Assembly: GCA_024276465.1 (NCBI GenBank)
Contig: JAJRXD010000155.1
Coordinates: forward strand, 1-58,890
DNA: 58,890 nucleotides
Source: Deltaproteobacteria bacterium
GTDB taxonomy: Bacteria; Desulfobacterota; WTBG01; CAIYCZ01; CAIRTM01
Direction: 5' to 3'
How positions within the stretch are numbered: the first letter of the stretch is position 1; each line of letters starts with the position of its first letter. Under the pieces are notes generated by a model that had not been told where the DNA came from, did no database searches, and saw only the letters and a list, made by a program, of their open reading frames with translations. The position numbers were made by a program, and so were the translations under genes. Of this stretch, positions 1 to 58,890 are shown piece after piece.

Positions 1-253
1 CAGCAGGGTTAGCCCCAGGAAAAACTATAACTTTAGAACCAGAGACTGGGGCGGGTGGGAAATTGCCTGCAGATATTCCAGCCTTGATCTTAATGACAGC
101 AGGATCAGGGCCGGAAAATTAAGCGATATGACGGTTGGTGTTAACTGGTACCTTAACCCGAACGTGCGGATGATGTGTAACCTTATCAGGGCAGATCTGG
201 ATGGTGTGGGAGACTCGAATATCGGCTTAATGCGTGTACAGCTCGATTTCTAA
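1..253 (+). CDS. C-terminal end of an OprO/P-type outer-membrane porin (partial)
   Basis: The frame starting at base 2 is open from the window edge to a TAA at 251-253 and gives about 83 residues. They alternate polar and hydrophobic residues as in beta strands and end in ...VQLDF, with a terminal Phe as expected for a BAM-assembled barrel. The stretch WGGWEIACRYSSLDLND followed by VNWYLNPNVRMM resembles the last strands of the phosphate-selective porin O/P family. Such porins pass anions through the outer membrane. The start and most of the barrel lie outside the window, so substrate selectivity cannot be judged. It reads in the same direction as the molybdoenzyme gene 182 bases downstream and may belong to the same locus. 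Confidence 0.8.
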   Translation, partial: SRVSPRKNYNFRTRDWGGWEIACRYSSLDLNDSRIRAGKLSDMTVGVNWYLNPNVRMMCNLIRADLDGVGDSNIGLMRVQLDF

Positions 254-435
254 TATTTTGTATCCGTTGGCTTTGCAAAAAACAGGATGCTCCTGGTGTT
301 CTGACAGGAAAAGACTGCTTAAACATGAGTATGTTGTCTGTACAATAAATACTGAACTATGCATCAATAATCCACTGTCTTCCATCTTTTGTTTGGTATG
401 AAAACTGATTTTATTTTAACCAAAGGGGACATTTA

Positions 436-2766
436 ATGAATGAACCAATGCATCGAAGGGAATTTGTGAAATTAGCTGTGAAATCTGCTGTAGCTATGGG
501 TACATACCCTGTACTTTCTTATGCTGCTGCTGAAAAATTTGCTCCAAAGGATAAAGAGGTTGAAAAATATGTAACTGGTTGTATGTGGTGTCAGAACGGC
601 TGTAGCATGATTGTTCACATAAAACATGGAAAAGCTGTGCATATAACAGGTAATCCTGATGATCCTGTGACTAAAGGAAGGATATGTGTTAAGCCTTTTG
701 GCAGTCTCGAACTGATTAACAGCCCTTACAGGCTTACCCATCCCCTTAAACGAGTAAGTTTCCGCGGAACTGGTGCTGAATTTTCTAAAATAAGCTGGGA
801 AGAAGCCCTGGATGAAATTGCAGGAAAACTAAAAGATATTCAAAAGCGCTATGGAGGTGAAGCCCTTGGTATCTGGGCTTCAGGACGAAGCGCTTCTGAC
901 GGCCGGAAGCTCAACAGGGCTTTTGCAAAACTTTATGGCACCCCTAACTATGAAAAAACAGGACCGTTTTGCAACTACGCAGGCAAACCCGCTGGAATTT
1001 CAGTAGTAGGAACGCGGCATACTCCATGGACTTACAGTGATGATGATTTCTATGCTGCAAACCTTTATATCTTCATCGGGAGCAATTTTGCAGAAACGCG
1101 TCCTGTTGCCTTTTCTCATCTGAAAGAGAATAAAAACAATGACAAATGCAAGTTTATAGTAATTGATCCTCGAAAAATAAAAACAGCAAAAAAAGCAGAT
1201 CTGTGGCTTCCAATAAAGCCAGGTACTGACCTTGCTTTAGCTCTTTCATTGATTCACTATATTATTGCCCATAACCTTATAAATAAAAGATTTGTAGAAC
1301 AGTATACCCTTGGTTTTGAACACCTCAGGTCAGAAATTCTAAAAGGCGATTATAATCTTGAATGGGGTGCTAAAACAACCGGGCTTGCAGAAAAGGATAT
1401 AAAGTATTTGGCTGAAACTTATGCACATACTAAAAAAGCTATTATGATAGGCAATGCAGGCTTGAGCCATCATACCAACGCTGTACAAACCCACCGGGCT
1501 TTTTACTTTCTTGCTGCTATAACAGGTCATTTTGGGGAAAAGGCCATGGGCTATTGTTGCCTGAATAATGGTGGCATTTCAACCGGCAGCCTTGCTCTGC
1601 CTAAGGAAAAAATTCCCAAAACAAAAATGGAACTGAGCAAAAATCCTGTGGGCTGGATGGAATCCATAGAAAGCCATGTTTATCCCTATAAACTGCGTGC
1701 CCTTATCTCAACCGGCAGTCCCATGACCCAATGGCCGGATCAGTCCAGGCTTCGCGGGCTTATGGACAAACTTGCGCTCAGCGTATATAACGGACTTACT
1801 AAAAATATAAGTGCCTGTTACTTTGATTATATCCTTCCTGCTGCTACCTGGATTGAGGCGGGGGGGCTTGCCCCGGTATCCGATGACAGCAGGTTTGTAT
1901 GGGTGCCAAAGCTCATTGATCCTCCTGGAATGGCCAAACCTGACAGATGGTGGTGGGTTGAACTTGGGAAACTGATGGGGTGGGGAGATATTTTTTCTGA
2001 TAGTCTTAAAGACCCTGCATTGTTTCAAAATATTGCAGGGGGTAAAAAAGGATACAAAGTTAAACACTTTACAGCAAAAAAAGATAATTCTTTAAGAGCT
2101 CCTGTCAAAATAGTAAATGGCACAATTAAGGAACGGGACACCCTCTTTTTAAATAAACAATTTGCCACTAAAAGCAGAAAGATTGAGCTTTGGACACGGG
2201 AGCTACAGGACAGATTTACATCTTATGGTCTGAGTGTTATTCCTCAATTTTATACTGATCCGGATATAGCTTCAAGTGAACAAACTACCATAACTTATGA
2301 CAGAAGCAAAATGATTCCATCTGTTTTTCAGAAGAACAGGACATGGACTTTCAAAGTTTCTCTTGTCACCAAAAGCCAATCAGAAAACAACTTTCCCTTC
2401 TATCTTATTACTGGACGGCCCTCAAGAGCAATTATGGGTCATACTTCTCACTGGATTAGAAAGCTGAATGAAGTCACTCCTGACCAGTTTTGTATTATTA
2501 ATATGGAGACAGCAAAAATTCTTGGTGTAAAGAGTAGTGAACGGATAAAAGTAAAGTCCCCATATGGAGAGACTCAGGCTGTGGCTTATGTAACGAATTC
2601 TATTCGTAAAGATACTATCTTTATACCTTATTCCTATGGAGAAAAAAGTCCATTTACTTCCTGGAAATCGGTAAATTTTTTAACCAGTATGAGAGCCATC
2701 TGTCCTGTTTCCGGGCAGATTGCCTTTAAAGGAATCATGGCAACTATTGAAAAATTATTGCTTTAG
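436..2766 (+). CDS. Tat-exported molybdopterin oxidoreductase (DMSO reductase family catalytic subunit)
   Basis: This 776-residue protein belongs to the Mo/W-bisPGD (DMSO reductase) family. The N-terminus has a Tat-like segment (R7-R8-E-F, then a weakly hydrophobic stretch to about residue 32). A [4Fe-4S] motif follows at C49, C52, C56 and C84 with the usual Lys at 86. C179 in a PFCN context after the conserved YGTPN is the probable metal ligand, as in the thiosulfate/polysulfide reductase, arsenate reductase and acetylene hydratase branches. A molydopterin-dinucleotide-binding C-terminal domain spans about residues 640-770. The ATG at 436 follows AAAGGGGAC with good spacing. No partner FeS or membrane subunit adjoins it, which is unusual for a respiratory enzyme; the NapH-like gene at 7174 could be the electron partner (inference). 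Substrate cannot be assigned from sequence alone. Porins of two families lie on either side. Confidence 0.9.
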   Translation: MNEPMHRREFVKLAVKSAVAMGTYPVLSYAAAEKFAPKDKEVEKYVTGCMWCQNGCSMIVHIKHGKAVHITGNPDDPVTKGRICVKPFGSLELINSPYRLTHPLKRVSFRGTGAEFSKISWEEALDEIAGKLKDIQKRYGGEALGIWASGRSASDGRKLNRAFAKLYGTPNYEKTGPFCNYAGKPAGISVVGTRHTPWTYSDDDFYAANLYIFIGSNFAETRPVAFSHLKENKNNDKCKFIVIDPRKIKTAKKADLWLPIKPGTDLALALSLIHYIIAHNLINKRFVEQYTLGFEHLRSEILKGDYNLEWGAKTTGLAEKDIKYLAETYAHTKKAIMIGNAGLSHHTNAVQTHRAFYFLAAITGHFGEKAMGYCCLNNGGISTGSLALPKEKIPKTKMELSKNPVGWMESIESHVYPYKLRALISTGSPMTQWPDQSRLRGLMDKLALSVYNGLTKNISACYFDYILPAATWIEAGGLAPVSDDSRFVWVPKLIDPPGMAKPDRWWWVELGKLMGWGDIFSDSLKDPALFQNIAGGKKGYKVKHFTAKKDNSLRAPVKIVNGTIKERDTLFLNKQFATKSRKIELWTRELQDRFTSYGLSVIPQFYTDPDIASSEQTTITYDRSKMIPSVFQKNRTWTFKVSLVTKSQSENNFPFYLITGRPSRAIMGHTSHWIRKLNEVTPDQFCIINMETAKILGVKSSERIKVKSPYGETQAVAYVTNSIRKDTIFIPYSYGEKSPFTSWKSVNFLTSMRAICPVSGQIAFKGIMATIEKLLL

Positions 2767-2808
2767 CATGATGAGGTTTTTAGTGCTTTTAAGCACATCA
2801 TTTTAAAC

Positions 2809-2851
2809 CAGGGCCTGCGTCCCGGCAGAAATGGCCGGGGTGCAGGCCCTG
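2809..2851. terminator. GC-rich hairpin after the molybdoenzyme gene
   Basis: Arms of 10 bases (CAGGGCCTGC at 2809-2818 and GCAGGCCCTG at 2842-2851) enclose a second 6-bp stem (CCCGGC at 2821-2826 with GCCGGG at 2834-2839). It begins 43 bases after the stop of the oxidoreductase. There is no long T run, so this is a strong hairpin and a likely but not classical terminator. Confidence 0.6.
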
Positions 2852-2855
2852 CAAA

Positions 2856-3056
2856 TAAATCAAAAGGCTTGTCGAATATTGCAGCTGCCCCTAATTGTTC
2901 GGCCAGCACATGGGTTTTGGCATCTCCGAAAGCGGTAATCAGGACCATGGGTGGAAAGCCTTTGATGCCTCCCAAGTCCCGCAGAACTTCTATCCCGCTT
3001 GGTCCGGGCATGCGTATATCTGAAACAATGATGTCGATGAACTCTGGCTTGTGACA
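2856..3056 (-). pseudogene. Remnant of a response-regulator receiver domain
   Basis: Read on the minus strand, the frame gives ...EFIDIIVSDIRMPGPSG, then VLITAFGD and FDKPFDL. These are the phospho-acceptor Asp region (VSDIRMPG), the beta-4 segment and the conserved Lys-Pro of a CheY-like receiver. The part before the acceptor Asp and any output domain are missing. The frame runs into the hairpin at 2809-2851 instead of a normal domain end. It is joined in a different frame to a sensor-kinase N-terminus (3057-3421), so it is a degraded two-component system. Confidence 0.75.
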
Positions 3057-3421
3057 GGGCAGCAGTTGGCCTTCATTGTGAACGAAACGTCTTTGCCCCT
3101 GATGACCTGGTTAAGCATTGTTAAGGGAGCTTGAGGCAAATAAGGGGCAGTAGCTGAATTGTCCAGCCAAACCCAACGGATCTTAATCGAATGTTCTTTT
3201 CTGTTGGCATTATTAATTAGCGCGATCGTCTTGTTTTCGCCCGATTGCTTCCAGGTATGTTCAACCATGCCCGACAGTGCATGCCCTAAAAGAAGGAGAT
3301 CCGTTTTCATGTCATGATTAAAAGTTTTGACTTCCTGGTCAATACTGAGGTATCCATCAATTCCCAATATAACGACCAGCATAACAACGATTGAAAGATA
3401 TATTTTAAGATAAAGCCTCAT
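3057..3421 (-). pseudogene. Remnant of a sensor histidine kinase N-terminus
   Basis: An ATG at 3421 follows AGAGGAAAGGG with workable spacing. It opens MRLYLKIYLSIVVMLVVIL, a typical first membrane segment of a sensor kinase, then continues with a soluble sensor-like stretch up to about GKDVSF. Near 3085-3095 the frame that would continue a plausible sensor sequence (VHNEGQLL) is shifted relative to the upstream frame. A few codons later the sequence becomes the receiver domain. HAMP, HisKA and HATPase regions are absent. An internal deletion plus a frameshift is the simplest explanation. Confidence 0.65.
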
Positions 3422-3508
3422 CAAAATGCCCTTTCCTCTGCCAGGATAAGCTGTGTGGTTAACATACTTAAGGATAGTTGCAGTGTCAAACGCTTTTCCA
3501 TGTTTAAA

Positions 3509-3565
3509 CCGAATGGCATCCAGCAGCAAATTGATATCCGTGGGATAAAGCACACTGGTTTCCAC
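3509..3565 (-). pseudogene. Short transposase-like fragment
   Basis: The minus-strand frame contains METSVLYPTDINLLLDAIR, which resembles a segment common in ISNCY/IS5-like transposases (a YPTDINLL-type motif). Only about 19 residues are recognisable; both sides are unrelated. Upstream on the same strand a lipobox-like stretch (FALTACS) occurs in another frame, so several gene scraps meet here. The assignment rests on remembered motif similarity only. Confidence 0.4.
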
Positions 3566-3679
3566 TACAAAACGGGGTTGCCGAAGCAGGAAGCACCACA
3601 GCAGTGGAACAGGCTGTCAAGGCAAACAGGAACACTGTTACTGCTATGTGAATCTTTCCCTGGTTTTCTGTCCAAACAA

Positions 3680-3838
3680 AATTGATGGCTTCGTAAAAAG
3701 TCCAACTTCGGCGTTGCGCGGCATCCTTCGTCATTCCGACGTACAGTAAGTACGCCTCATTCCTCAGGATTTGCGCGCCTTGAATTTGAAGCTTTTTACT
3801 TTGCCATCGAATTTTCACTTTTTACGACTTTATCAAAA
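3680..3838. repeat. MITE-like element with terminal inverted repeats
   Basis: The left end TTGATGGCTTCGTAAAAAGT (3682-3701) is matched by the inverse of the right end, ACTTTTTACGACTTTATCAA (3817-3836), with four mismatches. About 115 bases lie between. The interior has the CGTCATTCCGACGTACAGTA / TAAGTACGCCTCATTCC type sequence that recurs in many delta-proteobacterial genomes as a dispersed non-coding repeat. It carries no transposase. It lies between the two-component remnant and the porin gene, consistent with a rearranged region. Confidence 0.65.
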
Positions 3839-3892
3839 TTAACATTCCATTTTGTCATGGTCTCATAGTTATTGATAATTTCAATTAATAGT

Positions 3893-3916
3893 ATTGATAA
3901 TATTGATATTATCAAT
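3893..3916. promoter_or_regulatory. AT-rich palindrome upstream of the porin-radical SAM operon
   Basis: ATTGATAAT and ATTATCAAT are 9-base arms around a 6-base centre (3893-3916), and a further ATTGATAATTTCAAT half-copy lies at 3871-3885. The block sits about 80 bases before the porin start. It could be a regulator-binding or promoter region for the 3996-8026 gene group. No protein partner can be named. Confidence 0.35.
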
Positions 3917-3995
3917 TTGATAAATAAATACTGTGTGTGGTTATATTTTCCCTGGAAAGGAGATGGCCACATAACATGTTTTTAATAAGGCTGAA

Positions 3996-5474
3996 ATGAA
4001 AGTTCTGAAAATAATTTTCAATCTCGCAGTAGTGCTGTTTATGCTGTTATCCCCCCTGTCAGCAAAGGTTGTAATATTTCAAAGCGGGGATGATCTGAAA
4101 ATATGGCTGTCCGGAGAACTGACAGCACGCTATGAAGGCTGGAACTGGTTTGATCCTGCTGACAAAAACAATACAAATAATAACTATGGGTACTATTTCA
4201 CAAGAAGCCGTCTGGGAATTGGATGTGAAACAGACAGGCTGGATGTTTTTGTTCAGGCACAGCATACCCGGATGTGGAACCTGCCATACAACTCCATTGC
4301 ACAGGCACCAGAAGGCACTCTTGGCATTGGTGCCATCTATTATGCCCACCGCGGCAAAGAAAATTATTATAATATATTTATAAAACAGGGTTTTATCCGC
4401 TTTAAAAATTTTCTGCAAACCGGTATCAGCCTTAAAGCAGGCAGGTTTGAATACATTGATGCTATGGAAGTTGAATATAATAACCCCAAAGTTATGTGGC
4501 TGAAGAAAATCCGGCTTGCCGAGCGCCTGATAGGCCCCTTTGGCTGGTCAGCATTTACCCGGAGCTTTGATGGCGTTGAACTGGTTCTGGACAAAACAAA
4601 ATATAATATTACTGCCATGGCCTCTTACCCCACACAGGGTGGTTTTGAAAATGATGTACAGCACCAGATGGATGATATTACTCTGGTTTCAGCAACTCTG
4701 ACCGTAAAGTACAACCAGCTGATTCCCCATACAGAGAGCCGCCTTTTTTACTTTTTTTATGATGATGACAGGGATATACCCAAAGTGGACAACACACCTG
4801 CAGGTTCCGGGCTCAACAAAGGCGAAATTGAGGTCCATACACTTGGCTTTCATCTGTTGAACACACTGGACACAGGGCCTGGAGTGGCAGATTTCCTCCT
4901 GTGGGGTGTGTACCAGTTTGGTGACTGGGGAAAGCTTGAGCATAAAGCATGGGCGCTTGATGTTGAGGCAGGATTTCAGTTTATCAGGCTTCCGGCCAAA
5001 CCATGGCTGCGCATGGGCTGTTTTGTTTCCTCCGGCGATTCAAGCCCATCTGATGGGGATCATGAGACATTTTACCAGCTGATCCCCACTGCAAGAAAAT
5101 ATGCGCTTTCCCCTTTTTATAACCTTATGAATAATGAGGATTTTTTTCTGCAGTTAATCCTGAAGCCACACAAAAAATTATTAATAAGAGCTGATATGCA
5201 TTTTCTCCGCCTGAATGATTCTTCTGACATGTGGTATATGGGGGCTGGGCCGACCAGAGAATCAGGCAAAATTTTTGGCTACATTGGGCGTCCATCTTTT
5301 GGCAGTGCTGACCTTGCTGAAGTTCTGGATATTATGGTGGTCTTTACTTTTAATAAACATGTTTCTTTTAATGCCTATTACGGGCATGTGTGGGGCGATG
5401 ATGTTATTGAAAATATTTACAGGAGGGATGATGATGCAGATATGCTCTTTATTGAAATGGGGCTCAAATTCTAG
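3996..5474 (+). CDS. Alginate-export-type outer-membrane beta-barrel protein
   Basis: This 492-residue protein starts with a signal peptide (hydrophobic to about residue 22, SPLSAK cleavage region). It then shows repeated amphipathic strands rich in aromatic residues at strand ends and finishes with ...LFIEMGLKF, a C-terminal Phe typical of barrel proteins. The pattern LSGELTARYEGWNWFDP... TRSRLGIGCET near the N-terminus and FDGVELVLDKTKYNITAMASY in the middle fits the Alginate_exp (AlgE-like) barrel family. Many members of that family in anaerobes sit in respiratory loci and have nothing to do with alginate. It is the first gene of a run that overlaps the radical SAM gene by 41 bases, so the products are probably made together. 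The cargo is unknown. Confidence 0.85.
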   Translation: MKVLKIIFNLAVVLFMLLSPLSAKVVIFQSGDDLKIWLSGELTARYEGWNWFDPADKNNTNNNYGYYFTRSRLGIGCETDRLDVFVQAQHTRMWNLPYNSIAQAPEGTLGIGAIYYAHRGKENYYNIFIKQGFIRFKNFLQTGISLKAGRFEYIDAMEVEYNNPKVMWLKKIRLAERLIGPFGWSAFTRSFDGVELVLDKTKYNITAMASYPTQGGFENDVQHQMDDITLVSATLTVKYNQLIPHTESRLFYFFYDDDRDIPKVDNTPAGSGLNKGEIEVHTLGFHLLNTLDTGPGVADFLLWGVYQFGDWGKLEHKAWALDVEAGFQFIRLPAKPWLRMGCFVSSGDSSPSDGDHETFYQLIPTARKYALSPFYNLMNNEDFFLQLILKPHKKLLIRADMHFLRLNDSSDMWYMGAGPTRESGKIFGYIGRPSFGSADLAEVLDIMVVFTFNKHVSFNAYYGHVWGDDVIENIYRRDDDADMLFIEMGLKF

Positions 5475-6327
5475 TAATTTTTCCGGTCCACAGAAAAGGA
5501 AAGTCCGGCAGGACAAGATACCTTTCCATCCCTGTATGAATGAGGAGGCACACTATCTTATTCCCAGGCTGCATCTCCCGGTTGCCCCCCTGTGCAATAT
5601 TCACTGCAGGTTCTGCAACCGTAAAATATCTTCCACTGAAACAGGGACGCGCTGTCCCGGGGTGGCAAATAAAATCCTTACGCCACAGCAGGCATTGAAA
5701 AAAACAGGACAATTTTTTAAGCTGAATGGAAACTGCTCGATTGTAGGAATTGCAGGTCCGGGAGATTCCCTTGCCAACAGGGAAACTTTTCAAACCTTTA
5801 AGCTTGTAAGGGAAGCCTTTCCGGACGCTGGTTTTTGTCTGTGTACCAACGGCTTGAACCTTCCATGTTCGATAAAGATGCTCAGGGAACTGAAAGTTAA
5901 GCATTTGAGCGTGACAATAAACGGAGTGCTTCCGGAGATAGTTTCAAAAATTACTCCGTGGGTTAAGCTGAACGGACGCATTATAAAAGGGGAGGGTGGT
6001 GCGCGTATTCTTATAAAAAACCAGCTTGCCGGTATCAGTGCCGCTGTATCACATGATATGTTTGTAAAAATCAATACTGTGGTAGTTCCACGCATAAACG
6101 GTTTCCATGTCGAAAAGATTGCAGAAACAGCAAAAAGGCTTGGGGCCGGTATGTTTAATCCCATGCCGCTTATACAGGAAGGCAACTGGAAAAAGGAAGA
6201 TCTCCCTTCACAGAACTATATGACTGATTTGCAAAACAGATGTGAACTTTATCTCCCGGTATTTAAAAAGTGTTGTCAGTGCCGTGCGGATGCCGAAGGG
6301 ATTCCAGGGAAGGAGATCTGTTTATGA
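5434..6327 (+). CDS. NifB-like radical SAM protein
   Basis: Start chosen at the third of three tandem ATGs because AGGAGG (5421-5426) is 7 bases before it; this gives 297 residues. The radical SAM motif is C54-x3-C58-x2-C61 in the context APLCNIHCRFCNRK. It is preceded by HPCMNEEAH and followed near the end by CCQCRADAEGIPG. All three match signature segments of NifB, the enzyme that builds the NifB cofactor precursor of nitrogenase. The YDC segment that follows the CNRK of NifB is replaced here (ISSTETG), there is no NifX-type tail, and no nif gene is present in the window. It overlaps the next gene by 4 bases (ATGA). A role in making or handling a metallocluster for a neighbouring protein is an inference; the family match itself is strong. 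Confidence 0.85.
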   Translation: MQICSLLKWGSNSSNFSGPQKRKVRQDKIPFHPCMNEEAHYLIPRLHLPVAPLCNIHCRFCNRKISSTETGTRCPGVANKILTPQQALKKTGQFFKLNGNCSIVGIAGPGDSLANRETFQTFKLVREAFPDAGFCLCTNGLNLPCSIKMLRELKVKHLSVTINGVLPEIVSKITPWVKLNGRIIKGEGGARILIKNQLAGISAAVSHDMFVKINTVVVPRINGFHVEKIAETAKRLGAGMFNPMPLIQEGNWKKEDLPSQNYMTDLQNRCELYLPVFKKCCQCRADAEGIPGKEICL

Positions 6328-7181
6328 GCAGGGAAAATAAAAAAATCAGCCGCCGGTCGTTTATTAGGGCCTCAGGCCTTGCCATAACCGGAGCGCTTGC
6401 TGCCCCGGCAGTATCATCAGGCAGTAAGTTTAAAAATGCTTCTCTGCGGGTCTGGTCATGTGGTGGTCTGGCTGAAGCCTTTATGCCGGCCAACAGGTTT
6501 TATGAGCAGGAGACAGGCTGCACAATTGCATATACCGGTGCATTTGCCGCTGCACTTGGTAAGTCGCTCCTGGGAAAAGCCACGACAGAGGTCTTTGCAC
6601 CCCGCGTGCTTGAACTTGCCAGAAAATTGAAAGCCGTGGGGAAGATGCTTTATTTCAAACCGCTCTGTTTTACCAAATATGTGCTTGTAACACCTGCAGG
6701 CAATCCTGCGGGTATTAACAGTATCGAGGATATGGCAAGGCCGGATGTGCGGGTTGTCCTGACCCCTGGTGCCTCTCCGCCGGGTGGAGCAGCCAGTATG
6801 ATTATTCTGAAAAAAGCCGGAGTTCTGGAGGCAGCGAAAAAAAATGCTGTTTTAATGGGTGACTGTGTTCAGATGGCAATGCCTTACATCATAAACTCCA
6901 GAGGAGATGTGGCTGTTGTGGAGCTTCGCCTGACGCGTATTCCGCAGTTCAGGGGAAAAATTGATATCATGGAAATTCCTGATAAATTCATTCCCCCAAA
7001 ACCTGTTCCTTTTACAATTGGAGTAATGAAATGGGCCAAAAACAGAGAACTGGTGGAAGATTATATAAATTTTATCCTCTCGGAAAAGGGTCAGACATAT
7101 TTTGAAGAAGCAGGATTTATACCGGCCTTCTCTGAAGAGGGAAAAAAGCTTATTGAAAAGTATGGTGTCAGGGATGGCTGA
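6324..7181 (+). CDS. Tat-exported ModA-like periplasmic binding protein
   Basis: The ATG at 6324 overlaps the radical SAM stop (ATGA) and has AAGGAG 8 bases upstream, giving 285 residues. The N-terminus has a twin-arginine signal (SRRSFIRASGLAITGALAAPA). The mature part has type-2 periplasmic binding protein features: a first lobe LRVWSCGGLAEAF, hinge regions around KYVLVTPAGNP and DVRVVLTPGASPPGGAA, and a C-terminal KNRELVEDYINFILSEKGQ segment as in molybdate/tungstate-type and iron-type binding proteins. No ABC permease or ATPase follows, so it may act as a carrier or sensor and not in uptake. Tat export suggests that it folds, or binds a cofactor, in the cytoplasm first, which would fit a client of the upstream NifB-like enzyme (inference). 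Confidence 0.8.
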   Translation: MSRENKKISRRSFIRASGLAITGALAAPAVSSGSKFKNASLRVWSCGGLAEAFMPANRFYEQETGCTIAYTGAFAAALGKSLLGKATTEVFAPRVLELARKLKAVGKMLYFKPLCFTKYVLVTPAGNPAGINSIEDMARPDVRVVLTPGASPPGGAASMIILKKAGVLEAAKKNAVLMGDCVQMAMPYIINSRGDVAVVELRLTRIPQFRGKIDIMEIPDKFIPPKPVPFTIGVMKWAKNRELVEDYINFILSEKGQTYFEEAGFIPAFSEEGKKLIEKYGVRDG

Positions 7182-7917
7182 TATAAAAAAAACTCATTGG
7201 AAGAGAAGAATAACACAGCTTGTGTTTTTCGGGGTGCTGGGCAAATTTTCATTTTATGGAATATTTCGCTGTCCATTTGCTGTTCCATATGTCAGCTGCA
7301 GCAGCTGCCCGGTTGTGCAGTGTCCGGGACGCAAACTCTGGCTGTTTTTATGGGCTGGACTGGGGCTGAGTGCTATATGTTTCGGGCGGGGTTTTTGTTC
7401 CTGGGCTTGTCCGGCAGGGTTGGTTTCAGAGCTGCTGACAAAATATTCATTTTATAAGGATAGATTTAAGGGGTTTGCAGATGTTTTTCTTTCAGGCGGA
7501 AAATATATTGTTTTGACTGCGTGCATAATTCTTTTTATTTATCCCTGCAATCCGCGATGGGCTGTTCCAATACGAACGGGAGAATTCTGGAATTCTTTAA
7601 AACTCACTTTTGAACATGCTGATACTTTGTGGCTTGTCAGAACATTTTTTGTGCTGGCAGGAATTTTGCTGTCCCTTCTTCTCAGCAGTTTCTGGTGCTG
7701 TTATCTCTGCCCAACAGGTGGAATATTAGAGGCTGTAAAACGTTTTTCTGTTTTCAAGTACTTTATAACGAATAACTGCAGTGACTGTAACAAATGCCGC
7801 GAGGTTTGCTCAATTGGAAAACGTCCCGGGGAAAACAACTGCACAAACTGCGGTGATTGCCAGGATATCTGTCCGGCTGGAGCAATCACTTTAGGCAGAA
7901 AAAATAGTCCTGAATAA
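7174..7917 (+). CDS. NapH/NosR-like membrane polyferredoxin
   Basis: About 247 residues from the ATG at 7174, which overlaps the previous gene by 8 bases; an in-frame ATG at 7162 is an alternative start and neither has a strong ribosome-binding site. Four or so membrane segments are visible. Motif CFGRGFCSWACPAGLVSELL and a second CCYLCPTGGILEAV are the paired cysteine-proline motifs of the NapH/NosR/CcoG family. Two [4Fe-4S] clusters follow at the C-terminus (CSDCNKCREVC and CTNCGDCQDICP). Such proteins pass electrons between the quinone pool or cytoplasm and the periplasm. The position after a Tat-exported protein suggests electron delivery to it or to the oxidoreductase at 436 (inference). 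The stop lies only 12 bases before the tRNA gene. Confidence 0.85.
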   Translation: MADIKKTHWKRRITQLVFFGVLGKFSFYGIFRCPFAVPYVSCSSCPVVQCPGRKLWLFLWAGLGLSAICFGRGFCSWACPAGLVSELLTKYSFYKDRFKGFADVFLSGGKYIVLTACIILFIYPCNPRWAVPIRTGEFWNSLKLTFEHADTLWLVRTFFVLAGILLSLLLSSFWCCYLCPTGGILEAVKRFSVFKYFITNNCSDCNKCREVCSIGKRPGENNCTNCGDCQDICPAGAITLGRKNSPE

Positions 7918-7929
7918 TATGGGCCAATA

Positions 7930-8026
7930 GAGGGATGCGGGGCTGGCGCCCCCAGCGGGCTGCAAACCCGTTAGCCGGGTACGATTTCTGCCTGGAGTCG
8001 GGTTCGATTCCCACCATCCCTCTCCA
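7930..8026 (+). tRNA. Selenocysteine-tRNA-like tRNA with GCA (Cys) anticodon
   Basis: Folding by eye gives an 8-bp acceptor (GAGGGATG 7930-7937 with CATCCCTC 8015-8022), U73 at 8023 and an encoded CCA at 8024-8026. The D arm is a 5-bp stem (GGGGC/GCCCC) with a 4-nt loop TGGC. The anticodon stem is GCGGG/CCCGT with loop CTGCAAA, so bases 34-36 are GCA (7962-7964). A long variable arm forms (CCGGG 7975-7979 with CCTGG 7991-7995 around a 7-nt loop after two further pairs). The T loop is TTCGATT with stem GGG/CCC plus GT/AC if C7999 is bulged. The 97-nt length, 8-bp acceptor, small D loop and long variable arm are those of bacterial tRNA-Sec, whose loop would be CTTCAAA. One change (U34 to G34) would give this anticodon. 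U73 is a cysteinyl-tRNA synthetase identity base, whereas tRNA-Sec normally has G73. It may be co-transcribed with the upstream polyferredoxin gene. Confidence 0.8.
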
Positions 8027-8348
8027 TTCTGCAAATCATGATCTGATTCAGAGCTGACAGACAGCACCCAAATTTTCTGATTCTTTAGCAGGTTTCATCT
8101 TTGCCTGCCCCCACTTATATTTTTCTCTAATTGTGGAGAACTCTCGAAAAATTGAATTTACTATTATCAGAAGTTAACTGTGTACTTGTCAGATTTAACT
8201 TTTTGGCACGTTCTCTTGACTTCTATGTTTGTTAATGGTTGATTAGTTGACATCGTCCCCCTGGCAATTTACTTTTCTCCCCTTATTACTTCAGCTCGGG
8301 AGTAGCAACCACGGAAAGATCAACTTTCATCTTTCGCCTTTTTTCTCT
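8027..8348. other. Intergenic region without a recognised gene
   Basis: No ORF with recognisable content, tRNA or clear hairpin was found in these 322 bases. The segment after the tRNA has no strong terminator by eye, although the first 40 bases are mixed sequence that could hold a processing site. It ends at the stop of the convergent HNH gene. Confidence 0.4.
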
Positions 8349-8723
8349 TCAGAAGGTCATCAAGACCGGCAAACGGCTTGAAGACCGAAGATGACGCTGC
8401 GGGTTTGTCACCGGCCGGGGAGTCGGCATACCACTCTGCGTCGAAATCTCTCTCGCGTGCTCATCCTCGTGGCAATACATGCACAGCAGTTCCCAGTTGC
8501 TCCCATCCGGCGGGTTGTTTTCATGGTTGTGATCTTTGTGGTGAACCGTAAGCTCCAACAGCTTTTTGCCCTCAAACTCACGGCTGCACCGTGCGCATGC
8601 GTGGGGCAAAATGCTAAGTGCTCTATCGCGGTAGCCTTTCTGCCGCTCCATCCGTTCGCGGCGGATCTCTTCATAGAACCGCTTTATCTTTTCGTCATCG
8701 GCGAGGGGCTTTTTCGGAGGCAT
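8349..8723 (-). CDS. YajD-like HNH nuclease
   Basis: This 124-residue protein has a basic helical N-terminus (EEIRRERMERQKGYRDRA) and then an HNH module. A zinc-type pair C43-x2-C46, the core HH (61-62) in LTVHHKDHNHENN, then WELLCMYCHEDEH with C81-x2-C84 and H89 are all present. This arrangement matches the small YajD family of HNH proteins, of unknown biological role in most bacteria. All expected metal-binding residues are present, so it could be active on DNA. The last 30 residues are Pro/Arg-rich and not conserved. It stands alone, reading towards the tRNA gene. Confidence 0.8.
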   Translation of the reverse strand: MPPKKPLADDEKIKRFYEEIRRERMERQKGYRDRALSILPHACARCSREFEGKKLLELTVHHKDHNHENNPPDGSNWELLCMYCHEDEHAREISTQSGMPTPRPVTNPQRHLRSSSRLPVLMTF

Positions 8724-8910
8724 GCTTAAAAGTTTTCCTTTGTTTGTGTGTTAAAGCTCTCAATATTAGAGCGATACACAGGCAAATTTCTGAACGTTTA
8801 AAAATATAACATTATCAAAAGCAACTGGAAATAAATTTCTGTGGAAGGTCAGTCAAGCCAATGGCACGAAACATGACTCTGGATGGAGGTTGCTCAATCA
8901 AATAGCAACT

Positions 8911-9120
8911 TTATTTAACAACTGGCATATGCTGACCGTTCCACAGGTTCAGCTTATGCCAGTTAGTAGGGTCAGAAATACCAAGTTCACTCTCTACCGC
9001 GGCCTTTAAGCCGACATCTGGAAAATTGACCGGGTTTTCGGCCATGGCTGATCTTGAAAATACCAATAAACAGAATAAACCCAATGCACTCACTGTGACT
9101 TTTGTAAACAATTTCTTCAT
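8911..9120 (-). pseudogene. Truncated leucine-rich-repeat-type secreted protein
   Basis: The frame encodes 69 residues: a signal peptide (MKKLFTKVTVSALGLFCLL... SAMA) and then NFPDVGLKAAVESELGISDPT. This is the opening of many surface LRR (internalin-like) proteins, in which an F-x-D-x-N-L-K-A-A-V-E segment precedes the repeats. Here the frame stops after about 40 mature residues and no LRR units follow, so the gene is cut short. Expression as a small secreted peptide is possible but unsupported. Confidence 0.55.
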
Positions 9121-9131
9121 AACCCTCCATC

Positions 9132-10337
9132 CTATCCGAATAGCCTGTTGGCTGACATCCTGTATGCATTTTTTTTCTGCATTGACATGATATCAGGCTC
9201 AAAGCAGACCTGAACAAAAGGGATGCCTTTCAGGACATTTATCGTGTCAAAATGGTGGCGATCAATAGAGCTATCCTTAAGTTTTGCCTCTATTAGAAGC
9301 CATGGTGATGCATTCCTAACAACAAGGAAATCGGTTTCCTGCTTTTGCTTGTTTCGAATATAGCACAGAAAAAAGTCATCTCCTGTCTCTTCTCCCCAAA
9401 GGCTCAGCCTTGCATTAAGTTCACAGGCCACATAATTTTCAAACTGTGCGCCTCTGTCTTTAATTTTTGACCAGTCATAGAGGTAATATTTCCCTGTTTT
9501 TAAAAGTGAGCGCTTTATGTTTTTTGAGTATGGCCTTATTGAAAAAACAAGATAAAAATCCTCAAGCCGCCGGAGATAGTTTTTTACGGTTGCGGGGCTG
9601 ACCTGAAGGTGGGAAGCAAGGGATGAATTAGAGGTCGGGCTTCCAATCATCTCAGGCAGAAGGTTATACAAATCAAAAAGATATTCTCTGTCAATAATTC
9701 TTGTTAAAGAACCTATGTCCTCATGGATGACCGTGTCAGCATAATCCCTTGACCATTTGTTATGAAATGCCTGTGACTGCTGTAAAAAAGGTTCAGGGAA
9801 TCCGCTGTATTTTAAAAGCTGGTTAAGTGTTTCCTGGGAAGCGGGGCGAGAGTCTATTGCATAATGAATAAAATCATATGCATTATTAAAAACAGTATTT
9901 TTTAAAGAATTTACCTCGTTCAGTGTGAGGGGCATCAGATGAAAAGTAAAGTAACGGCCTGCGAGACTGTCTCCAGCGTGTCTTAAAATATTAAGTTTTG
10001 CCGATCCTGTTACAATAAAATTATATCGATCAGAGGTTTCATCAAAGGCAGCTTTAAGTATGTTTTTCCATTTAGGCATTTTGTGGATTTCATCAAAACA
10101 AACCCATAATTTTTTTTCAGTTTTTATTCCGTCAGATGTGAAAAAAAGCTCATTCTCCTTATACCTTTGCCGGACATTGCGAAGATCCCAGAGATAATAT
10201 AGTTTATCCGATTTTTCAGCCTGAAGTTTCCGGCGGGCGAGAGTGGTTTTGCCAACTTGCCGGGGGCCGGTTATAAACCGCATCTGGCGTCCCCAGCGCT
10301 CTGAAAATGAAATATCATAAAGGTTTCTTTTTATCAT
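9132..10337 (-). CDS. AAA+ ATPase with DUF4143 domain
   Basis: This 401-residue protein begins with a P-loop domain: Walker A GPRQVGKTT (residues 24-32) and a Walker B-like LWVCFDEIHKM. A sensor-like FIVTGSAKLNILR follows. The C-terminal half has the DUF4143 features: a winged-helix-like SSLASHLQVSPATVKNYLRRLEDF and a nuclease-like end (ETDFLVVRNASPWLLIEAKL) with the D...E-x-K pattern of the PD-(D/E)xK fold. Members are widespread in environmental anaerobes and often lie in variable regions, with unknown biological role. The gene is followed by the LRR remnant and has its own AT-rich upstream region. Confidence 0.85.
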   Translation of the reverse strand: MIKRNLYDISFSERWGRQMRFITGPRQVGKTTLARRKLQAEKSDKLYYLWDLRNVRQRYKENELFFTSDGIKTEKKLWVCFDEIHKMPKWKNILKAAFDETSDRYNFIVTGSAKLNILRHAGDSLAGRYFTFHLMPLTLNEVNSLKNTVFNNAYDFIHYAIDSRPASQETLNQLLKYSGFPEPFLQQSQAFHNKWSRDYADTVIHEDIGSLTRIIDREYLFDLYNLLPEMIGSPTSNSSLASHLQVSPATVKNYLRRLEDFYLVFSIRPYSKNIKRSLLKTGKYYLYDWSKIKDRGAQFENYVACELNARLSLWGEETGDDFFLCYIRNKQKQETDFLVVRNASPWLLIEAKLKDSSIDRHHFDTINVLKGIPFVQVCFEPDIMSMQKKNAYRMSANRLFG

Positions 10338-10468
10338 AAATTACTATTTAGCATATATATTAAATAAAGTCAAACTATTTGGCATATATGTTCAAAAAGG
10401 TAATATGATTAAAAATTATTCTCACTGTCCGAAATGATAAAAAAGAGAGCTTTTCGTTCAGAGGTTGA

Positions 10469-11428
10469 TTAACTGATAATTTCAAAAATCACCTTTTTTG
10501 CTTTTGTCAAATATTCTGGAAGCTGTTTGTGGAAAGGATCCCCTGTGTTGTCACGTTTAATTCTTTCAGCCAGCATGCAAGCAAAATTGACAAGCACATA
10601 AACTTTAAAGAACAGATGTGATTTTTTAAACTCTTTAATATCGTCGCTGTTCATTATTTCAAAGTATGTATCTTCAAAAATCCTTATTTTATCTCTGTTG
10701 TCCTCACACAGCTGGACCTGAAGAGTATAATAGTCAATTGCACGGGGAAGGTACCTGATGTTGCCTGTATCAAGAAGATAAATTTGATTGTCATTGCTGA
10801 GGATGAAATTGCCGGGATTGGCGTCACAGTGGGAAAGGCTGAATGTCTTAATCTCTTCTATATTTCTTTTCCACGGCTTTATCCACCTGAATATGTCTTC
10901 ACTCTGTTTTTTTGGGAAAAAGGTATCTGTTTCTCCCCAATTCTGTAGTTTCTTATTAATCTTTGAGTGCAGGTATTCAAACAGGCCGTCGCTTTTAGCC
11001 TCATCAATTTTACCCCATGTTACCCGCTTAAAGCTGTGCATATGAGACAAGACCCTTGAAACTTCAGCTATAATTTTATTAGAATAATTTCCTGCCTGCA
11101 GAGTATTTCCCATAATCCGTTTTTCGCATATGATATGCAGTCCAAGCCTTTTGAATAACCTCCCATCCTCCTGAGCATGTAGAATCTCCGGCACATTTAT
11201 ACCTTTTCCCATCAAATGCTCTGAACACTTAAGCAGTTCTGAAAACCGCTGTCTTTTTTTTATCCCCTTTAATACGAGAGGTATCATTTTGTCAATATCA
11301 AGATAAAAGACCTGATTATGAATTCCAAGACCTGTTTTTTTCAGTGAAAACTTTCTTTCAGGACAACCAAGGGCCTCAAGCAGTCTGTACTCAACAAACC
11401 TTTTAAGGCGATTAAGTGAAGGTTTCAT
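10469..11428 (-). CDS. APH-fold kinase-like protein in the msbA operon
   Basis: This 319-residue protein overlaps the stop of msbA by 4 bases and so is the last gene of that operon. It has the aminoglycoside-phosphotransferase/choline-kinase fold signature: an N-terminal lobe with VLKGIKKRQRF, the catalytic loop SHCDANPGNFIL (Brenner-type H-x-D-x4-N), and a metal-binding LLDTGNIRY in place of the common I-D-W/F-E. The location next to the lipid A flippase suggests a sugar or lipid kinase of the envelope, for example acting on LPS core. This is inference from position; the substrate is not visible. Confidence 0.7.
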   Translation of the reverse strand: MKPSLNRLKRFVEYRLLEALGCPERKFSLKKTGLGIHNQVFYLDIDKMIPLVLKGIKKRQRFSELLKCSEHLMGKGINVPEILHAQEDGRLFKRLGLHIICEKRIMGNTLQAGNYSNKIIAEVSRVLSHMHSFKRVTWGKIDEAKSDGLFEYLHSKINKKLQNWGETDTFFPKKQSEDIFRWIKPWKRNIEEIKTFSLSHCDANPGNFILSNDNQIYLLDTGNIRYLPRAIDYYTLQVQLCEDNRDKIRIFEDTYFEIMNSDDIKEFKKSHLFFKVYVLVNFACMLAERIKRDNTGDPFHKQLPEYLTKAKKVIFEIIS

Positions 11429-13182
11429 TGGTGAGAAGATGTGGTATTATTGAGATTCTTTTTATGATACCCGCTCTGTATTTCAATCAGCCTGTTGTAT
11501 ATGCCCCTGTGCTTTACAAGATCATCATGTGTTCCCCTTTCAATGACTTCTCCATCCGACAGGACAATAATCTGGTTGGCATTACGAACAGTTGAAAGGC
11601 GATGGGCAATAAGAATTGTGGTTCGCCCCTTCATAAGGTTTTCCAGAGCGCGCTGAACCTCCTTTTCAGAATGGGTGTCAAGGGCAGAGGTTGCTTCATC
11701 AAGTATAAGGATAGGGGCATTTTTAACAATTGCACGGGCAATTGCAATCCTTTGTCGCTGACCGCCAGAAAGCCTGACCCCCTTCTCTCCGATGACTGTC
11801 TCATATCCCTGTGGCATAGACTGTATAAATTCGTGTGCATATGCTGATTTTGCTGCCTGAATAATATATTCATCCGACACATCAAGGCTTCCATAGGCAA
11901 TATTGTTACGGATTGTATCGTTAAACAGAATGGTTTCCTGGGTAACAAAAGCAATCTGTTCCCTCAAAGACTTTATGGTCACATCCTTTATGTTAATTCC
12001 ATCTAAAAAAATTCCTCCGGAATCAACATCATAAAACCGCAAAAGCAGGTTTGTGATGGTTGTTTTTCCGGCACCGCTTTTTCCGATAACAGCAAGAATT
12101 CCCCCTGCCTCTGCCAGAAAGCTGACATTTTTCAGAACAGGGGTGTCTTCATACTGAAAAGATACTTCTTTAAACTCAATGGATTGCTTTAAGCGCGGGA
12201 GTTTTATCGTGCCGGGCATCTCTTTTATTTCAGGCTCAATATCAAGTATCTCAAAAACCCTGACTGCCGCAGCAAGGCCTTTCTGAATTTTGAGATTTTC
12301 TCTGCTGAGAGCTTTTATTGGTCTGTAGAGCATTGCAACTGCTGCAACAAATGAGAAAAACTCACCAGTTGTCATTGTGCCCTGTATAACACTATGTCCT
12401 CCATAGTAAACAATTGAAGCACCAAGAATCCCCCCAAAAAACTCCATCATGGGCGATGACAGGGCGCTAACCTTGAGGGTGTTTAAGTTGATGCTGAAAA
12501 GCCTGTTGGTTTCTTTGAAAAATCTTCTGTTCCCATATTCTTCCATGCAAAACGCTTTAACGGTCTGGTTGCCTGATATGGTTTCAATAAGGAATGTGCT
12601 GATACGACCCATTCTTTCCTGACTGCGCCGGCTGTATTTTTTGGTTTTTCGTCCAAACTTTACAATTGGAATAGACACTAATGGCAGCACAAGAAAAATC
12701 AGAGAGGCCATCTGCCAGTTTTGGTAAAAAGCTACAAAGGTTAAACCTATTACAAGGAAAAAATTTCTCAGCACCTTCTTTACAGAATCAGACACTGCAC
12801 GCTGGAGTATGCCGACATCATTGGAAATGCGGGACATGAGCAGACCTGTAGATGTATTGGTAATAAAGGACATGGAAAGGCTTTGAATGTGCCTGTAAAC
12901 AGCCTCCCTGAGATCGGTCACTATCCTGTTGCCAACAAATCCCATTAAATAAGACTGGCCAAAGTCAGCCATGCCTTTTCCCAGGTATGCAATAATTATC
13001 AGCACTGGTATTGCAACAAGCATCCTGAAATCTTTTTTAATAAAAACATCATCAATAGCGGGTTTTACAAGAAAGGCGATTGCAGAAGAGATTACTGAAA
13101 GAGCCAGCATGCATAAAACAGAACCCACAATATGACGAATGTATGGTTTTGTATATCTCAGAAGTCGAAGATAGACTTTCAC
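11425..13182 (-). CDS. msbA: MsbA-type lipid A export ABC transporter
   Basis: This 585-residue half-transporter has an N-terminal six-helix ABC exporter domain (about residues 15-310). The nucleotide-binding domain that follows has Walker A GKSGAGKTT, Q-loop FVTQE, signature LSGGQRQRIAIARA, Walker B ILILDEATSALD and the switch His in IAHRLST. Length and layout match MsbA, which moves lipid A-core across the inner membrane. The start overlaps the stop of the TlpA-like gene by 4 bases and the end overlaps the kinase gene by 4 bases. The link to glmU/glmS, which make the UDP-GlcNAc used for lipid A, supports MsbA over a drug exporter. Confidence 0.85.
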   Translation of the reverse strand: MKVYLRLLRYTKPYIRHIVGSVLCMLALSVISSAIAFLVKPAIDDVFIKKDFRMLVAIPVLIIIAYLGKGMADFGQSYLMGFVGNRIVTDLREAVYRHIQSLSMSFITNTSTGLLMSRISNDVGILQRAVSDSVKKVLRNFFLVIGLTFVAFYQNWQMASLIFLVLPLVSIPIVKFGRKTKKYSRRSQERMGRISTFLIETISGNQTVKAFCMEEYGNRRFFKETNRLFSINLNTLKVSALSSPMMEFFGGILGASIVYYGGHSVIQGTMTTGEFFSFVAAVAMLYRPIKALSRENLKIQKGLAAAVRVFEILDIEPEIKEMPGTIKLPRLKQSIEFKEVSFQYEDTPVLKNVSFLAEAGGILAVIGKSGAGKTTITNLLLRFYDVDSGGIFLDGINIKDVTIKSLREQIAFVTQETILFNDTIRNNIAYGSLDVSDEYIIQAAKSAYAHEFIQSMPQGYETVIGEKGVRLSGGQRQRIAIARAIVKNAPILILDEATSALDTHSEKEVQRALENLMKGRTTILIAHRLSTVRNANQIIVLSDGEVIERGTHDDLVKHRGIYNRLIEIQSGYHKKNLNNTTSSHQ

Positions 13183-13697
13183 TGGTCAACCTTTTTTTTT
13201 TCTGTAATTTTAAGAAGCTCTGTTATAACTGCAAGGATTTCATTTTTTGAATGATATCCAATTAGTTTACGGTAAATATTTCCGCTGCTGTCAATAATCA
13301 GTGTTGCAGGAACAGCTATTATCGCAAGTTTTGACTGCATTTCCTGAGCTTTTCCCAGGTAAACAGGATATGTTAAATTAAGTGATTTGACAAAAGAATC
13401 AAGTTTCTGCGGTTTTATTGAGTCCAGAGAAATTCCGACAACTTCAACCCCCTGGCCTTTAAACTGAATGTACAGCTCATTGATCTGGGGTATTTCTGCC
13501 ATGCAGGGCGCACACCATGTTGCCCAGAAATTTACCAGAAGCACTTTATGTGATGAACATGGGATTTTAGCAATTTTCCCCTTCATGTCATACAGAGTAA
13601 ACCCTGCAAATGCTTCAGTACATTCAGCCTCTGTATTGCCGGACACTAAAACAATAAATAACAGTATTAAAAAAAAACATTTATATGGTAATTTCAT
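13179..13697 (-). CDS. TlpA/ResA-like thioredoxin-fold protein
   Basis: I place the start at 13697 (MKLPYKCFF...), 16 bases after the glmS stop; the longer frame would run back into glmS. The 172-residue product has a signal peptide or membrane anchor (residues 5-21) and a thioredoxin domain with W61-C62-A-P-C65, followed by the cis-Pro loop AIIAVPATLIIDSSG. Such proteins reduce disulfides in the periplasm, commonly for cytochrome c maturation or other envelope proteins. Its partner is not in the window. It is translationally coupled to msbA. Confidence 0.85.
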   Translation of the reverse strand: MKLPYKCFFLILLFIVLVSGNTEAECTEAFAGFTLYDMKGKIAKIPCSSHKVLLVNFWATWCAPCMAEIPQINELYIQFKGQGVEVVGISLDSIKPQKLDSFVKSLNLTYPVYLGKAQEMQSKLAIIAVPATLIIDSSGNIYRKLIGYHSKNEILAVITELLKITEKKKVDQ

Positions 13698-13713
13698 TTT
13701 GCATGTTCCGTAT

Positions 13714-15543
13714 TTATTCAACTGTAACACTTTTTGCCAGGTTCCTTGGCTGGTCAACGTCAGTACCCTTAAATACTGCCACATGATATGCGAAAAGCTG
13801 GAGAGGTATGACCATGACAAATGGACTCAATATTGAGTCAACCTCAGGGATGAAAATCGTATGGTCAGCCCGTTTCTCTATTCCAATATCACCCTTTGTT
13901 GCAATGGCTATAACTTTGCCTTTGCGTGCCTTGACCTCTTCAATATTGCTGAGTATTTTTTCATAAACACTGTCATTCGGGACAAGAGTCAGCACAGGCA
14001 TTTCTTCATCTATCAGGGCAATTGGCCCGTGTTTCATCTCTCCTGCAGGATATCCCTCAGCATGTATATAAGAAATTTCCTTTAACTTCAGCGCCCCTTC
14101 AAGTGCTATAGGATAATTTATCCCCCGGCCAAGAAAAAGAAAGTCCCTTGCATCGGCATATTGTTCTGCAATTTCCCTGATTGCAGGTTCAAGCTGCAGA
14201 GCCTGTTCCATAAGACGCGGCAACTCTACAAGTTTCTGAATCAGATATTTTGCCCTGTCATCCTGAATGACTCCTCTTTTTCTGCCCACTGACAGGGCGA
14301 TGAGAAAAATTGAGGCAAGCTGGCTTGTAAAAGCCTTTGTTGATGCAACACCAATTTCAGGTCCTGCATGTGTATACAAAACATGATCGCAGTCGCGCGC
14401 CAGGGTGCTTTCCACCACGTTGCATATACAGACTGTTCTTGCGCCCTTGTCCCTTCCTTCCCTCATTGCCGCCAGGGTGTCTGCTGTTTCCCCTGATTGG
14501 GAGATCAACACCAAAAGGGTTTTTTCATTAACAAGTGGGTCCCTGTACCTGAACTCTGATGCCAGATCAACCTCTACAGGTATGCGGCCCAGGTGTTCAA
14601 GCATGAATTTGCCAACCAGACCGGCATAATATGATGTGCCGCAGGCTATGAAATAGATCCGCTCGATTTTTTTCATATATTCAGTGCTCAAATCAATTCC
14701 ATCTAAGAATACACTGCCTGTCTCCTCTGAAATTCGGCCTCTTAAGGTATCAATAATTGCGCGGGGCTGCTCGAAAATTTCTTTAAGCATGAAGTGCTTA
14801 TACCCGCTCTTCTCCGCCATTATCGGATCCCATGTAATATGGATGGGGGGACGCTGAACAGGGCTGCCGGCAAGTGTTTTAATCTCAACTCTGTTTTTAT
14901 CCAGGACGGCAATCTCCCCGTCATTGAGAAAAATCATATTCCTTGTATAGCCAAGTATGGCGGGTACGTCTGAGGCAACAAAGTTTTCACCCTCACCAAG
15001 CCCTATAATTAACGGACTTTCTTTGCGTGCTGCGATAATTTTTGCTGGTTCTTTTTCATAGAGCACGGCAATTGCATAGGAACCTCTCACCATCTCAAGT
15101 CCCCTGCAAACCGCCTCTTCAAATGACAGGCCTTTTTTTATAAACCGGACAAAAAGATGGGAAAGGACCTCGCTGTCAGTTTCTGAACTGAACGTATTAT
15201 GCTCATCTTTAAGCATATCCCTCAGCTCAATATAATTTTCTATGATGCCGTTATGGACAACCGCAATACTCTGGAATAAGTGGGGGTGGGCATTGGCTTC
15301 TGATGGTCTGCCGTGGGTTGCCCAGCGGGTATGACCTATACCGGCTTCGCCGTCAAAAGTCTCATTATCAAGGATTTTTTCCAGGCAGGCTATTTTGCCT
15401 TCACAGCGGCATACTTTAATTTTGTCCCTGTTAAAGACAGCAACTCCTGCAGAATCATATCCCCTGTACTCCAGCTTCTTCAGACCGTCTAACAGGAGAT
15501 CCCCGGGGGCTCTCTCCCCGGCATAGCCGATTATTCCGCACAT
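13714..15543 (-). CDS. glmS: Glucosamine-6-phosphate synthase (glutamine-hydrolysing)
   Basis: This 609-residue enzyme converts fructose-6-phosphate and glutamine into glucosamine-6-phosphate. The class II glutaminase domain begins MCGIIGYAG with catalytic Cys2. It includes the typical GIGHTRWATHG and HNGIIENY segments. Two SIS sugar-isomerase domains follow (FIACGTSYYAG and LFLGRGINYPIALEGALKLKEISY), and the C-terminus PRNLAKSVTVE is canonical. AAGGGGT precedes the ATG with 7-base spacing. It lies 13 bases after glmU, so the two enzymes of UDP-GlcNAc synthesis are adjacent. No glmS ribozyme is visible in the short gap. Confidence 0.97.
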   Translation of the reverse strand: MCGIIGYAGERAPGDLLLDGLKKLEYRGYDSAGVAVFNRDKIKVCRCEGKIACLEKILDNETFDGEAGIGHTRWATHGRPSEANAHPHLFQSIAVVHNGIIENYIELRDMLKDEHNTFSSETDSEVLSHLFVRFIKKGLSFEEAVCRGLEMVRGSYAIAVLYEKEPAKIIAARKESPLIIGLGEGENFVASDVPAILGYTRNMIFLNDGEIAVLDKNRVEIKTLAGSPVQRPPIHITWDPIMAEKSGYKHFMLKEIFEQPRAIIDTLRGRISEETGSVFLDGIDLSTEYMKKIERIYFIACGTSYYAGLVGKFMLEHLGRIPVEVDLASEFRYRDPLVNEKTLLVLISQSGETADTLAAMREGRDKGARTVCICNVVESTLARDCDHVLYTHAGPEIGVASTKAFTSQLASIFLIALSVGRKRGVIQDDRAKYLIQKLVELPRLMEQALQLEPAIREIAEQYADARDFLFLGRGINYPIALEGALKLKEISYIHAEGYPAGEMKHGPIALIDEEMPVLTLVPNDSVYEKILSNIEEVKARKGKVIAIATKGDIGIEKRADHTIFIPEVDSILSPFVMVIPLQLFAYHVAVFKGTDVDQPRNLAKSVTVE

Positions 15544-15556
15544 AAATCATACCCCT

Positions 15557-16945
15557 TCATTTATCGTTTCCTTTTTTATCGTCTGATCTGTAATAATTAT
15601 TGTAATTACGCTGTTTGCTGCGGCTGACAGCGAGAGCTTTTGCAGGAACATTATTTGTAATAGTTGACCCTGCTCCTACTGAGGCCCTTTCCCCTATGTT
15701 TACAGGTGCCACAAGAGATGTATTGCTTCCGATAAAAACCTCATCTTCAATAACAGTCAGGTGTTTGTTTTTTCCATCATAGTTACATGTGATTGTCCCT
15801 GCTCCTATGTTTACCCCCCTGCCTATGGTTGCATCTCCGATATATGTAAGGTGGCTTGCTTTTGAACCCCTGCCGATACGGGATTTTTTAACTTCTACGA
15901 AATTGCCTACTTTGGCTTCTTCCTCTATTACAGACAGGGGACGAAGATGTGCAAAAGGACCAATGCTGACTCTGTCTTTAGCCTGTGTCCTGTCTATTAC
16001 ACATGAGGGTTTTAAATGGACATTATTTCCAATAACAGAGTTTGAAACAGAGCAGTTTATTTCAATAATACAGCCTGATCCGATAACTGAAGTTCCTCTT
16101 AAAATGGTATTGGGATAAATAACCGTGTCTTTTCCTATCGTTACGTCAGCATCGATATAGGTTGAATCAGGATCAATTACTGTTACCCCATTTTTCATAT
16201 GCCGTGCCAGTATTCTCTGTCTCATTACCTTCTCAGCCTCAGCAAGATCAGTACGGTCGTTTATACCCCTGACCTCCCTGGAATCATCAGTTGTAACAGC
16301 CTGTACCTTTCTGCCCTCCTTAACCCCGATCGAAACGATGTCTGGAAGATAGTACTCACCCTGCATGTTATCGTTGCCTATTTTTTTTAAAGCATCGAAG
16401 AGAAACCGACTTTTGCAGCAATAAATGCCGGTGTTGATTTCCTTTATGGTTTTCTGCGGGTCAGAAGCATCTTTTTCTTCAACTATTCCTGAAAAATCCC
16501 CTGCACTGTTCCTCAGGATTCTGCCATAGCCGAAAGGATTATCTGAATGTATGGAAAGAACACTCACAACCGCTTTGTTATCTTCATGTGATTTCAAAAA
16601 CTGCTTTAGAGTTCCCGGTGTTAAAAGGGGTACATCACCACATAGAATCAGCACATCCCCTTCAAATCCCCTTAAATGATCTTCGGCTGCCTTAACAGCA
16701 TGTCCTGATCCTAACTGCTCTTCCTGATATGCAAACAGCACATCTTCATTTTTAAAGGCATCTTCAACCATCTGCTTCTGGTGGCCTGCTACAACAATTA
16801 TTTTGCCACAGCCTGCTTCCCTGGCAGTTTTGACAGGATATGCCATCATGGGAAGTCCTGCAATTGTGTGCAGGACTTTTACAAGACCTGATTTCATCCT
16901 TGTGCCTTTTCCGGCAGCAAGAAGTACTGTTACAAAACTGTTCAT
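15557..16945 (-). CDS. glmU: Bifunctional GlmU (GlcN-1-P acetyltransferase / GlcNAc-1-P uridyltransferase)
   Basis: This 462-residue protein has the N-terminal pyrophosphorylase motif LAAGKGTRMKS (residues 9-19) and CGDVPLLTP, followed by a left-handed beta-helix of hexapeptide repeats from about residue 250. The acetyltransferase active-site region is present (HLTYIGDATIGRGVNIGAGTITCNYDG is the diagnostic stretch). It makes UDP-GlcNAc in the cytoplasm for peptidoglycan and lipid A. It is the first gene of the leftward operon glmU-glmS-tlpA-like-msbA-kinase. AAGGAAA precedes the ATG. Confidence 0.96.
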   Translation of the reverse strand: MNSFVTVLLAAGKGTRMKSGLVKVLHTIAGLPMMAYPVKTAREAGCGKIIVVAGHQKQMVEDAFKNEDVLFAYQEEQLGSGHAVKAAEDHLRGFEGDVLILCGDVPLLTPGTLKQFLKSHEDNKAVVSVLSIHSDNPFGYGRILRNSAGDFSGIVEEKDASDPQKTIKEINTGIYCCKSRFLFDALKKIGNDNMQGEYYLPDIVSIGVKEGRKVQAVTTDDSREVRGINDRTDLAEAEKVMRQRILARHMKNGVTVIDPDSTYIDADVTIGKDTVIYPNTILRGTSVIGSGCIIEINCSVSNSVIGNNVHLKPSCVIDRTQAKDRVSIGPFAHLRPLSVIEEEAKVGNFVEVKKSRIGRGSKASHLTYIGDATIGRGVNIGAGTITCNYDGKNKHLTVIEDEVFIGSNTSLVAPVNIGERASVGAGSTITNNVPAKALAVSRSKQRNYNNYYRSDDKKGNDK

Positions 16946-17078
16946 AAAGAATCATTTCCTTCTGTTCTTGACAATTATGAATGCCTCGTGGCAGTATACA
17001 CTTTATGTTTTTTTATTTCAAATCATTAATGTCCAAAACAAGGTATTAACATATTGTTTTTGCATGTATTTCAAGGTT

Positions 17079-17177
17079 GAGATTGCTTTCCCGCAGTAGC
17101 GGGATATCTCCCTCGCAATGACATTAACTGTTTGATTTTGCTTTGCATTGTCATTGCGAGCGAAGCGTGGCAATCTC
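17079..17177. repeat. Dispersed inverted repeat (CATTGCGAG-type)
   Basis: Outer arms GAGATTGC (17079-17086) and GCAATCTC (17170-17177) enclose perfect 12-base arms CTCGCAATGACA (17112-17123) and TGTCATTGCGAG (17149-17160). The sequence is the familiar interspersed repeat found between genes of many delta-proteobacteria. It sits in the divergent gap between glmU and bamD and has no coding content. Confidence 0.75.
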
Positions 17178-17262
17178 GTTCTTGGACAACAATGATTTCA
17201 AATTTTAAATATGAGGACTTTCTGAAAAGGATTATCAAATATTAAGACATTTCCCCCATATT

Positions 17263-18018
17263 ATGAAAAAATCATCTATTTTAACTGTCATAATCTGTAT
17301 TCTGTTTTTTGTTGGATGCGCTTCTATTGTTCTGCCGAAGAAAGGCAAGACCGATGAGGATTACTTTGCTTATGCAATGTATTATTTTAATGCCAGTAAT
17401 TACTTTGATGCTATTCCCGCATTTGAAGAATTGAGGGAGAAATTTCCTTTAAGCCCCTATGCGATGCTTGCAGAACTTCGTCTTGGAGACTGCCATTATC
17501 ACAAGGATGAACTTATAGAGGCTTCACATTATTATGATAATTTCAGGCGGCTTCATCCAAGCAACCAGTATGTCCCCTACAGCATATTTATGGCCGGGAT
17601 GTGCCACTATAAAGAGATACTTTCGTATGACAGAGATCAGACAGCTGCCAGGGAAGCGGTTGAACAGTTCCGGCTGCTGTTTGAACTTTATCCTACAAAT
17701 CCCTATGCTGGTAAAGCACTTTGTAAAATCTCGAAAGCAAAAAAAAGAATTGCAGAGTATGAATTTTTTATAGGAAAGTTTTATCTGAAGAAGGGAAACA
17801 ATAAGGGGGCTGTTGATCGTTTCAGAAAAATTCTGAAAAAATATCCTCATTCAATAGACAAGGATAAAGTGCTTTTTTATATTGCAAAGGCAATCATTCA
17901 ATCAGGAAGCAGGCAAAAAGGCGAAAAAATTGTCAAGCTGCTGTTGAAAAAATACCCCGAAAGCAGTTATGCAGTTGAGGCAAAAGAGCTTTTAACCCGG
18001 AATTTGCAGTCCCGCTGA
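17263..18018 (+). CDS. bamD: BamD-like outer-membrane assembly lipoprotein
   Basis: This 251-residue protein has a lipoprotein signal with lipobox FVGC (Cys19) and TPR-like repeats: DYFAYAMYYFNASNYFDAI, then SHYYDNFRRLHPSNQYV, then FIGKFYLKKGNNKGAVDRF, then KGEKIVKLLLKKYPESSYA. The length and the FPLSPYAMLAELRLGDCHYHKDEL segment match BamD, the essential helper of BamA in inserting barrel proteins. The downstream part of the CDS overlaps a long palindrome. The ATG at 17263 lacks a strong ribosome-binding site. Confidence 0.85.
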   Translation: MKKSSILTVIICILFFVGCASIVLPKKGKTDEDYFAYAMYYFNASNYFDAIPAFEELREKFPLSPYAMLAELRLGDCHYHKDELIEASHYYDNFRRLHPSNQYVPYSIFMAGMCHYKEILSYDRDQTAAREAVEQFRLLFELYPTNPYAGKALCKISKAKKRIAEYEFFIGKFYLKKGNNKGAVDRFRKILKKYPHSIDKDKVLFYIAKAIIQSGSRQKGEKIVKLLLKKYPESSYAVEAKELLTRNLQSR

Positions 18019-18042
18019 ACCCGGGACTGCAAATTCCGGGTT
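17994..18042. terminator. 21-bp perfect palindrome over the convergent stops of bamD and an SGNH gene
   Basis: The left arm (17994-18014) and right arm (18022-18042) are perfect inverted copies of 21 bases with a 7-base loop. The bamD stop (18016-18018) lies in the loop and the stop of the opposite gene (18042-18044) at the right edge. The size and placement suggest a bidirectional terminator. A related element, with the same AGTCCCGCTGAA core, occurs near 50221. Confidence 0.7.
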
Positions 18043-19208
18043 TAATTGCCTCCTGGTGCAGAACCATGCTGGATCTTCCTTAAAATATTTGAAACTGCCA
18101 CGAAGGCAGCCTTTTGACCATAATCGTTCCAATGCGTATCATCATTCCAATATAGATATTTTTTTTGTTCCTGGTACAGCTCCCGTGATTTTTTGAGGAA
18201 TACTGGCTTTAGATCTAAAAAATAGAAGTCCTTATGGTTCATAACCTGACGAATTGCTTCGCTTAATGCAGACGGTTTATAATGAGTGCTCCAGGCTTCT
18301 TTACCTTCAATCAGCCATTTATAAATTTCCTCCTTAGCTGGAACTAACACAACAGCAATGGTAAGTTTGTTTTTTTTGCAGAATTCGGTCATCTTGTTGA
18401 GCGTGTTTATAAACCTGTTATAATTTCGATGTTTCCTGACCTGGTTTAAAGTTCTGTTTGTATTTACCATGTAAGGCTTGTAAAAAAGTATGGTCTTTCC
18501 AGCATGGTTTCTTGCAACAACATTACTGTTGGATTTGTGCCTGTTACCTCGAATGAAATGTAAGAAAATTCTCCTGACAGGAGACCGGTTGAAATAAGTA
18601 AAAGTTTTAATTAAACATCTGTAGATTAAGCCATTCTGAGAATCTTCGAAGTTAGGATCATAGTCATCATCAAGATCATTGCCTGTGAACAATAGCCAAA
18701 GTATGATAGCATTATCTGTTTTAGGTATGTTTTTATATTCATACTTAAGAGTCATGAATTCCTGCCAGGGACCAAAGCCACCAATTGAAATATTATAGCA
18801 TTTATAGTTTATGTCTTTGTTTAACAGAGAGCATAACATGTCTTCCTGTGATGCCCCTCCCCCGGCTCCAAAAGAATCTCCTGCCAAAATAACATTATTA
18901 TTCCTTTGCAGTGCTTCAGGACTGTTTCTGAACCCATTATCATCTGTAATAAAAGTCACATTCCGTTCAACACCATGGTTTTCATAATTCATGGCTGCTA
19001 AATCACCAATAATTTTTCCTGAAAAGGAAACATTTTCATCGTATCTTGCCAGCCTTTCATTTACAGTCCAGGTGTTTTTGAAGATAGGTGTTGGCCGCAC
19101 CAGAATATGTCTGTCATAAAACATTCTGGCAGCTAAATCTATAGCTGCAACAGAAACCACCGTAGAAATAATTATCAGGCTGATATTTGTTAGAGTTTTT
19201 CTGAACAT
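18042..19208 (-). CDS. SGNH/GDSL-like hydrolase, membrane-anchored
   Basis: This 388-residue protein has one N-terminal membrane segment (residues 9-25) followed by an SGNH domain. Block I is ILAGDSFGAG with Ser112 as nucleophile; a later GGFGPWQ gives the block II Gly; TGNDLDDD contains the block III Asn; and NDDTHWNDYGQ near residue 365 supplies the Asp and His. This resembles AlgX/AlgJ and other periplasmic acyl-transfer or esterase enzymes that modify polysaccharides. It is similar in plan to the gene at 21936-23051. No polysaccharide gene cluster is nearby, so the substrate is unknown. Confidence 0.7.
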   Translation of the reverse strand: MFRKTLTNISLIIISTVVSVAAIDLAARMFYDRHILVRPTPIFKNTWTVNERLARYDENVSFSGKIIGDLAAMNYENHGVERNVTFITDDNGFRNSPEALQRNNNVILAGDSFGAGGGASQEDMLCSLLNKDINYKCYNISIGGFGPWQEFMTLKYEYKNIPKTDNAIILWLLFTGNDLDDDYDPNFEDSQNGLIYRCLIKTFTYFNRSPVRRIFLHFIRGNRHKSNSNVVARNHAGKTILFYKPYMVNTNRTLNQVRKHRNYNRFINTLNKMTEFCKKNKLTIAVVLVPAKEEIYKWLIEGKEAWSTHYKPSALSEAIRQVMNHKDFYFLDLKPVFLKKSRELYQEQKKYLYWNDDTHWNDYGQKAAFVAVSNILRKIQHGSAPGGN

Positions 19209-19347
19209 TATTAAACATCCAACGATAAAGATTACTGTCAGGCATGCGGTCAGTCATGAAAAAGTGCCTGTTGCGGATCCGCTTGTTTGGGTGGTGTGGA
19301 GGACAGGGGAGAACCCCTCCCGGCTATCCGATCAGCTTGCGTTAATT

Positions 19348-20406
19348 TTATTCTAAAGCATCAGGTATCTCAATTATCCATATTTCTGACGGGTATTCTT
19401 CATCCTCACCCTCATGAGATTCAAATGCTATTAGTTTTCCATTCGGAGAGCTGGATGGAGCACCATGCTCATCTGTTTTTGACAATGTTATTCTTTCAGG
19501 ATTTCCCCCATTAATAGAAATTGCGAAAATATTTGGCATTTCTGAATTATATTCAGTGGAAGAAAGAACATAATTACCATTAAAATACCATGAGTTATCA
19601 CAATTTGAATTATCAGGTTGCTCTATTTGTGATTCATTAGCAAGCCTGGGGTCAGTGCCGGAAAAATCTATATCAGCTGTATTAATTCTCCATTCATCCG
19701 CTTTGGCAGAAGAGCGCTGAAACAGAATTTTCTGACCATCAGGAGACCAGTTAGGTAATCTGTCATCAAAATCTGCATTACTTGTTAAAAAAGTCACTTT
19801 ATTGCTTTTATCTAATTCAACAATTGCAATCTGGTGAGGGTCGTTATCAGAAGCACCGAATTCAAAAATAATTTTATCTGTGTTCAAAGGATTAAAGACA
19901 GGTTCAATATAATATCCCTCTGATTCTAAATGGCTTCTAATTTGTTCAATCTCTGTACCATCATCATTAGCAATATAAATCTCATTACTTGCACCTGCCA
20001 TATCAGATGACCAGCATATTTTGCCATTTACCCACGCAGATCCGGGAACACTGATATGTTCCGCACCACTTTGTGCAGGTATAATTATTGTTTCTACTCT
20101 TGTAGCAATATTAATCTTAACAATTTCGCTTGGTGGTTTGTTATAGCCATTTATAAAACGGGTAAATAAAATATAATTTCCATCAGGAGAAAAAGCAGGG
20201 TTTTGAGAACTTGCACCATTTTGCGAAGAGGTTAATTGTGTTATATTTTCTGATATTGCATGATCATCGTCAACATTTTTATCGCATCCAGTATTTATTA
20301 TTGTCATTAATAAAAAGCTGAGAATGATGAATGTTTTTAAACAAAAAGTCTTACGTAATTCGTTTGCGATGATTTTTCTTGTAAAATCTAAATTTATTAT
20401 TTTCAT
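19348..20406 (-). CDS. PD40 beta-propeller lipoprotein (TolB-like)
   Basis: This 352-residue protein has a membrane segment ending in a lipobox (IINTGC, Cys about 40) after an N-terminal extension. TolB-type repeats follow: NPAFSPDGNYILFTR, CWSSDMAGASNEIYIANDDG, PNWSPDGQKILFQR and SSSPNGKLIAFESHEG are the WD40-like (PD40) blades. Such proteins sit in the periplasm and bind partners or sense ligands. AAGGATT lies 8 bases before the ATG. It stands alone on the minus strand in the accessory region. Confidence 0.75.
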   Translation of the reverse strand: MKIINLDFTRKIIANELRKTFCLKTFIILSFLLMTIINTGCDKNVDDDHAISENITQLTSSQNGASSQNPAFSPDGNYILFTRFINGYNKPPSEIVKINIATRVETIIIPAQSGAEHISVPGSAWVNGKICWSSDMAGASNEIYIANDDGTEIEQIRSHLESEGYYIEPVFNPLNTDKIIFEFGASDNDPHQIAIVELDKSNKVTFLTSNADFDDRLPNWSPDGQKILFQRSSAKADEWRINTADIDFSGTDPRLANESQIEQPDNSNCDNSWYFNGNYVLSSTEYNSEMPNIFAISINGGNPERITLSKTDEHGAPSSSPNGKLIAFESHEGEDEEYPSEIWIIEIPDALE

Positions 20407-20589
20407 AATTTTGTAATCCTTTTATTCAAATTAGTTTCTTATCATGCATGCTGGCATTTACGTATAAGACAATTTTATCTTTTGTCCTGATATTGTGACA
20501 GATAGAGAAGGGACACTGTCGCTGTGACCTGTGGTGTGGGGGCTGGGGGAGAAAAACACTGTTACCCGGTTATGTGCTCCACTTGCGAT

Positions 20590-20796
20590 TCAGTATCTTA
20601 TAAAATATGGCAAAGCCATTAAAACAATGCCAGTAACAATGATTGGAAATACGTTGGAAACGAAATATGGAAAAACACATAAGGCAATACCCGAAAGCAG
20701 AGCAATCGCCCGTCGTTGTTTCCTGCCATATACAAAGTACCCCATGCCGATTGATCCAAACAATATCCCCCAGATTATTGATGTTGAGCTACCCAT
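20590..20796 (-). CDS. Small two-helix membrane protein
   Basis: This 68-residue protein begins MGSSTSIIWGILFGSIGMGYFVYGRKQRR and has a second hydrophobic half (ALLSGIALCVFPYFVSNVFPIIVTGIVLMALPYF). The Gly-rich first helix followed by a short basic loop recurs in conserved proteobacterial small proteins sometimes labelled 'amino acid transport protein', without experimental support that I know of. Complete and with typical hydrophobic pattern, so I accept it as coding. Its function is unknown. Confidence 0.65.
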   Translation of the reverse strand: MGSSTSIIWGILFGSIGMGYFVYGRKQRRAIALLSGIALCVFPYFVSNVFPIIVTGIVLMALPYFIRY

Positions 20797-20860
20797 GGCG
20801 TTTTGCTATCTGTCCCCCTTTTATCAGTAAATTTTTGAAAGAACCCACGTGGTGTAGGAT

Positions 20861-21781
20861 TCAGTTTGTTTTAATTCCAAGCTTGCTAAATATCTCTTCT
20901 TTGTTAAGGTCATTTTGCAGTTTTTGAATATCCTGCTTTAATTGTGTGCCGGCTTTTTCAGATAACATGTCGCACAACCGGCTTATTTCCTTCATTTTAC
21001 AAGTGTTAATTGTTATATTACCCTTATCTGTTATCTGTTTTACAGCTGGCAGCATGCCGATTAAAACTTTTTTAATGTGTGTTTTGATTTCAGGATGCTT
21101 AACAGCTATTTCTAAAACTTCTGAACTATGCTGATAATAAAAACCAACCAATTTTTCTCCTGCTTTGCTTTTAAGTAAAACCTCTTTTTTGAACTCTCTC
21201 AGCAGGTTACTGCTATTATTATCATCGCCTAATATTCGAGAAATAACACAGGGGGTCTTAAAGCAAAACTCTCCTGGATCAGCCTCTACCTCAAGCGGCT
21301 GATTGTTTTCGTCTGCTATTGCTCCTGCGGACCTGCCGATTTCCGGATCAGGTCCAAAATTAGCAGTAAGGCTTACACATTCTCCTAACGTTGCATTATC
21401 GGAAACATCAAAACTGACTGCTGCTACAGGACCCTCTCCCTCTACAATCAAAGGATCCATTGAGAACAGAACTATATTAGCACATCCGGTTTTTTTATTC
21501 TCATAGGCTGAGCAGTCAAACCCGGAAGCACGTCCAATTGTTTCACAGCCTGTAGCAGATAGAAAATTTTCCTCATCACAGATTTGCACCTGAACTCCTT
21601 TTACCTTGTTGTCAGGGTTTGCCAGACTTATTTCTACTTTGTTGTTTTTCGAGCCGGGAGCTCCTTCTGCGCTTCCGATATCAACAAATACATCCTGAGA
21701 AACTGCTGATGAGATGAAACATGTTATGAAGCCGATGGTAAGGACTAAATTTGATAAAAATATGGGTTTTTTATAAGTCAT
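20861..21781 (-). CDS. Secreted cohesin-like protein with a CFI-box-type C-terminus
   Basis: Start set at 21781 (MTYKKPIFLSN...), because the residues before it are not signal-like; the product is 306 residues. A signal peptide spans residues 8-29. A cohesin-like beta domain follows (VFVDIGSAEGAPGSKNNKVEISLANPD... VKGVQVQI... VAAVSFDVSD, residues 31-175), with several paired cysteines. From C178 a helical domain follows (LLREFKKEVLLKSKAGEKLVG, then FYYQHSSEVLEIAVKHP), similar to the CFI-box C-terminal domain of secreted delta-proteobacterial proteins. The same domain ends the C45 protein at 24337-25956. Function unknown; a surface-attached role is an inference. Confidence 0.65.
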   Translation of the reverse strand: MTYKKPIFLSNLVLTIGFITCFISSAVSQDVFVDIGSAEGAPGSKNNKVEISLANPDNKVKGVQVQICDEENFLSATGCETIGRASGFDCSAYENKKTGCANIVLFSMDPLIVEGEGPVAAVSFDVSDNATLGECVSLTANFGPDPEIGRSAGAIADENNQPLEVEADPGEFCFKTPCVISRILGDDNNSSNLLREFKKEVLLKSKAGEKLVGFYYQHSSEVLEIAVKHPEIKTHIKKVLIGMLPAVKQITDKGNITINTCKMKEISRLCDMLSEKAGTQLKQDIQKLQNDLNKEEIFSKLGIKTN

Positions 21782-21935
21782 TTTATTTGCCTGTCCATGG
21801 TTGTTTGGCTCAGCCCTGGTCACAAGCACTGGGGCCGGACCAGGCTAAGCAGTTTTTGCAATTTCAGGTTTTGTGCATCTTGTGAGGGATTATGGGGCTA
21901 TCTTGTCAACACCCTGTCTGCCCCTCTTAAAATCC

Positions 21936-23051
21936 TCAAGGGCTCAAGTTTCTTGTTGCGTAATCGTAAAGTGCCTCTGCCGCTATCTTATGACCACGCG
22001 AATTCCAATGCATGTCTCTCCGATAGTAAGTTCGGTACCAGGTGTTTTTAAAGTTCGGTGCCATGTCCAGATATTTGATACCTGTCCGCTGAGACAGATC
22101 AGCAATCTCAATTTGATACGGCAGGGAGTCATCGAGTTTTTCAATTTCGCGTTTAGACGGAATCAAGACAACGACAAACTTTGCACCCCTGCGCTCAGCT
22201 TCCCTTTTGAATTCCTCCAAAAGTCGAGACGTCAAATTGAGATCCGGTTTCTTACTTCTGCCCTTTCGTATTCTTTTCGGTTTATTTTGCCAGTGAAACT
22301 GTGCATAACGGAAGTTAACGTCATGGAGGAAGTGCGAACAAAAAAGAAATTTTTTAAGAATCGTCCTCCATGAGTCCACTGTCCTTTTTGACCGATGAGG
22401 TTGCGTCCAGGCCTCATCCTTAGGCACTGGTACCCCCACCAGCTTCAACTTGTTCCCGACAAGCTGATATTTTGGCTTCGGCTTGCGGTAACGAAACATT
22501 GAATCATTATCTGCTACATCGTTCTCACAAAACATCAGGACGACTAATTTAAGTGTACGCTTTTCGTGCCAGCGTATAAAAGTGAGAAATTCCTGATCAG
22601 TACCATAACCAGGGTGAGCAAGATTGAACAGTTCATAGCCTGGAAGCATATCTCTCAGCCGATTAACGAACATATCTTCAAACTCTACGTTAAAACCCCA
22701 TGTAAAAGAATCACCCACAAAGACGATTGCCGGCTTTTTGTCAGTAAAGTCCGTATGTTCGATATCCCTGAACCCGTATCGGTTGTGTTCAAACCATATT
22801 CTGTTGCTTTTCGTGACTAACTCAGCCCTGCCCCAAGGCACACCCTTCCATCCAAGTGTCTGGTCATATGTGGATAGATTTCCGTGCCAGATGTTACTGA
22901 AATTAATTTCGGATCGACTGAAAAAAGGAAATGGATCTAAGACACGGTAACCTGTCTCGATGACAAAAAAACAAAAAAACAGAGAACCAAACAGAAGCAT
23001 GATGTTTGCTGCTAACCCTCTGAAGCACTGGCGATTCCACAGATGTATCAT
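21936..23051 (-). CDS. SGNH/GDSL-like hydrolase, membrane-anchored (second copy type)
   Basis: This 371-residue protein has an N-terminal membrane helix (residues 12-33) and an SGNH domain: IVFVGDSFTWG with Ser115, the HPGYGTDQEF Gly block, MFCENDVADND with the block III Asn, and RDMHWNSRGHKIAAEAL at the end for the Asp/His pair. It is similar in order and spacing to the protein at 18042-19208 but clearly diverged. Both may modify cell-surface glycans. It is followed on the same strand by the cohesin-like gene after about 155 bases. Confidence 0.7.
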   Translation of the reverse strand: MIHLWNRQCFRGLAANIMLLFGSLFFCFFVIETGYRVLDPFPFFSRSEINFSNIWHGNLSTYDQTLGWKGVPWGRAELVTKSNRIWFEHNRYGFRDIEHTDFTDKKPAIVFVGDSFTWGFNVEFEDMFVNRLRDMLPGYELFNLAHPGYGTDQEFLTFIRWHEKRTLKLVVLMFCENDVADNDSMFRYRKPKPKYQLVGNKLKLVGVPVPKDEAWTQPHRSKRTVDSWRTILKKFLFCSHFLHDVNFRYAQFHWQNKPKRIRKGRSKKPDLNLTSRLLEEFKREAERRGAKFVVVLIPSKREIEKLDDSLPYQIEIADLSQRTGIKYLDMAPNFKNTWYRTYYRRDMHWNSRGHKIAAEALYDYATRNLSP

Positions 23052-23407
23052 AATCTACCAATATTGAGTTTGTCAATAGCAACGCTAATGCCGGGTGAAG
23101 TTCTGGGGTTCAGACCCCGGCGAATCCCAACTACTTACACGTAAGGATTCGTTACATAATAGCAGAGTCTTGATAAAAAAAAAGTTTTTAGTTCAGAAAC
23201 TATTTGTGATACAAAGCAAGTCAGCAATTACCCACATGGATGATGACATTATCAGAATATAGATAGAATTTTTAAGAAGATGTAACATGTTGCAAAACTT
23301 TTAAAAGCTCTTAACTTTAGCAATTTAATTGCATATATATTTCATTTTTTAGTATAAAAATGATTGAATAGTTTATTAACAATACACACAAAACCGGAGG
23401 TTGGGGT
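23052..23407. other. AT-rich divergent intergenic region
   Basis: These 356 bases separate the SGNH gene (minus) from the TPR gene (plus) and must hold promoters for both. The only structure seen is a small hairpin GGGGT-TCAG-ACCCC (23105-23118). The rest is AT-rich with several A/T runs. No ORF is supported. GGAGG lies just before the 23408 ATG. Confidence 0.4.
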
Positions 23408-24154
23408 ATGAGAAAGTTTATTTTTGGTTTGCCCATTTTCTTCCTCGTCATTATTTTTCCCTTATGTCTGTATTCTTCAGACTATCTTGCCGAGGCTGAC
23501 AGTCTCTATAACCAGGGGGGTATAGAAAACTTTAAACGGTCCATCGATTTATACTCTAAGGTTTCAGAAAACAGCCCAGGCTATTATGAGGCTGTCTGGA
23601 AGTCTGCAAGGGCATGCAGAGAATATGGGAATGAAGCTAAGAAAAAAAATCTTAGGGGTTGGAAGGACATCTGCGCAGAATATGGGAAAATGGGTATGCA
23701 CTATGCCTTGAAGGCCATAGAGATAGAACCTGGAAAGGCCGATGGTCACTACTATTACAGCCTTAGCGTGGGTACTTACTCAGATGGTGTAAGCATCCTT
23801 ACCGCCCTCAGGGAAGGCCTTAAAAACAAAACCCAGCAAAGCTTAGAGAGATCATATGAATTGGATAAGATGTATAACGATGCAGGACCCATGCTATCAC
23901 TTGGCCGATTCTGGGCAGTTCTTCCATGGCCGCTGCGAGACAGAAAGAAGGCTTTGAAGTTTTACAGGGAATATCAGGCCACTCCATATTTTGTCAAAAA
24001 TATGGAGGCCCGGGTTTTTTTTGCAGAACTGCTGATTGAGCTGGGTGGAAAGCAGAATATAGCGGAGGCGAAGGGCCATTTGGAAAAGGCGACACAATCC
24101 GACAACGCGTATTACAAAAAACAGGCCCTTCGGTTTCTGGCTGATCTCAAGTGA
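23408..24154 (+). CDS. Secreted TPR protein, TatT-like
   Basis: This 248-residue protein has a signal peptide (residues 3-22) and helical repeats: YLAEADSLYNQGGIENFKRSIDLYSKV, then KMGMHYALKAIEIEPGKADGHYYYSL, then the stretch GTYSDGVSILTALREGLKNK. It ends with AEAKGHLEKATQSDNAYYKKQALRFLADL. The Y-S-D-G... ALREGL region recalls TRAP-transporter-associated TatT-like TPR proteins; no TRAP transporter genes are near, so I give only the fold. The start follows GGAGG with good spacing. Confidence 0.7.
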   Translation: MRKFIFGLPIFFLVIIFPLCLYSSDYLAEADSLYNQGGIENFKRSIDLYSKVSENSPGYYEAVWKSARACREYGNEAKKKNLRGWKDICAEYGKMGMHYALKAIEIEPGKADGHYYYSLSVGTYSDGVSILTALREGLKNKTQQSLERSYELDKMYNDAGPMLSLGRFWAVLPWPLRDRKKALKFYREYQATPYFVKNMEARVFFAELLIELGGKQNIAEAKGHLEKATQSDNAYYKKQALRFLADLK

Positions 24155-24336
24155 TATTCTTCCCTCTTCATATGCCGACCAGTTCCTGTGGACATAATTA
24201 AATTACTTAATTATGTATTATTGTCTTTGAGAAAGGAACAAACACTGTGGGGTCCGGCCCCCAGAGCTGTCAACCCTAAGTTGACAAGTTGAATATGTCC
24301 CAATTTTAGGGCTTTCATGAAACCCGACCTGCACGG

Positions 24337-25956
24337 CTAATCCCTTAGAAAAAATTTCATTAATGGCATTAAAGACTCCAATGTCTTTTTTGCAGTTTTT
24401 TTGATTGTGGGATGGTTTTGAAGAAATGCCATTATTGTACTTCCATTTTTGTAATATAAATCAATAATTTTTTTGCCAGGTGCATTGCTGGCCAGAACCT
24501 TATCACGGAACATCCGTAAGGTTGCAAGATACGGACTGTCCTGGCCCAAAAGCTCTGTTGCAGGACATGCCCGGGCTGCAGAACAGTCAATCAGGTCGCA
24601 TAAGCCTGCATACTGAGGTTCTCCGTATGTTTCAAGGTATGCGTGGGGCATTCCGAGAGTATAATAGCATCCATCAGCAGTAAAAATATTAGTGATTGTA
24701 GTTCCCGAGGTGCTTCCGTCCCTGGAAATAGTATTATTATTGGGTTCACCTTCTCCGTGGTCAGTAAGAATTGTCCAGCAGGTGTCAAGGCCATATGTAT
24801 CAAAGCCAGGCAACAGCTCCATAAGCCTTTCATACCGTTTCCAGGAGGATTCATAGTAGTAGTCCGGATCATCCCGAAAATCCTCATCATAATGGTTGGT
24901 TGTGGCAACATATGTGACACCCGGCTTTAGCTCTTCACCATAGGTTATCTTTATGCCGTGAGATTTTACCTGAATCTTTGCCATGGATGAATCCTTATAA
25001 TCCACAAGCAGGAAGATCGCTCCGCTGTATCCAAAGTTGTTTCCCTCGTCAATAAAATTTTCAAAATAACCTACAGCCTCATCCAGGGTAGATGCCTTTT
25101 CCATAATATAACGCACCATATACAATGGAGGAAGCCCTGTAGTGGGATTAAGATTCGGGTTGCCAACATTATAGGTAATTGCCAGGCCTTTATCATTAAG
25201 ACCGAGCATCACATCAACAAAGACAGGGGCAGTAAAATGCATATAAGCATTATCGCCGTTATCCGGCACTATATACATAAGAGTACCATAGCCTTGATTT
25301 TCCTTCTGATTGTCAGTGTTATGAGCAAGAAATGTCCCTGCATCAGAGCTCACGGCAAATGCTGTACAGCCAAGGGACTCTTTCAATGCACCGGAATTTT
25401 TAAGCAGATTCACCATCTCAATAAACAGGCCGTTAACCACTACTATATCCCAGGCTGTGTCATAAGACAGGCCTTCCTCAAACAGTCCCAAAGCCATTCC
25501 CTGCATCTGATCCTTTATGCTTTGAGGAATGATATCTTCAATTGCATCATAATAATCATGGGCAGTCTGCGGAGATATTCCTGCGGTGAAAAGAGCCCCT
25601 ATATTAAAATGTATGTCCCTGTATTTTTTTGCTATCTGCTTTCCAATCTCTTCATAGCTCCCTTTGAAAACATCCACGTCATTCTGGTATTTCAGAATAT
25701 CATTGATGCATACATCGCCCTTCCCGTCGCCATCGCTGTCCTCCTGTCCTGGGTTTGGAACATAGGGGCAGTTGTCATCTTTGTCGCAAAGACCATCTCT
25801 ATCCAGATCATATGCCCCATTGCCCACACAGTAATCGCTGGAATCATCAATGCCATCCCCATCCCCATCTGCTGCAAAGGAAAAAGCAGGAACAGAAACC
25901 AGCAGTGCAATGATAACAGCTGAAAGTTTCAGGGTTTTCAATAATTTACTGTTCAT
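24337..25956 (-). CDS. Secreted C45-type Ntn hydrolase with thrombospondin type 3 repeats
   Basis: This 539-residue protein has a signal peptide (to about residue 29) and a calcium-binding thrombospondin type 3 segment ([41 protein letters not shown]). A C45/acyl-CoA:6-APA acyltransferase-like domain follows: a pro-segment, then the probable nucleophile Cys197 in [14 protein letters not shown] with the HNTDNQKE block, and [10 protein letters not shown]. In this family an internal cut exposes the Cys as N-terminal nucleophile. The last 75 residues (from C464) form a helical domain shared with the cohesin-like protein at 20861. AAAGGAGA precedes the ATG. It is probably an exported amidase or acyltransferase; the substrate is unknown. 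Confidence 0.8.
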
Positions 25957-26025
25957 AATGAAATCTCCTTTCTAATTTTTTCACTAAAATTTACATATAA
26001 GGCAATTTTACCAGCAGCAGTATGG

Positions 26026-26475
26026 TTATGGTAGATGATCCAGGTCTTCGAGATCTTTGTGTCTGCCGGCTGCAAGTTTGTTTGCCTTGAGATCTTTAAG
26101 TGAAATAAAATTTACCGGGATACCGTCAATATCCATCACTTCACGCCGGGAATAGCATTCCTCAAAATCAACTCCCGAAATCCCGGTAATTACTTCTATC
26201 CGCACCGGAGGGACACCCATACGAATAACTTTTTCTCGCTTGAGAAACAGTTCCTTTGAAACGACATCTTCAGGCATGCCAAAATCACGTAGTACTTCAG
26301 TGGTCTTCCTGGCATTGTATTCGCTGATTGCAATCCAAATATCCATGTCTCCTGTAGCACGTGGATAACCATGATATCCTACAGCGTAGCCACCCACAAG
26401 CAAGTAATCAACGTTGTGTGAGTTCAGAAGTCTCAAGAAATCTTTGAAGTCTTGATGCAATTCTATCTTTTCCAT
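26026..26475 (-). CDS. Nucleotidyltransferase-fold protein (AbiEii/DUF6036-like)
   Basis: This 149-residue protein has the minimal nucleotidyltransferase signature: LLVGGYAVGYHG followed by the D43-x-D45 pair in TGDMDIWI, and a later strand VRIEVITGISGVDF with the third acidic position. The C-terminal LKDLKANKLAAGRHKDLEDLDHL is typical of single-domain proteins of this group, some of which act in toxin-antitoxin or phage-defence pairs. It overlaps the preceding small ORF by 68 bases in another frame, so the two are coupled. A toxin-antitoxin role is an inference. Confidence 0.75.
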   Translation of the reverse strand: MEKIELHQDFKDFLRLLNSHNVDYLLVGGYAVGYHGYPRATGDMDIWIAISEYNARKTTEVLRDFGMPEDVVSKELFLKREKVIRMGVPPVRIEVITGISGVDFEECYSRREVMDIDGIPVNFISLKDLKANKLAAGRHKDLEDLDHLP

Positions 26476-26614
26476 ATACCATCCTTCTGTTTAATTCAAT
26501 TGCTTCAATTCGCTCTTTCGATCCCTTTGATAACCAGAACTTCTTTTCTTCTTCAATATCATTTAATGACGTGATGGAAATAGCATTTTTGTTAAGTCTC
26601 GGAAGTTTAACCAT
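26408..26614 (-). CDS. Small protein paired with the nucleotidyltransferase gene
   Basis: This 68-residue protein reads MVKLPRLNKNAISI... KKFWLSKGSKERIEAIELNRRMVYGK... RLQRFLETSELT. The W-x-S-K-x-x-x-E-R-I-E-A-I-E-L-x-R pattern and the RLQR end are those of small proteins often encoded just before single-domain nucleotidyltransferases. It starts after AAGGGAC and overlaps the nucleotidyltransferase start. The pair may be an antitoxin/toxin unit with this gene first (inference). Confidence 0.65.
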   Translation of the reverse strand: MVKLPRLNKNAISITSLNDIEEEKKFWLSKGSKERIEAIELNRRMVYGKDRIASRLQRFLETSELTQR

Positions 26615-26774
26615 AATTCTTGTCCCTTTAATTTTTCTTGTGTCATGCTGTTTAAGATCACTTGTTGCCGTAAGTATTGGTACAATTTGTAAGGCTTTTT
26701 GAAAAGGCTAAGAGTGACCCCACACTACAGAGTTTCTTACGCCGAGTGCATTGCATGGTTGATAGATTTATTCT

Positions 26775-27440
26775 TCAAAATTCAATTGGTTGCGATGCCT
26801 TCCTTTCACCCACTTCCTCTTCAGCAATAAGGAAGTCTATAATTTCCCTTTTGTCCGTTTCTGGGCCAAACAACTCCCGCAGAGCGTAAAGTGCTTCATA
26901 TCCATCAGGATTTGTAGAATAGTAAAAATCTTTGGCTAATTCTGAAAATGTATCAAGGTTCCCTTGGTCAACACATGCTTGAGTATAGTAAGTGATGAGA
27001 ATACTGAGAATGTTTTCAAACTCATGAAAGAATGACAAGTCAGAAAGAAGGTCAATTCTTCCGGGATAATTGTCCAAGCCATACAGAAGGAGAGATTTGA
27101 GGTTTTTGTTGGCTTCTTTGTAGTATTTTCTGATTAATGGGTAATTGGGATTCTCAGCAGTTTTTTCCTCTGAATAACTTTCAAATATCTTTTCTGATAA
27201 TTTCTTCCTGTTTTCAAAATAAGCAACAAGCTCTCTCTGACGCTGGTTTTTCGGTCTAACATTTCTTTCTTCTATTTCTTCATAATCATCATCTTCAACG
27301 TACTTGAAGCCAAGTTCCTCTATTTTGGCAATATGTTTCTTGGGATGGTTGCGAAAAATTTCACTTACTTTGTCACGAATGATTTCGGTTTTTAATTTTT
27401 CGCAATCATCTAAAACAGAATCTTTATCTTTTTTGCTCAT
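26775..27440 (-). CDS. Hypothetical acidic-helical protein
   Basis: I do not recognise this 221-residue protein. It is highly charged and predicted to be mostly helical (LRELFGPETDKREIIDFLI at the end; ENRKKLSEKIFESY in the middle). It has no signal peptide, membrane segment or cysteine motif. Length and codon pattern look coding. It lies between two nucleotidyltransferase genes in the accessory region, where it may be a partner of either. No strong ribosome-binding site is seen. Confidence 0.5.
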   Translation of the reverse strand: MSKKDKDSVLDDCEKLKTEIIRDKVSEIFRNHPKKHIAKIEELGFKYVEDDDYEEIEERNVRPKNQRQRELVAYFENRKKLSEKIFESYSEEKTAENPNYPLIRKYYKEANKNLKSLLLYGLDNYPGRIDLLSDLSFFHEFENILSILITYYTQACVDQGNLDTFSELAKDFYYSTNPDGYEALYALRELFGPETDKREIIDFLIAEEEVGERKASQPIEF

Positions 27441-27508
27441 ATTGGAGATAGTGTCCTATATTTTTATTTTTTGTCCAACACGTATAAGGAAACAGTGCAA
27501 CAACATGG

Positions 27509-27979
27509 TTATGTGTCACTTACCACTCGCTGTTCTGAAAATTCTATATCTTCACAATCTTTTTCCCTTGCTGAAGCCCTTTTAGATTTAGTTAGATCAG
27601 TTTCAGACATCACTAAAACTTTCACACCATGAATATTTGCTTCATTAGCCTGTGATTTTATAGTATTAAACTTAACACCTTTTATTCCTGTGAATAGTTC
27701 TACATCAATCCCATCAATAGGAACATAAACATTTGGTTTTGTTAGTTTATCCATTATTTCATCTCGGTCTACTGTTCCGTAGCTCATTATTACAGGTGCC
27801 AAATTTTCGATGTTCCCCAGTTTATAATCAATAAGCAAATCTAAATCCTCTGCCTGTCGATCTCGACCATGAAACCTCATTGCATATCCACCAATTACAA
27901 CATAGTCAATGCTATGTTTTGCTATCTCCACAAGAAATTTAATTTGCTCACTTTTCAAGGTTGAAAATGGACCATTCAT
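27509..27979 (-). CDS. Second nucleotidyltransferase-fold protein
   Basis: This 156-residue protein carries VVIGGYAMRFHG followed by D45-x-D47 in AEDLDLLI and a later strand IDVELFTGIKGVKF with the third acidic residue. The end is Lys/Arg-rich (LTKSKRASAREKDCEDIEF). It is related in fold to the gene at 26026 but not close in sequence. The intervening 26775-27440 gene may be its partner. Likely a stand-alone nucleotidyltransferase of a toxin-antitoxin or mobile-type locus (inference). Confidence 0.7.
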   Translation of the reverse strand: MNGPFSTLKSEQIKFLVEIAKHSIDYVVIGGYAMRFHGRDRQAEDLDLLIDYKLGNIENLAPVIMSYGTVDRDEIMDKLTKPNVYVPIDGIDVELFTGIKGVKFNTIKSQANEANIHGVKVLVMSETDLTKSKRASAREKDCEDIEFSEQRVVSDT

Positions 27980-28109
27980 GATAACTTAATATGTCAGTAT
28001 GCTAAAAATATTTTTTTGTCACAGCCGCCATTTGTCTCTCAGGTTGTTTTATTTCATTTTGTAATGCCAACTCAACAGGATTTCTGTTTTCTAAAAATCT
28101 AAGGCATGG

Positions 28110-28775
28110 CTAACCGAAACCCAAGGTGGACAAAAGCTCTCGACGGTTCGACGCCGTAGCCAGGATAGAGTATCGCTCGAAGTCCTGGGGAGCATCGAGT
28201 TCAGATACCCCTCCGCCTTCCATGCCTGCACCGAAGGGTTCATCCTTTTCATCATTAATAATTGTCACATCGTTGTCAGTGAGCAATCGTACCGGTTCCC
28301 CTGGGCAGTCCAGCACCCGAAATACCACCCTCACACCAGCAGGAGGTATGATACTGTAATCGACACGGATGTAGAATTCCCGTTCCAAAGTGCCTTTGCA
28401 GTGCTGCACGACAATCAGATTGTGTGTCCAACCGATTTGTGCAACTAATGGTTGCACTTTTGGAAGTTCATAATAGGCAAGATATAACTCACGCATGTAA
28501 AAAATGTTGCGGCGAGAAAACCCTTTGATTCCAGGAAACTCCATTCGGAGGTCAGTTGCCAGTTGTTCAGCAATAGCAGATCCGTGCGCTGCATCTAACT
28601 GTCGTTCAACAATCATCTTACCGATATCCCAGTACAGACCAATTAATTCCTTATTGACCGCCTTGAGCGCAGCATATTGAGCAGAGCGAATACGTTCCTT
28701 AACCTCGGCAAGAAGTTCTGGATATTTAATGGTAGACAGTGGATTGCTGATTTCTGATTTAGTCTTTTTTTTCAT
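28110..28775 (-). CDS. Chimeric DUF1016 (YhcG-type) N-terminal domain with foreign C-terminus
   Basis: From the ATG at 28775 (MKKKTKSEISN...) the first about 140 residues match the DUF1016 N-terminal domain: LLAEVKERIRSAQYAALKAVNKELIGLYWDIGKMIVER, GFSRRNIFYMREL and IGWTHNLIVVQHC. YhcG-type proteins continue with a PD-(D/E)xK nuclease of about 180 residues after LEREFYIR. Here the sequence switches at that point to VDYSIIPPAGVRVVFRVLDCPGEP and ends 82 residues later without the nuclease motifs. It is either a pseudogene produced by a join or a short variant. The upstream in-frame start at 28808 is an alternative. Confidence 0.6.
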   Translation of the reverse strand: MKKKTKSEISNPLSTIKYPELLAEVKERIRSAQYAALKAVNKELIGLYWDIGKMIVERQLDAAHGSAIAEQLATDLRMEFPGIKGFSRRNIFYMRELYLAYYELPKVQPLVAQIGWTHNLIVVQHCKGTLEREFYIRVDYSIIPPAGVRVVFRVLDCPGEPVRLLTDNDVTIINDEKDEPFGAGMEGGGVSELDAPQDFERYSILATASNRRELLSTLGFG

Positions 28776-29000
28776 CTTAAACCTGATTCTCAAGTGTGCA
28801 ATCGACAATCACCAAACATGCAACAACTTCAAAATCGTCCATGCCCTGGAAAGATTCCCTGCTCAGCGCTGTTCCACCGCAATGGAAAAGTATCCTTCCA
28901 TAAGTTCTTCTGGTGTGCAAATAATAGGCGGTTCGAAATCTTTTTTATGACATGTCGCTATTATAGCATATTGCCTTTCCGCATTTGCTTTATATAACAA

Positions 29001-29018
29001 CGCAGACTAAAGTCTGCG
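29001..29018. repeat. Short palindrome CGCAGACT-AA-AGTCTGCG
   Basis: Two 8-base arms flank a 2-base centre. The sequence plus GGCTAC is a short interspersed palindrome found in several bacterial groups. It lies between the DUF1016 gene and the alaS 3' segment and could also help end alaS transcription. Confidence 0.5.
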
Positions 29019-29091
29019 GCTACCAGTATCGCTGTGGGGAGTATAACTTTTAAAGATTTATCGCGAATTTCCAGATAATGTATTTTACGAA

Positions 29092-29673
29092 TCACGAATT
29101 TTCCCCCATTGTCTCAATTACTTCCATGGCCTTATCAAGGGCTTGCCTGAGTTTTTCAGGTGATTTGCCACCAGCCTGGGCCATATCATTCTTCCCGCCG
29201 CCCCTTCCTCCTACAACAGGAGCAATTTGCTCAATAATTTTCCGTGCTGAAAACTTTTCTGCAATGTCTTTTGTCACCATGGCAAGAAGGTGAACCCTGT
29301 CTCCATCCTCTGCTCCGAAAACAATAATCCCTGATCCCATTCGATCCCTGATTTTATCTGCGTAGCTGCGAAGCGACTTTGGATCTTTTTCCTGAACCTT
29401 GGTTACAAGCACACTGATCCCTGAAACCTCCTTTGCCATGTCAAGGATTGAGGAAGCCTGTTTTGAAATAAGCTGGTTTTTGAGTTTTTCAATCTCTTTT
29501 TCCAGGTTCTTCTGCCCAGCAGTCAGATGTGCCACCTTATCTGTTAGTCCATTAACATCGCTTTTGAGGAGTCCGGCCAGGCTTTCCAGAATTTCCTCCT
29601 CTTTGTGAATAAAAGAGCAGGCTTCTTTGCCGGTTACAGCTTCAATACGCCTGACACCGGCTGCAATTGCACC
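29092..29673 (-). pseudogene. alaS 3' segment (C-Ala domain) after an in-frame TAA
   Basis: In the alaS frame the codon after ...GIFKITS is TAA (29674-29676) where relatives have Glu. Reading on gives GAIAAGVRRIEAVTGKEA, the normal AlaRS continuation, then a coiled linker (LTAGQKNLEKEIEKLKNQL) and the C-Ala/DHHA1 domain (VGGRGGGKNDMAQAGGK), with no other stop until the natural end. The joined length, about 883 residues, is normal for AlaRS. An in-frame AGGAGG (29595-29600) lies 5 bases before a CTG at 29589, and a GTG at 29535 is another possible start, so a separate C-terminal polypeptide is conceivable. Whether this is a mutation, sequence error, split gene or recoded stop cannot be decided here. 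Confidence 0.7.
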
Positions 29674-31743
29674 TTAACTTGTAATTTTAAAAATCCCAAT
29701 CTCACCTGTTGAATGGATATGGGTTCCCCCGCACAATTCCATGCTGTAATCTGAAATGCTTACAACCCGAACCTCATCTCCATATTTTTCACCAAACAGA
29801 GCTGTTGCACCCATTTCCCTGGCTTCCTTTATTGGAAGCACTTTAATGCTGACAGAGGCATTTTTACGAATGTGTTCGTTTACATGATTTTCAATTTCTT
29901 TCAGGTCTTCTTTTTTGATTGCCTCAAAATGGCTGAAGTCAAAGCGAAGCCTTTCCGGAGTTACAAGAGATCCGGCCTGCTTTACATGATTTCCCAGATG
30001 CTTCCTCAAAACAGAATGGAGGATATGGGTGGCTGTATGGTTATTTGCTGTTGACTGGCGCGCAGTGGAATCCACTCTGAGCAGGGCATCATCCCCCACA
30101 TTAATACGCCCCTTTAAAACCTTTCCCTGGTGAACTGTCAGTTCAGGGGTGGGCTTAACAGTATTCACGACTTCAATTGTAAAATCATTGTTTGAGATTA
30201 CACCCCTGTCTCCTTTCTGACCGCCTGACTCACCGTAAAAGGTGGTATCATCTGTAACAACCTCAATGTTATCCCCCTCGGAGGCAGAATCAACTGGTTT
30301 GCTGTTCCTGATAAGTGTATGTATCCGGGAGGAAACATCATTTTTTTCATATCCGCAGAATGAAACCTTAAGCCCTTTCCTGGTCATGCTTTTGTAAATC
30401 CCCTCTATTTTATCATCGCCGGAACCTTTCCATGCCTGGCGTGCTCTGAGCCTCTGTTGCTGCATGGCCTTCTCAAAACCAGCCTGGTCAATTTCCATTG
30501 CCTGTTCAGAAGCAATATCCGCAGTCAGGTCCAGAGGAAAACCATAAGTGTCGTAAAGCTTGAACGCTACCTGTCCGGGTATAACAGATTTGTTGTTCTT
30601 TTTTAATGCCTCTATCTCTTCCTCAAGAATCCTCAGCCCTGAATCAATCGTTGCGGAAAAGGTTTTTTCCTCATTTAAAACAACCTTGGTGATGTAATCC
30701 CCTGAACTCAGAATTTCCGGGTAGATATCTTTCATCTGTTCAGCAACAATACTGACAGATTCATGAAGGAAAGGCTTTTCAATGTCCAGCATCCTTCCGT
30801 GTCTTGCTGCCCGTCTCATTATTCTTCTCAGGACATAACCCCGTCCTTCATTGGAAGGCAGCACACCGTCTGCAATCAGAAAAGAAATTGCCCTGCTGTG
30901 ATCTGCAATTACCTTCATGGATGTATCATGATCAGTATCTGTTCCATATTTTTTGCAGGAAACATTCTCAACAAAATCAAGAAGCGGTTTGAAAAGGTCT
31001 GTATCATAATTGCTTTTAGCATTCTGAATAACAGCGGTAATCCGCTCAAGGCCCATTCCGGTGTCAATGCTGGGCCTGGGCAGGGGGGTCATTTCACCAT
31101 GTGCATCCCTGTTAAACTGCATAAAAACAAGGTTCCACAGCTCAAGATACCTGTCGCAGTCACAACCGGCTTTGCATTCAGGGCTGCCACAGCTGAAATT
31201 CTCACCCTGGTCAATCAGTATCTCTGAACAGGGGCCGCAGGGCCCTGTATCACCCATTGACCAGAAATTGTCCTTCTTCCCCATTCTGACTATCCTTTCA
31301 GAGGGCAGATCAGTGATGGCATTCCAGATTTTGTAAGCCTCGTCATCTTCCCTGAATATTGTTACCCATAACCGCTCAGGGGAGATTTCCATGATACTGG
31401 TTATAAATTCCCATGCCATGGAAATGGCCTCAGCTTTAAAGTAGTCACCAAAGGAGAAGTTGCCAAGCATCTCAAAGAATGTGTGGTGGCGGGCAGTTCG
31501 GCCAACGTTTTCCAGATCATTGTGTTTGCCACCGGCCCTGACACATTTCTGAGATGAAGCAGCCCTGTTATACTGCCTTATTTCATCGCCTAAAAAAACA
31601 CCCTTGAACTGAACCATGCCGGCATTTGTAAAAAGCAGTGTAGGATCATTCCGGGGAACAAGCGAAGAGCTTTCAACAACTGCATGATCCTTAGCCTTGA
31701 AATATTCTAAAAAATCTTTTCTTATTTCAAATGATGATTTCAC
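29674..31743 (-). CDS. alaS: Alanyl-tRNA synthetase, catalytic and editing part (ends at in-frame TAA)
   Basis: The GTG at 31743 opens MKSSFEIRKDFLEYF, as in other AlaRS. The 689-residue frame holds the class II core (NAGMVQFKGVFLG; GKHNDLENVGRTARHHTFFEMLGNFSFGDYF, a canonical motif 2 region), the tRNA-recognition domain and the editing domain with HTATH and CGGTH zinc ligands. It ends after ...GEIGIFKITS at a TAA, just before the linker to C-Ala. The aminoacylation and editing residues are therefore intact and only the C-Ala dimerisation/elbow-binding domain is detached. recA and recX lie upstream in the usual delta-proteobacterial order. Confidence 0.9.
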   Translation of the reverse strand: MKSSFEIRKDFLEYFKAKDHAVVESSSLVPRNDPTLLFTNAGMVQFKGVFLGDEIRQYNRAASSQKCVRAGGKHNDLENVGRTARHHTFFEMLGNFSFGDYFKAEAISMAWEFITSIMEISPERLWVTIFREDDEAYKIWNAITDLPSERIVRMGKKDNFWSMGDTGPCGPCSEILIDQGENFSCGSPECKAGCDCDRYLELWNLVFMQFNRDAHGEMTPLPRPSIDTGMGLERITAVIQNAKSNYDTDLFKPLLDFVENVSCKKYGTDTDHDTSMKVIADHSRAISFLIADGVLPSNEGRGYVLRRIMRRAARHGRMLDIEKPFLHESVSIVAEQMKDIYPEILSSGDYITKVVLNEEKTFSATIDSGLRILEEEIEALKKNNKSVIPGQVAFKLYDTYGFPLDLTADIASEQAMEIDQAGFEKAMQQQRLRARQAWKGSGDDKIEGIYKSMTRKGLKVSFCGYEKNDVSSRIHTLIRNSKPVDSASEGDNIEVVTDDTTFYGESGGQKGDRGVISNNDFTIEVVNTVKPTPELTVHQGKVLKGRINVGDDALLRVDSTARQSTANNHTATHILHSVLRKHLGNHVKQAGSLVTPERLRFDFSHFEAIKKEDLKEIENHVNEHIRKNASVSIKVLPIKEAREMGATALFGEKYGDEVRVVSISDYSMELCGGTHIHSTGEIGIFKITS

Positions 31744-31909
31744 CGTGATATCTCAATATTAAAGTTGTTTAAATTTAAGTAAATGTTGCGGGTTACGTGT
31801 TAAAAACTGTCTTTAGTCCTGTAACCTGTAACTCGCAACATTTATTAAACCATCTAATCTCAAATACTTTTTTTGCCATTAAATACAATTAAATACAACT
31901 TTCAAGGGA

Positions 31910-32377
31910 CTAATTATCCTCAGGCAGCCCTCTTATCACTTTACAGATAACATCTGCTGAAAATCCCCTCCTTTGCAGAAAAGAGGCCTGCTTCCTCTGT
32001 GGGGCATGGCCTTTAGCTGAAGGAAAGCGTTTTTTAAGTGCTTTTCCCGCCATGTCTTCTTCACTGAACTGCTGCCATACTTCTCTCTGAACATTTTCAA
32101 TAATGTCTTTGCTGATGCCTTTCTGGAGAAGATAAAGTGCGATCTTTGCCTTTCCCCACCCTCGATATCGGATCAGGGATTGTGCCCACCTGAGGGAAAT
32201 CTCTTTTTCATTTAAATAACCCTGCTGGCAAAGCTTGTTTAATATGCCCTCGATCAACTCTGCTGGAAAGCCCTTTCCTGCAAGTTTTTCTTTCAGCTCC
32301 ATACTGCTGTGAGGGCGGCGTGACAGGAGGTTATATGCGGTATCAAGAGCTTTTTTTGCAGGGGTGTCATTTTTCAT
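31910..32377 (-). CDS. recX: RecX regulatory protein
   Basis: Start at 32377 ([32 protein letters not shown]); this overlaps recA by 11 bases. The 155-residue product has the RecX helical repeats: [18 protein letters not shown], then [19 protein letters not shown], then [11 protein letters not shown] followed by [13 protein letters not shown]-type residues. RecX binds RecA filaments and restrains them. The recA-recX overlap and the alaS gene downstream make the common recA-recX-alaS order. The longer frame from 32410 would run back inside recA, so I reject it. Confidence 0.85.
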
Positions 32378-33416
32378 TATTCTTTTTGCTGTTGCCTGCG
32401 GAATTGTCAACAGGCTTTAAGAGACCTGCTTTTTCCAAAATCCCTTTTTCTATCTCTGAAGCAATCTCAGGATGATCCTTTAAAAAGGTCTTTACATTTT
32501 CTCTCCCCTGTCCCAGTCTGTCCTGTTTATAAGAATACCATGCCCCGCTTTTTTCAAGAATTTCATGGGAAACTCCGCAGTCAATCAGATCTCCTTCTCT
32601 GGAAATACCTTCTCCAAAAATAATATCAAATTCAACCTGACGAAACGGTGGTGCAATCTTATTTTTTACTACTTTAACTTTTGTCCTGTTACCGAGAACA
32701 TTTTCACTGTCCTTTATCTGGCCGATTTTTCTAATATCGAGACGAACCGTGGCATAAAACTTCAGAGCATTGCCCCCTGTTGTTGTCTCAGGGTTTCCAA
32801 ACATTACCCCTATCTTCATGCGTATCTGGTTGATAAATACTACTGCAGTGTTTGAACGGCTGATGGCAGATGTAAGTTTTCTCAGAGCCTGAGACATCAG
32901 GCGGGCCTGAAGACCCATATGTGAATCACCCATATCTCCTTCTATCTCCGCACGCGGCACCAGGGCTGCAACAGAGTCAACTACCAGCACATCTATCCCC
33001 CCGCTTCGAACAAGAACCTCTCCTATTTCAAGTGCCTGTTCACCGCAGTCTGGCTGGGATATCAGAAGCTCATTGGTTTTAACCCCGAGTTTTCGGGCAT
33101 AGGAAACATCAAGGGCATGTTCCGCGTCAATAAACGCAGCAACACCACCCAGCTTCTGGGCCTCAGCAATAACATGAAGGGCAAGGGTTGTCTTTCCCGA
33201 TGATTCAGGCCCAAATATTTCTATTACCCTGCCTCTGGGTATCCCGCCAATTCCCAGCGCTATGTCAAGGCTTAGAGAGCCAGTTGAAATTGCCTGTACG
33301 CCATGAACCAGCACGCCATCTTCTCCCAGCCGCATTATAGCACCTTTCCCAAACTGCTTTTCAATCTGGCTTACTGCCATATCAACAGCTCTTTCCCTGT
33401 TTTGTTCATTAGCCAT
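32367..33416 (-). CDS. recA: RecA recombinase
   Basis: This 349-residue protein has Walker [10 protein letters not shown] (residues 69-77), the Walker [13 protein letters not shown], the L1/L2 regions ([20 protein letters not shown] and [29 protein letters not shown]) and a C-terminal acidic/Lys tail. It promotes homologous strand exchange and LexA cleavage. GGAGGG precedes the ATG by 7 bases. No LexA-type box could be confirmed in the short gap to the thpR gene. Confidence 0.98.
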
Positions 33417-33437
33417 AAAATTCCCTCCGATTAGTTT

Positions 33438-34004
33438 CTAATTAGAAAGCTTTATTTCTTTTAATACTGTATAAACAGGCCCTGTGGGATGAAGATCACT
33501 TCTGAAAAAAACAATCCTTGAAGCCTCAAAACTGTCCCTGTCATCAAGGCTGAAATCCCTCAGCACAAGCCCAAGTTCCTTTTTTATCCTTGTATCCTTT
33601 ACTCTGCCAAGAGTCAGGTGAGGGGAAAAAGCGCGCTTTTCCACCGGAAATTCGAGTTCAGACAGAGCATTGTCAAGTCTTTTCTGAAATGACCAGAGTT
33701 GTTTGTTTTCGGCAATTCCAGCCCAGATAACCTTCGGGTTTCCTGGATTTGGAAATGCTCCAATTCCTGAAATATTAATGACAAAAGGGCAATACTCCTT
33801 TGCAGCATTTTCCAGGCCCGTGCTGATTTCCTTCACACGTTCGGATTTAGTTGATCCCAGGAATTTCAGTGTCAGGTGCATGTTTTCAGGCTTAACCCAC
33901 CTTATTCCTCCGGTGTTTCGGATAAGCCTCTGCTGAATTCCGGAAATTACTTTCCTCAAATTTTCAGGTATTTCAAGGGCGATAAATGTACGAATGGTTT
34001 CCAT
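33438..34004 (-). CDS. thpR: RNA 2',3'-cyclic phosphodiesterase (ThpR/LigT)
   Basis: This 188-residue protein has both H-x-T-x motifs of the 2H phosphodiesterase family: H43-L-T-L in NMHLTLKFLG and H129-L-T-L in SPHLTLGRV. The N-terminus RTFIALEIPENLRKVI and the internal NPKVIWAGI fit bacterial ThpR. The enzymes open 2',3'-cyclic phosphates on RNA. It sits 21 bases upstream of recA and reads with it, so they may be co-transcribed. Confidence 0.9.
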   Translation of the reverse strand: METIRTFIALEIPENLRKVISGIQQRLIRNTGGIRWVKPENMHLTLKFLGSTKSERVKEISTGLENAAKEYCPFVINISGIGAFPNPGNPKVIWAGIAENKQLWSFQKRLDNALSELEFPVEKRAFSPHLTLGRVKDTRIKKELGLVLRDFSLDDRDSFEASRIVFFRSDLHPTGPVYTVLKEIKLSN

Positions 34005-34156
34005 CCAGGGATTCCCTTAAGCCGAACATTGCAGCATCTGTTTTCTGCAACAGAATAGTTTGTTCGCAGTAATTTATACTGCTATCACAGGAGTTGTTTT
34101 TTGTCAATCAAGGGGTTAAGGGAAAGGTTTAATGGTTCAGCTTTTAGCCATTGCTG

Positions 34157-34217
34157 ACCGGTGCTGTGCACTGAAGGCCACAGATAAAGCATCTGGCCTT
34201 CAGTGCACAGCACCGGT
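34157..34217. terminator. 24-bp perfect palindrome between thpR and a secreted-protein gene
   Basis: The arms at 34157-34180 and 34194-34217 are exact inverse copies of 24 bases with a 13-base loop. It lies about 30 bases after the stop of the 34251 gene (minus strand). There is no T run on either side, so it may be a terminator, an RNA stability element or a regulatory hairpin. Confidence 0.6.
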
Positions 34218-34250
34218 TAACAAACTAAACAACAGCAGCTGAAATGCTGG

Positions 34251-34709
34251 TTAGAAGCTCAGACTCAAATTATATTCGTAAGGCGGGTCCTCAAGGGAAA
34301 AAAGTATTCCGTGAAAAATCACACCTATTGCTTTATAATTGCTGTCAGAAATGCTTGAATTTAATCTCAAAGTTACAGGTGTTATTCCTACATTTATACC
34401 ATAAGTGGGAACGCCAAACCCATAAAAAGCAAGGTATGCAATTTCACCTGTAGTAGTATTTCTTGAAAGGGACATGGAGAAGTTGCCGTTACCGAAAAGA
34501 GACACAAAAGTGATTCCAGAGCCAGGGGCGGAGGTGAGATCTGCTGTTACGGTTTTGGACTGGTTGTTTCGAAGCACAACAAATTCTGTATCTGCAGCGG
34601 GTTCAATTAAATCAGTGTCCATATCTTCAAATGCAGAAACATTGCAAACCATTACAAGTGCTGCAAAGATGCTGAAAAGCAAAACCTTAAGGAATATCTT
34701 TTTCTTCAT
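34251..34709 (-). CDS. Secreted protein of unknown function
   Basis: This 152-residue protein has a clear signal peptide (MKKKIFLKVLLFSIFAALVMVCNVSAF). The mature part, rich in Ser/Thr/Asn and glycines (FVSLFGNGNFSMSLSRNTTTGEIAYLAFYGFGVPTYG), looks like a compact beta protein. I recognise no family and no catalytic motif. It has a plausible Shine-Dalgarno (AAAGGG) and the ATG is well placed. Possibly a surface or periplasmic protein. Confidence 0.55.
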   Translation of the reverse strand: MKKKIFLKVLLFSIFAALVMVCNVSAFEDMDTDLIEPAADTEFVVLRNNQSKTVTADLTSAPGSGITFVSLFGNGNFSMSLSRNTTTGEIAYLAFYGFGVPTYGINVGITPVTLRLNSSISDSNYKAIGVIFHGILFSLEDPPYEYNLSLSF

Positions 34710-34884
34710 AACCAGCCCTTTCTTTCTCTTAAGTTAATATGCGTTAATTTAATTATCTCTTGACATTGGGTCAGGCATAAATAATAAATTATGCAACTCA
34801 TCAATGTCAAGCAATTAAATCAGATTTGAATTTAAAAATCAACACAAGAAAACTTTAAATTTATTATTGATAATGGAGTCCGCA

Positions 34885-35928
34885 ATGTTTTTTAAACCTG
34901 AAGGAACTGCTACTGCAATTGGTAGCTTCCCACATAAAGACGCTGAACAGGCATGTGATCTTATCCTGAGATTTATTCCTGAAATTCCTGTCTGGCCGCA
35001 GCTGCCCAACATTGATTTCCGGGAGCAGATGGATATTCAATACTGTGAAGGTCTGCCCAGACTGGTCCTGGAAGAAAGCCGAAAAAAAATATGTTTTGAC
35101 ACCAGTGGAGATTTCAGCAGGGATTTTGAAGAATTTTATAATAACTTCCTGGAGGATAATCTGGGTTATTTTAAAATTTCACCTGAATTCAGTCGCGGTA
35201 TTTACCAGATGGAGAAGAAATTGTCTGAAATGGACAGATCTTCTGTAAAATATTTTAAAAATCAGGTTACCGGCCCTGTTACATTCGGGTTAAGTGTTAT
35301 GGATGAAGACGGTAAACCTGTTTATTACAATGAGATTTTCAGGGATGTTGTAGTAAAGGCAGTTATAATGAAAGCACGCTGGTTGCTGAACAGGTTTAAG
35401 CATCTGGGGTTAGACCAGATATGCTTTGTTGACGAACCCATTCTTTCAGCTTTCGGGTCTTCCACATATATAAGTGTTCAGCGTTCAGATGTCGTAGCCT
35501 GTCTGAGTGAGGTTGTAGAGGCTGTTCATAAAGAGGGGGCTCTTACAGGAACACATTGCTGCGGCAATACTGAATGGACAATCCTGATTGATGCCGGAGT
35601 GGACATCATCAACTTTGATGCCTATGAATACGGAGAAACCATAGCATATTATCCTGGTGATGTTAGTGCATTTCTGGACAGGGGAGGTGTTTTGGCCTGG
35701 GGCATAGTGCCTACTTCAGGCAGGATTAACCAGGAAACTCCGGAGTCTTTGCTGAAAAGACTGAAATCTGTTGTGCATGATTTGGCAGGCAGGGGGATTG
35801 ATGAAAATCTGCTGTGGGAAAGATGTTTGATTACCCCAAGCTGCGGCACAGGTTCTGTTTCAGTGGAATTGTCAGAGAAAGTAATGCATTATTTATCGGA
35901 AGTAAGCAGAATTATCAGGCAAAATTGA
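34885..35928 (+). CDS. Core-MetE-like methyltransferase
   Basis: Start at 34885 (MFFKPEGTATAIGSFPH) since GGAG is 6 bases upstream; earlier in-frame ATGs lack this. The 347-residue product has the UroD/MetE fold with likely zinc ligands H224-x-C226 (GTHCCGN) and C320 (TPSCGTG), and the FVDEP segment (183-185). It lacks the N-terminal half of MetE and is near the length of the core-MetE family, which uses methylcobalamin or a corrinoid protein as methyl donor. A role in methionine synthesis or other methyl transfer is likely; the donor is not visible in the window. Confidence 0.75.
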   Translation: MFFKPEGTATAIGSFPHKDAEQACDLILRFIPEIPVWPQLPNIDFREQMDIQYCEGLPRLVLEESRKKICFDTSGDFSRDFEEFYNNFLEDNLGYFKISPEFSRGIYQMEKKLSEMDRSSVKYFKNQVTGPVTFGLSVMDEDGKPVYYNEIFRDVVVKAVIMKARWLLNRFKHLGLDQICFVDEPILSAFGSSTYISVQRSDVVACLSEVVEAVHKEGALTGTHCCGNTEWTILIDAGVDIINFDAYEYGETIAYYPGDVSAFLDRGGVLAWGIVPTSGRINQETPESLLKRLKSVVHDLAGRGIDENLLWERCLITPSCGTGSVSVELSEKVMHYLSEVSRIIRQN

Positions 35929-35938
35929 TAAATAATAT

Positions 35939-37195
35939 TCAGATCAGGATGAAGGAGACAAAAAGCCCGGTAAGTATCATTGCGCTGAAAATGGGGAATG
36001 AATACCTGATAAGAGACGGTGCTCCAGTGAAAGTTATCAGCATTTTGACAGTGGTGTTTGAAAGAGCAGCAAGTGTTATTCCTCTTGCTGCGACAGTATT
36101 GGTGATTGTTTCTCCTGCAAGGTTTGAAAGTGAGAGGGTAATGGGGTCAACATCAGCAAGCCCGGTAATAACACTTGAAAGATAAATTCCTGTTGTCCCG
36201 AAAAAAACCTGACCGGCTTTGGCAATAAAAAGTATGAGGCCAAATAAAAGACCGAATAATATGGCTGGCCAGAGTTCAAACGGGTTTGTTGTTTTCACAT
36301 TCTCCTTTTCCAGTGTCCTGTCTGATGTTTTCTGTCTTGCGAACCAGACAAAAACACAACAAAGCAAACCAACCCCCCCCGCGCTGGCGATCGGAATAAC
36401 TAAAATTTTTCCCACAGCAGGCTGGACAGTAAATGTCTCTGCCAGAACCCGAATAAACATAATGGCAGATGCCAGAACAATCCCAAGTGCAAACTCAGGG
36501 GCAAGGTCAGGCTCGTTCTGACTGCGGCGGGTAAACCCGAGCGTAACAGCTGTACTTGATGCAATGCCGCCCATAATTCCTGCAAGCCCTATCCCCTGTC
36601 TGGCCCCGAATATCTTTATCAGCACATAACCTACAAAATTTATGCCTGCAATAAGAACAACCATAAGCCATATGTTATATGGATTAACAACATCCAGCGG
36701 CCCGAAAGTTCTGTCAGGAAGTATGGGGAGGATTATCAGGGTTATCATTCCGAACTGAAGTGCAGCAGCAATATCCTTTTTTCCGATCTTATGGGAGAGA
36801 CCTTCAAGGGGTTTTTTGGTTGCCAGCAGCAGAACGGTTACAAAGGCTAACGCAGCAGCAAGGGCTGTCATCTTCCACCAGACAAGCCCGCCAAACATAA
36901 AACAGAGAAAGGATGCAATCTCAGTTGTAATGCCGGGAGACTGCCGGGCTGTACAGGTGTGCGTGGTGATAACAATAGCTGCAAAAGTGATGAAGGATAC
37001 AGCAAAGACCCATCCGGCAAAAACATCATTTATCATAGCGGCTGTACAGCCCATTAAGGAGATAAGGGGAAATGTTCGGATGCCTGCAAATGCCTCGCTT
37101 TTCTCCTTTTCCCGCTCAACTCCTATTATAAGGCCAAGGGCAATGGCAATGCCGAATCGCTGGAATAAAACTGTAAGTTCAGGAACTGAGGACAT
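35939..37195 (-). CDS. MgtC/DUF4010 membrane protein
   Basis: This 418-residue protein has about ten to twelve hydrophobic segments. The N-terminal part has the MgtC/SapB signature (ALGLIIGVEREKEKSEAFAGIRTFPLISLMG). The C-terminal part is DUF4010-like (GGIASSTAVTLGFTRRS; LAETFTVQPAVGK; FGTTGIYLSSVITGLADVDPITLSL). Such proteins occur in many anaerobes; Mg2+ or other ion handling is assumed only by family. It is a monocistron, convergent with the core-MetE-like gene. Confidence 0.8.
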   Translation of the reverse strand: MSSVPELTVLFQRFGIAIALGLIIGVEREKEKSEAFAGIRTFPLISLMGCTAAMINDVFAGWVFAVSFITFAAIVITTHTCTARQSPGITTEIASFLCFMFGGLVWWKMTALAAALAFVTVLLLATKKPLEGLSHKIGKKDIAAALQFGMITLIILPILPDRTFGPLDVVNPYNIWLMVVLIAGINFVGYVLIKIFGARQGIGLAGIMGGIASSTAVTLGFTRRSQNEPDLAPEFALGIVLASAIMFIRVLAETFTVQPAVGKILVIPIASAGGVGLLCCVFVWFARQKTSDRTLEKENVKTTNPFELWPAILFGLLFGLILFIAKAGQVFFGTTGIYLSSVITGLADVDPITLSLSNLAGETITNTVAARGITLAALSNTTVKMLITFTGAPSLIRYSFPIFSAMILTGLFVSFILI

Positions 37196-37327
37196 GATAA
37201 AAATATCAGGATTAAACAGTTATGTTTGTTTTATTTATATATGTAATTGGCTTTGATAATACGATTGTATAAATAGTTTTCGGGCAGACATTAAATTAAA
37301 CCATCTCAACAGGTAAAACCGGTTTTA

Positions 37328-38317
37328 TTACTTTTCGCGTATAAAAAATTCCAGGACTATAAATATAAGTGCTATAAATATGAACCATTGAAAACGTTCC
37401 TCCCATCTTTTTTTACGGGTGGACCGAAGTTCTTTTTGTTCCATTGTACCTTTTATTTCACTTTTGTAGATTTTGTCAAGGTCCATATCCCCTGTTACAG
37501 AACGTACGTAGCTTCCGCCTGTTTCAAGAGCTATTTTTTGCAGTGTTTTTTCATCAAGCCTGCTCAATACAACATTGCCTTTTTTGTCTTTGAGGAACCC
37601 TCCTGAGCCATCATTGGCAGGGATGGGTGTTCCGCTGTCTTTTCCAATTCCAATGGTAAAAATCCTTATTCCTTCCTTTTTTGCCATTTTGGCTGCTTCA
37701 AGCGGTTTGCTTCCATGGTCCTCGCCATCAGTAATAATTATAAGTGCTTTGGACTTCCTTTCGCGACGGCTGAATGATTCAACAGCTTTCCTTATGGCAT
37801 CTCCTATTGCAGTTCCGGGAGTTGGGATCAGGTCAGGATCAAGATAATCCATAAACATTCTGAAGGCGCCATAGTCAAGGGTAAGGGGGCATTGAACAAA
37901 GCTTGTCCCTGCAAAAGCAATGAGGCCTATGCGGTCGCCCTCAAGCATGCGGCACAGATCATATATCTCTCTTTTAGCTCTTTCCAGGCGATTTGGCTCA
38001 ACATCTTCTGCCAGCATGCTTTTTGATACATCGACTGCTACAATAATATCAACACCAACCCGTTTGACATCCTCCCAGTGAAACCCCCATTTGGGTCTGA
38101 CAAGGGCTATTATCAGGAAAAAAATGGCTGCAATTAAAAAAAATGCTTTTAACTTCTGCCTTCTTTTATTTATTGACGGGATAAGTTTGGGATAAAGTTC
38201 TTCCCCGCAGAACTCTTTTATCTGTTTCTCCTTTTTCAGGAAGGTGTAAATGTAGAAAAACACAAGGCATGGGATAAGCCAAAGCAAAAAAAGATATGTT
38301 AAATTTCCAAACTGCAT
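37328..38317 (-). CDS. BatB-like VWA membrane protein
   Basis: This 329-residue protein has two N-terminal membrane helices (residues 8-26, 56-76), a VWA domain with MIDAS D96-V-S-K-S100 (VDVSKSM) and a later ITDGEDHGS, and one C-terminal helix (WFIFIALIFIVLEF). It matches BatB of the Bacteroides aerotolerance cluster. It is the last gene of the moxR operon. Its stop is followed at once by the palindrome TAAAACCGGTTTTA (37314-37327), which may mark the operon end. Confidence 0.85.
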   Translation of the reverse strand: MQFGNLTYLFLLWLIPCLVFFYIYTFLKKEKQIKEFCGEELYPKLIPSINKRRQKLKAFFLIAAIFFLIIALVRPKWGFHWEDVKRVGVDIIVAVDVSKSMLAEDVEPNRLERAKREIYDLCRMLEGDRIGLIAFAGTSFVQCPLTLDYGAFRMFMDYLDPDLIPTPGTAIGDAIRKAVESFSRRERKSKALIIITDGEDHGSKPLEAAKMAKKEGIRIFTIGIGKDSGTPIPANDGSGGFLKDKKGNVVLSRLDEKTLQKIALETGGSYVRSVTGDMDLDKIYKSEIKGTMEQKELRSTRKKRWEERFQWFIFIALIFIVLEFFIREK

Positions 38318-38337
38318 AAGTCAAAGCTCTGAAATAT

Positions 38338-39333
38338 TTATGGTATTTTGCGTAACCGTGTATTTGCAAGTGCAAGTTCCAGCAGCAGAAGGCACAGGCC
38401 GGGAATAAGAAAATAGATAAAAAGTTCCTCGTATTCCATATATTCCTTTATTTTTACCTCTGTTTTTTCCATTTTATCTATCTGATTATAGATATCCTTC
38501 AGTGCCCTTGTATTTGTAGCCCTGAAATATTTTCCTCCTGTTGCCTGTGCAATACCTGTCAGGGTGCCCTCGTCAAGATCAACCTTCTGGTAAACATACT
38601 GTTTCCCGAAAAACGAATCCACAAGGAAAGGCGCTTCACCTTCTGTCCCGACGCCTATTGTGTATATTTTGATACCATAGGTTTTTGCTATCCCTGCTGC
38701 AGTTAAGGGGCTGATGGCACCGGAATTGTTCCTGCCGTCTGTTAACAGTATTATAACTTTTGATTTTGACTTAAGGTCCTTGAGGCGCTTTACGCAGATA
38801 GCAATGGAAGATCCTATTGCAGTAGAGTCTCCCGCCATCCCTATTTCCACACTGTCAAGCAGGCTCAGAAGAACACCATAGTCAAGGGTCAGGGGACACT
38901 GGGTAAACGCCTCTTCCCCGAATACTACCATACCTATCCTGTCGTTTTCCCTGCCACGGATAAATTCACTCACAACTTTTTTTACTACCCTGAGCCTGGT
39001 AGCCCTTTTACCGTTGTCTTTGAAGTCAAGAGCCTGCATGCTTCCGGATGTATCCAGACAAAGCATTATATCAACACCTTCCGTGGTGATCTCTGTTGAC
39101 TTGATTCCGGACTGGGGGCGGGCGAGTGCAAGGATAAAAAGACTTACAGCAATACACCTTATTACTATAAGGCTGTTTCTGAAAAGCAGAGAAGAGGATT
39201 TTTTTAACTTCTTTAATACCCCAAGAGATGAGAAGCGAATCTGGCTTCTTCCCGGACTTTTCCACCAGTAAAGAAGCATTAAAGGCAAAACAATAAAAAA
39301 TATAAGCAGCCAGGGGTCTTCAAATCGTAGCAT
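38338..39333 (-). CDS. BatA-like VWA membrane protein
   Basis: This 331-residue protein has N-terminal membrane helices (residues 8-24 and 52-72), a VWA domain with MIDAS D94-T-S-G-S98 (LCLDTSGSM) and LLTDGRNNSG, and a C-terminal helix (LFIYFLIPGLCLLLLELAL). It precedes the BatB-like gene by 20 bases. The paired VWA proteins are thought to form a membrane complex with MoxR-type ATPases that act as chaperones for exported or periplasmic proteins (family knowledge, mechanism uncertain). Confidence 0.85.
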   Translation of the reverse strand: MLRFEDPWLLIFFIVLPLMLLYWWKSPGRSQIRFSSLGVLKKLKKSSSLLFRNSLIVIRCIAVSLFILALARPQSGIKSTEITTEGVDIMLCLDTSGSMQALDFKDNGKRATRLRVVKKVVSEFIRGRENDRIGMVVFGEEAFTQCPLTLDYGVLLSLLDSVEIGMAGDSTAIGSSIAICVKRLKDLKSKSKVIILLTDGRNNSGAISPLTAAGIAKTYGIKIYTIGVGTEGEAPFLVDSFFGKQYVYQKVDLDEGTLTGIAQATGGKYFRATNTRALKDIYNQIDKMEKTEVKIKEYMEYEELFIYFLIPGLCLLLLELALANTRLRKIP

Positions 39334-39343
39334 GGTCTGAGTG

Positions 39344-40324
39344 TCAGGTCTCCAGTTTTTGTTCGTTTTCCTGTTTTGTTTCGTTAATAACAGTAACTAT
39401 TTCCTGATGGCTTTTGTCAATCTCTTCCTGTGTGGGTGGATATTTTGCAAACTTAACCATGTCCGAATGCAACAGGAACTCAAGGGTGGTTGACCTTGCT
39501 GATTCTGTCATTGCATCAAGTTTTGTTATTTCAGGAAGAAGCTCCTGGGTTGTACTCTCAACAGCACGTAAATTAAATCTGTTTTCAATATATCTGCGGA
39601 AGATATCAGAAAGTCTGAAGTAGTGCTCCCGCACCACCCCCTTTTCTATCAGCTTTTCTTTTTTAAGATTATCAAGCGCCTCAAGCGCTAAAACATGAGC
39701 AGGTTTCTGAATTTCCTGTCTCCTTTGTCTCTTTTTTCGCAAATAGAAAAGAACGCAGATAACAATCAGGCTTGCAATAATGGCTGCGGACCCGGCTATA
39801 ATGAAAAGAGTCAGGTCCCGGTTTGTTTCCTGCAGAGGTTTTATGTCAATTATATCTTCCAGCTGTTTTTCTTCATCGTCCGAAGCACCGGACTTAACCT
39901 CTAAAAATATCTGTGGGGTTTCGAGCTTTTTTTCTGTGTTATCCGTGTCTGTGTATGAAATATTCATGGATGGAATAATATAGGTTCCTGCAATGTCAGC
40001 ACGAAGAGCATACCATTTTTTGTATACTAAGCGAGTATCCATATTCACAGGCCCGTCTTCTCCAAAGTCGACAACTCTCAAGCCGGCAATCTTTGAGCCA
40101 GGTTCCGGCAGGCGCACTTTAATTCCCGGAGAATATAAAACACTGAGCGTAAATGTTATGGTTTCGGATGTTGTTGCTGTTGTGCGGTCTGTCTGTGCTT
40201 TTACTTCAATTGAAGGGATCTGGACCTCTTCAACGGTTTCCCCCTTTTCCATATCTTTATCCGGGGAACAGCCTGCAATGGAAAGCAGGAACAGCAGCAA
40301 GCATGAAAAAACATTTTTTTTCAC
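39344..40324 (-). CDS. BatD-like lipoprotein with DUF4381-like tail
   Basis: This 326-residue protein starts at a GTG that overlaps the previous stop (GTGA). It has a lipobox (LLSIAGC, Cys19) and an Ig-like beta domain (SETITFTLSVLYSPGIKVRLPEPG, then KKWYALRADIAGTYIIP), as in BatD. One membrane segment follows (about residues 165-195) with a cytoplasmic region, KAHVLALEALDNLKKEKLI-like and RYIENRFNLRAVESTTQELLPEI, typical of DUF4381 proteins in MoxR operons. It is probably the periplasm-facing partner of the VWA pair. Confidence 0.7.
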   Translation of the reverse strand: MKKNVFSCLLLFLLSIAGCSPDKDMEKGETVEEVQIPSIEVKAQTDRTTATTSETITFTLSVLYSPGIKVRLPEPGSKIAGLRVVDFGEDGPVNMDTRLVYKKWYALRADIAGTYIIPSMNISYTDTDNTEKKLETPQIFLEVKSGASDDEEKQLEDIIDIKPLQETNRDLTLFIIAGSAAIIASLIVICVLFYLRKKRQRRQEIQKPAHVLALEALDNLKKEKLIEKGVVREHYFRLSDIFRRYIENRFNLRAVESTTQELLPEITKLDAMTESARSTTLEFLLHSDMVKFAKYPPTQEEIDKSHQEIVTVINETKQENEQKLET

Positions 40325-41580
40325 GAAGAGCCCCCTCCAATGACAGCCTCGGGGAAAAGTTTTACATCAGAAGTTTTCAGTATTTGATCCAAAAGATGCT
40401 GGTAAGATGTTTTAAGTTTATGCATATAATAATCGTTTTGTACCTGATTTTTAGCCTCTTCAAATGTTGGAACCTTTGAAGGCCTCTTTTTATCAATGCG
40501 AAAAAGATAGTAATATCCTCCGGCTTTGACCGCCTGGGTGATCTCTCCCTCTTTTGCTGCAAACAGGGCATTGGAAATCTCGCTTACATTCCCAATCCCA
40601 AGGTCATCTTCTCCTTTTCTGATCCACCCGTTAAATTCACCACCATTTTTTGCTGTTTCCTTGTCAAGGGATATATCCCGGGCGAGGGCACTGAAATCCT
40701 TACCGTTTTTCAACTCCTCAATTATTCTGTCAGAAATTTCCTTCATACCCGCTTTTATCAGGCTTACTTTAACAGCTTCTTTCCGGATGTAGTCCTTCTT
40801 GTGAGCCTCAAAGAAATTACGCAGGTCATCTTCTTCCAGTTTGATTTTGTCCTTCAGCTCATGCTCAAGGACCTTGTTCACCATTAGCTCTTTTTCAATC
40901 TGCTTCAGCTTTTTTCTCATGTCCGGTGCTTTATCATATTCAAGCTTTACAGCTTTACGATAGAGCAGCTCATCGGCAACATATTTTTTTAAAAATTCAG
41001 CTTTGGCCTTTTTTTCTTCAAATTGTTTTCTCATCCCCTCAGGCATGCTGTCAATGGCATTGTTTATGTCTTCAAGATAAATTTTTTCCTCTCCTATTTC
41101 TGCCACTATTTTACCATCTTTTTTTGTGACGGCTTTTTTTTGTGACGATCTCCTGCTTAAGCTGTATTCTGCGGCATTGTATTTTCCCGATCGTTCCAGG
41201 CAGTTGATGATTTTTGAACCCACATCGGCTTTAAGCTGAGTTTCAGGGTCTGCAATCTCAACACGGTAAAACCATGAAAGAGCCTTTTCGTACTGCGCTT
41301 CTTCCATGTACATTTTGCCTATGGTATAGGAAAGGCTGGCAAGCTGCTTTTTGTCCAGGGGTGCTGTTGCAGTATATTTTTCATACTCCTGTATGGCCTG
41401 CAGGTTTAAACCCGCGCTTTTGAGCCTGTTTGCAAGCATCCGCTGTTGTACAGGTGTCCAGACTGATTCTCCGGACTGTTGGGGTCCTGCCGGACAGAAT
41501 CCTGTTTTAAAGCAGTAAACCACCACAATCAGCATAAGGCAGAGAGTTGTAAAGCTTAAAACAACTGCTGATTTGTTCAT
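40321..41580 (-). CDS. PpiC-type peptidyl-prolyl isomerase with TPR region
   Basis: This 419-residue protein has an N-terminal membrane anchor (residues 8-26). TPR-like helices follow (LQAIQEYEKYTATAPLDKKQL, then YEKALSWFYRVEIADPETQL), then a SurA-like chaperone region from about residue 160. A parvulin domain lies at residues 270-365, including GGEFNGWIRKGEDDLG and ALFAAKEGEITQAVKAGGYYYLFRI. It overlaps both neighbours by 4 bases in the moxR operon. The TPR part occupies the place of BatE-type TPR proteins in other Bat loci. A role in folding of exported proteins is likely. Confidence 0.8.
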   Translation of the reverse strand: MNKSAVVLSFTTLCLMLIVVVYCFKTGFCPAGPQQSGESVWTPVQQRMLANRLKSAGLNLQAIQEYEKYTATAPLDKKQLASLSYTIGKMYMEEAQYEKALSWFYRVEIADPETQLKADVGSKIINCLERSGKYNAAEYSLSRRSSQKKAVTKKDGKIVAEIGEEKIYLEDINNAIDSMPEGMRKQFEEKKAKAEFLKKYVADELLYRKAVKLEYDKAPDMRKKLKQIEKELMVNKVLEHELKDKIKLEEDDLRNFFEAHKKDYIRKEAVKVSLIKAGMKEISDRIIEELKNGKDFSALARDISLDKETAKNGGEFNGWIRKGEDDLGIGNVSEISNALFAAKEGEITQAVKAGGYYYLFRIDKKRPSKVPTFEEAKNQVQNDYYMHKLKTSYQHLLDQILKTSDVKLFPEAVIGGGSS

Positions 41581-42452
41581 AACCTTTTCTCCCTCATTCT
41601 GAAAAATTTCATCATGGGATCAATATATGGAATGTCAGTTCTTATATCAATGTAATCAATACCAATGGACCTGAAGAACTCAAACTTGCTCTGCAGATCC
41701 TGGCCTGCAAGGAGTTTGAAACTTTCTCTGAATTTTTTATCAGAAGTATCAATGAGAAGTGTTTCTCCTGTTTCAGCATCCTGCAGTTCCACTATTCCAA
41801 CCTGGGGCAGCATCAGTTCCCGCGGATCGGTTACACAGATTGAAACCAGATCATGCTTTTTGCTGGTTATCCTGAGAGCTCTGCCAAACCCATCTGCAAT
41901 AAAGTCAGAAATCAAAAAGGCAACTACTTTTCTTCTTGCTACTTTGTTCAGGTAATTAAGGGCTGCTGTAATATTGGTCTCTGTTGAAACAGGTTGATGC
42001 TCAAGAACCTCTTTGATTAAACGCCATACATGGTTTTTTCCTTTTTTTGGCGGAATAAACTGCTCAACATGGTCGCTGAAAATAATGAGCCCAACCTTGT
42101 CATTGCTTTTAGTTGCGGCAAAGGCAAGAACTGAAGCAATTTCAGCTGACAATTCCTGCTTGAGCTGTTTTTGAGTTCCAAAAAGACAGGACGAACTGAC
42201 ATCAACAAGAAGCATAATGGTCAGTTCCCGTTCCTCGCGATAAACCTTTACAAAAGGATGCCCGAACCGTGCGGTTACATTCCAGTCAATATCCCTTACG
42301 TCATCGCCGGGAGCATATTCACGGACTTCCTCAAATTCCATACCGCGTCCGCGAAAAGCACTTTCGTATTCACCGGCAAATATATCGTTAACCACGTATT
42401 TGGTTTTGATATGTATCTGCCGGATTTTTTTAATAATTTCTTTTGGAATCAT
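41577..42452 (-). CDS. DUF58 protein of a MoxR operon
   Basis: This 291-residue protein carries the DUF58 core FEEVREYAPGDDVRDIDWNVTARFG and a VWA-like fold with DVSSSCLFG (MIDAS-like) and LISDFIADGF. It typically follows moxR in such operons and is thought to work with the MoxR ATPase. It begins about 125 bases after moxR, so it may have its own translation start (ribosome-binding site weak), and it overlaps the PpiC gene by 4 bases. Confidence 0.88.
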   Translation of the reverse strand: MIPKEIIKKIRQIHIKTKYVVNDIFAGEYESAFRGRGMEFEEVREYAPGDDVRDIDWNVTARFGHPFVKVYREERELTIMLLVDVSSSCLFGTQKQLKQELSAEIASVLAFAATKSNDKVGLIIFSDHVEQFIPPKKGKNHVWRLIKEVLEHQPVSTETNITAALNYLNKVARRKVVAFLISDFIADGFGRALRITSKKHDLVSICVTDPRELMLPQVGIVELQDAETGETLLIDTSDKKFRESFKLLAGQDLQSKFEFFRSIGIDYIDIRTDIPYIDPMMKFFRMREKRL

Positions 42453-42576
42453 TGTAATAACCCGTCAGTTTTTATAATCGCCATTTTTTTGCTTCCTGCT
42501 GAAAGCTGTATTTTTAATTTAACCTGAATTGAGCGATTCTAAAAAAACATGACTTCACAAACAGCATAGCTTAGGT

Positions 42577-43563
42577 TTAAGGCACCTCAACATTCTCAAA
42601 AATTTTTGTAATTATATCATCCGCTGTAAAGTCTTCTGCCTCTGCCCCATAGCTCAGGATGAGTCTGTGACGCAGGATATCCAGCCCGACGGACTTTACA
42701 TCCTGCGGTATAACATAACCCCTGCCCTGCAGAAATGCGTAAGCCTTTGCAGCCTGATTCATATAAATGGAGGCACGGGGAGAAGCCCCGAACTGTATAA
42801 GCTCATCAATATCTATTCCAAAGACCTTTGGCTCTCTGGTTGCAAATACAATTTCCACAATGTAGTTCAAAAGCTTTTCATCAATATAAATTTTTTCAAC
42901 AACTTTTCTAACATCAATGATTTCTGATGGTGTTGCAACTGCCTGAACATCAGTTTGCTCATCTGCTGAAATGCGTTTGATAATCTCTTTTTCTTCTTCC
43001 TTGTTTGGATAGCCGATTTTGAGCTTCAGCATGAAACGGTCTACCTGTGCCTCTGGAAGTGGATATGTTCCTTCCTGTTCAATTGGGTTCTGTGTTGCCA
43101 TAACCAGGAATGGTTCTTCCAGGAAAAAAGTTGTTTCCCCTATGGTCACCTGTCTTTCCTGCATTGACTCAAGAAGTGCGCTTTGAACTTTAGCCGGAGC
43201 TCTGTTTATTTCATCTGCAAGAATTATGTTTGAAAACAAGGGACCTTTTTTAATGTTGAACTGGCCTGTTTTTGGCTCATATATCTGAGTTCCCAATAAA
43301 TCGGCTGGAAGAAGGTCGGGTGTAAACTGAATTCTCTGAAAATTTGTGTCAATGGTTTTTGCCAGTGTTTTAACTGCAGTTGTCTTTGCAAGTCCTGGAA
43401 CCCCTTCAACTAAAATATGCCCGTTGGCAAGCAAACCTATTAACAGCCTTTCAATCAGATAATCCTGGCCAACGATTATTTTTTTTACTTCAGCAGTTAT
43501 CCTCTCTGTTATATGGCTATGCTGTTCAACTTCTTTTGTTATTTCCTGAATGTTTGGCTGCAT
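42577..43563 (-). CDS. MoxR-type AAA+ ATPase
   Basis: This 328-residue protein has Walker A GVPGLAKTT (residues 54-62), Walker B ILADEINRAPAKVQSALLESMQE, sensor 1 FLVMATQNPIEQEGTYPLPEAQ and a C-terminal lid with GASPRASIYMNQAAKA. This is the MoxR/RavA family pattern. These act as ATP-driven chaperones with VWA proteins. GGAGGAG is 7 bases before the ATG. It is the first gene of the six-gene operon down to 37328. Confidence 0.93.
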   Translation of the reverse strand: MQPNIQEITKEVEQHSHITERITAEVKKIIVGQDYLIERLLIGLLANGHILVEGVPGLAKTTAVKTLAKTIDTNFQRIQFTPDLLPADLLGTQIYEPKTGQFNIKKGPLFSNIILADEINRAPAKVQSALLESMQERQVTIGETTFFLEEPFLVMATQNPIEQEGTYPLPEAQVDRFMLKLKIGYPNKEEEKEIIKRISADEQTDVQAVATPSEIIDVRKVVEKIYIDEKLLNYIVEIVFATREPKVFGIDIDELIQFGASPRASIYMNQAAKAYAFLQGRGYVIPQDVKSVGLDILRHRLILSYGAEAEDFTADDIITKIFENVEVP

Positions 43564-44065
43564 ACACTTACTCCTCCGTAAAATAATTTCTATTACAAAT
43601 GTCGCCCGCTGTTTTATATTGTGACAAGATTGAGAAAAGAGGATTTTCTGACAGCAGGAAAATCCGATCTTTGAACCTGAATTTGATAATTGACTGGTGC
43701 TCTTATATTCAGGTTACAATAGACAACAAATCAAGGGAAAAATAATACATATTGATGACTGATCAGTCAAGAATATCATTTGGTTTATTATGGCTCACCC
43801 GGGATTTAGAGCAGTATTTCCTGCGAATTTGAGATCTTAGCTTTCATCGATTAGCAGACTGTAGCATAATAGAATTCAGGAAGAACGCAAAGAATGATTG
43901 CAGAACTGCCAGATGCAGTTGAAACAACACGAATAAGGCAGGTCACTTGCATTTGCCGGCTCTTTAAATTGTTCTGAATAAAACAAGCGGACTGTCTCCC
44001 TCAGTGAAACAATGATGCAATGTACATGCAGAGGAGCAGTCCGCCAATGAATTTACCGAAAATTA
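43564..44065. other. 502-base intergenic region between moxR and hsp20 genes
   Basis: It must contain the moxR promoter. No ORF is supported. Seen here are a small hairpin GGATTTTC/GAAAATCC (43641-43665), AT-rich stretches near 43700-43760 and the hairpin at 43987-44044 described separately. I could not identify a consensus heat-shock promoter by eye. Confidence 0.4.
43987..44044 (-). terminator. Hairpin after the hsp20 pair
   Basis: Arms GCGGACTG (43987-43994) and CAGTCCGC (44037-44044) enclose a 42-base loop in which CTCCCT-like and AGAGGAG-like segments can pair further. On the minus strand it follows the hsp20 stop at 44066 and is succeeded by TTGTTTTA, so it is a plausible terminator of the small heat-shock operon. 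Confidence 0.5.
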
Positions 44066-44479
44066 TCAGAATTTAATTTCAATCTTTTTAGGCCTGATTT
44101 TTTCAGATTTCGGTAGAATCAGCTTTAAAACGCCGTTGTTCATGGTTGCTGCTATGTTGTCCTTGTCAATCTCCTCCCCAATAGTGAAGGCACGGTAAAA
44201 GTTTTTTTCAGGAAACTCGGTGTAGTGTTTTATCAGATGTGGATCAGAACTTTTTTTTGTTTTTCCTAAAATCTGCAATGTGTCTCCATCTATCTGAAGC
44301 TCAAGATCATCTTTGCCTGTTCCTGGTAAATCTGCAATTAACGTAACATTTTCACTGCCTTCAAAAATATCAACAGGGGGAACAAGTGAATTTCTGGCTA
44401 TCTCTGATAAATTTCCGTGTTCGGTTTTGTTTGCTTTCTCCTTTTGTTCAGCCATAACTATCCCTCCTTTGTTATTCAA
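44066..44479 (-). CDS. Small heat-shock protein (Hsp20 family)
   Basis: This 137-residue protein has an alpha-crystallin domain at about residues 35-137: PPVDIFEGSENVTLIADLPGTGKDDLELQIDG, then KNFYRAFTIGEEIDKDNIAATMNNGVLKLILPKSEK, with the conserved N-G-V-L-K-L motif. It holds unfolding proteins as a chaperone. It overlaps the second hsp20 gene by 8 bases. The short N-terminal arm is charged and lacks the usual hydrophobic start. Confidence 0.9.
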   Translation of the reverse strand: MNNKGGIVMAEQKEKANKTEHGNLSEIARNSLVPPVDIFEGSENVTLIADLPGTGKDDLELQIDGDTLQILGKTKKSSDPHLIKHYTEFPEKNFYRAFTIGEEIDKDNIAATMNNGVLKLILPKSEKIRPKKIEIKF

Positions 44480-44936
44480 CTTTTACAGAAATCTGTTTGG
44501 GCTTTTTTTCTTCCATCTTGCTAATGGTTATATTCAATACGCCATCTTTGTAATGTGCTTCTGTTTTTTCTGAATCAAGACCATCAGGCAAACTCACTAT
44601 CCTGGAAAATGTACCGCTGAACCTCTCTTTCCGGTGGCAATTATCAGGTTGTATCTCCTGACCCCCAAGCTTTGATGTATCCCTTTGCCCCTTGATAGTA
44701 AGTGTATTATCCTGAAAAACAACTTCCACATCTTCCGGGGCTACCCCTGGCACATATGCCTGAACAGTCACAGCCTCTTTTCCTTCCTGAAGGTTGATTG
44801 CAGGGAAGGTTCCTTTAGGGACGCTTCGAATGTTTGACAATGGAAGCCCTATGTTAAAAATTTTGTCAAGTTCATTTCTAAACCTGCTGAAATCGTCGTA
44901 CATTGGTTCTAAATCATAAAACCATCTTGTTAACAT
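44472..44936 (-). CDS. Small heat-shock protein (Hsp20 family)
   Basis: This 154-residue protein starts MLTRWFYDLEPMYDDFSRFRNELDKIF, a typical hydrophobic Hsp20 arm. The alpha-crystallin domain follows: PAINLQEGKEAVTVQAYVPGVAPEDVEVVFQDNTLTIKG and HYKDGVLNITISKMEEKKPKQISV, with the G-V-L motif. AAAGGAGGT precedes the ATG by 7 bases. Upstream TTGACT and TATTTT separated by 16 bases could be a sigma-70-like promoter; this is weak evidence. Two adjacent different Hsp20 genes often form mixed oligomers. Confidence 0.92.
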   Translation of the reverse strand: MLTRWFYDLEPMYDDFSRFRNELDKIFNIGLPLSNIRSVPKGTFPAINLQEGKEAVTVQAYVPGVAPEDVEVVFQDNTLTIKGQRDTSKLGGQEIQPDNCHRKERFSGTFSRIVSLPDGLDSEKTEAHYKDGVLNITISKMEEKKPKQISVKVE

Positions 44937-45218
44937 TTTGGTACCTCCTTTCGTTTTTGTTTAGGCATGCCTTGTACTGTTTTTTCTACCTGTTTGAAAA
45001 ATAGAAATTCTTTTTAAAAAGTCAAGATTGCTGAGTGCAATTTTTATCATAGTAATTTTGCAGCAGGGGTTAGTCAGGCGCTGGGTGTACAAAGAGGCAT
45101 ACCTCCTCTGGTTATGCAGGAGGTGTGTTAAGAAAAAATCCGGATGGAGGCAAAAGGGAGCAGCTCTGTCTGGGTTTAAATCGGATGGGGCTGTAATCGC
45201 GCAGCAGGATGTTTGAAG

Positions 45219-46082
45219 CTACTGGCTGTATTTCATGAATTCAGGTTTTTTATTGTCATAACCGGAAAAAACCTGCTTTGTCTTTTTTTCAAGGTATCGC
45301 AAAGTACGTTCTATTTCTTCTGCTGTGGGGCTGCTTCCTCCAAACTGCACTTTTTCCAACTGTCCGGTTAAATTGTTAATAAAGGTTTTATCCTGGCTGA
45401 ATGATTTTTCAGCCAGGTCTAATGCAGTCTGGAAAAACCCGCTGACGTCCCCCTTTAGTTTGCATTCTTTGCATTCAGCAATTTTTTGTTTTGCGTAATC
45501 TTTCTGTTGAACAGCCTTTTCTCCGGATGTATTGTCTTTTTTTGCAACCCTCCTGTTTGTAAGGACAGAGATAATGAAAATAATTCCCAAAAGTACTGCA
45601 GCAGCAAGCATTATTGTCCATGTCAGAGTCAAACCTGCAATGTCAAATGTAACTGCTTCAAAGGATACCTCGTCAGTAAGGATAAAGCTTTCCTGCTTGT
45701 CCCCCTTTTCCCAGTATTTGACCTGGAAAGGCTTAATTGTAAAAAGGCCTTTTTTGTGAGCTGTCAGCACATAATGATATGTTATAAGCCGGGTATCGCT
45801 GGTTACTGATGATGAAAAAGAAGATGACAGTATCTGAATCTCTTCCGGGAGTAGTGGTTCGGGGGGGACAACCAAATATGCATCTGCTGCTCCGTGCCAG
45901 GATACGTTGAGATACAGGTTAAACTGCCTGTTTACTGAAATTTTGTTCCTCTCAAGGACAGTTGAAATTTCAGGGGAAGCATAGCCTGGGGATGAAACAG
46001 TAAAAATGTGGACAAGGAATATAAAAGAAAAGAAAATATTATTGGTTGAAAATATTTTTAAAAAAGCCTTTGCCTTTTTCAT
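45219..46082 (-). CDS. BatD-like protein overlapping the end of dnaJ
   Basis: I set the start at 46082 ([15 protein letters not shown]...). The 287-residue protein has a signal peptide (residues 10-35, PGYAS). A BatD-type beta domain follows ([26 protein letters not shown]... [13 protein letters not shown]... [14 protein letters not shown]), then one membrane helix (about residues 150-175) and a short cytoplasmic tail ([35 protein letters not shown]). It overlaps dnaJ by 44 bases in another frame. It may serve the Bat operon 3 kb away. Confidence 0.65.
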
Positions 46083-47148
46083 TTTGTTCTTCTTCCAGCA
46101 GTGCAAGTTCCCTGAACAGTTCTTCCTGTCTCTTTGAAATTTTTTCAGGTGTTTTTACAATGACCTGAATTATTTCATTGCCTCTTCCACTTCCATTAAT
46201 ATATGGAATGCCAGCTCCCTTTATTGATAATAATTCTCCGCTCTGTATCCCTTTTGGAATTTTCAGCTTTTCCCTGCCGTTCAGTGTGGGGACCTCAATT
46301 TCGTCTCCAAGAGCTGCCTGAGAAAAAGAAATTGGTATCTGGCAAACTATGTCGTTGTTATGCCTTTTAAATAAAGGGTCCTCATTGACATGGATAAACA
46401 CATACAGGTCACCGGGCGGGCCGCCTCTTTCTCCGGATTCGCCTTCCTGAACCAGCCGCAGTTTCATTCCTGTTTCGACTCCGGCGGGTATTTTTACTTT
46501 AAGAGATTTTTTCTGCAGAATTTTCCCTGAACCAGAGCATTTTTTACAGGGTTTTGAAATATATGAGCCATTGCCGTGGCATCTTGGACAGGCGGTGACT
46601 ATACTGAAGAAACCCTGCTGCTGTTTGACTTTTCCTGCGCCATTGCACATTGAACATGTTTCAGGGCTTGTGCCGGGTTCAGAACCATTACCGCTGCAGG
46701 TCGGACATTGAATCCCTTTTTTCAGCTCTATTTTTTTTTCAATCCCGAAAGCTGCTTCATGCAGAGAAATATGGATGTCATATTTTAGGTCATCACCCCT
46801 TTGTGCAGATGACCGGTTGCGGCGTCTTCCCCCAAAACCTCCAAGGCCAAAAAAGTCTTCAAAAATGTCCCCAAAGGACATAAAAATATCTTCAAATCCT
46901 GAAAACCCTGAAAATCCGGAGTTTTTAAGTCCATCGTGGCCAAACCTGTCATAGAGACCTCTTTTTTCAGAATCCCTTAAGACTTCATATGCCTCGCTGG
47001 CCTCTTTAAACTTTTCTTCACATTCCTTGTCCCCGGGATTTCTATCCGGGTGGTATTTGAGAGCGCTTTTACGATAGGCCTTCTTTATTTCCTCATCTGA
47101 AGCATTGCTGGAAACACCTAAAACTTCATAATAATCACGTTTAATCAT
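46039..47148 (-). CDS. dnaJ: DnaJ co-chaperone (Hsp40)
   Basis: This 369-residue protein has a J domain with H33-P-D, a Gly/Phe-rich linker ([33 protein letters not shown]), four CxxCxGxG zinc motifs ([32 protein letters not shown]) and the C-terminal substrate-binding domains. It stimulates DnaK. It lies downstream of rpoH, separated by a small membrane-peptide ORF. dnaK and grpE are not in the window. Confidence 0.96.
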
Positions 47149-47172
47149 CGCATTTTTGAAAATTATTTTTTT

Positions 47173-47322
47173 TTATATCCTGAAAACAGGAAGGTTGAGT
47201 ATCCATTTTATGTTAAAAATTTCACCAAGCATACCAAATCCAAGAACAATAACATATAAAACAAGAAAAGATAAAATTATTTCATTTTTATATTTATTCA
47301 AACATTCTTTAAGCTTTTTCAT
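47173..47322 (-). CDS. Short membrane peptide between rpoH and dnaJ
   Basis: Found by reading the minus strand: ATG at 47322 gives 49 codons, MKKLKECLNKYKNEIIL, then SFLVLYVIVLGFGMLGEIF, then NIKWILNLPVFRI, and a TAA at 47173-47175. It has basic ends and one clear membrane helix, with AAAGG about 8 bases before the ATG. It could be a small inner-membrane peptide co-expressed with dnaJ. No homolog could be checked. Confidence 0.5.
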   Translation of the reverse strand: MKKLKECLNKYKNEIILSFLVLYVIVLGFGMLGEIFNIKWILNLPVFRI

Positions 47323-47447
47323 ATTAAAAACCTTTAATTGTGTCCTGGACAGCTAATTATCCTGTCTGGTTAATAGGTGAACATAACCATTAATTCAGTG
47401 CTGTCAAGCAGGGTTTGTCTGTTTTAAGCATTTTTTCTTAAAACAGT

Positions 47448-48401
47448 TTATTGGGTGTCTGGTTGTTCAGTATCCGGTTGCAGGGTATCATTTGCATCCT
47501 GAAGCTCTTCTTCCATATACTGCCTGATTTTCGCTTTCAGCCTGTTTTCAATCTGTCTGACCCTTTCCTTTGTAATCCCGTATTTATCCCCTATGTCTTG
47601 AAGGGTAAGAGGGCTGTCTGACAAAAGCCTCTTTTCTAAAATTTCAAGCTCTTTTTCCGCAAAAGAAACCTTGAATTTATTCAGCTTTTGATTAAAAAGC
47701 TCCTGCATTTCATGATCTGCAATCTTTTTGTCAAAAAGATCCTTGTCAGCAGAGATCAAATCACCCCGTGTTTCCTTCCAGTCGTCTCCTGCGGGTTGAT
47801 CAAGGGACGGCTCCCAGTCTCCAAGGCGCTGCTCCATTTCAATTATCTGTTCTTCGTTGGTTTCCAGTGCAGCTGCAAGCCTGGCCGGACCCGGGTGAAA
47901 GCCCATTTTTTCAAGGCGGGTTTTTTCCTTCTGGAGATTGAAAAAAAGTTTTCTTTGAACCTGTGTTGTGCCGATTTTTACAAGTCGCCAGTTATCCATG
48001 ACAAACTTCAGGATATAGGCCCTAATCCAGTATGATGCATAGTAGGAAAGCTTTACCCCTCGATATGGATCAAATTTTTTGACTGCCTGCATAAGGCCAA
48101 GGTTGCCCTCCTGTATTAAATCCAGCAGATTAAGCATCCACATGCGCTGGTATTCAAGGGAAATTTTTACAACAAGACGCAGGTTGGCTGTTACAAGCTT
48201 GTAAGCTGCCTGCTGGTCCCCCTCTTCTTTATATTTTGTGGCAAGAGCTTTCTCCTCTTCAGAAGAAAGCAGTTTAATTTTTCTGACTTCCATTAAATAT
48301 GCCTGGAGAGGATCTCTCGATACAGGAAGAGGGGGCTTGGGAAGCTCTTTAATCCGGGAGTCTAAATCTTTGTCTTCAATGATTAACTCTTTGTTTTCCA
48401 T
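47448..48401 (-). CDS. rpoH: RpoH-like sigma factor (sigma-32 type)
   Basis: This 317-residue protein has sigma-70 region 2 (NLRLVVKISLEYQRMWMLNLLDLIQEGNLGLMQAVKKFDPYRGVKLSYYASYWIR), the RpoH-box-like QRKLFFNLQKEK, and region 4.2 (LTLQDIGDKYGITKERVRQIENRL). Lack of a region 1.1 and the RpoH box favour the heat-shock sigma group over RpoD. It probably drives the neighbouring dnaJ and hsp20 genes. The assignment as RpoH versus a related alternative sigma is fairly but not fully certain. Confidence 0.85.
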   Translation of the reverse strand: MENKELIIEDKDLDSRIKELPKPPLPVSRDPLQAYLMEVRKIKLLSSEEEKALATKYKEEGDQQAAYKLVTANLRLVVKISLEYQRMWMLNLLDLIQEGNLGLMQAVKKFDPYRGVKLSYYASYWIRAYILKFVMDNWRLVKIGTTQVQRKLFFNLQKEKTRLEKMGFHPGPARLAAALETNEEQIIEMEQRLGDWEPSLDQPAGDDWKETRGDLISADKDLFDKKIADHEMQELFNQKLNKFKVSFAEKELEILEKRLLSDSPLTLQDIGDKYGITKERVRQIENRLKAKIRQYMEEELQDANDTLQPDTEQPDTQ

Positions 48402-48504
48402 AATGGATGCTGCAATGTATTTGGTTAGTAAAACTTAAGTTATATATCTAACAATTTCCAGGGAGATTGTAAAGGGGCAGAGGCAGGATAATATCCGGAT
48501 GTTT

Positions 48505-50043
48505 TCAATCTCCAGATCCCTTTTTCCCGGAGCGCCTGTGCAGCAATTTTCTCCAGCCAACAAGATTTCCTGCCATTAGCACAAGAAAAGCTGAGTCCAC
48601 CGGAAACCTGAAACGATTATTTTCTCCGAATTCAATCAATGAGGATATGACAAGTGTATAGAAATGAATGAGAAGGCAGAACAAACAGACAAATGTTACG
48701 GCTGATGATACAGGGCTGTTTTTTCGAAATATGCTGATAATTGTTCCTGCATAAAAAAACAGAAAAAAAGCAGTTATAACACAGGTCCTTATCCACATGC
48801 CGGGGTTAGCGTACTTGCTTTTTACACCCATGAATCCGAAATACAAAAATCTATATAATTTCTCAAGCTTTTCAACTGCTTCCATGTTTTTCTGAAAGAG
48901 GGCATGAACCGAATCCGAGGAGTGCCATAATGTCAGGCTGTAGGACCCGGCTGTGTAAAAGGCAAAAAGCCCTGGGTTGTATTCAATCAGAGCGCGCGCA
49001 TCCTTCCAGAGTTGTTTTGAAACAGAGACATAACCGATATGGTTAAAATTTGGTTTTCCTGTGCTTCTGTATTCATTGCAGTCAGCAGGGTGGTGGCAGG
49101 GCGGATATTTCAACTCAGCACATTCAGAGTAATTCTGAATCGGCTGAAAAGGCTTAAGCTCAGCCTGCAGGGCCAGCGAGCTTATGATGCCCCTGGAATA
49201 TAATGTTTGCAGCTGATCACTGCTGTATCCGTTGGCTTTTGTCCAGATGCTCATGCCTGCCCATGATGATGTCCCAAAGAAGCCGTAAAGCAGGACATTT
49301 TTCAGGCACAAAACAATAAGTGGTATTAAAACTATAGAAGAGGAAAGAAAAAATGTCCTGCAGATGTGTTGACCTTTAAATGTGTGGTTCAGGTACAGGG
49401 AAAGAATTACCGCAATTATGACAAAAAAAACAGGATGAAACAGGGAGCGCATTAAAGCAAGACACAGCAGAGAGATCCAGAAGAGGATGAGATAGATAAA
49501 TTTTTTCTTAATACCCCAGTGAAGGAGAAAAAAAATGGACAGGAGAATAAAAAAAGCCTCAAAATAGGTATAGTACAGAAGGTTCTCATAGAGAATAAGT
49601 GTTGGATTCAGCATTAAAAAAATTGTTGCAAACAGTGAAACAGGACGTTTCATGCCCAGGGCTGTAAAAATACCATAGAAAATAAGCGGAATCAATAAGC
49701 CAACAGTCATATAGATCAGATTGTAAGAAAGCGACGGGATTGGGGAAAATTTCAGAACAGTGCCGAGAAGAAGATTGAACAAAGGGGGCTGCGCATGCAG
49801 GTACAAAAGGCTTTTCAGAAGATCATCCTTCAGCAGCACAGGATCCAGGTATTGCAATGCGAATGACAGGGGTGATGCAATAAAAGCTCCGCCATGAATA
49901 AAAAAGACAGAACGGGAAATTATAAACACTGAAATTATTATCAGTTCGTGGCTGCCTTCTCCAAACAGTGATGAAACCTTTTTTAAAAAATTCACACAAC
50001 AGATTTTATTATATTTCATAACAACTTTGGCGACAGCTTTCAT
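48505..50043 (-). CDS. GT-C-like polytopic membrane protein
   Basis: This 512-residue protein has about ten hydrophobic segments and two long loops. The early loop has LYLHAQPPLFNLLLG, similar to the HxPPLY segment of GT39/ArnT-type glycosyltransferases, and a large soluble loop lies about residues 285-375 (CAELKYPPCHHPADCNEY). A Dol-P- or undecaprenyl-sugar transferase role is possible, but the family was not established by alignment. An in-frame start at 50019 is an alternative. It diverges from the MFS gene. Confidence 0.55.
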   Translation of the reverse strand: MKAVAKVVMKYNKICCVNFLKKVSSLFGEGSHELIIISVFIISRSVFFIHGGAFIASPLSFALQYLDPVLLKDDLLKSLLYLHAQPPLFNLLLGTVLKFSPIPSLSYNLIYMTVGLLIPLIFYGIFTALGMKRPVSLFATIFLMLNPTLILYENLLYYTYFEAFFILLSIFFLLHWGIKKKFIYLILFWISLLCLALMRSLFHPVFFVIIAVILSLYLNHTFKGQHICRTFFLSSSIVLIPLIVLCLKNVLLYGFFGTSSWAGMSIWTKANGYSSDQLQTLYSRGIISSLALQAELKPFQPIQNYSECAELKYPPCHHPADCNEYRSTGKPNFNHIGYVSVSKQLWKDARALIEYNPGLFAFYTAGSYSLTLWHSSDSVHALFQKNMEAVEKLEKLYRFLYFGFMGVKSKYANPGMWIRTCVITAFFLFFYAGTIISIFRKNSPVSSAVTFVCLFCLLIHFYTLVISSLIEFGENNRFRFPVDSAFLVLMAGNLVGWRKLLHRRSGKKGSGD

Positions 50044-50203
50044 TTCCCGGCTGGCCGGGCTGTTTTTTATTCCATTTGTTGAGTTAATAGGTTACTGTGT
50101 AAAATTGTTTGTGTCACGGTTATTCTTTGCAGGTTTGTGCATTATTATTGGAGACGATGCTGTGCAAGGTTTTTCGTTCAGCCGCAAAATACAAAGTACC
50201 CAT

Positions 50204-50269
50204 TTAACCTGGATATTGCAAGTCCCGCTGAAATCGGGACTACCAAGCCTACTGCAAAACCAGGGTTAA
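50204..50269. repeat. Degenerate copy of the palindrome seen at 17994-18042
   Basis: AACCTGG near 50207, an AGTCCCG/CGGGACT stem at 50221-50241 with loop CTGAAAT, and CAGGGTT near 50261 reproduce the outer and inner parts of the element at 17994-18042. The right arm carries extra bases (ACCAAGCCT). It lies in the divergent gap before the MFS gene. Confidence 0.5.
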
Positions 50270-50311
50270 AAACCCCATCGGTTAATGCATTAAAAAGGAA
50301 AAAACAGGGGA

Positions 50312-51523
50312 ATGAAGTTTTTGCAAACATTTGCAGCTTTAAAATACCCAAATTACCGGTTATGGTTTTTGGGACAGCTGGTTTCACTGTTCGGGACATG
50401 GATGCAGATGACAGCTCAGAGTTATCTGGTGTTTGAACTTACCCGCTCCCCGGCTTACCTTGGTTATATCAGCTTTACCTTTGGTATACCATCGTGGATT
50501 TTCATGTTATACGGTGGTGTTATCGCTGACCGCGTGTCTCGGCGGATGCTTCTTATTATAACACAGAGCTGTATGATGATACTTGCTTTTGTTTTGTCAA
50601 CACTTGCATTTTCAGGGCTGGTGCAGCCGTGGCATATTCTGGTCCTTGCCTTTTGCTCAGGCATTGCTAATGCTTTTGATGCTCCTGCACGACAGGCCAT
50701 TGTTTTTGAACTGGTGGAGAGAGAGGACATAACTAATGCTGTTGCATTGAATTCCACATTGTTCAATTTGTCCGCGATTATGGGGCCTGCTGTTGCCGGA
50801 GTAATATATATGTTTTTTGGACCAGGATGGTGCTTTGCACTGAATGGAGTTTCATATGTAGCATTGCTTTCCGCATTGTTTCTCATGAAGCTAAAACCTC
50901 ATGTTGAACCTGTTCAAACCATATCTGTATTGTCTTCCCTGAAAGAAGGAATACGTTATGTTGTTTCTGACCCTGTGATTTTACCGATTATGTGTCTGGT
51001 TGCTGTAACTGCTTTATTCGGTTTTTCATTTATAACCCTGATGCCTGCGTGGGCAGTGAATGTCCTGGGAGGTGATGCAACAACCAATGGTATTTTACAG
51101 TCAGCCAGGGGGGCAGGCGCATTGCTGAGTGCACTGGTGATAGCATCTCTTGGACGGTTTGAATTCAGGGGTAAACTTTTAACAGCAGGCTCATTTATAT
51201 TCCCAGTACTGCTGTTTGTTTTTGCATTGGTCAGGAAGCAGTCATTGTCACTTTTTGTAATGGTGGGTATAGGCATTGCCCTTGTATTCATTATGAACCT
51301 TGCAAACTCATTGTTGCAAATACTGGTTTCTGACCATTTGCGCGGACGTGTGATGAGTATTTTCAGTCTCACCTATTTTGGCTTTATGCCAATTGGGGGG
51401 TTAATGGCAGGTACAATTGCGCAACATACCAGCGAGCCAACAACTGTTATTATAAGCTCCCTGGTCTGTTTTGGATTTTCCATTATTGTCTTTGTTTTTG
51501 TCCCTAAGATTCGCAGGATTTAG
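50312..51523 (+). CDS. MFS transporter (EntS-like MFS_3 family)
   Basis: This 403-residue protein has twelve membrane segments and a typical first-loop motif (GGVIADRVSRRMLLI). The N-terminal LKYPNYRLWFLGQLVSLFGTWMQMTAQSYLVFELTRSPAYLG and FDAPARQAIVFELV segments are the hallmark of the MFS_3 (EntS-type) exporters. Substrates in this group range from siderophores to drugs; none can be assigned here. The start has no clear ribosome-binding site beyond AGGGGAATG. Confidence 0.88.
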   Translation: MKFLQTFAALKYPNYRLWFLGQLVSLFGTWMQMTAQSYLVFELTRSPAYLGYISFTFGIPSWIFMLYGGVIADRVSRRMLLIITQSCMMILAFVLSTLAFSGLVQPWHILVLAFCSGIANAFDAPARQAIVFELVEREDITNAVALNSTLFNLSAIMGPAVAGVIYMFFGPGWCFALNGVSYVALLSALFLMKLKPHVEPVQTISVLSSLKEGIRYVVSDPVILPIMCLVAVTALFGFSFITLMPAWAVNVLGGDATTNGILQSARGAGALLSALVIASLGRFEFRGKLLTAGSFIFPVLLFVFALVRKQSLSLFVMVGIGIALVFIMNLANSLLQILVSDHLRGRVMSIFSLTYFGFMPIGGLMAGTIAQHTSEPTTVIISSLVCFGFSIIVFVFVPKIRRI

Positions 51524-51553
51524 TAATGCATGAAGGTTGTCCGGATGTGATGA

Positions 51554-52192
51554 TCAGGCGCACAAATCTTTCATATCATCAATACAGAAGGTCGGTTTGA
51601 CTTTAAACATATTTCCGTTGTTGTGACTCCAGTTTACAAACGCCGTATCAATACCTGCTTTTGATCCACATTCAATATCATAAACCGAATCACCGATAAA
51701 AAGAGTTTTGTCCTTATCAGCACCAAGCAGAGACATGGCCTCTAATGCAGGTTCAGGCTCTGGTTTATGCTTAATGGTGTTTTCCGGTGTTATCAGGGCA
51801 TCAAAGTAATCGTACATGCGGGTATGTTTGAGATATGTTGTAAGGGATTTGATTTTTCGTGAGGTAACAACAGAGAGTTTTTTTTCTCTGGATTTCAGTA
51901 TTTCAAGGGATTCTGCCACCCCTGGAAAAACTTTCAGGTATTGCTTGTAAATTGAAAACTGGTAATTCATATACTCAGACTGAATTTCGTGGTAATGCTC
52001 CTGTCTTATCGGGCCGAGATATTTTTCAAACTGACTGCGAAGTGTCAGGCCCATGGAGCTTAAAACCTCCTCTTTTGTAATCTGTTTTTTGCCGAATTTC
52101 CTGCAACTGTATGCAAAACACTGATATATTAACTCACCAGTGTCAAACAATGTTCCGTCCGCATCAAAAAGGTAATAGGTGTAATCCTTCAT
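51554..52192 (-). CDS. HAD-superfamily phosphatase (phosphoglycolate-phosphatase-like)
   Basis: Start at 52192 (MKDYTYYLFDADGTLFDTGEL), 22 bases after the pepA stop; the longer frame runs into pepA. The 212-residue product has HAD motif I D-A-D in FDADGTLFDTG, motif II LSVVTSRK, motif III Lys in TIKHKPEPEP, and motif IV FIGDSVYDIECG. The helical cap between motifs I and II places it with the Gph/PpaX-like subfamily. It probably dephosphorylates a small metabolite. Confidence 0.85.
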   Translation of the reverse strand: MKDYTYYLFDADGTLFDTGELIYQCFAYSCRKFGKKQITKEEVLSSMGLTLRSQFEKYLGPIRQEHYHEIQSEYMNYQFSIYKQYLKVFPGVAESLEILKSREKKLSVVTSRKIKSLTTYLKHTRMYDYFDALITPENTIKHKPEPEPALEAMSLLGADKDKTLFIGDSVYDIECGSKAGIDTAFVNWSHNNGNMFKVKPTFCIDDMKDLCA

Positions 52193-52214
52193 TTCTGATT
52201 TTTTCTTGTGAATT

Positions 52215-53714
52215 TCACCATTTTTCCAGCATCTCGACAAGAAGCCGAACCCCTACTCCTGAAGCACCTTTTGGCACATAGGGTTTATTCCTGTCAGTCC
52301 ATGCTGTTCCTGCAATGTCCAGGTGAGCCCACGGGATGTCACCAGCAAACTCCTTCAGAAAATATCCAGCTGTAATAGTTCCTGCCGGGCGACCCCCTGC
52401 ATTTTTAATATCCGCAATATCACTTTTAATAAGTTCTCCATATTCCTGCCACAGTGGCAGCTGCCATACTCTTTCTCCAGTCGTATCCGCGGCTTTTCTA
52501 ATTTTGCCTATGAGCTTTTCATCATTGCCCATTACAGCAGTTACATCATTGCCAAGGGCAATTATGCAGGCTCCTGTCAGTGTGGCAAGGTCAATAACAG
52601 CGGATGGTTTGTAACGGGCTGCATAGGTAAGAGCATCACACAGGATAAGGCGGCCTTCAGCATCGGTTGAAATTACCTCAATGGTTTTGCCTGACATTGA
52701 CTTTACTATATCACCGGGTTTCAGTGCTCTTCCGCTTGGAAGATTCTCGGTTGCAGGAACAATACCAATGACATGAACCGGGAGATTAAGCTCTGCAACT
52801 GCCTGAAGAGTTCCAAGCACTGCAGCTCCGCCAGCCATATCTGTTTTCATTTCCTCCATTTTCCCTGCAGGTTTCAGGGAAATACCGCCGCTGTCAAACG
52901 TAATTGCTTTTCCTATCAGAACAACTGAAGGAACCTTTTTCCTGGCGGGTTTGTGTTCAAGAACTATGAAACGGGCAGGTTCATTGCTGCCCTGAGCAAC
53001 ACCCGAAAAAGCGCCCATCCCCAGTTTTTTAATCCCTTTTTCATCAAGAACCTTGAAAATCAGTCCTGAGGCTTTTGCCATGGACCGTGCTGTTTCAGCT
53101 AAAAAAGATGGTGTTGCGCTGTTTCCGGGACGCGATACCAGGTCACGAGCAGTACAAACAGCACGGGCAACAGACCCGGCACGCCCTGCCTCAATGCGTG
53201 TTTTTTTTAACTCATCCATACTGTTAACAAGTATTGTAGCTGAATTGATTCTATTCTGCCTGCTCCCCCTCTGGTTTGACTTGAAATCATCGAACTTGTA
53301 AAGCCCTAACAGAATTCCCTCAACAAAGGCCGCTGCCTTGTCCCGGGAGATAATGTTTTCAGTCTGAACAAAGGAAAAAGGGACAACAAAACTTTTAAGG
53401 CCAAAATCCCTTATGCAGCAGGCCGCGCTTGAAGCTGCTCCCCTCAGCTTGTCAAGGTTAAATTCTTGTTCTTTACCCAAACCAACAAGAAGAACCCTTT
53501 TTGTTTGCAGACCTTTTTTTACATACAGCATTAATGTCTTGTAAAGTTTTCCGGAAAAATCACCGTAATCCAGAACCTCTTTGAGCATTCCGCGGGTTAG
53601 TTTGTCAATTGTTGATGCTGCGCCGCTCAGTACTTTAGTTTCCTCAAAAACTCCAGCTATAATTATTTCATCTTTAACATTGCCGATTTTTTCCTGAATT
53701 GTCCTTATTTTCAT
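52215..53714 (-). CDS. pepA: Leucyl aminopeptidase PepA (M17)
   Basis: This 499-residue protein has the M17 catalytic domain with VLIGKAITFDSGGISLKPAGKMEEMKTDMAGGAAVLG (metal-binding Lys and Asp), NTDAEGRLILCDALTYA-type residues (STDAEGRLILCDALTYA) and the C-terminal WAHLDIAGTAW. It cleaves N-terminal residues from peptides in the cytoplasm; some members also bind DNA. It is followed closely by the HAD gene. Confidence 0.95.
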   Translation of the reverse strand: MKIRTIQEKIGNVKDEIIIAGVFEETKVLSGAASTIDKLTRGMLKEVLDYGDFSGKLYKTLMLYVKKGLQTKRVLLVGLGKEQEFNLDKLRGAASSAACCIRDFGLKSFVVPFSFVQTENIISRDKAAAFVEGILLGLYKFDDFKSNQRGSRQNRINSATILVNSMDELKKTRIEAGRAGSVARAVCTARDLVSRPGNSATPSFLAETARSMAKASGLIFKVLDEKGIKKLGMGAFSGVAQGSNEPARFIVLEHKPARKKVPSVVLIGKAITFDSGGISLKPAGKMEEMKTDMAGGAAVLGTLQAVAELNLPVHVIGIVPATENLPSGRALKPGDIVKSMSGKTIEVISTDAEGRLILCDALTYAARYKPSAVIDLATLTGACIIALGNDVTAVMGNDEKLIGKIRKAADTTGERVWQLPLWQEYGELIKSDIADIKNAGGRPAGTITAGYFLKEFAGDIPWAHLDIAGTAWTDRNKPYVPKGASGVGVRLLVEMLEKW

Positions 53715-53883
53715 TAGCCATGTCTCCCTGTTAATCCAATTTTATAATTATATTGAGAAGAATATCGAATGATGAACAGGAAATTTTAGCACTGTTCTCT
53801 CAAGTTCTGTTAATGTTTATTTTATCTCGACATTCATAATCCTGATAAAAATTCAATTAAGGTTTATGGTGTGTCTGATTTCT

Positions 53884-54528
53884 TCATACCCCCTGTTTGT
53901 CAGAAGGCCATATTATTTTGTGGATTTGAAGATTCAGCCGCGCTTTAATGCCATCTTTAAGCATCCATGATGCAAGTGTTGAAGGTAAAAGCTGGCCGGA
54001 AACAGGCGAAAAGCTGATCTGTGCAACATGGGAGCCCTTATTGATCATCCGAAGCATTTTTCTTGCGTACAGAAAATCATCTCTATCTCCTATAACAAAT
54101 TTTATTTCATCCTTAAATGTCAATTTTCCAATGTTTGCAAGGTCATTCTGTTCTGCCTCACCGCTTGACGGGCATTTTATATCCATGATTCTGATGCACC
54201 GATTATCCGTCTTTCCCACATCCATACTCCCATTTGTTTCAAGCAGCACATTGTACCCCAGATCAAGCAATTGTTTTATGAGTGCCGGGGTTTTTCCCTG
54301 AAACAGGGGTTCGCCGCCTGTTATCTCAACGAGTCGGCATTTAAAAGACGAGACCCGATCGATAATACTCCTGATTGTTGACTCATGCCCTGCATCAAAA
54401 GCATATCTTGTATCACAATAAGAGCATCTGAGATTGCATCCGGTCAATCGAATAAACACACATGGATAACCCGCAAAGGAAGATTCTCCCTGAATACTGT
54501 AAAAGATTTCGTTTATTAGCAAAGACAT
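53884..54528 (-). CDS. queE: 7-carboxy-7-deazaguanine synthase (QueE)
   Basis: This 214-residue radical SAM enzyme has C31-x3-C35-x2-C38 in GCNLRCSYCDT, the N-terminal INEIFYSIQGESSFAGYPCVFIRLTG and the VEITGGEPLFQ segment. It makes CDG from CPH4 for queuosine. It is somewhat shorter than the usual about 230 residues, but the core is intact. No queD, queC or queF adjoins it. Confidence 0.93.
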   Translation of the reverse strand: MSLLINEIFYSIQGESSFAGYPCVFIRLTGCNLRCSYCDTRYAFDAGHESTIRSIIDRVSSFKCRLVEITGGEPLFQGKTPALIKQLLDLGYNVLLETNGSMDVGKTDNRCIRIMDIKCPSSGEAEQNDLANIGKLTFKDEIKFVIGDRDDFLYARKMLRMINKGSHVAQISFSPVSGQLLPSTLASWMLKDGIKARLNLQIHKIIWPSDKQGV

Positions 54529-54578
54529 CTGTTTGCAACAGCCGTGGTTAACAAAAAACCGAATTTCCCTTTAGCCTG

Positions 54579-55673
54579 CTATTCAGGGTATTTTGCGAAC
54601 AGCTGGCCCCAGGGTGATTCATGCTCCCATTTTCTTACTACTGGTAAGCCTTTGTATTTGTACCAGATTTTATCATGATAGTATTCAGAAGCGAAGATGA
54701 ATATATTTACAATCGGTGTGTGAAAAAAGAGGTTCTGGAGATGCTTCAATGGCGAGTCATGCCATAACAACCTGCCTGTGCCTGTGGCGAGGTTAACACC
54801 TACCTTAAACTGCCAGTTTTCATTTGCAGCATCAGTGTCTCCCACAATCTCAATCTCTGACGGGTCGCCTATGCCGAGATTATGCTCATGGGCAAGGGCA
54901 ATACAGGGAAGCTTTCGCCAGTCAAAGCCCATAATCCGGGCAGCTACAGAATCAATGGCGACCTGGTCAGATGATGCAAGGATAATATTTTTATCGTGTG
55001 GCAACACAGTTCGTGGGCCAGGGCCTGAACCGGCTGTAGTTCCATCCATTGTGGCAAACATGCCTGTATGAATCTCCTTTCCTATGGCAAGAAGGTCAAC
55101 CAGTGTCTCATGAATCCATGTGTGGGTGTAGTGCCTGTGATAATTCAGAAGCCCTCCGAAAGCATTTTTGAGGGCGCCTGTGTAGGTTGTATACGAGTGA
55201 GTTTTTACGGTGGGCATGTGAACTATATTTTTCCCCTGGAAATAGTCAGGAATTCTAATCCCCTCCGGAAATATTTTATGCAGTGCAAGGGTCTTGAATT
55301 TTGGCTTGTACTTGACCCAACTCATATCTACTTTTTTAAAATTAAACCGCACAGGGATGTTGAACCTGTTATAGACAGGTTTAAACTTCAAATCTTTTTC
55401 ACCTTTCTCAGGTATGGTAACCACAGTATGATTATGTACTGCCACAAGATCGTTGTATCCGGCATCTTTAATCCCTAAAATAGTTCCTTCAAGCTGCCAT
55501 GGTGTTGTGTTAACACCCGGAAATACATTGTGCCATGTGATGTTGTCTTTAAGGATAGTTGGGGCAGATGAATCAAGGGCTTTTTTTATTCCTGCAAGCT
55601 CACAAAGTTTCCTGTAGTTATCTAAAACTGTTTCAGGTTTTGTTCTTAAAATTGCTACAGTTGCTTTTGCCAT
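54579..55673 (-). CDS. DUF362 domain protein
   Basis: This 364-residue protein shows the DUF362 pattern: an N-terminal ATVAILRTKPETVLDNY, the central IVHMPTVKTHSYTTYTGALKNAFGGLL (typical P-x-x-K-x-H), and DQVAIDSVAARIMGFDWRKLPCIALA. It lacks the ferredoxin-type C-terminus found in some members. Function unknown. AAGGATCC lies before the ATG. It is 50 bases upstream of queE and could be co-transcribed. Confidence 0.8.
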   Translation of the reverse strand: MAKATVAILRTKPETVLDNYRKLCELAGIKKALDSSAPTILKDNITWHNVFPGVNTTPWQLEGTILGIKDAGYNDLVAVHNHTVVTIPEKGEKDLKFKPVYNRFNIPVRFNFKKVDMSWVKYKPKFKTLALHKIFPEGIRIPDYFQGKNIVHMPTVKTHSYTTYTGALKNAFGGLLNYHRHYTHTWIHETLVDLLAIGKEIHTGMFATMDGTTAGSGPGPRTVLPHDKNIILASSDQVAIDSVAARIMGFDWRKLPCIALAHEHNLGIGDPSEIEIVGDTDAANENWQFKVGVNLATGTGRLLWHDSPLKHLQNLFFHTPIVNIFIFASEYYHDKIWYKYKGLPVVRKWEHESPWGQLFAKYPE

Positions 55674-55763
55674 TGAAGGATCCTTTTTTTTTAAATTTTT
55701 TTATTCTGTTGCTGGATTTAACCACATCAAATAATTGTATAAAAGAATATCTTCTAAATGAAT

Positions 55764-55793
55764 AAAAAAACCCCGGCATTTTAAATGCCGGGG
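55764..55793 (-). terminator. Rho-independent terminator of the HU gene
   Basis: CCCCGGCATTT (55771-55781) and AAATGCCGGGG (55783-55793) form an 11-bp stem. The A run at 55764-55770 is a U run on the minus-strand transcript. It begins about 30 bases after the stop of the HU-family gene, as expected. Confidence 0.9.
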
Positions 55794-55821
55794 AGATAGC
55801 GCGTTTTTTTCATGGTTTGCT

Positions 55822-56124
55822 TTACTTGGGAGGGACAATCGCATCTTTACAAGCTTTGGCTACTCTGAATTTTACAACGGTTTTTGCCTTTATCTTGATC
55901 TCTTCTCCAGTTGCCGGATTTCTTCCCTTGCGTGCTTTGCGTTTTACCAAAACCAACTTTCCAAATCCAGGCAGGGTTATGGAACCCTTCTTTTTTGTCT
56001 CCTTATAAGCCAATTCATTAAGGGCATCAAAAAAATTATTGACATCTTTTTTTGTCATGTCAAGTTTCTCTGAAAGCTCTGTTACCAATTGTGCTTTTGT
56101 AATAGGTTTTGTATCTTTTGCCAT
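55822..56124 (-). CDS. HU/IHF-family DNA-binding protein
   Basis: This 100-residue protein matches HU: TKAQLVTELSEKLDMTKKDVNNFFDAL, a GSITLPGFGKLVLVKRKARKGRNPATGEEIKI arm with the conserved R-x-x-R-N-P-x-T-G-E motif, and KTVVKFRVAKACKDAI. It bends and packages DNA. GGAGGG lies 8 bases before the ATG and the terminator closes the monocistron. Confidence 0.93.
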   Translation of the reverse strand: MAKDTKPITKAQLVTELSEKLDMTKKDVNNFFDALNELAYKETKKKGSITLPGFGKLVLVKRKARKGRNPATGEEIKIKAKTVVKFRVAKACKDAIVPPK

Positions 56125-56394
56125 AAAACACCCTCCTCATGAAAATTAAAAGTTTAAAAAAATTAACAAGCAAGGTTTAAGTTTTCTTAATACTATAAAA
56201 ACAAATACAGTTTATCAAGGGAAATATTGAAAAAATTTGAAAATAAAATATTTTTTTGTTGCGAAGTCTGTAGCTTTGGTTGTAAAACTTTCAAGCAAAG
56301 GATATATGGACATCACAACATGTATATTGGCCTTAATTTCATTGCCACTATATATTTAACCAGAATGTAAAAACAAAGTACAGGAGGTGGGATT

Positions 56395-57495
56395 ATGTCA
56401 AAAGCAGAAATAAAAAAAATCGGGATTCTGACAGGAGGAGGCGATTGTCCTGGCCTTAACGCTGTTATAAGAGCCGCAGTAAAAACAGCAGTTCTTCAGT
56501 ATGGCTGGAAAGTAACAGGGATAGAGGATGGTTTTGAGGGGCTTCTATCGGACGGAAAAGCACGACCCCTTCTTTTTGATTGTGTTAAGGGGATTCTTGG
56601 CCGGGGAGGCACTATTCTTGGTTCTTCCAACAGGGCAAACCCCTTTGAGTACAAATTTAAAGTGCATGGAAAAATTGTAACGGAGGACCGCTCGCCCGTG
56701 CTTTTGGAAAGGCTGAAATCCCTTGAAATTGATGCTTTAATTGTAATCGGAGGAGACGGGACTCTTTCAATTGCCGATGGCCTTCACAAAATGGGGGTTC
56801 CCATAGTGGGAGTTCCAAAAACTATTGATAATGATCTTGCTTCTACTGACATTACGTTTGGTTTTGATACAGCCATAAATACAGCAACCGAGGCAATAGA
56901 CAAAATCCGCACAACAGCCGAGAGTCATCACCGCGTTATGGTCGTTGAAGTTATGGGCAGATATGCAGGATGGATAGCATTGCAGGCAGGTATTGCAAGC
57001 GGTGCTGATATTATTTTGATTCCGGAAATACCTTTCAAGCTCAATGAAATTCATGAGATTATTAAAGAGCGTATTAAGAACGGAAGGCATTCAAGCATTA
57101 TAGTTGTTGCAGAGGGCGCAAAGCCGGAAGGTGGGGACATGCACATAAAAAAGATTGTGGAGGACAGTGCTGACACTATCCGGTTAGGAGGCATCGGCGA
57201 AATGCTGGCACAGGAGATTTCTGATGAAATCAATGTGGAATCACGCGAAACCGTACTGGGACATATTCAACGTGGGGGATCTCCCAGCGCATTTGATCGC
57301 ATACTGTCCACAAGGCTTGGGGTTGGAGCTGTCAACCTGTTAGCAGAAGGAGGTTATGGCAGGATGGTTTGCCTTAAAACACCCAATATTGACTCAGTTA
57401 CACTTGAAGATGCGGTAAAGCAGCTGAAGCAGGTCAGCCCGAACTCTGAAATGGTAAATGCCGCAAAATCAATCGGGGTAAGCTTCGGGGAGTAA
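56395..57495 (+). CDS. pfkA: 6-phosphofructokinase
   Basis: This 366-residue enzyme has GGGDCPGLNAVIRA (residues 14-27), GGDGT (119-123) and PKTIDND (141-147), the substrate loop and the MGRYAGWIALQAGIASGAD block. In E. coli numbering the residue after D103 is Gly104 here (G122), typical of ATP-using enzymes, whereas the residue at 124 is Lys (K142), as in PPi-dependent and some ATP-dependent long-type members. ATP is the more likely donor but the combination leaves some doubt. AGGAGGT is 7 bases before the ATG. Confidence 0.92.
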   Translation: MSKAEIKKIGILTGGGDCPGLNAVIRAAVKTAVLQYGWKVTGIEDGFEGLLSDGKARPLLFDCVKGILGRGGTILGSSNRANPFEYKFKVHGKIVTEDRSPVLLERLKSLEIDALIVIGGDGTLSIADGLHKMGVPIVGVPKTIDNDLASTDITFGFDTAINTATEAIDKIRTTAESHHRVMVVEVMGRYAGWIALQAGIASGADIILIPEIPFKLNEIHEIIKERIKNGRHSSIIVVAEGAKPEGGDMHIKKIVEDSADTIRLGGIGEMLAQEISDEINVESRETVLGHIQRGGSPSAFDRILSTRLGVGAVNLLAEGGYGRMVCLKTPNIDSVTLEDAVKQLKQVSPNSEMVNAAKSIGVSFGE

Positions 57496-57579
57496 ACAGG
57501 TAATTTGTACACAGATAAAAGGCCGTTGCTTTGCACGCTGGTGATCCTGTCCAGAACAATCTGATCAATACAGGAGATT

Positions 57580-58890
57580 ATGAAAAAGAAACATAGCATT
57601 ATATGTTTGTATCTGGCCGCAGCCCTGATTTTTTGCTGCAATAATGCCACTGCTCTTGAATTTAAAGTAGCTGTTTTTGAATTTGACGTTAATTCATCAG
57701 AGGATTTAACCTATATCCGCTCTGGCATGTCTGCGCTCCTTCCTTCCCGAATTACCGTGCCAGGTAAGATAGCAGTGATTGACAGTGATTTAATTAAAAA
57801 AGCACTTCACGGTAAGTCATCAAAAAAAGTTCCTCTATCAGAAAAACTTTTTACGGCAAAAAAACTGGGGGCTGATTTTCTGCTTTGCGGGAGTATTACA
57901 AAAATAGGAAATAACATAAGTATTGATTCCCGTCTTGTAGATGTTAAGGACAGGGCGCAGACAATGCCCGTATATATTCAAAGTGCTGGTCTTGACAATA
58001 TTATCCCTGAAATTAAAATCCTTGCTGAAAAGGTAAAAAAACTGATTATTGAAGGGCCTCAAATCCCGGACACTTCCCTGTATAAGGATTCTGCAGCGAA
58101 AACCGGAAAATCAGGACCTGAAGCTGTTTTTAAAAATCATCCGTCTGAAAAGAGAGAAAAGCCGTACGTGTTGAAGGAAGAGCCCCTTTATGCTGCTGTT
58201 GAAAACCCCCCGGAACATTTATCAGCACCAAAACTGAAGGGGATGAAAAAAACACCCCCCTTTTTTCAGCAGGAACCCTGCTTTACATTCAATGTTAGGG
58301 ACAAACTAATGTATTGCCTTGCTTCCGGAGACATAAACGGTGATGGTAAAAAGGAGCTGTTGATGGCAGGGGAGGGGAAAATATTAATATTTGAGATAAG
58401 TGAAACAACCCTGAAACAATGCGGCGAAATTGAAACAGAAGTTGATGAGAGTATTGTTCATATTGATGTTGCTGATTTAAACGGAAACAGTATAGATGAA
58501 ATTTATGTGAGCAGCTACCAGGGCCAGCACGGGAATTCATTTGTTGTTGAGTATGCTGAAAAAAAATATAAAAGAATTACTGATTCAAAGAGATGGTTCT
58601 TCAGGGCATATGGAGATTACCGGCAGGGTGTTAAACTTATAGGTCAGAAAACCGACCTGCAAGAACCCTTCTCCGGTGCTGTTTACAGGCTTGAATGGAA
58701 GCAGGGAAAGCTTCTGACACGGGATGAGGTCATTCTGCCGGGCGGGCTTGGTATCTACGGTTTTAATGAAGGGGACATTGACAGCGACGGGAGCAGAGAA
58801 TATGTTGTATTCAGCAGGGGCAAGTTCAGCTCAGGATATAATCTTTCCATCCTGTCATATACCGGCAGGGTTGAGTGGACGGACCCTGAC
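57580..58890 (+). CDS. TolB-N-like / FG-GAP repeat protein (partial, runs off the window)
   Basis: ATG at 57580 follows CAGGAG with ideal spacing. At least 437 codons are open to the window end. A signal peptide (residues 5-26) is followed by a TolB-N/CsgG-like domain (FKVAVFEFDVNSSEDLTYIRSGMSALLPSRI, then ADFLLCGSITKIGNNISIDSRLVDV). A linker leads into FG-GAP/VCBS-type repeats with D-x-D-G calcium sites (ASGDINGDGKKELLMAG, VADLNGNSIDEIYVS, NEGDIDSDGSREYVVFS). It is probably a periplasmic or outer-membrane-associated protein of unknown role. It follows pfkA by 84 bases. Confidence 0.7.
   Translation, partial: MKKKHSIICLYLAAALIFCCNNATALEFKVAVFEFDVNSSEDLTYIRSGMSALLPSRITVPGKIAVIDSDLIKKALHGKSSKKVPLSEKLFTAKKLGADFLLCGSITKIGNNISIDSRLVDVKDRAQTMPVYIQSAGLDNIIPEIKILAEKVKKLIIEGPQIPDTSLYKDSAAKTGKSGPEAVFKNHPSEKREKPYVLKEEPLYAAVENPPEHLSAPKLKGMKKTPPFFQQEPCFTFNVRDKLMYCLASGDINGDGKKELLMAGEGKILIFEISETTLKQCGEIETEVDESIVHIDVADLNGNSIDEIYVSSYQGQHGNSFVVEYAEKKYKRITDSKRWFFRAYGDYRQGVKLIGQKTDLQEPFSGAVYRLEWKQGKLLTRDEVILPGGLGIYGFNEGDIDSDGSREYVVFSRGKFSSGYNLSILSYTGRVEWTDPD

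Follow-up and report, generated by a model that had tools for sequence, protein, structure and literature searches.

An accessory tRNA-Cys of tRNA-Sec-like build behind a NapH-like gene, and the selenium and formate dehydrogenase neighbourhoods of its relatives in the Desulfobacterota

Described systems closest to the locus

The nearest described counterparts of the tRNA gene studied here are the selC* tRNA-Cys species of anaerobic bacteria (Mukai et al., 2017), which, according to passages of a review (PMC7609411), have a tRNA-Sec-like build, U73 and the anticodon GCA or UCA. The same passages describe a modified 8/4 acceptor/T arm with a bulged, unpaired A51a, and place selB* downstream of selC* in some orders only and cysS* in one. 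Anticodon GCA and U73 are identity elements for CysRS (PMC7609411), and tRNA-Sec function needs G73 (PMC5330540). Genes for YedE, YedF, DUF3343 and 2-hydroxyglutaryl-CoA dehydratase-type proteins have been proposed as neighbours with a part in selenium use in passages of PMC5322559; the searched passages of that paper do not name the ModA/NapH/NifB-like gene set (hereafter the module) that precedes our tRNA gene. The window is the whole 58,890-nucleotide (58.9 kb) stretch of contig JAJRXD010000155.1 that was analysed, and all positions refer to it.

Structure and identity of the tRNA

ARAGORN places a tRNA-Cys(GCA) of tRNA-Sec-like build at 7930-8026 on the + strand. Read by eye, its stems comprise an acceptor of eight pairs (GAGGGATG/CATCCCTC), a 5-bp D stem, a 6-bp anticodon stem, a 7-bp variable arm and a T stem of five pairs with one bulged C. 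The first pair is G1:C72, the 3' end carries U73 and an encoded CCA, the T loop and anticodon loop are of the invariant kind, and every stem is intact. The tRNA had been called unusual from its letters, a description borne out by its match to the Rfam tRNA-Sec model (RF01852; 49.4 bits, gathering score 47), the margin of which is thin because other tRNAs of the same genome reach 46.6 bits. Judged from sequence and predicted fold, the gene is genuine and encodes an accessory tRNA-Cys of intact structure, the body of which resembles tRNA-Sec. That the gene is a silent relic no longer in use would agree with its sole occurrence in the class and with the lack of a linked selB*, but the intact stems with all eight acceptor pairs, the encoded CCA and the invariant loops make this highly improbable.

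The tRNA shares with tRNA-Sec the 8-bp acceptor, the 5-bp T stem, the long variable arm and a short D loop; it differs in having U at position 73 where tRNA-Sec has G73, and GCA in place of UCA. The same genome also carries an ordinary tRNA-Cys and a separate, ordinary tRNA-Sec(UCA) with G73. Species of tRNA-Sec that read sense codons are on record (Mukai 2016, cited in passages of PMC7609411), and, with the Rfam match above the gathering score, one could suppose that the gene encodes a tRNA-Sec decoding Cys codons and placing selenocysteine at UGC/UGU. The discriminator U, the CysRS identity conferred by GCA and U73, and the presence of a normal tRNA-Sec all speak against this reading, to which we give very little credence. 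Above cut-off, the whole genome holds one SelB and one CysRS. From U73, GCA and G1:C72, this only CysRS would be expected to charge the tRNA, and the 8-bp acceptor would favour the single SelB over EF-Tu as its carrier, so that in special contexts the tRNA would place Cys at UGC/UGU.

Relatives were sought with a sequence pattern and a covariance model, since DNA BLAST of the tRNA within its class returned no match beyond itself. The pattern (GCA anticodon plus long variable arm) yielded about 20 genes in 395 Desulfobacterota genomes and missed genes lacking an encoded CCA, such as that of genome G386. The covariance model of long-variable-arm tRNA-Cys(GCA) was built from 15 sequences, and the alignment kept double changes at 15 of its 28 consensus pairs. 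Against this model the window tRNA scores 84.2 bits, a value inflated because it is one of the 15 sequences, compared with 46.2 bits for the genome's own tRNA-Sec. The nearest selC*-type example found (G077) is 78% identical to it.

Like selC*, the window tRNA combines U73 with GCA and has a long acceptor, anticodon stem and variable arm. Unlike selC*, with its 8/4 arm and bulged A51a, it has an 8/5 arm and a bulged C, with 13 rather than 12 bases between the T loop and position 73, and no selB* was found within 3.5 kb downstream. Because the 8/4 arm with A51a is absent, we file it as a variant of selC* and not as a member, its Cys identity and tRNA-Sec-like build notwithstanding. The two arm types differ in their neighbours: SelB is encoded within 3.5 kb downstream at 18 of 20 loci with 12 bases (8/4) and at none of nine with 13 bases (8/5), the window included (29 scorable GCA-type loci; p 5e-6, uncorrected for relatedness, with five of the nine 8/5 loci belonging to one family). 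The loci in this comparison are L125-L144, L241-L260 and L193.

Organisation and transcription of the locus

The tRNA closes a co-directional run on the + strand (3996-8026) that consists of an outer-membrane porin of the Alginate_exp family (3996-5474), a short NifB-like radical SAM protein of 263 aa (5536-6327; PF04055; TIGR01290 237 bits, below the cut-off of 344), a ModA-like solute-binding protein of 285 aa (6324-7181) and a NapH-like membrane polyferredoxin of 247 aa with 20 Cys (7174-7917). The end of the ModA-like ORF overlaps the NapH-like start by 8 bases. The product of 6324-7181, labelled a Tat-binding protein in the original prediction, is better described as a ModA-type solute-binding protein (PF13531, 148.9 bits; TIGR01256, 34 bits, below cut-off) that bears a Tat-like signal. 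The NapH-like protein resembles NapH/MauN (TIGR02163) in its Fer4_5 repeats, CxxxCP motifs and C-terminal 4Fe-4S motif, but reaches 44.3 bits against a cut-off of 213.05, and its gene accompanies those for the ModA-like and NifB-like proteins instead of belonging to a nap operon; the protein is thus NapH-like only.

At 436-2766 on the + strand, 1.2 kb upstream of the porin run, lies a gene for a molybdopterin oxidoreductase of the Fdh-alpha/PhsA type, with TGC as its active-site Cys codon. The gap between this gene and the porin holds, on the minus strand at 2763-3818, short ORFs that resemble fragments of a disrupted gene for a sensor kinase/response regulator. Beyond the tRNA, convergent genes at 8349-8723 and 9132-10337 encode an HNH endonuclease and an AAA_14/DUF4143 ATPase, types frequent on mobile DNA. 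Insertion of a mobile element at the tRNA was considered and rejected, as no stretch of 14 or more tRNA bases is repeated elsewhere in the window.

ORF call and ARAGORN agree with the coordinates first given for the junction: the NapH-like gene stops with TAA at 7915-7917 and the tRNA starts at 7930, leaving a 12-base spacer (TATGGGCCAATA) between two genes on the + strand. Such spacing is uncommon in this genome and not unique to this site, since three of the 34 other tRNA genes examined there have a same-strand ORF (called mechanically) of at least 100 aa ending at most 50 bases upstream. Simple scans, which are weak evidence, found no promoter-like site on the + strand from 6988 to the tRNA and no terminator-like site between the NapH-like gene and the tRNA. 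Given the shared strand, the 12-base spacer and the lack of either kind of site in between, co-transcription of the napH-like gene and the tRNA is plausible. The candidate promoter region is at 3852-3932 (+ strand), 5' of the porin, where four overlapping sigma-70-like sites occur, a count near chance for the scan. The tRNA would then be matured by processing of read-through from a porin/nifB-like/modA-like/napH-like transcript.

A tRNA placed in this way could be dedicated to its operon, kept there as a supplier of Cys or a sensor of Cys charging on behalf of the NapH-like and NifB-like proteins, both rich in Cys. Their Cys contents (8.1% and 4.9%, respectively) do exceed those of the further window genes that were sampled, and the common strand and short spacer are as such a role would have them. 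However, the genome already has an ordinary tRNA-Cys, and an Rfam search found neither a T-box nor any other regulatory RNA, so the proposed role as a sensor of Cys charging is unsupported. The comparison with other genomes, given next, weighs further against dedicated service.

Conservation of the module and of the tRNA

A protein scan of genome contigs gave two close module loci only, and a wider genome search was then used. In 296 other Desulfobacterota genomes we found ten close orthologues of the NapH-like protein; for the ModA-like protein, 14 of 394 other genomes have an orthologue. Across loci the module genes stay together, often in the order ModA, NapH, NifB-like. The ModA-like/NapH-like pair occurs in about 4% of the sampled Desulfobacterota genomes, usually with the short NifB-like gene and sometimes with the porin, and is often near selenium, formate-dehydrogenase or nif/mod genes (window 5536-7917; L160-L172, L092, L051). 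At the Solidesulfovibrio locus (L051) it adjoins, as judged by eye, molybdate-transporter and nifB/nifE/nifN-like genes.

The tRNA does not follow the module. At the 15 other module loci (14 genomes plus L051), napH is never followed directly by a tRNA-Cys. In the nearest relative (G133, a member of the same family with about 58% identity in NapH), the porin, NifB-like, ModA-like and NapH-like genes stand in the same order, and no tRNA or remnant was found behind napH, even with filters off. Scoring with the covariance model found no such tRNA in the 16 other genomes of the class, and nearly all other tRNA-Cys genes of the tRNA-Sec-like kind are located away from the ModA/NapH module. From these comparisons, the 12-base adjacency is an arrangement of one genome, and the tRNA has no fixed napH partner. 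The synteny with nifB-like, ModA-like and napH-like genes on which the idea of a dedicated tRNA depended thus failed to appear, in the nearest relative as elsewhere. Because direct pairing with napH is not conserved, dedicated service to the operon is unsupported; we reject it as the main reading and regard it as very unlikely.

Direct juxtaposition in a single genome and the absence of the tRNA from the rest of the class would also be expected of a chance neighbour, that is, a tRNA that ordinary rearrangement or transfer brought to its place after napH and that is unlinked to the module. Co-occurrence of the module with a selC*-type tRNA per genome is likewise weak (4/15 versus 39/380, p 0.07). 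Against mere chance stand the surroundings of the module elsewhere, which make this explanation an unlikely one, if still one to be taken seriously.

Selenium and formate dehydrogenase neighbourhoods

Selenium-linked genes lie near seven of the 15 module loci and near two of 36 control stretches (p 0.0014), from a gene list that was picked after seeing the G133 and selC* loci and in genomes that are related. The markers were SelD, YedF, YedE, DUF3343, the HgdB/HgdC type (not exclusive to selenium), tRNA-Sec and selC*-selB*, scored over about 17 kb per locus, and the controls came from the same genomes and had about equal mean length. Leaving out the tRNA-Sec marker and G133, a source of queries, the counts are 5/14 and 0/36. 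Homologues of YedE, YedF, DUF3343, SelD or HgdB/HgdC are also found at many selC*-type tRNA loci. Set beside the neighbourhoods described in passages of PMC5322559, the module is alike in that such homologues lie near 5/15 loci, with two more having tRNA-Sec or selC*-selB*; the window itself is unlike them, as the tRNA is the only selenium gene found in its 58.9 kb.

The closest association is in G386, where one co-directional run holds genes for a porin, ModA, NapH, HdrA-like proteins (assigned by eye), a glutamate-synthase-like subunit and FdhA, then the selC* tRNA and SelB*. Here the tRNA sits 17 bases behind fdhA, not napH, at a distance of 8.3 kb from the module. In G249, of the same genus, porin/ModA/NapH and fdhA/selC* are on two contigs, and no SelB was found in the 1.8 kb behind the selC* tRNA. 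G029 is not a module genome; with the module absent and fdhA just upstream of the selC* tRNA, the tight partner of the tRNA there is fdhA. In all three genomes the fdhA just 5' of the selC* tRNA has UGC at the usual selenocysteine position (L168:16788-19591, L241, L243). After the active-site Cys codon, no convincing SECIS-like hairpin was found in these UGC-type fdhA genes or in the window molybdoenzyme.

Two further module loci lie near selenocysteine-related features. In G335, the module is 2.9 kb upstream of an fdhA that contains an in-frame UGA and, after it, a strong hairpin (L161:11641-13701); this fdhA, which is outside the 7/15 count, likely encodes a selenoprotein. The ModA-like gene of G214 is preceded on its own strand, at a distance of about 550 bases, by an ordinary tRNA-Sec(UCA) (L166:11036-11130).

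These comparisons support the view that the module and the tRNA-Sec-like tRNA-Cys genes share selenium/formate-dehydrogenase neighbourhoods, and the link between module and tRNA may not be pure chance. What survives of the original prediction of a tRNA-operon link is this looser association, seen in the 7/15 versus 2/36 counts and the co-directional run of G386, whereas the dedicated pairing does not. The reading we favour, with somewhat better than even confidence, is an intact accessory tRNA-Cys, probably made by read-through, that has no fixed napH partner and shares with the module a selenium/formate-dehydrogenase neighbourhood. Both would recur in such neighbourhoods of the Desulfobacterota and would have become adjacent in this lineage.

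Significance

The tRNA-Cys genes of tRNA-Sec shape pose a puzzle, in that they seem built for SelB yet decode ordinary Cys codons. A bolder proposal, which we hold to be doubtful, is that the 8/5 tRNA-Cys(GCA) genes form a separate class that would borrow the ordinary SelB for Cys insertion at Cys codons of Mo/W- and selenium-linked redox enzymes, and that the ModA/NapH/NifB-like module would be a new component of this selenium/formate-dehydrogenase system. The contrast between the 8/4 type, which nearly always has its own selB, and the 8/5 type, which never does among the loci compared here, offers a direct test of the need for SelB. The analysis also flags the small ModA/NapH/NifB-like gene set, the loci of which have selenium genes nearby more often than control stretches do.

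Follow-up and report, generated by a model that had tools for sequence, protein, structure and literature searches.

Background

Cysteine tRNAs with the body of tRNA-Sec, U73 and a GCA (or UCA) anticodon are known as the selC* tRNA-Cys class, which was described by Mukai et al. 2017 and is summarised in a review (PMC7609411). The published hallmark of the class is an A51a bulge in a 4-bp T stem, and the selB* gene that lies adjacent in some selC* lineages is found only in those lineages and is not required for class membership (PMC7609411). Charging of the class with cysteine in vivo by a CysRS* has been reported, and delivery by a SelB-type factor where SelB* is present is a published hypothesis (PMC7609411). 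The allo-tRNAs of the 8/4 and 9/3 serine type also have a 12–13 bp acceptor branch and a long variable arm, with SerRS or AlaRS identity and varied anticodons (PMC7609411). YedE, DUF3343, YedF and a LysR regulator have been put forward as candidates in selenium metabolism by Lin et al. 2015 (PMC5322559).

The window, which is the whole stretch of 58,890 nucleotides analysed here (contig JAJRXD010000155.1 of assembly GCA_024276465.1, a member of the Desulfobacterota), contains a tRNA gene at 7930–8026 on the forward strand. The initial annotation had described it as of a kind reported before without a defined role, which matches selC* tRNA-Cys (PMC7609411). Beyond that annotation lie the Firmicutes type of its bulge, its place as the last gene of an operon, and the clustering of its relatives with selenium genes.

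Structure of the tRNA

The gene is 97 nt in length and is labelled tRNA-Cys(gca) by ARAGORN, while in Rfam the sole match over the gathering score of 47 bits is tRNA-Sec, RF01852, which scores 49.4 bits over its full length of 1–91 (E 2.5e-8). As read from the sequence, the acceptor stem is GAGGGAUG/CAUCCCUC, with all eight pairs perfect between 7930–7937 and 8015–8022, and the D arm is GGGGC-UGGC-GCCCC, a 5-bp stem with a 4-nt loop. The anticodon arm, AGCGGG-CUGCAAA-CCCGUU, has a 6-bp stem and carries the anticodon GCA at 7962–7964, and the long variable arm at 7975–7995, CCGGGUA-CGAUUUC-UGCCUGG, has 7 bp and a 7-nt loop. The T arm is GU(C)GGG-UUCGAUU-CCCAC, in which there are five T-stem pairs and C7999 is bulged, and the gene ends with the discriminator U73 (8023) and an encoded CCA (8024–8026). 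The 8-bp acceptor, the D loop of 4 nt, the long variable arm, GCA, U73 and CCA had all been noted initially and are confirmed; the reading of a Sec-type body with a Cys anticodon and U73 holds as well.

The bulged C7999, which had also been suggested, is recovered with the cloverleaf by RNAalifold when the window tRNA is aligned with 13 relatives of the same type, and the same bulge is found at 23 other loci. Compensatory changes are seen in 13 of the 31 pairs across these 14 genes of the C-bulge subtype. Minimum free energy folding of the window tRNA as a single sequence favours a structure that is not a cloverleaf, so that the evidence for the cloverleaf is comparative; folding of one sequence is equally uninformative for the true tRNA-Sec. 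The gene at 7930–8026 is a genuine additional tRNA for cysteine, with the architecture of a selenocysteine tRNA.

Membership of the selC* class

In the GTDB collection of one genome per species, a pattern made up of a UGCAAA loop, a long variable arm and a UCCA end identified 67 loci, one of which (L123) is doubtful. A looser pattern, run on 395 genomes of the phylum, gave about 20 genuine tRNA genes; the matches L017, L023, L025, L043 and L046 were among those dropped as non-tRNA. A class covariance model, R2, built from 58 relatives with the window sequence left out, gives the window tRNA 72.1 bits, as against 29–38 (maximum 37.9) for true UCA tRNA-Sec genes and 20 for one tRNA-Ser. Scoring with a Sec model had been proposed as a check, and RF01852 does score the window tRNA as Sec-like, while the class-specific model parts it clearly from true tRNA-Sec. 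Mis-scoring of an ordinary tRNA-Cys or tRNA-Ser, for which the ARAGORN label tRNA-Cys might speak, has a probability close to nil: the 8-bp acceptor and long arm are against it, and it is refuted by the R2 scores and by a class model that gives 22.7 bits to the genome's own canonical tRNA-Cys and at most 33 to tRNA-Ser.

The acceptor pairs all vary across the class while pairing is kept. There are three to six standard pair types at each of the eight positions in the 67 distinct genes, and each position is paired in at least 61 of the 67 distinct sequences. Relative to the consensus, acceptor pairs 2, 6, 7 and 8 of the window tRNA have changed as whole pairs, with the pairing kept. The loop CUGCAAA is present in 66 of the 67 distinct relatives, although UGCAAA was already fixed by the search pattern.

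When the window tRNA, one relative from the phylum and the 67 loci are compared by simple pairing, an 8/5 branch with a bulged C is found in 24 of the 69, an A bulge with a 4-bp T stem in 19 and a bulge-free 5-bp stem in 17, and the A51a/4-bp detail fails for most of the 69 aligned genes. The window tRNA has an 8/5 branch with one bulged nucleotide rather than 8/4 with the A51a bulge; its C7999 lies after three inner T-stem pairs in a 5-bp stem, where the class description gives A51a in a 4-bp stem. It otherwise shares with selC* tRNA-Cys the Sec-type body, the 8-bp acceptor, the long variable arm, a one-nucleotide T-stem bulge, GCA, U73, presence in anaerobic bacteria and occurrence in addition to a normal tRNA-Cys. 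It differs in that it is at the end of a porin/radical SAM/substrate-binding protein/NapH operon in a Desulfobacterota genome and in that this genome has neither selB* nor cysS*.

With bacterial tRNA-Sec (RF01852) the window tRNA has in common the 8-bp acceptor, the 4-nt D loop, the long variable arm and a score over the gathering threshold, but it has GCA and U73 where tRNA-Sec has UCA and G73, and a UCA tRNA-Sec is encoded separately in the genome. With canonical tRNA-Cys it shares GCA and U73, but not the 7/5 branch with a short variable loop, having instead an 8-bp acceptor and a 7-bp variable arm; the canonical tRNA-Cys of the genome is 75 nt long with a short variable region. From allo-tRNAs it is set apart by its cysteine identity. 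The Sec-like body, U73 with GCA, and the sequence profile of the class are all present, and by these features the window tRNA is a member of the known selC* tRNA-Cys class. Eight of the 67 loci are labelled Actinomycetota, which is absent from the list of phyla in the review (PMC7609411). In comparison with that review, the frequent C-bulge subtype of Firmicutes, the loci in Actinomycetota, the isolated case in Desulfobacterota and the association with YedE, YedF and SelD seem to be new, although some of these points may already stand in Mukai et al. 2017.

Cysteine and selenocysteine apparatus of the genome

The assembly is 4.1 Mb and 95% complete. A canonical tRNA-Cys(GCA) adjoins a tRNA-Gly on another contig, a UCA tRNA-Sec is found elsewhere in the genome (73.5 bits), and a genome search identified SelA (585 bits), one full-length CysRS (585 bits) and one SelB (363 bits), the last on a different contig from the window tRNA. 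The initial annotation had proposed such a search, and a normal tRNA-Cys, a UCA tRNA-Sec, SelA and SelB are thus all accounted for. No second SelB or second CysRS was found in the genome, nor was a selB* found beside the window tRNA or elsewhere in the genome, the lone SelB being outside the SelB* clade. Because canonical tRNA-Cys, UCA tRNA-Sec, SelA, SelB and CysRS are all present, the window tRNA comes on top of a full set of Cys and Sec components.

Identity for CysRS rests mainly on GCA and U73. Their presence bears upon the possibility that this is a true tRNA-Sec, which SerRS would charge with serine and SelA would convert, so that Sec (or Ser) would be inserted where UGY stands as a sense codon. 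The long variable arm, the RF01852 match over threshold and the SelA of this genome are in keeping with such a function, which is nonetheless very unlikely in view of the cysteine identity elements, the coexisting normal UCA tRNA-Sec, the competition that conversion of UGY to Sec would bring with the canonical tRNA-Cys, and the report that a CysRS* charges members of the class with cysteine in vivo (PMC7609411).

Operon context

The window tRNA starts 12 nt after the stop of an ORF on the same strand, at 7174–7917, that encodes a NapH-like 4Fe-4S membrane protein with 20 Cys in 247 aa. Before it on the forward strand are a Tat-type ModA-like substrate-binding protein (SBP_bac_11; 6318–7181), a NifB-like radical SAM protein that scores under the NifB curated cut-off (5452–6327) and an alginate-export-type outer-membrane porin (3996–5474). 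No terminator-like site was detected in the stretch that separates the tRNA from the NapH-like ORF, and, judging by the 12-nt spacing and the shared strand, the tRNA is probably co-transcribed as the last gene of the operon. A molybdopterin oxidoreductase, FDH/PhsA-like though below every curated cut-off, lies further 5' on the same strand (436–2766) and is set apart from the porin by a gap of 1.2 kb, so that it is uncertain whether it is on the same transcript. Downstream of it, at 2764–3818 on the reverse strand, are short overlapping ORFs that resemble pieces of a response regulator and a sensor kinase. Elsewhere in the window, alaS (29092–31743, reverse strand) has an in-frame TAA at 29674–29676, after which the frame runs on unshifted to 29092; this may be a sequencing error, a split gene or readthrough.

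The operon does not explain the tRNA. Eighteen relatives of the tRNA from the phylum are without it, the sole exception being a weak porin match beside the tRNA in G038, and G133, a genome from the same family, lacks the tRNA but has the operon, its orthologues of the porin, radical SAM protein, binding protein and NapH being 55–69% identical to those of the window. Within the operon, the NapH-like protein and the radical SAM protein alone stand out in their use of Cys codons, as would be expected of Fe-S proteins, and SECIS-like hairpins sought after the 51 operon Cys codons were not convincing, the best z being -3.1 among 51 tests. There are no selenium genes near the tRNA in the window.

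On the same contig as the operon of G133, at a distance of about 4.5 kb, are YedF (160 bits, above the cut-off), a double-cubane reductase (502 bits), its activase and, by eye, a SelD-like fragment. This genome also has, in addition to a normal UCA tRNA-Sec, a second and divergent UCA tRNA-Sec-like gene (L145:9844–9937) with no encoded CCA.

Origin of the gene

Among 17 genomes of the taxonomic class, the gene is present in the window genome only. The other 16 have no selC*-type gene, three weaker matches in them being UCA tRNA-Sec genes. All of the 23 other genes with the C bulge are labelled Firmicutes, and their carriers are Desulfotomaculum-like sulfate reducers, Ammonifex, Desulfovirgula and Clostridia MAGs. 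By identity, the nearest genes, at 74%, are from Desulfovirgula, Desulfotomaculum and a Clostridiales MAG; the T arm of the window tRNA exactly matches that of L079, from Ammonifex, and its D arm is almost the same as that of L108, from Desulfovirgula. The tRNA tree places the window gene beside Ammonifex, with poor resolution and a long window branch. Since all other C-bulge genes are from Firmicutes and the gene is absent from the rest of the class, it was probably acquired horizontally, from Firmicutes, which would be the simplest reading of its distribution.

It is not that the contig itself is a Firmicutes contaminant, as its RecA is the only RecA in the genome and has 81–82% identity to those of genomes of the same family. 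Nor is the gene the attachment site of an integrative element, as the window contains the 3' end of the tRNA only once, and a phage origin is rejected because viral contigs gave no match.

If it arrived in this way, the gene could be a decaying, functionless remnant of the transfer. That the window genome is the only carrier in its class, that the gene stands alone without SelB*, and that its branch in the tRNA tree is long are what might be expected of such a remnant; yet all of the stems are intact, the loops are invariant, CCA and U73 have been kept and the changes in the acceptor pairs are compensatory, and decay is therefore unlikely.

Selenium genes and SelB* across the class

The ORFs of the 67 loci were clustered and the clusters named with curated models. 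Within a 3-kb radius, at least one of SelB, YedE, YedF-TusA, SelD and DUF3343 is present at 26 of the 67 loci, across phyla: SelB at 15, YedE at nine, a TusA/YedF-like gene at eight, SelD at two and PF11823 (DUF3343) at one. The remaining 41 loci, many of which are short, have no such selenium gene within 3 kb. Random sites would be expected to give about one locus in 67, a rough estimate rather than a computed control, which takes about six such genes per 3.5 Mb; the loci from related genomes are not independent of one another. These neighbourhoods suggest, as a lead from gene order, that use of the tRNA may depend on selenium status. Co-occurrence with tRNA-Sec, seen in about 60 of 64 carriers, is not evidence of function, because 131 of 148 genomes drawn at random from the phylum also carry tRNA-Sec.

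Such neighbourhoods of YedE, YedF/TusA, SelD and DUF3343 are also compatible with a role outside translation, in which the tRNA would be a carrier of Cys or a decoy in selenium or sulfur trafficking. That the structure and the decoding loop are still those of a functioning tRNA (the loop being partly fixed by the search pattern) and that the class is reported to be charged with Cys in vivo (PMC7609411) make this role decidedly unlikely.

Near the selC* tRNAs of L082, L099, L112, L122 and L135 there is a recurring double-cubane cluster reductase, its activase or both; in the literature collection searched, no paper names both double-cubane cluster reductase and selenium.

The SelB-like neighbour at 15 of the 67 loci is usually directly downstream of the tRNA. 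Both SelB forms are present in 11 of the 25 genomes tested, in line with PMC7609411, and in the SelB tree, with the row for G077 ignored on account of its extreme branch, the SelB* proteins are one fully supported clade of 19. SelB* has kept its full length, at 639 aa and covering model positions 2–579 of 581. The SelB* of the Desulfobacterota loci form a clade that is sister to SelB of Firmicutes and Actinomycetota and not to the ordinary SelB of their own genomes; the tree suggests that SelB* and the tRNA were transferred together.

The close linkage, the paired SelBs and the intact SelB* clade favour delivery of the tRNA by SelB (ordinary here, SelB* in the relatives), by which Cys would be inserted at UGC or UGU before a SECIS-like element as a dedicated second route for cysteine. 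For the window genome this is possible but doubtful, as its only SelB is ordinary and outside the SelB* clade, the operon has no detectable SECIS-like element, and the canonical tRNA-Cys covers the same codons. It is because of this lack of a SECIS-like element in the operon that plain auxiliary decoding of Cys is ranked first and SelB delivery second.

Proposed function

The favoured reading, and a probable one, is of a functional selC* tRNA-Cys at the end of an operon, probably derived from Firmicutes, that is charged with cysteine by the ordinary CysRS and is an auxiliary isoacceptor linked to selenium. Given the GCA and U73 identity elements and the reported charging of the class by CysRS*, the single CysRS of the genome is likely to charge the window tRNA, which would then place Cys at UGC and UGU codons. 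The codons are those already decoded by the canonical tRNA-Cys, so any special role would lie in the Sec-like acceptor branch, that is, in which elongation factor carries the tRNA. Relatives that have a dedicated SelB* probably use it, and the carriers available in the window genome would be EF-Tu or the single ordinary SelB. As the class is tied to selenium trafficking, the most plausible role would be the supply of Cys in that context, for example in Cys-for-Sec balancing.

A more elaborate form, and a rather unlikely one, is a selenium-responsive Cys/Sec switch, in which the tRNA, together with YedE, YedF, SelD, DUF3343 and SelB or SelB*, would bring Cys to chosen UGY codons. If true, this would extend to UGA codons in UCA forms, and it would mean that the choice of elongation factor, and not the identity of the codon, decides the insertion of Cys. 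A second cysteine tRNA for the same codons, with a body of the type used by the Sec machinery, is an unexplained natural experiment in the organisation of the genetic code, and the survey of 67 loci, with its recurrent neighbourhood of YedE, YedF, SelD and SelB, gives a lead that its role should be sought in selenium homeostasis.

Follow-up and report, generated by a model that had tools for sequence, protein, structure and literature searches.

An in-frame stop in the alaS gene

Is an essential gene that carries a stop codon in the middle of its reading frame a split gene, a recoded gene, a dying gene or a misread one? The question is raised by alaS, the gene for alanyl-tRNA synthetase (AlaRS), in a draft genome of a Deltaproteobacteria bacterium. 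The window, which is the whole stretch of DNA that was analysed, is 58,890 nucleotides long. The alaS reading frame lies on its minus strand at positions 29092-31743 and was identified by the NCBIfam alaS profile and by its translation. Its upstream neighbours are recX (31913-32410, minus strand; Pfam RecX_HTH1-3) and recA (32370-33416, minus strand; Pfam RecA, 468 bits). The order recA-recX-alaS, all on the minus strand, is the usual arrangement.

Read from 31743 to 29092, the frame contains exactly one in-frame stop, a TAA at 29676-29674, and both flanks are otherwise intact, as a first-pass annotation of the sequence had described. In a profile search of the whole genome, NCBIfam alaS scores 1031.5 bits in a match that covers model positions 1-847 and includes one TAA. 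The same annotation named Glu as the interrupted residue, and the homologues agree: in 103 of them, the column of the stop holds 99 Glu, 3 Asp and 1 gap, so that Glu is expected at this near-invariant position. A TAA can be reached from a Glu codon by a single base change.

The assembly that was searched comprises 4.1 Mb in 181 contigs and is 95% complete with 4.4% contamination. The check for a second alaS that had been suggested was run by profile search, and neither a second alaS nor a free-standing editing protein was found in the 4.1 Mb; the other profile match was thrS. The alaS stop is suspect because AlaRS is indispensable and the assembly has a single alaS.

Position of the break within AlaRS

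The part of the frame upstream of the stop (29677-31743, minus strand) encodes 689 amino acids that comprise the catalytic domain, the tRNA-recognition domain and most of the editing domain. Pfam tRNA-synt_2c matches there with 732 bits. The downstream part (29092-29673, minus strand) encodes 193 residues that comprise the end of the editing domain, a linker and the C-Ala domain, which is matched by Pfam DHHA1 with 67.5 bits. The break had been placed between the editing and C-Ala domains, and this placement is wrong. The editing domain itself is cut because Pfam tRNA_SAD reaches only profile position 31 in the upstream part (positions 1-31 of 44), with the match ending one residue before the stop. 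In the homologue alignment, the conserved GVRRIEAVTG segment that ends the editing domain lies downstream of the stop. The TAA at 29674-29676 (minus strand) thus interrupts the editing domain and does not fall at a domain border. An AlaRS split at this codon would have its editing damaged.

The possible internal start

Just past the stop, AGGAGG stands on the minus strand at 29595-29600, 5 nt ahead of an in-frame CTG, and had been proposed as an internal Shine-Dalgarno sequence. The motif and its spacing are as described; a role as a start signal does not follow from them. The window contains 32 copies of AGGAGG, compared to a chance mean of 24.8 (sd 5.2), and 11 of 100 shuffles contained at least 32. 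Three copies lie within alaS on the alaS strand. The copy at 29595-29600 encodes Lys-Glu-Glu-Glu, as part of K-E-E-E-I-L in the alaS frame, and the segment is not conserved when compared with close relatives. It is ordinary coding sequence at chance frequency. The nearest in-frame ATG, GTG or TTG past the stop is 47 codons on.

Relatives of the interrupted genes

Inspection of relatives at this codon, which had been recommended, was carried out. Among 57 related genomes, of which the nearest are of the same family only (the set holds no genome of the same species or genus), none has an internal stop in alaS. Internal stops in thrS, ileS and sucC, which are also interrupted in this draft (see below), are likewise absent from the compared relatives. 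The stops aside, these genes are well preserved. At columns that are invariant in all compared relatives, alaS deviates at 2 of 219, thrS at 0 of 173, ileS at 1 of 153 and sucC at 3 of 147, which is similar to the deviations of the closest relatives. The four are not decaying: each is a working gene in which a single codon is wrong.

Interrupted genes elsewhere in the draft

In the whole-genome profile search, thrS also looked short, and this prompted a wider reading of the genome. A 1.37 Mb sample of the genome was read in stretches for stops with coding sequence on both sides, and the candidates were then tested by homology, in a screen that used non-overlapping genes. About 19 stop interruptions were found, or ~14 per Mb, many of them in conserved or indispensable genes. 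Sixteen are TAA, two are TAG and one is TGA.

The interrupted thrS (L002:163-2106) has a TAG at a column where 16 of 17 relatives have Leu. A TAA takes the place of Glu in sucC (L168:17610; Glu in 8 of 8), of an invariant Ser in gdhA (L219:3225) and of an expected Glu in lon (L151:11523). For ileS (L168:13233; TAA), an alignment or domain continues across the stop, and the same is true of the genes for NrdD, a sodium:solute symporter, a DedA/VTT protein, RACo, a HAMP domain protein, a GH130 phosphorylase and NikR and of one further conserved gene (all TAA), as well as of nnrD (TAG) and a CAAX protease gene (TGA). A ParB-like gene has two TAA codons, where Gln and Lys are expected, again with an alignment or domain across them. 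For a slipin gene (TAA), the evidence is coding potential only, and the Pfam match ends at the break. No single amino acid accounts for the replaced residues. Glu, the commonest, is expected in alaS, sucC and lon, whereas the residue is Leu in thrS, Ser in gdhA, and Gln and Lys in the ParB-like gene.

Clear frameshifts are few. The one convincing example is an apparent frameshift at L187:12327 (plus strand) in a conserved gene of ~738 aa, whose two sides have 56% and 63% identity to the homologue in the closest relative (G004).

In-frame TGA codons of the selenocysteine type, in a DsbA-like gene of this genome and in FdhA of the control, were regarded as ordinary selenocysteine codons and excluded. 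The DsbA-like protein (L214:8246, plus strand) reads FIDFQ*PYC, where Cys is usual at the TGA, and is probably a selenoprotein. Separately, two in-frame TAG codons (L184:17195 and L184:16244, minus strand) divide a long CHAT-TPR-CsgG frame, which may represent either a single interrupted gene or three separate genes that share the frame.

The same procedure was applied to three drafts of the same family as a control and gave about 1 interruption in 572 kb. At the rate of the genome studied here, one or fewer would be seen in the control with P = 0.003. The excess of interrupted conserved genes over the related drafts is what errors in a draft consensus predict. The sole control case seen is a single in-frame TAA at L264:18753 in the closest relative, in a conserved gene whose homologue has Gln.

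The search for decoding machinery

A suppressor tRNA had also been proposed as something to look for. Across the whole ~95% complete assembly, no tRNA that would read UAA or UAG was found among the 41 RF00005 matches or with RF01852, with anticodons assigned by ARAGORN. Each of the 41 RF00005 matches either carries an ordinary sense anticodon or is a tRNA-Sec, and no tRNA-Glu with a UUA anticodon is present among the RF00005 and RF01852 matches of the assembly. The Glu, Gln, Lys, Tyr and Leu tRNAs were drawn as cloverleafs and checked for 4-bp anticodon stems; their anticodon stems are normal. Release factors RF1 (L279) and RF2 (L278) are both intact, with the GGQ motif. TAA terminates 127 of 273 long frames, and in-frame TAA is missing from the vast majority of genes, with about 2% of genes affected. 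Pyrrolysine use at UAG was rejected, since PylS gave only sub-threshold cross-hits in the genome, one of them in thrS.

An unusual tRNA lies in the window itself. At 7930-8026 (plus strand), ARAGORN calls a 97-nt tRNA-Cys (GCA) that has the body of a tRNA-Sec and matches RF01852 with 49.4 bits, above the gathering score. With its GCA anticodon and an apparent U73, it agrees with the selC* tRNA-Cys reported by Mukai et al. 2017 (reviewed in PMC7609411). The genome also carries an ordinary tRNA-Cys and a tRNA-Sec (UCA), and no selB-like gene was found among the three genes upstream and two downstream of the unusual tRNA.

A probable error in the draft consensus

The alaS TAA is most likely an error in the draft consensus, or the base of a rare strain. 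We infer this from the many indispensable genes that are cut in the draft together with the finding of no machinery to decode the stops. A false consensus base, whether from sequencing, assembly or low coverage, or taken from a rare strain, would have changed a codon for Glu to TAA. Error fits best because similar interruptions recur in many unrelated conserved genes here and are rare in drafts of the same family (~14 per Mb vs about 1 in 572 kb), and of the options listed in the first-pass annotation, a sequencing or assembly error is thus the one that accounts best for the data. The pattern resembles consensus errors in metagenome-assembled genomes: in both, essential single-copy genes that are otherwise intact have isolated stops scattered at random over conserved positions, and these are absent from relatives. 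It differs from them in a strong TAA bias and in the scarcity of clear frameshifts.

The bias is the less comfortable part of this explanation. Because 16 of the 19 stops are TAA, the spectrum of errors would have to be skewed. Under equal substitution rates the bias has P = 0.0003, and with a predominance of transversions to A or T it has P = 0.02-0.06; only in the latter case is it tolerable. The stops are not significantly uneven in their spread over contigs (P = 0.12). The missense load that such an error rate implies for alaS, thrS, ileS and sucC is too small for detection. A MutY-defective mutator, as a source of G:C to T:A changes, was considered and rejected: the proteins returned by the search were all Nth-like and scored under the MutY cut-off, and the Leu-to-TAG change in thrS is off-spectrum. 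The two TAA codons reported in the MutY search precede an endonuclease III that is itself intact.

Other readings of the stop

A correctly assembled base could still represent a recent nonsense mutation of alaS in the sampled population, carried by a dying or minor lineage. One base change suffices for it, and the gene is otherwise intact; should the draft combine several strains, individual harmful alleles may enter its consensus. However, intact copies of thrS, ileS, sucC, lon and others are missing as well, and no lineage could bear all of these losses without suppression. That nonsense mutations were fixed simultaneously in several essential single-copy genes is not credible, and overall we consider a recent mutation unlikely.

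Nonsense suppression or a dual meaning of UAA and UAG, through a suppressor tRNA or leaky termination, would yield full-length AlaRS, ThrRS, IleRS and other proteins. Otherwise-intact genes with stray stops are expected under suppression as well as under error, and the number of interrupted yet conserved genes, the TAA bias and the prominence of Glu among the replaced residues are all in keeping with it. The tRNA survey provides no decoder, although a suppressor may have been missed in an assembly that is 95% complete; anticodon stems are normal, PylS is absent and both release factors are intact. The replaced residues are too varied, including the invariant Ser of gdhA and the Leu of thrS, and one of the stops is a TGA. 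TAA also retains its terminating role, and ~2% of genes affected would be far rarer than in true reassignments. Suppression is therefore quite improbable, and recoding of UAA, which had been listed with it, is disfavoured by the same missing tRNA and mixed residues. There is a slim chance that stray UAA (and UAG) codons build up across essential genes because some tRNA or ribosomal feature, absent from the assembly, suppresses them with useful efficiency, with UAA still ending most genes.

A functional two-piece AlaRS would consist of the upstream part, ending at the TAA, and a C-terminal part made from an internal start. Both parts of alaS are conserved, and a natural split is known: the AlaRS of Nanoarchaeum equitans is composed of α and β pieces with their border in the tRNA-recognition domain, which leaves the editing domain whole in β (PMC10036535). 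Two consecutive pieces would be the likeness if the two-piece reading were true. Here, the cut instead falls inside the editing domain, before GVRRIEAVTG, without a plausible start signal: the AGGAGG ahead of the CTG is at chance level and the first conventional start codon is far off. The split is seen in 0 of 57 relatives, and cuts occur in many other, unrelated genes of this genome. With its editing domain cut and its proposed start signal at chance level, a two-piece enzyme is highly improbable.

A standing reassignment of UAA to Glu in this lineage can be set aside almost entirely: although Glu is expected in alaS, sucC and lon and a trypanosomatid code with a dual UAA exists (in Blastocrithidia, UAR is reassigned to Glu and UAA is also a stop; PMC12153298), so that in-frame UAA at Glu positions with UAA still ending genes is common to both, the present case differs in the ~2% of genes affected, the mixed residues (Ser needed in gdhA, Leu at the TAG of thrS, a TGA in the CAAX protease gene) and the missing cognate tRNA-Glu with a UUA anticodon, and RF1 and RF2 are both intact and the vast majority of genes lack in-frame TAA. 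Neither a bacterial UAA-to-Glu code nor a single suppressor is adequate because the residues are mixed and all three stop types occur.

Meaning of the interruption

Taken as biology, the alaS stop would mean a split essential synthetase or bacterial recoding of UAA, and the rest of the genome supports neither. In a draft with ~14 interrupted conserved genes per Mb, a single in-frame stop should not, without reads, be taken as evidence of recoding, a split gene or a pseudogene. If the stops were real, they would make this bacterium a rare case, open to testing, of tolerance to nonsense codons across a whole genome. Most likely, the interruption is not a true feature of the gene in the living organism, in which the usual recA-recX-alaS locus would accordingly yield a single normal AlaRS of full length.
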